DNA from: Candidatus Desantisiibacteriota bacterium
Lineage (GTDB): Bacteria; JACRDZ01
DNA length: 17,533 nt
Direction of reading: 5' to 3'
NCBI GenBank assembly: GCA_016209155.1
Contig: JACQWU010000200.1
Coordinates: forward strand, 1 to 17,533
The translations under genes and the position numbers were made by a program. Below, piece by piece: positions 1 through 17,533 of the stretch. Position 1 is the stretch's first letter. Each line of letters starts with the position of its first letter. Under the pieces are notes generated by a model. It made no database searches and had not been told where the DNA came from. It saw only the letters and a program-made list of their open reading frames with translations.

Positions 1-1479
1 CATTCTATCCATAATGGGATAGACAGTAAAATGTGGAACAGGCAGATAAATATAAACGCTAAAATGGATGTGATTACCAAACTTTGCTCAAGCTGCCATT
101 TAAAAAATAGAGTTGGAGAAAAAAAATTAGTGGGTGAGCTTACACATCCGACTGATAAAACAATCATGGCTGTGGATAGAATACCGGGTATGGATTTATT
201 GCCGACTTTCAATTTTGATGGTGAAAAGATTAATAAAGGGAAGGTTTATTGCAATACCTGTCATGATCTGCATCGCTGGGATCCTTCAAAAAAGGAAGAA
301 GGTCCCGGTAGAAATGTTGAAGGTGACGGCTCAAACAGTTTCTTAAGAGTAAACAATACAAAATCAGAGTTATGTCAGGAATGTCATGCTAAAAAGAAAT
401 TTGCAGCAGGAACCAAGCATGATATGAAAGTTGCAGCTCCAAAATCTACAAATGCTATGGGGCAGGATGTGGAAAGAAGCGGAATATGCGGAGCATGCCA
501 TGTGCCTCATAATGCATCTGATTATAGATTATGGGCACGAGTTCCATATGTAGGGGAAGATATCGGTACGGTTCTATGTTTAAGTTGTCATAGCAAAAAT
601 AATGTCGGAGAAAAGAAACTGGTTGGCCAGTTTTCCCATCCTGTAAATGTGGTAGTAAATGAAAATCCAAAAGTAGACGGCAAAACAAAATTACCTCTTT
701 ATACAGATAAAGGAATAGTAATGCCTTCTACCGGAAAAATAATTTGCATGACATGTCATGATGTTCATAAATGGGATCCTGTATCAGATGATTTTGGAGA
801 TGGAACATTGATTGAAGGAAATGGTTCAAATAGTTTCCTTAGAAAAGTAAATGATAATAAAGGAGAATTATGCACTGATTGTCATGACAGCAAAAAATTT
901 GTTATTGGAACAGACCATGATATGTCCGTAACAGGGATAAATGAAAAAAATTATTTAGGGCAGCCCGTGTCATTGTCAGGGGCGTGCGGCGCATGTCATT
1001 CTGTTCATAATGCATATATTCAGCTTAAATTATGGGGACGTATTCCCGGAAAAAATCCTGATGACCGGCAAATGGATTTAATGGCTACTTTTTGCTATAG
1101 TTGTCATCAATCAAAAAGTATAGGTGAAGCAAAAGTACCGGAAACCCTTTTCCATCCTCCAAAAATTCTTGTAAGTACTGTTGGCCGCGGTTCAAAAGGT
1201 AAAGGCAGCTATTGGCCGGTATATAATGAAGCAGGAGATATTGTCGGGACTGGAATGATTACATGTCCGACCTGTCACAATGTACATAAGTGGCAGCCGG
1301 ATTCAGATAAGCAGGGAATAAATAAAAATATTGAAGGTGATGCAATTAATAGTTTCCTGCGTAATAAAGGTGCATCGTTCAGTTTATGTACTGATTGCCA
1401 TGAAACAGATGCAATTATGAGATACAAGTACTACCATATAGAAAGAAATAGGAAAGAACATCGCGGAACTGTGCATTAG
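1..1479 (+). CDS. Multiheme c-type cytochrome, tandem four-heme modules (5' partial)
   Basis: Probable exported electron-transfer protein. The reading frame is open from base 1, and its first codons read HSIHNG, which continues a CGACH motif cut by the window edge. The ATG at 31 has no ribosome binding site, so the gene starts upstream. Eleven full CXXCH heme motifs follow, with first Cys at bases 85, 250, 373, 487, 577, 745, 871, 985, 1093, 1264 and 1387. Their order repeats as C(S/L/Y)SCH, C(N/M/P)TCH, C(Q/T)(E/D)CH, CGACH with a period of 164-173 residues. Each module also carries an HP (possible distal ligand), a CxTCHxxH(R/K)W block and an NSFLR block. The CGACHxPHN...LCLSCH pairing fits the doubled-CXXCH family. 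The last module lacks its fourth heme and the protein ends 25 residues after the final motif. Role in extracellular or periplasmic electron transfer is inferred; no redox partner is shown. Confidence 0.93.
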   Translation, partial: HSIHNGIDSKMWNRQININAKMDVITKLCSSCHLKNRVGEKKLVGELTHPTDKTIMAVDRIPGMDLLPTFNFDGEKINKGKVYCNTCHDLHRWDPSKKEEGPGRNVEGDGSNSFLRVNNTKSELCQECHAKKKFAAGTKHDMKVAAPKSTNAMGQDVERSGICGACHVPHNASDYRLWARVPYVGEDIGTVLCLSCHSKNNVGEKKLVGQFSHPVNVVVNENPKVDGKTKLPLYTDKGIVMPSTGKIICMTCHDVHKWDPVSDDFGDGTLIEGNGSNSFLRKVNDNKGELCTDCHDSKKFVIGTDHDMSVTGINEKNYLGQPVSLSGACGACHSVHNAYIQLKLWGRIPGKNPDDRQMDLMATFCYSCHQSKSIGEAKVPETLFHPPKILVSTVGRGSKGKGSYWPVYNEAGDIVGTGMITCPTCHNVHKWQPDSDKQGINKNIEGDAINSFLRNKGASFSLCTDCHETDAIMRYKYYHIERNRKEHRGTVH

Positions 1480-1551
1480 ACTATAATCTAATTTGAGTGT
1501 TTAAGTATTAAGAATTATATGGTAAAATTCCTGAAAAAGGAGCGGAATAAA

Positions 1552-2517
1552 ATGTTATATAGAAAAAAAATTATGGTATATACTGCATTTTTATTCCTGT
1601 TTATTATTATCTTTTCTTCATTTGCAGAATGTGCTGAAACAATTGAAGGTGAAGTTTTATGGATGGAAGAGAATTTTGTATTTATAAATCTGGGGGCAAA
1701 ACATAAAGTGCATAAGAATATGGTTCTGGATGTTTATGATAATAAAAATAAAATTATAGGAGTTGTTGAGGTTGCGACAGTTATTGAGGAATCATTGTCA
1801 ATGGCAAGAGCCTATATGCAGATGATAAAAATAAAAAAAGGTTATATAGTAAGACCTCAGAGCGAGCGCAGCAAAAAGAAAGCGGTGGATATTCCCCTGT
1901 CAGAAATAGCTATAAAAGTTAAAAAGGCGGATCTTATTAAAACTTTTTCCTCTTTTATAAATGAAGTCGGTACAGAAAAAGAAGAAATTAAAATAGAGGA
2001 TTATCAGCAAAAAATGATGGAAGAATTATTCTTGCGTGCAATTGATACTTTAAAAATAAAAATTCCAAATATGCAAAAGGATGAAAATAAACCCCTGTTT
2101 TTAAATTTATTTAAATCTAAAGAATTTATTAATATTACATCAAAGGAATTAATTTTTAATGGACAGACTTATAATATTTTTTATCATGCAGAAGTAAATA
2201 TTTCACAGTTAATTGAAAAATTGAAGGAGAATGGATATGTTTTGAGAGCTAAACGAATAATCATAGACATCCCGGGTTTAAATCAATTTGAAACCAGAGA
2301 CATAGTTAAAGAAATATCAAAACAATCACTATTTTTGGGGGAGGAAATTATAGATAATCAAAGTCCTATTCCTTGTGTTGTATATACCACTCCTAAATTA
2401 TTCGCTGATGAGATAACAAAAATAGATTACGGGAAATATATTCTCACAATAAAGCAAATCAGAGAAGATACTATTTATATATCACCTGAGAAAGTTGATA
2501 AACCGGTAAAAGGTTAA
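1552..2517 (+). CDS. Exported protein with FlgT-C-like N-terminal domain, unknown function
   Basis: I place the start at 1552 rather than the in-frame ATG at 1519 because AAAAAGGAG (1534-1542) lies 9 bases before it. The product is 321 residues. It opens with MLYRKK, a hydrophobic stretch and a likely signal-peptidase site after ECA, so it is predicted to be exported. The next 80 or so residues (IEGEVLWMEENFVFINLG, then a hydrophobic Val-rich strand pattern) resemble the small beta-barrel domain at the C-terminus of FlgT and related envelope proteins. The remaining 210 residues alternate charged helices and strands and I do not recognise them. It lies 72 bases after the cytochrome and 11 bases before the next gene, so it is probably co-transcribed and may be an envelope partner of both. 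No heme motif is present. Confidence 0.75.
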   Translation: MLYRKKIMVYTAFLFLFIIIFSSFAECAETIEGEVLWMEENFVFINLGAKHKVHKNMVLDVYDNKNKIIGVVEVATVIEESLSMARAYMQMIKIKKGYIVRPQSERSKKKAVDIPLSEIAIKVKKADLIKTFSSFINEVGTEKEEIKIEDYQQKMMEELFLRAIDTLKIKIPNMQKDENKPLFLNLFKSKEFINITSKELIFNGQTYNIFYHAEVNISQLIEKLKENGYVLRAKRIIIDIPGLNQFETRDIVKEISKQSLFLGEEIIDNQSPIPCVVYTTPKLFADEITKIDYGKYILTIKQIREDTIYISPEKVDKPVKG

Positions 2518-2528
2518 AAAGGTAATAA

Positions 2529-5500
2529 ATGTTTAATAATTATAAAAAAGAATTACTAATAATATTATATATTTTTATTTTAAATACAGCCATAGGTGCA
2601 ACAATTTTGAAATTAGAGGATTGGCATGATAGTAATCTCGGGCAAAAAAATAATGTATTGGTAAATACTTTAGGAGAGATGGGACTTGGAATTACAAATA
2701 TACCTGAAGCAGTAAATATACGTGCATCATGCGGAGGTTGTCATGTTGAAGAGGCAAAAATTCCTGAAAAAGAATCGATACGCAAACAACGTACTATTTT
2801 AGTTCCTGCGGATAAAACTCTGGCAACAAATATTCTGGTGAGGAAAAATGGCGGAAAATTAGAATTTATTACAAGTGAATATGCTAAGGATTTCAGTAAT
2901 GGCCCTTATCAGGCATCTTTTGTGAATGATGGAATTACTGATTCCCGCCGTAACTCTGAATTTGGTAATCAACCAAGTTTTTGGGGATGTGATATGCTTA
3001 CCAAATGGAAAGAACCCTTTCCGCAGGAATTTGATGCAGAAGTGAAAAATTTTTCCTTATATATAAACTCTGACCCGATTACATCAAAAGATATATATAA
3101 TGTAACGGATGACGGCGGTGGATGGAGCTATAATAACAATAAGTTCAGCTATCTTTCACCTAATAATGTTTTAGGAGACGGGCTTTTTCCATCCTATCAG
3201 AATCCTGTTAAATTTAATGTCGAAACATGGATACAATCAAAAAATTTAGAATATACTATTAATACAAACAATCCAAAATGGGTAAGAATAGATTTTAAAA
3301 AACCAACTACAATAGCAAGTATTTTCATGACTTCAGATGATAGTGCTAATGTGCATAATATGGAAACAGATATTTTTAAATTGCAAATTATTGTTGTCAC
3401 TCCAAAAGGGCAAAAAAAAGTCTATGACAATAGCCGTAATCAAATGGTGGAGGATGAATTCGCAAAAGGATATGCGGCTTACTTTGATCCGATAGAAGCT
3501 ACCGGAGTAATTTTTAAATTTTATACTGAAAAATATATTGAATGGCAGCGTATTCTTATATTCAGGAAACCATGGAAAAAAGTTTTATCTGCGCGGGCAA
3601 CACAAAAATTTAAAGATTATTCCCCTGAAGTATTTTATTTTACCCCTACAGAGGTTCAATATCTGAAGATATCAATAGAAAGTAATTATGGTAATCCAAA
3701 GTGGGTAGATGTGGGCGAGATGGAAGTATATAATTCATACCCCAAAAATTTAGCCTTATATGAAAACGGCGGAAGAATTTTAGATTGCAGCAGAGTAGAT
3801 GATTATGTTTATGGCCCAAATCGCTTATTAGACGGAAAGCTGCTCGGAGATGATGAATATTCTATTCAAAAGAAAAACTATGTTGCTGCAGATGAATATC
3901 AGATTGTGCGGGGAAGAAAAGAAAATGAGAATGATGTAAAGATTATTCTGGATTTGGGGAAAGAAACGGTTTTCGGGCAGATTAATCATTTCAATACAGG
4001 TGATAGCGGAGCTAAAAGCGTTGTAATAGAATATAGTCTGGATAATAAAAAGTGGGAAGAACTCGGCACCTGCGAACGGCTTGATTTTGCTGAACGTGAT
4101 TTGCCTAATAAAGATACGTTTGTTTTTTCTCCAACCCGGGCAAAATATATAAAGTTTAATTATAAACCAACCAGCTGGATAAAAAATAAATTAAAAATAT
4201 CAGAATATGAAGTTTTTGAAGTCAGCCCGCAATATAAGAAAGAGGGTGTTTTTTTTACAAAATTATATGATTTAAAATTAGCTTCAATCTTTAGCAAATT
4301 AGTTGTTAATGCCGATGAAAAGGGGAAAATTCCTTTAAATACAGAAATTAAAGTAATGCTGACAACTGATAAAGAAGAATTATTTTCTATGGATAGGCAT
4401 GTATCTACTTATGTGGTTAAACCAAATGAACCTTCTGTTTTTCCTATTTCAGAAATTCATAACGGGGACAGATTTGTTCAATTTAAAATTCTATTAAATT
4501 CTGAAGATTTTTCCGCCACTCCATTTTTAAATAATATTTCAATTGAATACAGAAGCCTTAATGATGTATTGGCGGAAGCTAAAAGCTATGAAGATAATAA
4601 GAAATTTCCCGAAGCAAGAGAAATATATGATAGAATTAAATCAAGTAAATTTAGTCCTGAATGGATTTTAAAAGCCGAGCAGGGATTAGTTCGTATAAGT
4701 GATACAATTAATGCAGATGCTCTTAAGCTTTTTGAAGATGGAAATAAATTATTTAACAATGAACAATTTGATGATGCAATAGAAATTTACCGTGAAGTTT
4801 TGCGAAAATATTCTGAAACAGGAATGAATGAGAAGGCAAAAGAAAAAATAAATGAAGCTTCTATAGGCAAGGAATTTAATATGGCGAAATCTCTTGCGGA
4901 TAAAAGAAAATACTGGAAAGCCATAGAACAGTATAAGGCTATTATTGATAATTATCCAAGTACAGTTTGGGCAAAAAAATCACAGATTGAGCTGGATAAT
5001 TATTTTGAAATGGAAGCAAATGATATCTATGATAATGCAAATCGTCTTTTGAAAAACAAACAGTTTGATGAAGCAAAAGTGCTTTTTGAACAAATTAAAG
5101 AAAAATATTCCGCATCTAAATGGCAGAAAAATGCTGAAGAAGGCATAAAAGAATGTATAAAGGGGAAATCCGAACTTATTTTTATGGAAGCACAGAAATT
5201 ATATGACATGAAAAATTTCGAAGAAGCATTAGGAATATATAGACGGATTATTAAAGAATATCCTGAAACTGAAGCTTATAAAAAAGCAAGAGAAGAAATA
5301 ATTAATACTCAAGATAAAATTATGGAAAATAAATTTAATATAGCGCTTAAGCTAAAAGAAAATAAAAAGTATAATGAAGCTGTGTCAGCATTTGAATATA
5401 TAGTTAAAGAGGGTGTAATCCCCAAATGGGTAGAAAAATCAAAAGCTGAAATAAAAAATTGCGAAAAAATTGTGCATGATATTCTGGTTCAGGAAGCAAA

Positions 5501-5942
5501 AAATTTATATGATCAGGGATTGGCACTGCTTAAAAAGGAACAAGAAGATAAAGCATATGATATTTTTGAAAAAATTATTAAAGATTATAAAAATACAGGG
5601 TGGGATAATGAATCGCAAAAAATATTAGATACTATCAGGTCAAAGAGAATCTATGAAGAAATAGAAAAGGAAATTAAGGAAAGAAATTACTATGAAGTAC
5701 TTGTTAAATTAGATGAATTAAAGAAAATAGAACTGGCAAAAGAATTAGTAGATAAAACAACCAGCACATTAAACAAGGATGTGGAAAAAATTTATGAGGC
5801 AGGTAAACGTTATGCGCGCGATAAGGAATATAAAAAAGCCTATCTGGTATATTATTATATAAAAGTAAATTTTACCAATACAGAATGGACAGACCGCATA
5901 GCTGATCGTTTAAAATTAGTCGAAGAAAAATTAAAAGAATGA
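2529..5942 (+). CDS. Exported mono-heme, discoidin-like and TPR-repeat protein
   Basis: A 1137-residue exported protein. Residues 1-23 form a signal peptide (MFNNYKKELL then a hydrophobic core ending near AIGA). A single c-type heme site, CGGCH, sits at residues 68-72. Two discoidin-like (F5/8 type C) regions follow: one around 98-350 (FVNDGITDSR, then WVRIDFKKPTTIASIFM) and a clearer one at about 405-570 (NLALYENGG, LLDGK, VKIILDLGK, FVFSPTRAKYIKF). A further beta region spans about 575-675. Residues 680-1137 are TPR-like helical hairpins of the type A-x-x-L-(x8)-A-x-x-x-Y-x-x-I-(x3)-YP, roughly nine to ten copies. Discoidin folds usually bind carbohydrate or surface ligands and TPRs bind proteins, so a surface scaffold that docks a heme group is plausible. 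The gene starts 11 bases after its neighbour with only a weak AAGG site, suggesting translational coupling. The heme-discoidin-TPR order is not a family I can name. Confidence 0.88.
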   Translation: MFNNYKKELLIILYIFILNTAIGATILKLEDWHDSNLGQKNNVLVNTLGEMGLGITNIPEAVNIRASCGGCHVEEAKIPEKESIRKQRTILVPADKTLATNILVRKNGGKLEFITSEYAKDFSNGPYQASFVNDGITDSRRNSEFGNQPSFWGCDMLTKWKEPFPQEFDAEVKNFSLYINSDPITSKDIYNVTDDGGGWSYNNNKFSYLSPNNVLGDGLFPSYQNPVKFNVETWIQSKNLEYTINTNNPKWVRIDFKKPTTIASIFMTSDDSANVHNMETDIFKLQIIVVTPKGQKKVYDNSRNQMVEDEFAKGYAAYFDPIEATGVIFKFYTEKYIEWQRILIFRKPWKKVLSARATQKFKDYSPEVFYFTPTEVQYLKISIESNYGNPKWVDVGEMEVYNSYPKNLALYENGGRILDCSRVDDYVYGPNRLLDGKLLGDDEYSIQKKNYVAADEYQIVRGRKENENDVKIILDLGKETVFGQINHFNTGDSGAKSVVIEYSLDNKKWEELGTCERLDFAERDLPNKDTFVFSPTRAKYIKFNYKPTSWIKNKLKISEYEVFEVSPQYKKEGVFFTKLYDLKLASIFSKLVVNADEKGKIPLNTEIKVMLTTDKEELFSMDRHVSTYVVKPNEPSVFPISEIHNGDRFVQFKILLNSEDFSATPFLNNISIEYRSLNDVLAEAKSYEDNKKFPEAREIYDRIKSSKFSPEWILKAEQGLVRISDTINADALKLFEDGNKLFNNEQFDDAIEIYREVLRKYSETGMNEKAKEKINEASIGKEFNMAKSLADKRKYWKAIEQYKAIIDNYPSTVWAKKSQIELDNYFEMEANDIYDNANRLLKNKQFDEAKVLFEQIKEKYSASKWQKNAEEGIKECIKGKSELIFMEAQKLYDMKNFEEALGIYRRIIKEYPETEAYKKAREEIINTQDKIMENKFNIALKLKENKKYNEAVSAFEYIVKEGVIPKWVEKSKAEIKNCEKIVHDILVQEAKNLYDQGLALLKKEQEDKAYDIFEKIIKDYKNTGWDNESQKILDTIRSKRIYEEIEKEIKERNYYEVLVKLDELKKIELAKELVDKTTSTLNKDVEKIYEAGKRYARDKEYKKAYLVYYYIKVNFTNTEWTDRIADRLKLVEEKLKE

Positions 5943-5949
5943 AATTTTC

Positions 5950-5977
5950 TTGAAAAATAAAAAAAAGTGGATATAAT
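5950..5977 (+). promoter_or_regulatory. Promoter of the cold-shock gene
   Basis: TTGAAA at 5950-5955 and a perfect TATAAT at 5972-5977 are separated by 16 bases. This gives a leader of about 40 bases before the cold-shock ATG at 6026. A second TATAAT occurs at 5989-5994 without a convincing -35. The site lies just after the stop of the TPR gene, so the cold-shock gene is probably transcribed independently. Confidence 0.7.
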
Positions 5978-6025
5978 AAAAATTTAAATATAATTTATTT
6001 TAATAAACAGGAGGTTTTAAGGGAA

Positions 6026-6232
6026 ATGTCTGAAGGTATTGTAAAATGGTTTAATTCAAGAAAAGGGTATGGATTTATTGAAAATGAAAATGGTCAGGAT
6101 ATTTTTGTTCATTACAGAGCTATTGAAGGTGATGACTTTAAATATTTACTGCCAGGTGAAAAAGTAAAATTTGAGATTGAAAATAGCAACCAGGGTCTTA
6201 AGGCAAAAAATGTGATAAAAGTTATTGCTTAA
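6026..6232 (+). CDS. cspA: Cold-shock domain protein (CspA family)
   Basis: A 68-residue single cold-shock domain that binds single-stranded RNA and DNA and is generally thought to melt RNA structure. RNP1 (KGYGFI, residues 13-18) and RNP2 (DIFVHY, residues 25-30) are intact and the N-terminal VKWFN motif is present. The length is typical of the family. A strong CAGGAGGT (6008-6015) sits 10 bases before the ATG, under a near-consensus promoter. Its TAA (6230-6232) overlaps the stop codon of the convergent gene (6229-6231), so the two share a TTAA and there is no room for a classic terminator between them. Confidence 0.97.
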   Translation: MSEGIVKWFNSRKGYGFIENENGQDIFVHYRAIEGDDFKYLLPGEKVKFEIENSNQGLKAKNVIKVIA

Positions 6233-8517
6233 GAGTTTTTTGCGGATTTTATCAACAGCAAAATTGAACACATACTTATAAATACACTTACAGCAAAAGT
6301 TTTGTATATTCCCATAATGGGGATCAATATTAAATTTGTTATAAAAGTCCCAAGGCAGGCGCCTAAAAGATCTACTCCGTAAATTATACCGGCAGTCTGC
6401 CCTATTTCGCTTTTATTCATATAGGATTTTACTGCAAAAGGAAATTGATAACCACCAAGAAAGCCCGCTCCTATTGTAAAAACAGGGAATAAAATATCTA
6501 TAATAAAATAAGGAAGGACAGTCTGTTTTAACATAATAAATATTAATATCAGTATAATAGGGTATGATAGAATGAAGTATTCTATTTGAATTAATTTTAA
6601 GAAAGCATCTATCTCATACTTTAATGCTTTCCTGGCAAAATATGTTCCGAGTGCAAGCCCAAGCATAAAAGATGTAATAATAATACCCATCTTGTAATAA
6701 ACATAACCATATAAAGATTGAAATACCAAAAGAATTACTATCTCAAATAATATTTCAGAAAAACCATTAGCCATTACAACCGTAAGGACAGCATTATTAT
6801 ATCGTGAAGCAGGATTTGCTGATATTAAATATATTAAAGCAAAGAGCAAAAAAATTAATGCTAAAATCCACCAGAATCTAACAAATAGAATATTTTTAAA
6901 AATATTAGTATATTCAGGATTTAAAAGCGAATTCCACCATACTAAATTATAATAATAACAGGTGGGATTAAAATCGCTATTGATTTTTTTTTCACGAGCT
7001 TGATTAATAATTCGAATAAGATAATTTGTTCGTTCTTTTGACATGTATGCTTTAAGGTAATATCCCCGTATATATTCAGTTTTTATCTCACGTTTTTTTA
7101 ATCGATCCATTAGCATATCAACATCTATTTGTATAATGTTTTTTTCATTTATGCCCAGCATAAAATTTGACCCCAGTCCCGGAATTATTTTAACCTGAGG
7201 AAAAACCTCTTTTAGAGTGCTATTAATCGAGGATAGATATTCCTGCTGTTCATTTGATATATAATTTTCAACAGATCCTATTTTAATAGATAGTATTCCT
7301 CCTTTATTTAAAATGCTTCTTGCTTCAAGGAAAAATTCTATTGTAAAAAAACGGTTTAATTGCGCGGTAAGAGGATTCCCGATATTAATAATAATCATAT
7401 CGAATTTTTCTTTTGCGGTTTTAATATAATGTCTGCCATCCATATTTAAGATTTGTAATTTTTGTGTGTTTTTAATCCGATTGAGTTCTTCGGGAAGATA
7501 TTTTTCGGCCATTTGAATAATAAGAGGATCAATCTCTGCATAAGTAATTTTTTTAATAGAATGCTTCATCATCTCTTTTAAAACTCCTGAAAATCCTCCT
7601 CCAATAAGCAATACTTTTTGAGGATCAGGGTGAGACAGCATGGATATGTGCGCTGTTTCCTCTGCAGGCATAGGATCCGGAACGGTAAATAGATAAATCC
7701 CATTTTCGAAGAAAATTATTTGGTTATTATTTTTCACAACAGAGATGTTCCCATAAATAGAGTTTTTAGATTCAACCAAATCATAATCTTTCCAAAGCAG
7801 GTTAAGCGAAACTTGAGAAAGATTTTTTTTCGAAGGTAATGAAACGATGAAAAAAAGCATTATCCCTGTAAATATGGATATTGCAGTAAGAATTTTTCCG
7901 GAAAAAGAAGAAAAAATTTTCCCCCTGGAAAAATAGAATATCAGGAAAAAGGATGTTATTAAATTTATGCTTCCCAAAATATAGGATATTGTGAATGAGT
8001 TAAGAAATTTTATTAATATGAAATTATATATTGTACCGCCTGCTATTGCTCCCAACGATTCACTTAAATATATCGTACTTATAGTTATACTATTATCTTT
8101 ATGTTCTTTTTTATCGTAAATTCGGGCTGAAAGACTGAACATAAATCCAAGCACAAGGCAAAGCGGAAGAAGTAAAAAAAATGAAGAGGAAATCATCGAA
8201 GTGAGCTTAATAATTTCTGCTTCTGGAACACGGAGTAAAAATTTCAGGACTCTTACAAGGAATATTTCAGCGGGCAATAAAATTATAAGACTTAGCTGGC
8301 ATAAAACAAGATAAATATGCGTGTATCTGCTATTTTGTGTAAGCGCACCCAGTCCCCAACTACCGACAGCAGTCCAGAACATCCAGAAAAAAAGAACAAT
8401 TCCGAGAGAAAGCTCATTCCCGTAAAAAACCATCATGAATTCCCTAAGAAGCAAAACCTGGGATATAAGACTTGTAAATCCTATTAAGAAAAATGATAGG
8501 AATATAGATTTTTTCAC
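6229..8517 (-). CDS. Membrane protein with embedded spermidine-synthase-like domain
   Basis: A 762-residue protein of the fused MFS/SpeE-like type: about seven transmembrane segments at residues 5-225, a cytosolic Rossmann domain at about 245-530, and a second membrane block at about 545-760. The Rossmann domain keeps a SAM-like nucleotide loop (LIGGGFSG, 304-311), an acidic strand end (AEID, 327-330) and MDGRHYI (359-365). Residues expected in true aminopropyltransferases are missing: GGGDGG is GGGFSG here, and the catalytic DxxDP is NIGNP (378-382). It is therefore unlikely to make spermidine; the substrate is unknown. The start is GTG (8515-8517) with AAAGGAT (rc of 8522-8528) ahead of it. 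After frame correction the helicase ends at 8536, 18 bases upstream, so the two are probably co-transcribed. Confidence 0.9.
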   Translation of the reverse strand: MKKSIFLSFFLIGFTSLISQVLLLREFMMVFYGNELSLGIVLFFWMFWTAVGSWGLGALTQNSRYTHIYLVLCQLSLIILLPAEIFLVRVLKFLLRVPEAEIIKLTSMISSSFFLLLPLCLVLGFMFSLSARIYDKKEHKDNSITISTIYLSESLGAIAGGTIYNFILIKFLNSFTISYILGSINLITSFFLIFYFSRGKIFSSFSGKILTAISIFTGIMLFFIVSLPSKKNLSQVSLNLLWKDYDLVESKNSIYGNISVVKNNNQIIFFENGIYLFTVPDPMPAEETAHISMLSHPDPQKVLLIGGGFSGVLKEMMKHSIKKITYAEIDPLIIQMAEKYLPEELNRIKNTQKLQILNMDGRHYIKTAKEKFDMIIINIGNPLTAQLNRFFTIEFFLEARSILNKGGILSIKIGSVENYISNEQQEYLSSINSTLKEVFPQVKIIPGLGSNFMLGINEKNIIQIDVDMLMDRLKKREIKTEYIRGYYLKAYMSKERTNYLIRIINQAREKKINSDFNPTCYYYNLVWWNSLLNPEYTNIFKNILFVRFWWILALIFLLFALIYLISANPASRYNNAVLTVVMANGFSEILFEIVILLVFQSLYGYVYYKMGIIITSFMLGLALGTYFARKALKYEIDAFLKLIQIEYFILSYPIILILIFIMLKQTVLPYFIIDILFPVFTIGAGFLGGYQFPFAVKSYMNKSEIGQTAGIIYGVDLLGACLGTFITNLILIPIMGIYKTFAVSVFISMCSILLLIKSAKNS

Positions 8518-8535
8518 TAAAATCCTTTTGTATGA

Positions 8536-10309
8536 TTAAAACAAAGTCATTTGATCATTTTTTTTAATTCTTTTTATTTTTTTTTCTTCTGAACATAATT
8601 TTTTTAATTCTTCGGAAATATCATCTGCAAAGTGGGAAATAGATTTTTTTTTTTTTTTTTTTAAAAGAAATAAATAAATTATATAAACAAGCAGGAATAG
8701 CCCGCGTCATACCCACATAAAACAGCCTTCTTTCCTCTTCCAATTCATTTTCTTCATTTTCTTTAAGATATGGGATTATTCCTTCTTCGCATCCTGCGAT
8801 AAACACAACAGGGAATTCCAAACCTTTTGCTCCATGCAAAGTAATGAGTGTAACTTTTTCTGCCATTTTTTCATAAGTATCCTCTTCTATATCTTCCGCA
8901 TCCTTATAAATATCAATTTTGAATAGAAGATTTACAACCTCATCAACCAAAGAAGAAGAAAGAGAAGGAAATAGATCTTTTGTTATTTCCGTATAGTTTA
9001 GTTTTTTATAAGCTTCAGATATTAAATTTATTTGTCCGGTAAGTTGAAAACCCATGTCTTTTAGCTCAATTTCTGCGGCAAAGTCGTAGGAATTTTGGAT
9101 TATTCTTAGTAAATATTGCGCTCTTTTTTCCTGCAAACTTTTTTTTTCACTTTTTGTCATTACTCTTTGATAAGGGATTCCATGTCTTTGAAATACTTCT
9201 TCAAAAATATTCCCCTCTGCCTGTAAACGATAGAGAATTGCAAAATCAGCAAAACTTTTATTCTCGCATCTTTCATTATTAGACCATCCGCTGTCATGGC
9301 TGAAAAAGCTTGCGCCTCCAATCATCTGCTCAATTCGTTTTGCAATCATTTCCGCTTCCTGTTTTTCGGATGTGAAATTCATAATTTCAATATTTACCCC
9401 TTTATCCAATTCAGTATGAATATTTTTTTTAATCCGCAGGCGGCTTTTTTCTATTACTTCGCAGGATGCTTTAAGAATTGTGCCGCTGGAGCGGTAGTTT
9501 GTTTCGAGGTATGCTTCTCTATATGTAGGAAAATCCTTTTTAAACTGCAAAAAGATCTCAACATTAGCTCCGCGGAAAGCATAAATCGCCTGATCCGGAT
9601 CCCCTATTGCTGTTATATTTTTTTCTCCCAGGGCAAGAGATTTAATCAATTTATATTGCGCGTGGTTTATATCCTGAAATTCATCTATTAAAATATGAGA
9701 AAAACGTTTTTTATATTTTAATAGCATACTACTATCTTCTAATAATTCAACTGCTTTAATAATAATATCATCAAAATCCATGGCATGTGATTTTTTTAAA
9801 TATTCTTCGTAGCAATTATATATTTCCATGAACAACGGATCAGGCTTATTGGTTTCTTCTATTTGATTTTTCATTAAAGATATTTCTTTTTGCAGATTAC
9901 GAATGTTGATGTTTTTTAAACCTTTGTTTTTTACTATTTCCTTTAAGATGATTATAGAATCATTTTCTGTGTAAATACTAAATGATATATTTTTTTTCTG
10001 AAGGAATTCTGTGAGCAATAATTCCAATCCAAAAGCATGTATCGTCCCAATAAATATTCCAGTTTTCAAAAGCTTCTTTTCAAGAATATTTTCCAATCGC
10101 TTTAGCATTTCATGAGCAGCCCTGCGTGTAAAAGTAAGAGCCAAAATACTTTCAGGTAAAACATTTTGATTTTCTATTAAATAAACAATTCTATTCAAGA
10201 GAGTATGCGTTTTCCCTGTGCCGGGACCTGCTATAATTAATAGAGGTGAATCCTGATGCGTTACTGCTATTTGCTGGGCAGGATTTAATTTATCAAGATA
10301 AACCGGCAT
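8536..10309 (-). CDS. UvrD/PcrA-type superfamily 1 helicase, frame broken at a poly-A run
   Basis: ATP-driven 3'-5' DNA helicase family. All motifs are present: I AGPGTGKT (27-34), Ia LTFTRRAAHEM, II LIDEFQD (207-213), III AIGDPDQAIYAFRGA (234-248), IV ETNYRSS (269-275), V LHGAKGLEFP (491-500), VI EERRLFYVGMTRA (525-537). As sequenced, the frame runs into 19 A (minus strand, 8644-8662) and stops at 8621 after a nonsense tail IYFPLCR. With one A fewer, translation continues through SISHFADDISEELKKL and ends at 8536 with QMTLF, which resembles the tail of PcrA/UvrD relatives and a beta-clamp-binding peptide. I annotate the corrected extent, about 590 residues, shorter than the usual 700 or so because the 2B region is small. 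ATG at 10307-10309 is preceded by AGAGGAT. The break may be a sequencing error, slippage or a real mutation. Confidence 0.85.
8644..8662. repeat. Homopolymer run of 19 T (A on the coding strand)
   Basis: Nineteen consecutive T on the plus strand inside the helicase gene, reading as A19 in the mRNA sense. The coding frame is lost across it: an 18-A or 21-A version would join the upstream motif VI region to the downstream conserved tail. Runs this long are prone to miscalling, replication slippage and polymerase slippage. Confidence 0.95.
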
Positions 10310-10410
10310 GATTTTATCCTCTTTTTATATAAGTTTTGATAACAATAAGTATATATAGATATATAAATTTGAAGGGCAAAAAATGAACAATGAATTAGAA
10401 AATTTATATT

Positions 10411-10638
10411 TATATTATAGGATGGGAATAAAGAAATAGTCAATTTAATTTTTTTAACCAATAGACAAAAGATATTTATTGTCATAAACTCCGTTAAAAA
10501 GATCAGCAAACCATTGAGCAAAATATTTTCGAGTATTTTCTTATCTCCAAAATAATGAGCTGTTTCTTCAAAATCAGACATTTCAGTATAAACTTTATTC
10601 GCAATTTCATCTTTTTTAGAAACCGAGGACCCCTCCAT
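10411..10638 (-). pseudogene. Decayed protoglobin / globin-sensor-like remnant
   Basis: An open frame of 117 codons (10285-10638) overlaps the helicase start and lacks a ribosome binding site, so I do not call it a gene. Its first part (KKDEIANKVYTEMSDFEETA, then HYFGDKKILENIL) reads like the early helices of protoglobin or globin-coupled sensors. The next conserved block is found in the +1 frame at 10519-10457: AQWFADLFNGVYDNKYLLSI, ending G then TAA. The original frame then resumes with KKIKLTISLFPSYNI, matching the family's G-K-V-H-x-R-I-G-L-P-P block but with Lys in place of the expected His. One extra base near 10520 and one base fewer near 10456 would make it continuous. The N-terminal helix is missing, and an inverted repeat sits at the breakpoint. 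The rest of 10310-10410 shows only AT-rich sequence and the helicase ribosome binding site. Confidence 0.5.
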
Positions 10639-10665
10639 GAATGGGCGGGGTCATATATCGGTTTC
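10619..10665. repeat. Imperfect inverted repeat between the Cys-rich gene and the globin remnant
   Basis: Outer arms GAAACCGA (10619-10626) and TCGGTTTC (10658-10665) are perfect complements, as are inner arms GACCCC (10628-10633) and GGGGTC (10647-10652). The GC-rich stem stands out in AT-rich surroundings. There is no U-tract after it in either direction, so it is not a standard terminator, though it could still protect or end the Cys-rich transcript. It may instead be the footprint of an insertion that truncated the globin-like gene. Confidence 0.6.
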
Positions 10666-10677
10666 CGGATAAATTGG

Positions 10678-10848
10678 TTAACAACAACCGCAAAAATCCT
10701 TACATGCTTTAGCCAGCGCTTTTAAAGATTCAGCTTTGCCTGCATCCTTAGGGCTGATTTCAACTATTAAGCCGGTTTCAGTTTCCTTAATCTTGAAATT
10801 GAATTGATCGCAAATAGATTTGCTGTCATTCCCGCAAAATATACTCAT
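10678..10848 (-). CDS. Small Cys-rich protein (56 residues), ArsR-linked, unknown function
   Basis: A short gene with an excellent ribosome binding site: AAGGAGGTGAG ends a few bases before the ATG (10846-10848). The product MSIFCGNDSKSICDQF... has six Cys at positions 5, 13, 49, 53, 55 and 56, ending CKDFCGCC. Between the Cys clusters lies a soluble, charged segment with a predicted strand (GLIVEIS) and helix (ESLKALAKA). There is no signal peptide, so it is probably cytosolic. The terminal Cys cluster suggests metal or metalloid binding, or thiol chemistry. It follows arsR on the same strand and its promoter carries the same 14-base operator, so it is probably the regulated target of that repressor. 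I do not recognise the family; a metallothionein-like buffer, a metallochaperone or a redox peptide are all possible. Confidence 0.8.
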   Translation of the reverse strand: MSIFCGNDSKSICDQFNFKIKETETGLIVEISPKDAGKAESLKALAKACKDFCGCC

Positions 10849-10883
10849 TTGACTCACCTCCTTTCATTGTGTTAGAATTCCAC

Positions 10884-10923
10884 AACATTCGAACTATATA
10901 TGCTAAAAAATAGGCTGGTTAAA
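10884..10923 (-). promoter_or_regulatory. Promoter and ArsR-type operator of the Cys-rich gene
   Basis: On the minus strand, TTTAAC (10923-10918) and TATATA (10900-10895) are 17 bases apart. The operator AACATTCGAACTAT (plus 10884-10897) overlaps the -10 and the expected start of transcription. The same 14 bases occur on the other strand at 11334-11321 over the arsR start, with the -10 overlapped in the same way by ATAGTTC. Binding there would block transcription. The leader would be about 40 bases. Confidence 0.6.
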
Positions 10924-10944
10924 CTATGTGTCCCCAACCTATTT
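10904..10944 (-). terminator. Rho-independent terminator after arsR, or leader attenuator
   Basis: In minus-strand RNA, AAAUAGGUUGG (10944-10934) pairs along 11 positions, including one G-U, with CCAGCCUAUUU (10918-10908), and a U-rich run follows (10910-10905). It lies 50 bases after the arsR stop. If a transcript starts at the possible promoter near site 10961-10970, the same hairpin would sit in the leader of the Cys-rich gene. Confidence 0.7.
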
Positions 10945-10960
10945 AGATGTTTATATAATA

Positions 10961-10979
10961 ATAGAACTATCGAACAATA
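10961..10979. promoter_or_regulatory. Third copy of the ArsR-type operator element
   Basis: ATAGAACTAT (10961-10970) is identical to 11343-11352 in the arsR promoter and is followed by CGAAC. On the minus strand it lies between a possible -35 (TTGTTC) and a TATAAA 16 bases apart, so it may control a second upstream promoter of the Cys-rich gene. That promoter is weak and uncertain; the sequence match is exact. Confidence 0.5.
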
Positions 10980-10993
10980 CGGGTAAAAAATTT

Positions 10994-11338
10994 TTACTCT
11001 AAAAAATCTTTTAGATATTTAACAGTTTCTTCGTTAATTTTACATCGAAATGTTTGTCCATCTCTTTCACAAATAATCAAACCGGCATTTTGTAATTCTT
11101 TAAAATGATGTGAAATCGTAGAGCGCGAAAGATCCATACAATCACATACCTTACTAAAAGCTTTTTCCAGCGCGCCAAAGCCGGGACAGCAAAATTTGCT
11201 GCTGTTTTCAATATTAAACTCTGCTTTGCCGCTGCCTTTTTCCGCTTCCTGGCACTGCTTGTAAATAATCAGAAATATCTTTAACCGTTGATCATTAGAA
11301 AGCGCTTTAAATATTTTTGCATAGTTCGAATGTTTCAT
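10994..11338 (-). CDS. ArsR-family metal/metalloid-responsive repressor
   Basis: A 114-residue winged-helix dimeric repressor. The N-terminus MKHSNYAKIFKALSNDQRLK is typical of the family, followed by the recognition helix region SRSTISHHFKELQNAGLI and the wing (ICERDGQTFRC). Cys65-Asp-Cys67 sits at the start of the DNA-contact helix, where ArsR/SmtB proteins carry their CxC metal or metalloid site. A Cys50-Cys51 pair precedes it, so thiophilic inducers such as arsenite, or a redox signal, are plausible. I choose the ATG at 11336-11338 and not the one at 11453-11455, because a TTGACA/TATAGT promoter lies between them. The operator covers this start, implying autorepression. The only neighbour it seems to control is the Cys-rich gene; no arsenic efflux or reductase gene is in the window. 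Confidence 0.9.
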   Translation of the reverse strand: MKHSNYAKIFKALSNDQRLKIFLIIYKQCQEAEKGSGKAEFNIENSSKFCCPGFGALEKAFSKVCDCMDLSRSTISHHFKELQNAGLIICERDGQTFRCKINEETVKYLKDFLE

Positions 11339-11376
11339 GATGATAGAACTATAACACAGTATTTTTTGCATGTCAA
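11321..11376 (-). promoter_or_regulatory. arsR promoter with overlapping operator; probably leaderless
   Basis: TTGACA (minus, 11376-11371), a 17-base spacer and TATAGT (11353-11348) form a near-consensus promoter. Transcription should start near 11341, only about 3 bases before the ATG at 11338. Inverted arms ATAGTTC (11321-11327) and GAACTAT (11346-11352) span the -10 and the start codon, a layout expected for autorepression. A separate 6-2-6 dyad, GAGATG/CATCTC (11406-11419), lies upstream. Confidence 0.8.
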
Positions 11377-11602
11377 GGATTTTTTTATATAAATTTGGAA
11401 ATGGGGAGATGTGCATCTCTGCTATGTATGTTGGCTCATCATCATTAAAGTACATTTATTTTTTTCAAAGAAACGGATAGTCTATATTCAAAGAGCTCGA
11501 CCTCTTTAACTTGTGAAGTTGCGAGGGTAAAGTTCGTCAGTCATATATTACCTCAAAAATATTATATGATGGCTATTATGTGTCATGTTAAAATCTGAAT
11601 TT

Positions 11603-11833
11603 CTAAATTGCTTTTTCGAGTCTTTCAGCCACCCAAACTTTGATAATCGATTGTCGTGGAACACCTAAACGTTTTGATTCTCTGTCTAGTAAATGAATCA
11701 TCCACAAAGGGAAATCTACATTCACCCTTTTATGTTCCCGTTCAGGTCTTCTTGCTTTCGATATGTCAAGGTATTTGGAAATGTCTTTGCCTTCGTCAAA
11801 TTTTTTTTCAATTTCATGTGCTTTCATTTTCAT
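11603..11833 (-). CDS. brnA: BrnA antitoxin
   Basis: A 76-residue antitoxin of the BrnT/BrnA type II system. It shows the family pattern: MKAHEIEKKFDEGKDISKYL, then KARRPEREHKRVNVDFPLWM, then LDRESKRLGVPRQSIIKVW, a ribbon-helix-helix DNA-binding C-terminus. In known systems BrnA neutralises BrnT and, alone or in complex, represses the operon. I start it at the ATG 11831-11833, preceded by AGGAGA (11848-11843) with 9 bases between. The longer in-frame start at 11890 lies deep inside brnT and has no better site. The first codons overlap the end of brnT by 20 bases, typical of translational coupling. Confidence 0.92.
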   Translation of the reverse strand: MKMKAHEIEKKFDEGKDISKYLDISKARRPEREHKRVNVDFPLWMIHLLDRESKRLGVPRQSIIKVWVAERLEKAI

Positions 11834-12083
11834 ATATATCAATCTCCTCTTTTCTTGCTCTTCTGACTGAAATAATTCTTGTTTTTTCATTTCTATAAGT
11901 AATAATGCCTGCCCAATATTTTTCTAATATTTTACCAATAACTAAATATCTTGGTTCATCGGTAGTTTTTAGTGGAATTTCAATTATATTTGAATCATCC
12001 CACAATCTTTGAGCTTCATAAAAATCAATGCCATGTTTTTTCTTATTGTTAATACTTTTTTGAGAGTCGAATTCAAATTCCAT
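11814..12083 (-). CDS. brnT: BrnT toxin (RelE-fold ribonuclease)
   Basis: An 89-residue toxin of the BrnT family, which folds like RelE and inhibits growth by cleaving RNA. Visible family blocks are FDSQKSINNKKKHGIDFYEA, WDD, EPRYLVIGK and the C-terminal RIISVRRARKEE with its basic residues. The start at 12081-12083 (MEFEFD) is the standard N-terminus; the frame extends upstream to 12260, but that part lies in the promoter and reads as noise. brnA follows with a 20-base overlap. It is transcribed divergently from the tetR operon. No truncation or missing key block is seen, so the pair looks functional. Confidence 0.92.
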   Translation of the reverse strand: MEFEFDSQKSINNKKKHGIDFYEAQRLWDDSNIIEIPLKTTDEPRYLVIGKILEKYWAGIITYRNEKTRIISVRRARKEEIDIYENEST

Positions 12084-12092
12084 GATATAAAA

Positions 12093-12121
12093 ATTATACC
12101 TTTCATATACCTTTTTGTCAA
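12093..12121 (-). promoter_or_regulatory. brnTA promoter, consensus and probably leaderless
   Basis: On the minus strand TTGACA (12121-12116), exactly 17 bases, and TATAAT (12098-12093) form a perfect consensus promoter. Only 9 bases separate the -10 from the brnT ATG (12083), so the transcript should begin within 1-4 bases of the start codon. No ribosome binding site lies in that gap. Such a strong promoter is normally held down by the BrnA-BrnT complex. Confidence 0.85.
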
Positions 12122-12151
12122 TATTTTTTTGCCAATGAAATATTAGGTTTA

Positions 12152-12189
12152 GGGGGGAATATAGGGGACGGTGGGGGATAGTGTGTGGG
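12152..12189 (+). other. G-rich tract with quadruplex-forming pattern
   Basis: Four G runs occur in 38 bases: G6 (12152-12157), G4 (12164-12167), G5 (12173-12177) and G3 (12187-12189), with loops of 6, 5 and 9 bases. This is exceptional in an AT-rich window. It sits between the divergent brnT and tetR promoters. It may fold as a G-quadruplex, act as a regulatory element, or be a remnant of a repeat. Confidence 0.6.
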
Positions 12190-12215
12190 AAATTTCTGAT
12201 AATTGAATTTTTTAC

Positions 12216-12244
12216 TTGACATCGGCAATATTTTGTTTTATTAT
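12216..12244 (+). promoter_or_regulatory. tetR operon promoter
   Basis: TTGACA (12216-12221), 17 bases, and TATTAT (12239-12244) form a strong promoter. The expected start of transcription, around 12251, falls inside the palindromic operator that follows directly. Confidence 0.85.
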
Positions 12245-12245
12245 A

Positions 12246-12263
12246 TGAGTGAATAATCACTCA
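12246..12263. promoter_or_regulatory. TetR-family operator (autoregulatory palindrome)
   Basis: TGAGTGA (12246-12252) and TCACTCA (12257-12263) are perfect inverted arms around a 4-base centre. The palindrome begins one base after the -10 box, so bound repressor would block the operon. The form (7-base arms, short centre) is typical of TetR-family lipid-metabolism regulators. Confidence 0.85.
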
Positions 12264-12283
12264 CATATAAAAAGGAGAGGACG

Positions 12284-12871
12284 ATGCAACTGGTTATTGA
12301 GAAATCCAAAGAGAAAACTTTATTGCCGAAAATTATGAAAGCGGCAATTAAACTTTTTAATAAGAAAGGAATTACAGGTACCACTACAAAAGAAATTGCA
12401 GAGAAAGCCGGCGTTGCCGAAGGTGCGCTTTATAGGCACTTTAAAGGCAAGGATGAACTTGCATGGTATATTTTTACGGAAAATTTAAATAAATTCTCAA
12501 TTAATTTGCAAAACTGTGTTGAGCATAAAAAAACCGCAAAAGATAAAATAAAAGTGCTGGTTTCAACAAGTCTTGCGTCATATGAGAAAGACAAAGAACT
12601 CTTTACATATCTTCTTATTTCAGAACACAGGGAACTAAATAAATTTCCCGAGAATTATATGCATCCCGGGCATGTAGTGTTAAAAATTATAGAAGAAGGG
12701 CAGAAAACAGGTGAACTGAAAAAAATGAATTTATATGTTGCAGGTTCAATCTTAATGGGCTCACTTATCAGATTTTGCGCGATAAGAATGTATGGGACTG
12801 TCAATGATGATTTGTGCAATTATGAAGATGAAATTTTCACAGGAATATGGAGGGCAATAAAAAATGATTAG
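12284..12871 (+). CDS. TetR-family transcriptional repressor
   Basis: A 195-residue regulator. The N-terminal helix-turn-helix is canonical: KIMKAAIKLFNKKGITGTTT, EIAEKAGVAEGALYRHFKGK, DELAWYIF (residues about 16-63). The C-terminal all-helical half should bind a ligand and dimerise; its specificity cannot be read from sequence. AAAGGAGAGG (12271-12280) precedes the ATG. It is the first gene of an operon with a hydrolase and an acyltransferase/acyl-ligase fusion, overlapping the hydrolase by 8 bases, so a fatty acid, acyl-CoA or lysolipid ligand is a reasonable inference. A clear operator lies in its own promoter. Confidence 0.95.
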   Translation: MQLVIEKSKEKTLLPKIMKAAIKLFNKKGITGTTTKEIAEKAGVAEGALYRHFKGKDELAWYIFTENLNKFSINLQNCVEHKKTAKDKIKVLVSTSLASYEKDKELFTYLLISEHRELNKFPENYMHPGHVVLKIIEEGQKTGELKKMNLYVAGSILMGSLIRFCAIRMYGTVNDDLCNYEDEIFTGIWRAIKND

Positions 12872-13586
12872 GCGTGTAAAAATTATATTTTTAGAAATTA
12901 TTTTTATTGTTTTTGTTTCAGCTTATGCAATTTCTGCAAATAATAAAAAAGGTACAGTGATTCTTCTTCACGGTATTATGAATAAGTCTTTCATGATGAA
13001 TAGAATTGAAAAAGGCCTGGTAAAGGAAGGGTATAAAGTTGTTAATTGGGGGTATCCCAGCTATCAAAACACAATAGAAGAGCATGCAAAATCATTGAAC
13101 AATGTGGTACGTAAAATAAAAAATAATGAATCTATTAATTTCGTTGGATTCAGTCTTGGATGCATAATTATCAGATATTATCTTACACACTATAAAGTTC
13201 CAAAGGCTAAGCGTTTTGTAATGATAGCTCCGCCGAATCATGGTTCAGAGCAGGCGGATTATCAATATAATTGGGGCAGGTTTATTCTTGGTGAAAAATC
13301 TTTTAAGCAATTACGGGCTAAAAATAGGGAGTATTACTGCAATATGGGAATCCCGTCCTGTGAAATCGGGATAATTGCAGGAGGCAAAGGAAATTCAAAA
13401 GGATATAGTAAAATTTTACCCGGTGATGATGATGGAGCAGTTTCATTGGAAAGTGCAAAGCTTGATGGTATAAAAGATTTTATTCAATTAAAACACGAGC
13501 ATACAGAACTTATTTTAAGGAAAGATACGGTTGATAATGTGGTAAGTTTTATGGAAACAGGATTCTTTATTAAGAAGGAGAAATAA
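12864..13586 (+). CDS. Exported alpha/beta hydrolase, lipase-like
   Basis: A 240-residue serine hydrolase with an N-terminal signal peptide or anchor (MIRRVK then a hydrophobic core to about residue 25, ending AISA). The first fold strand carries LLHGIM (34-39), the oxyanion region. The nucleophile elbow is GFSLG with Ser97. APPNHGSE (122-129) is the block seen in PGAP1- and LipA-like esterases. Asp188-190 (GDDDGAVS) and His211 or His213 (KHEH) complete a likely triad. The product is expected in the periplasm or membrane, where it may cleave acyl esters or phospholipids. GGAGGGC lies just upstream of the ATG, which overlaps the end of tetR by 8 bases. The next gene starts one base after its stop, so tight co-translation is likely. 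The substrate is not known. Confidence 0.88.
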   Translation: MIRRVKIIFLEIIFIVFVSAYAISANNKKGTVILLHGIMNKSFMMNRIEKGLVKEGYKVVNWGYPSYQNTIEEHAKSLNNVVRKIKNNESINFVGFSLGCIIIRYYLTHYKVPKAKRFVMIAPPNHGSEQADYQYNWGRFILGEKSFKQLRAKNREYYCNMGIPSCEIGIIAGGKGNSKGYSKILPGDDDGAVSLESAKLDGIKDFIQLKHEHTELILRKDTVDNVVSFMETGFFIKKEK

Positions 13587-13587
13587 G

Positions 13588-16500
13588 ATGCAAAAAATAG
13601 CTAAAAAAACAGGATCTTTGCTTTGGAGGGATAAAGGTTTTTTATCTTTAGTAATCACACAATTTTTAGGTGCTCTAAATGATAATGGTTTTAAAATATT
13701 GCTTACTCTGCTTGTTGCTGAAATAATAACAAAACCCGGAGTTGCAAGTCAATATGTATCGATAGCGAGCGCTGTTTTTGTTTTACCTTTTATTTTGTTT
13801 TCAAATTTTGCGGGATATGTGTCAGATAGGTTTAGTAAATATAATGTTGCCGTATTTGCAAAAATACTTGAAATATTTGTAATGGCGCTTGGTTTAATCG
13901 GGCTATATTATAAAAATGTGGTTTTTTTAATGATAGTTCTTTTTCTTATGGGCTTGCAGAGTACAATATTTGGTCCCGCGAAATTAGGTATACTGCCGGA
14001 GATGCTTGATAATAAGGATCTATCCAATGCAAATGGGATTATGGATTTATATACATTTACAGCTATTATCGCGGGAACTATATTGGGAGGAGTTTTGTTA
14101 AATATTACAAAACCTGATTTTTATTTAGCAGGCTGGGTATTTGTTTTAATTGCAGTCCTAGGGACCTTAAGCAGTTTTTTTATTACAAAAGTCCCGTCTG
14201 TTAATAGCGCTGAAAAGCTTGACTGGAATCCTATAAGGAGTTTTTACTCCAATATGAAAGAAATAAAAAATAACAGGGCCTTATTTCTTAGTATTTTGGG
14301 TATTGCATATTTCTGGTTCATTGCCGCTATGTTCCAGATGGATTTATTATTATATGGTAAAATTTTAATGAATGCTGATAGCATTAATATAAGTAAAATA
14401 CTTGCGGTTTTGGGAATCGGGATAGGTATAGGGTCCGGTATTGCCGGAAAAATATCCGGAGAAAAGACAGAGTTGGGACTCGTGCCGCTTGGATCTCTGG
14501 GTATGGGATTATTTTCAATAGATCTTGTAACGGCATCAAATTCATTTACAAGAGTAACAATTGATCTTTTTTGTTTAGGATGCTTTGCCGGTTTTTTTGT
14601 TGTACCGCTAAATACACTGCTTCAGGAAAAAAGTCCCAAAGATAGTAAAGGAAGAATGATTGCCACTTCAAATATTTTAAGTTTTATCGGAGTATTTTTT
14701 GCATCATTTCTTATCTGGTTATTTACCGGTAAATTAGGGTTTGATCCGGCTAAGACTATCGGGATTATGTCTTTAGGAGTATTTGCGGTGACAATGTATA
14801 CATTATGGATATTACCTGAGCCATTCATAAGGCTTGTTTTATGGTTTTTGACTCATACTATATATCATATTAAATCCTTTGGAAAAGAGAATGTACCGAA
14901 TGAGGGTCCGGCGCTTTTAGTTGTAAATCATCTGTCATATATTGATCCGCTGCTTGTTGGAGCAACACTATCAAGAAGTGTGCGTTTTTTTATGTGGCGG
15001 CCGATTTATGAACTTAAGCAATTTAATTGGTTTTTCAGGTTGATGCATATGATACCTATTTCAGCTTCTGACAAACCTAAACAATTTATTGCCAGCATGG
15101 AAGAAGCCCGTAAGGCTTTAAAAGAAGGACATATTGTTTGTATTTTTGCGGAAGGCGCTATATCACGCGTGGCTCAAACCCTGGGCTTTCATCGTGGAAT
15201 GGAGGTTGTTGCAAAAGATATGGACATACCTATAATTCCTGTAAATTTGGACAGGGTATGGGGTAGTATTTTTAGCTTTCATCAGGGAAAATTTATATGG
15301 AAAATACCAGGAAAAATCCCTTACCCTGTAACTGTATCATTTGGCAAACCATTACCTGCAATCTCAAAAGTATACGAGGTACGTCAGGCAGTTCTTGAGC
15401 TTGGAAGCGAAGCTTTTAATCACCGGTTTAAAAAATTATTGCCTTTGCACAGCAGGTTACTCCGTCAGGCAAAAGAACAATGGTTTGCCAAAGGAATGGC
15501 AGATTCATCTGGACTGGAATTAACATATGGAAAAATTATAACTGCTTCAGTATTACTTTCCAGAAAATTTACGAAATATTTTCCAGAGGAGGAACGAATC
15601 GGAGTCCTATTCCCGTCATGCGTTCATGGTGCGCTGGTTAATATCGCACTCAATATGTCAGGCAAAATTCCGGTAAATCTTAATTTTACTATGAGCCAGA
15701 ATTTATTAGAAAAAGTGCTGGTAAAAGCAGGGATAAAAAAAATAATTACATCCCGTAAAGTAATTGAAGGTTTAAAGTGGGAGCATGATAAAAGGATGGT
15801 TTATCTTGAAGATATGGGTAAATCGTCAAAAATTTCTTCATTCCTTTTTTGGATTTCACTTTTTGTAATTCCTTCCGGATTAATCGAAAGAGTTTTCATA
15901 GCAAAATCGAGGGTAAAAAATAATGATATTGCAACATTAATATTTACAAGCGGAAGCACCGGTATCCCAAAAGGAGTTGTGCTGACGCATAATAATATTC
16001 ATTCCAATGTGCAGGGACTGCTGGAGGTATTTCAAACAGATTCAAATGACAGCTTGATGGGGGTATTACCGTTTTTCCATTCGTTCGGTTATACAGCCAC
16101 AATATGGCTTCCGCTTTTAGGAGGTTTTTCTGTTGTGTATCATAGAAGTCCGCTGGAACCGGTTATCATTCAAAAAATGATTAAACAGCATAAATGCACA
16201 ATGGTACTCACTACACCTACATTTCTTCAGATGTGGATGAAAAAGTTTCAGAAGGAAGACGTGAGCACACTGCGTTTTGTAATTGCAGGTGCTGAAAAAT
16301 TGCGCAGTCAAATTGCCGGAGAATATCTGGAGAAATTCGGAGTTCCTGTTCTTGAAGGATACGGCTGTACAGAGCTTTCTCCTGTAGCCTGTGTCAGTGT
16401 ATTTAATGTTAAAGATAAGCATGAATATCAACTGGGTCATAAAGAAGGAAAAGTCGGACGTCCTCTTCCCGGAGTTTCTGTAAGTATAGTTGATCCTGAA

Positions 16501-17010
16501 ACAGGGAAAGCTCTTCCCACAAATCACCCGGGACTTTTACTCGTAAAAGGACCTAATGTTATGAAGGGATATTGGGAAGATAAGGAAAAAACGGATGAAG
16601 TTATAAAAGATAACTGGTATATAACAGGAGACATAGCTTCAATAGATGAAGATGGTTTTATCCAGATAACCGACAGGCTTTCCAGATTCAGTAAAATTGG
16701 CGGTGAAATGGTTTCCCATATTATGGTGGAAGAAAAAATTTATGAAGCAGCACTTGATATTGATGCAAAATTTTTAATTGTATCGGTTCATGATGACAAA
16801 AAGGGAGAAGCGCTGGTTGTTCTCTATCATAATTATAGCGGTGATATTGAAGCATTATACGAAAAATTAGGACAATCAGATATCCCGAATTTGTGGATCC
16901 CAAATAAAAAATCATTTTTCAAAATAGATGAATGGCCGACACTCGGAACAGGAAAAGTTGATATGGCTAAAGCAAAAGAAATAGCAAAAAGTTTGGCAGG
17001 TACTGTCTAA
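13588..17010 (+). CDS. LplT-like MFS / PlsC acyltransferase / Aas-like acyl-ACP ligase fusion
   Basis: An 1140-residue three-part protein. Residues 1-420 are a twelve-segment MFS domain like the lysophospholipid flippase LplT (N-terminal QFLGALNDNGFK). Residues 430-620 are a PlsC-type glycerophospholipid acyltransferase: NHLSYID (HX4D, His448/Asp453) and FAEGAISR (520-527). Residues 640-1140 are an adenylate-forming ligase: TSGSTGIPKG (787-796), GYGCTE (924-929), TGD (1013-1015), a DR hinge (1029-1030) and Lys1123 in TGKVDMAK. In known systems LplT brings lysophosphatidylethanolamine inward and Aas activates a fatty acid on ACP and re-acylates it. This fusion puts the steps in one chain at the inner membrane. 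Start ATG is one base after the hydrolase stop, with AAGGAG ahead. All catalytic motifs are intact. Confidence 0.93.
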   Translation: MQKIAKKTGSLLWRDKGFLSLVITQFLGALNDNGFKILLTLLVAEIITKPGVASQYVSIASAVFVLPFILFSNFAGYVSDRFSKYNVAVFAKILEIFVMALGLIGLYYKNVVFLMIVLFLMGLQSTIFGPAKLGILPEMLDNKDLSNANGIMDLYTFTAIIAGTILGGVLLNITKPDFYLAGWVFVLIAVLGTLSSFFITKVPSVNSAEKLDWNPIRSFYSNMKEIKNNRALFLSILGIAYFWFIAAMFQMDLLLYGKILMNADSINISKILAVLGIGIGIGSGIAGKISGEKTELGLVPLGSLGMGLFSIDLVTASNSFTRVTIDLFCLGCFAGFFVVPLNTLLQEKSPKDSKGRMIATSNILSFIGVFFASFLIWLFTGKLGFDPAKTIGIMSLGVFAVTMYTLWILPEPFIRLVLWFLTHTIYHIKSFGKENVPNEGPALLVVNHLSYIDPLLVGATLSRSVRFFMWRPIYELKQFNWFFRLMHMIPISASDKPKQFIASMEEARKALKEGHIVCIFAEGAISRVAQTLGFHRGMEVVAKDMDIPIIPVNLDRVWGSIFSFHQGKFIWKIPGKIPYPVTVSFGKPLPAISKVYEVRQAVLELGSEAFNHRFKKLLPLHSRLLRQAKEQWFAKGMADSSGLELTYGKIITASVLLSRKFTKYFPEEERIGVLFPSCVHGALVNIALNMSGKIPVNLNFTMSQNLLEKVLVKAGIKKIITSRKVIEGLKWEHDKRMVYLEDMGKSSKISSFLFWISLFVIPSGLIERVFIAKSRVKNNDIATLIFTSGSTGIPKGVVLTHNNIHSNVQGLLEVFQTDSNDSLMGVLPFFHSFGYTATIWLPLLGGFSVVYHRSPLEPVIIQKMIKQHKCTMVLTTPTFLQMWMKKFQKEDVSTLRFVIAGAEKLRSQIAGEYLEKFGVPVLEGYGCTELSPVACVSVFNVKDKHEYQLGHKEGKVGRPLPGVSVSIVDPETGKALPTNHPGLLLVKGPNVMKGYWEDKEKTDEVIKDNWYITGDIASIDEDGFIQITDRLSRFSKIGGEMVSHIMVEEKIYEAALDIDAKFLIVSVHDDKKGEALVVLYHNYSGDIEALYEKLGQSDIPNLWIPNKKSFFKIDEWPTLGTGKVDMAKAKEIAKSLAGTV

Positions 17011-17092
17011 AGTAATATATAAAAATAAACCAAAGAAAAAGAATTTTACCACAGAGGACACTCAAAAAAAACTATATGGAAAGGCTAAAGAG

Positions 17093-17533
17093 ATGAATAA
17101 AATATTTCAAACCGCAATATCAACATTTATATTTTTTGTAAGCTGTAGTTCAATAAATTCAAATATGAAAAACAATTTAGATTCGGGGAAGAGTATACCT
17201 GTCAGTAAAGATAGATTATATACTGATATAAAAGAGATAACTTCTATTTTACCTTCAAGGAACTCTAATAATATTAAATCGATAGATCAAACCGCAGAGT
17301 ATATTTATTCGCAATTTAAGTTGCAAAGCGATAATGTTGAAATACAAAGTTATAAAATAAAAGAAAAAGAATATAAAAATATAATCTGTTCATTTGGTCA
17401 TCTTGATGCTGAAAGAATTGTTGTGGGTGCTCATTATGATGTTTGCGGAGATCAGCCTGGCGCTGATGATAATGCAAGCGGTGTAGCAGGTCTATTGGAG
17501 ATAGCTAAATTAATTAAAGAATTAAAGCCTAAA
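17093..17533 (+). CDS. M28-family metallopeptidase lipoprotein (3' partial)
   Basis: The gene runs off the window end; 147 codons are visible. The ATG at 17093 is preceded by AAAGG about 10 bases upstream; an earlier ATG at 17076 meets a stop after six codons. Residues 1-18 form a hydrophobic signal ending FFVSC, a slightly atypical lipobox, so lipoprotein processing at Cys18 is likely. Two zinc-ligand motifs of M28 aminopeptidases are visible: GAHYD (His/Asp region) and GADDNASG. Substrate range (peptides, possibly glutaminyl-cyclase-like) cannot be judged without the C-terminal half. It lies 82 bases after the fusion gene and could belong to the same operon. Confidence 0.85.
   Translation, partial: MNKIFQTAISTFIFFVSCSSINSNMKNNLDSGKSIPVSKDRLYTDIKEITSILPSRNSNNIKSIDQTAEYIYSQFKLQSDNVEIQSYKIKEKEYKNIICSFGHLDAERIVVGAHYDVCGDQPGADDNASGVAGLLEIAKLIKELKPK

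Follow-up and report, generated by a model that had tools for sequence, protein, structure and literature searches.

We identified an exported protein of 1137 aa (ORF3), encoded in a genome of a small candidate phylum, which we interpret with moderate confidence as an envelope glycan-binding TPR scaffold with a lineage-specific link to an electron-transfer operon and a probable c-type heme. The window, that is, the whole stretch of DNA analyzed (17,533 nucleotides), opens with the truncated gene of a giant multiheme cytochrome (ORF1), followed on the same strand by an exported partner gene (ORF2) and by ORF3. In our collection, the phylum is represented by four genomes, each a separate species: G000, which contains the window, G001, G002, and G003. 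The features to which the analysis refers are the following, with the basis of each in brackets:

1..1479, plus strand: ORF1, the C-terminal ~490 aa (a third) of a giant multiheme cytochrome truncated at the contig start (homology)
1552..2517, plus strand: ORF2, exported partner gene (26–30% identity to the genes directly preceding the ORF3 homologs in G001 and G003)
2529..5942, plus strand: ORF3, 1137 aa, 11 bp after ORF2 (ORF translation, Pfam, homolog alignment)
2529..2600, plus strand: probable signal peptide of ORF3, aa 1–24 (by eye; helix H4–25 in the AF2 model)
2715..2825, plus strand: 37-residue insert of ORF3, aa 63–99, missing in both homologs (alignment columns 80–116)
2730..2744, plus strand: CGGCH, putative c-type heme attachment motif of ORF3, aa 68–72 (motif counts and shuffles)
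2823..3143, plus strand: region D1 of ORF3, aa 99–205, possible degenerate first discoidin half (alignment; without a Pfam match)
3141..3740, plus strand: region D2 of ORF3, aa 205–404, F5/8C-like, best stretch aa 245–329 (Pfam)
3924..4169, plus strand: core of region D3 of ORF3, aa 466–547, F5_F8_type_C, CBM32-like (Pfam; profile search against PDB)
4224..4553, plus strand: beta-rich linker domain of ORF3, aa 566–675 (profile comparison)
4554..5939, plus strand: TPR tail of ORF3, aa 676–1137, nine ~51-residue units (Pfam, repeat count, AF2, structural alignment)

The architecture that the initial annotation had read from the DNA, combining a heme motif, discoidin-like regions, a TPR tail, and an export signal, proved to be real at the level of sequence and profile comparison. 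The N-terminus of ORF3, MFNNYKKELLIILYIFILNTAIGA, is hydrophobic and, judged by eye, resembles a signal peptide, in agreement with the export proposed there. The TPR tail was likewise borne out, both by a Pfam match to TPR_6 (53.8 bits against a cut-off of 26.3, E = 1.7e-14) and by the nine repeat units. In the AF2 model, which was built from a three-row alignment, the tail forms helical hairpins, with pLDDT values mostly of 71–88 over aa ~730–1040 and of 47–74 after ~1040; the N-terminal half is mostly under 50, too poor for any fold, and thus the structural comparison covers the TPR tail only. The tail is closest to BamD (Z ~12), which denotes a type of fold rather than a family, because helical repeats can reach values near 12 without kinship. 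Membership in two families was considered and rejected, as ORF3 scored below the cut-offs of both the BamD/YfiO model TIGR03302 (68.5 bits, E = 6e-19, cut-off 81.4 bits) and the YbgF-like model TIGR02795.

The likeness of the tail to BamD/YfiO and YbgF, in profile (below cut-off) as well as in fold, together with the many giant cytochromes encoded in this phylum, could also indicate that ORF2 and ORF3 form an accessory for the outer-membrane assembly or secretion of surface proteins of very large size, the giant cytochrome among them, and that the heme motif is a sensor or a by-product. We consider this improbable, given that BamD-like TPRs are found in periplasmic proteins of many functions, that neither family model reaches its cut-off, and that a Z score of this size does not require kinship. 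Furthermore, BamD/YfiO and YbgF/CpoB share the TPR profile and fold with the ORF3 tail but have neither a discoidin nor a heme part.

The proposed discoidin fold was recovered by profile search: ORF3 as a whole matches F5_F8_type_C (PF00754) in Pfam with 43.4 bits (E = 4.4e-11; curated cut-off 28.2 bits) in two stretches, the best of which is aa 466–547. Taken alone, aa 400–572 score 36.1 bits (E = 8.1e-9), above the cut-off, and isolated D2 scores 27.3 bits (E = 4.3e-6), just under it, with a weak Sad1_UNC-like match at aa 368–401. The D2 regions of the two homologs score 21.1 and 20.4 bits and the homologs 41.2 and 49.9 bits against the same profile. ORF3 is predicted to carry at least two F5/8C (discoidin/CBM32-like) regions. 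D1 may be a degenerate discoidin, because it has no Pfam match when isolated (aa 99–206) and lacks ~25 residues that are present in both relatives. Comparison of D2 with D3 in hhalign gave an E value of 0.0027 at a probability of only 11%, and that of D1 with D3 gave nothing. In a profile search against PDB, D3 matched CBM32 modules (2w1q, 7d29, 3hnm, and 2jd9; E = 0.004–0.02, the best being 0.0043); the CBM32 matches are weak overall (E = 0.004–0.05), and the same search with D1, D2, or the linker domain returned nothing usable. These CBM32-like matches favor a glycan over a mineral as the ligand of ORF3. The linker region (aa 566–690, isolated) has no match in Pfam, and its beta-rich domain bears a weak resemblance to modules of unrelated exported proteins from two other genomes (G139, G368).

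Among the genomes searched, ORF3 is, by sequence similarity, restricted to this one small candidate phylum. Homologs are encoded in G001 (contig C34, 923 aa) and G003 (contig C14, 915 aa; presumably GenBank JAQUKH010000014), and G002 has neither an ORF3 nor an ORF2 homolog. Outside the phylum, no homolog was detected in ~380 further genomes, a profile of aa 98–697 run over 386 genomes giving only short matches to the linker; a pattern scan of GTDB genome contigs retrieved only JAQUKH01 (presumably identical to G003), and the same scan of viral contigs retrieved no homolog. ORF3 is 36% identical to its homologs overall and ~40% identical in the discoidin part, and all three proteins show discoidin regions, beta domain, and TPR tail in the same order and are preceded by an ORF2 homolog. 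In contrast to ORF3, both relatives have a complete D1, about half of the TPR tail (that of ORF3 is ~200 residues longer), and no cytochrome gene beside them, and they lack CXXCH together with the whole 37-residue insert. This finding does away with the notion of ORF3 as a conserved heme protein: a conserved heme–discoidin–TPR family is ruled out, because CGGCH and the insert are missing in both homologs, which does not by itself make the copy in the window heme-free. A lack of CGGCH conservation among homologs is one of the observations that the initial annotation had named as speaking against its proposal. For the same reason, a heme in ORF3 would be at most a lineage-specific addition.

CGGCH is the only CXXCH motif in ORF3, a protein with 7 Cys and 7 His, for which the expectation from composition is 2.6e-4; 6 of 20,000 shuffled ORF3 sequences contained such a motif. 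Across the phylum loci analyzed (129 ORFs of ≥150 aa), one ORF other than ORF3 has exactly one CXXCH. The motif is located in a protein predicted to be exported, in an organism with heme-c maturation genes. Because cytochrome-c assembly genes are present in G000 and ORFs with a single CXXCH are so rare, CGGCH probably receives a c-type heme. The isolated insert matched no cytochrome family in Pfam, no recognizable sixth heme ligand could be named, and searches for the insert elsewhere in the phylum returned only chance matches at CXXCH motifs of multiheme proteins.

The competing explanation is that ORF3 is a heme-free scaffold like its relatives, with CGGCH either serving as a metal site or disulfide or matching the motif by chance within a neutral, lineage-specific insertion, and its adjacency to the cytochrome a mere rearrangement. 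Both homologs indeed retain the domains and the partner gene while having neither the motif nor the cytochrome beside them, CGGCH is known from a single sequence, and an ATPase-like, apparently cytoplasmic ORF of the same phylum contains CSLCH (L008, 14279–18475). Nevertheless, we regard a heme-free ORF3 as possible but on balance unlikely, given the rarity of CXXCH among the shuffled sequences, the export of ORF3 to where CXXCH normally acquires heme in a very cytochrome-rich organism equipped for cytochrome-c assembly, and the coincidence of the motif with the position behind the cytochrome operon in the sole genome that has either.

The suggestion that ORF3 shares an operon with a multiheme protein gains weight from its neighborhood, as the ORF2–ORF3 pair stands directly behind a multiheme cytochrome gene that closes a conserved electron-transfer cassette. 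ORF1 is 41–44% identical to residues ~909–1386 of the 34-heme proteins of G003 and G001, and its orthologs contain 33–34 CXXCH over 1387–1476 aa. The cytochrome stop is separated from the ORF2 start codon by 72 bp, with both genes on the same strand and no terminator-like site called between ORF1 and ORF2, and we infer that ORF1, ORF2, and ORF3 are co-transcribed. The start of ORF2 is probably the ATG at 1552, located behind AGGAG (1538–1542), the listed start at 1519 probably being upstream of the real one. ORF2 and ORF3 are a constant gene pair, because in both relatives the ORF2 homolog lies immediately before the ORF3 homolog, with a slight overlap; the two genes are thus adjacent in three of three genomes, with a spacing of 11 bp in the window.

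As for ORF2 itself, its C-terminal domain is similar to the C-terminal portion of AhpC/TSA-type redoxin proteins from other phyla (G110, G150, G246, and G373; E = 4e-13 to 2e-8), and stand-alone paralogs are encoded in G001 and G003. The AF2 model of ORF2 has a mean pLDDT of 53, too low to interpret.

The cassette itself is found on another contig of the same genome (C336; L062), which encodes on one strand a 15-heme protein, a 6-heme protein with a hydrophobic C-terminal helix, cytochrome b561 (PF01292), a 3-heme protein, an NHL propeller, and the N-terminal portion of the giant cytochrome. That C336 connects to the window is deduced from orthology, C336 covering the cytochrome up to residue 774 and the window residues 910–1386, with ~135 residues unseen. 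The same six genes occur in the same order in G001 (C117, L068) and G003 (C21, L067), where unrelated genes of the opposite strand come after the 34-heme gene; in G002, an NHL-like gene and a giant cytochrome are followed by an opposite-strand gene. The cassette looks like a quinol-oxidizing extracellular electron transfer system, its gene content, with a cytochrome b, multihemes both membrane-anchored and periplasmic, and a giant cytochrome, pointing to quinol oxidation that would feed an extracellular or outer-membrane conduit. ORF2 and ORF3 lie behind the cassette only in G000, whereas in G001 and G003 they are located elsewhere, away from cytochromes. Thus, the core function of ORF3 need not involve electron transfer. 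Because G002 has neither gene, the joining of ORF2–ORF3 to the cassette in G000 and its separation in G001 and G003 cost the same.

The six-gene cassette is conserved across two families of the phylum. In addition, G001 contains a series of multiheme genes of very large size (C83; L069, L070). One giant ORF among them, of which >4400 residues are visible in a frame of 5559 aa, combines no fewer than 24 CXXCH with stretches resembling fibronectin and with an F5/8C-like domain that, at 25.7 bits, falls short of the cut-off.

In the reading that we prefer, the discoidin/CBM32-like modules of ORF3 would bind an envelope or extracellular glycan, the BamD-like TPR tail would dock protein partners, ORF2 being the constant genetic partner of ORF3, and the 37-residue insert would hold one c-type heme. 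Most likely, ORF3 would hold the giant cytochrome, or the cells together with the cytochrome, in a glycan layer, and its single heme would exchange electrons with the 34-heme cytochrome or report contact with it. A more speculative and rather unlikely extension of this scaffold model is that a heme-free glycan-binding TPR scaffold gained its heme through the short CXXCH insertion on entering the giant-cytochrome operon, and so became a redox-active anchor that connects the 34-heme conduit to the extracellular glycan matrix. Outside Geobacter and Shewanella, little is known of how giant extracellular cytochromes are anchored in the cell envelope or matrix. Should ORF3 indeed bind heme, it would represent a structural scaffold turned redox-active by one small motif beside a cytochrome operon, and its heme-free relatives would allow a direct comparison; otherwise, it would be an ordinary lineage-specific surface scaffold.

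The initial annotation could assign this architecture to no named family, which holds for the triple combination of heme, discoidin, and TPR but not for a single heme with F5/8C, a pairing already described in Verrucomicrobia. According to a Fig. 8 legend, planctomycete-type cytochromes of these bacteria combine a c-type heme domain with F5_F8_type_C in one protein, and the PVC-type or planctomycete-specific cytochromes PSCyt1–3 with F5_F8_type_C or CBM given there resemble ORF3 in having c-type heme and discoidin or CBM in a single chain (PMC5615132). Unlike ORF3, these proteins carry PSCyt/PSD domains, and ORF3 has in addition a TPR tail; neither the PSCyt/PSD nor the TIGR02604 profiles matched ORF3 in Pfam or NCBIfam at E values up to 1, nor did aa 23–100 alone in Pfam. 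In a sample of 30 strong F5/8C loci, CXXCH was present in the same frame in two. What is new in ORF3 is the triple combination and the link to the operon.

The carbohydrate-binding protein Cbp2D of Cellvibrio japonicus, in which CBM2 and single-CXXCH domains are joined, offers a further precedent, as its c-type domain shows redox activity and, in isolated form, reduces LPMOs (PMC8981238). By analogy, the discoidin part of ORF3 could hold the heme at a polysaccharide, with electrons passing to or from a polysaccharide-oxidizing enzyme; both exported chains unite, in principle, a carbohydrate-binding-type module with a single CXXCH. We consider this highly improbable for ORF3, beside which no carbohydrate-active enzyme gene was seen, the upstream neighbors being cytochromes, and which has no recognizable cytochrome-c domain around CGGCH and a TPR tail without a counterpart in Cbp2D. 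Conversely, Cbp2D contains CBM2, FN3, YceI-like X158, and X183/X132 and lacks the discoidin, the TPR, and the multiheme operon of ORF3.

For the cassette upstream of ORF2 and ORF3, an analogy is offered by Geobacter, where the inner-membrane cytochromes CbcL and CbcBA mediate quinol oxidation feeding extracellular multihemes (PMC12307469). The likeness to these Cbc-type systems is one of gene content alone, consisting of cytochrome b (PF01292), membrane-anchored multihemes, and giant cytochromes. No counterpart of ORF3 is known in Geobacter. Among the papers searched, none names discoidin together with multiheme cytochromes.

Downstream of ORF3, the window encodes several further proteins. On the minus strand, 6229–8517 encodes a protein of 762 aa in which a membrane part is fused to a spermidine-synthase-like part (MFS_SpdSyn subfamily, 75 bits against a cut-off of 40), and 8621–10309 encodes a 562-aa UvrD/PcrA-like helicase that stops shortly behind motif VI (YVGMTRA), in the region of a poly-lysine stretch, and is probably truncated or frameshifted relative to full-length PcrA (725-aa model). 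A type II toxin–antitoxin pair is located at 11603–12083 (minus strand), comprising a BrnT toxin (PF04365, 9e-24) and a CopG-type antitoxin whose gene overlaps that of the toxin (5.4e-06, slightly below the cut-off). Finally, 13588–17010 (plus strand) encodes an MFS transporter, an acyltransferase, and an acyl-ACP synthetase in a single chain (NF006386, 1297.8 bits, above the cut-off), the product being an enzyme of lysophospholipid import and re-acylation.
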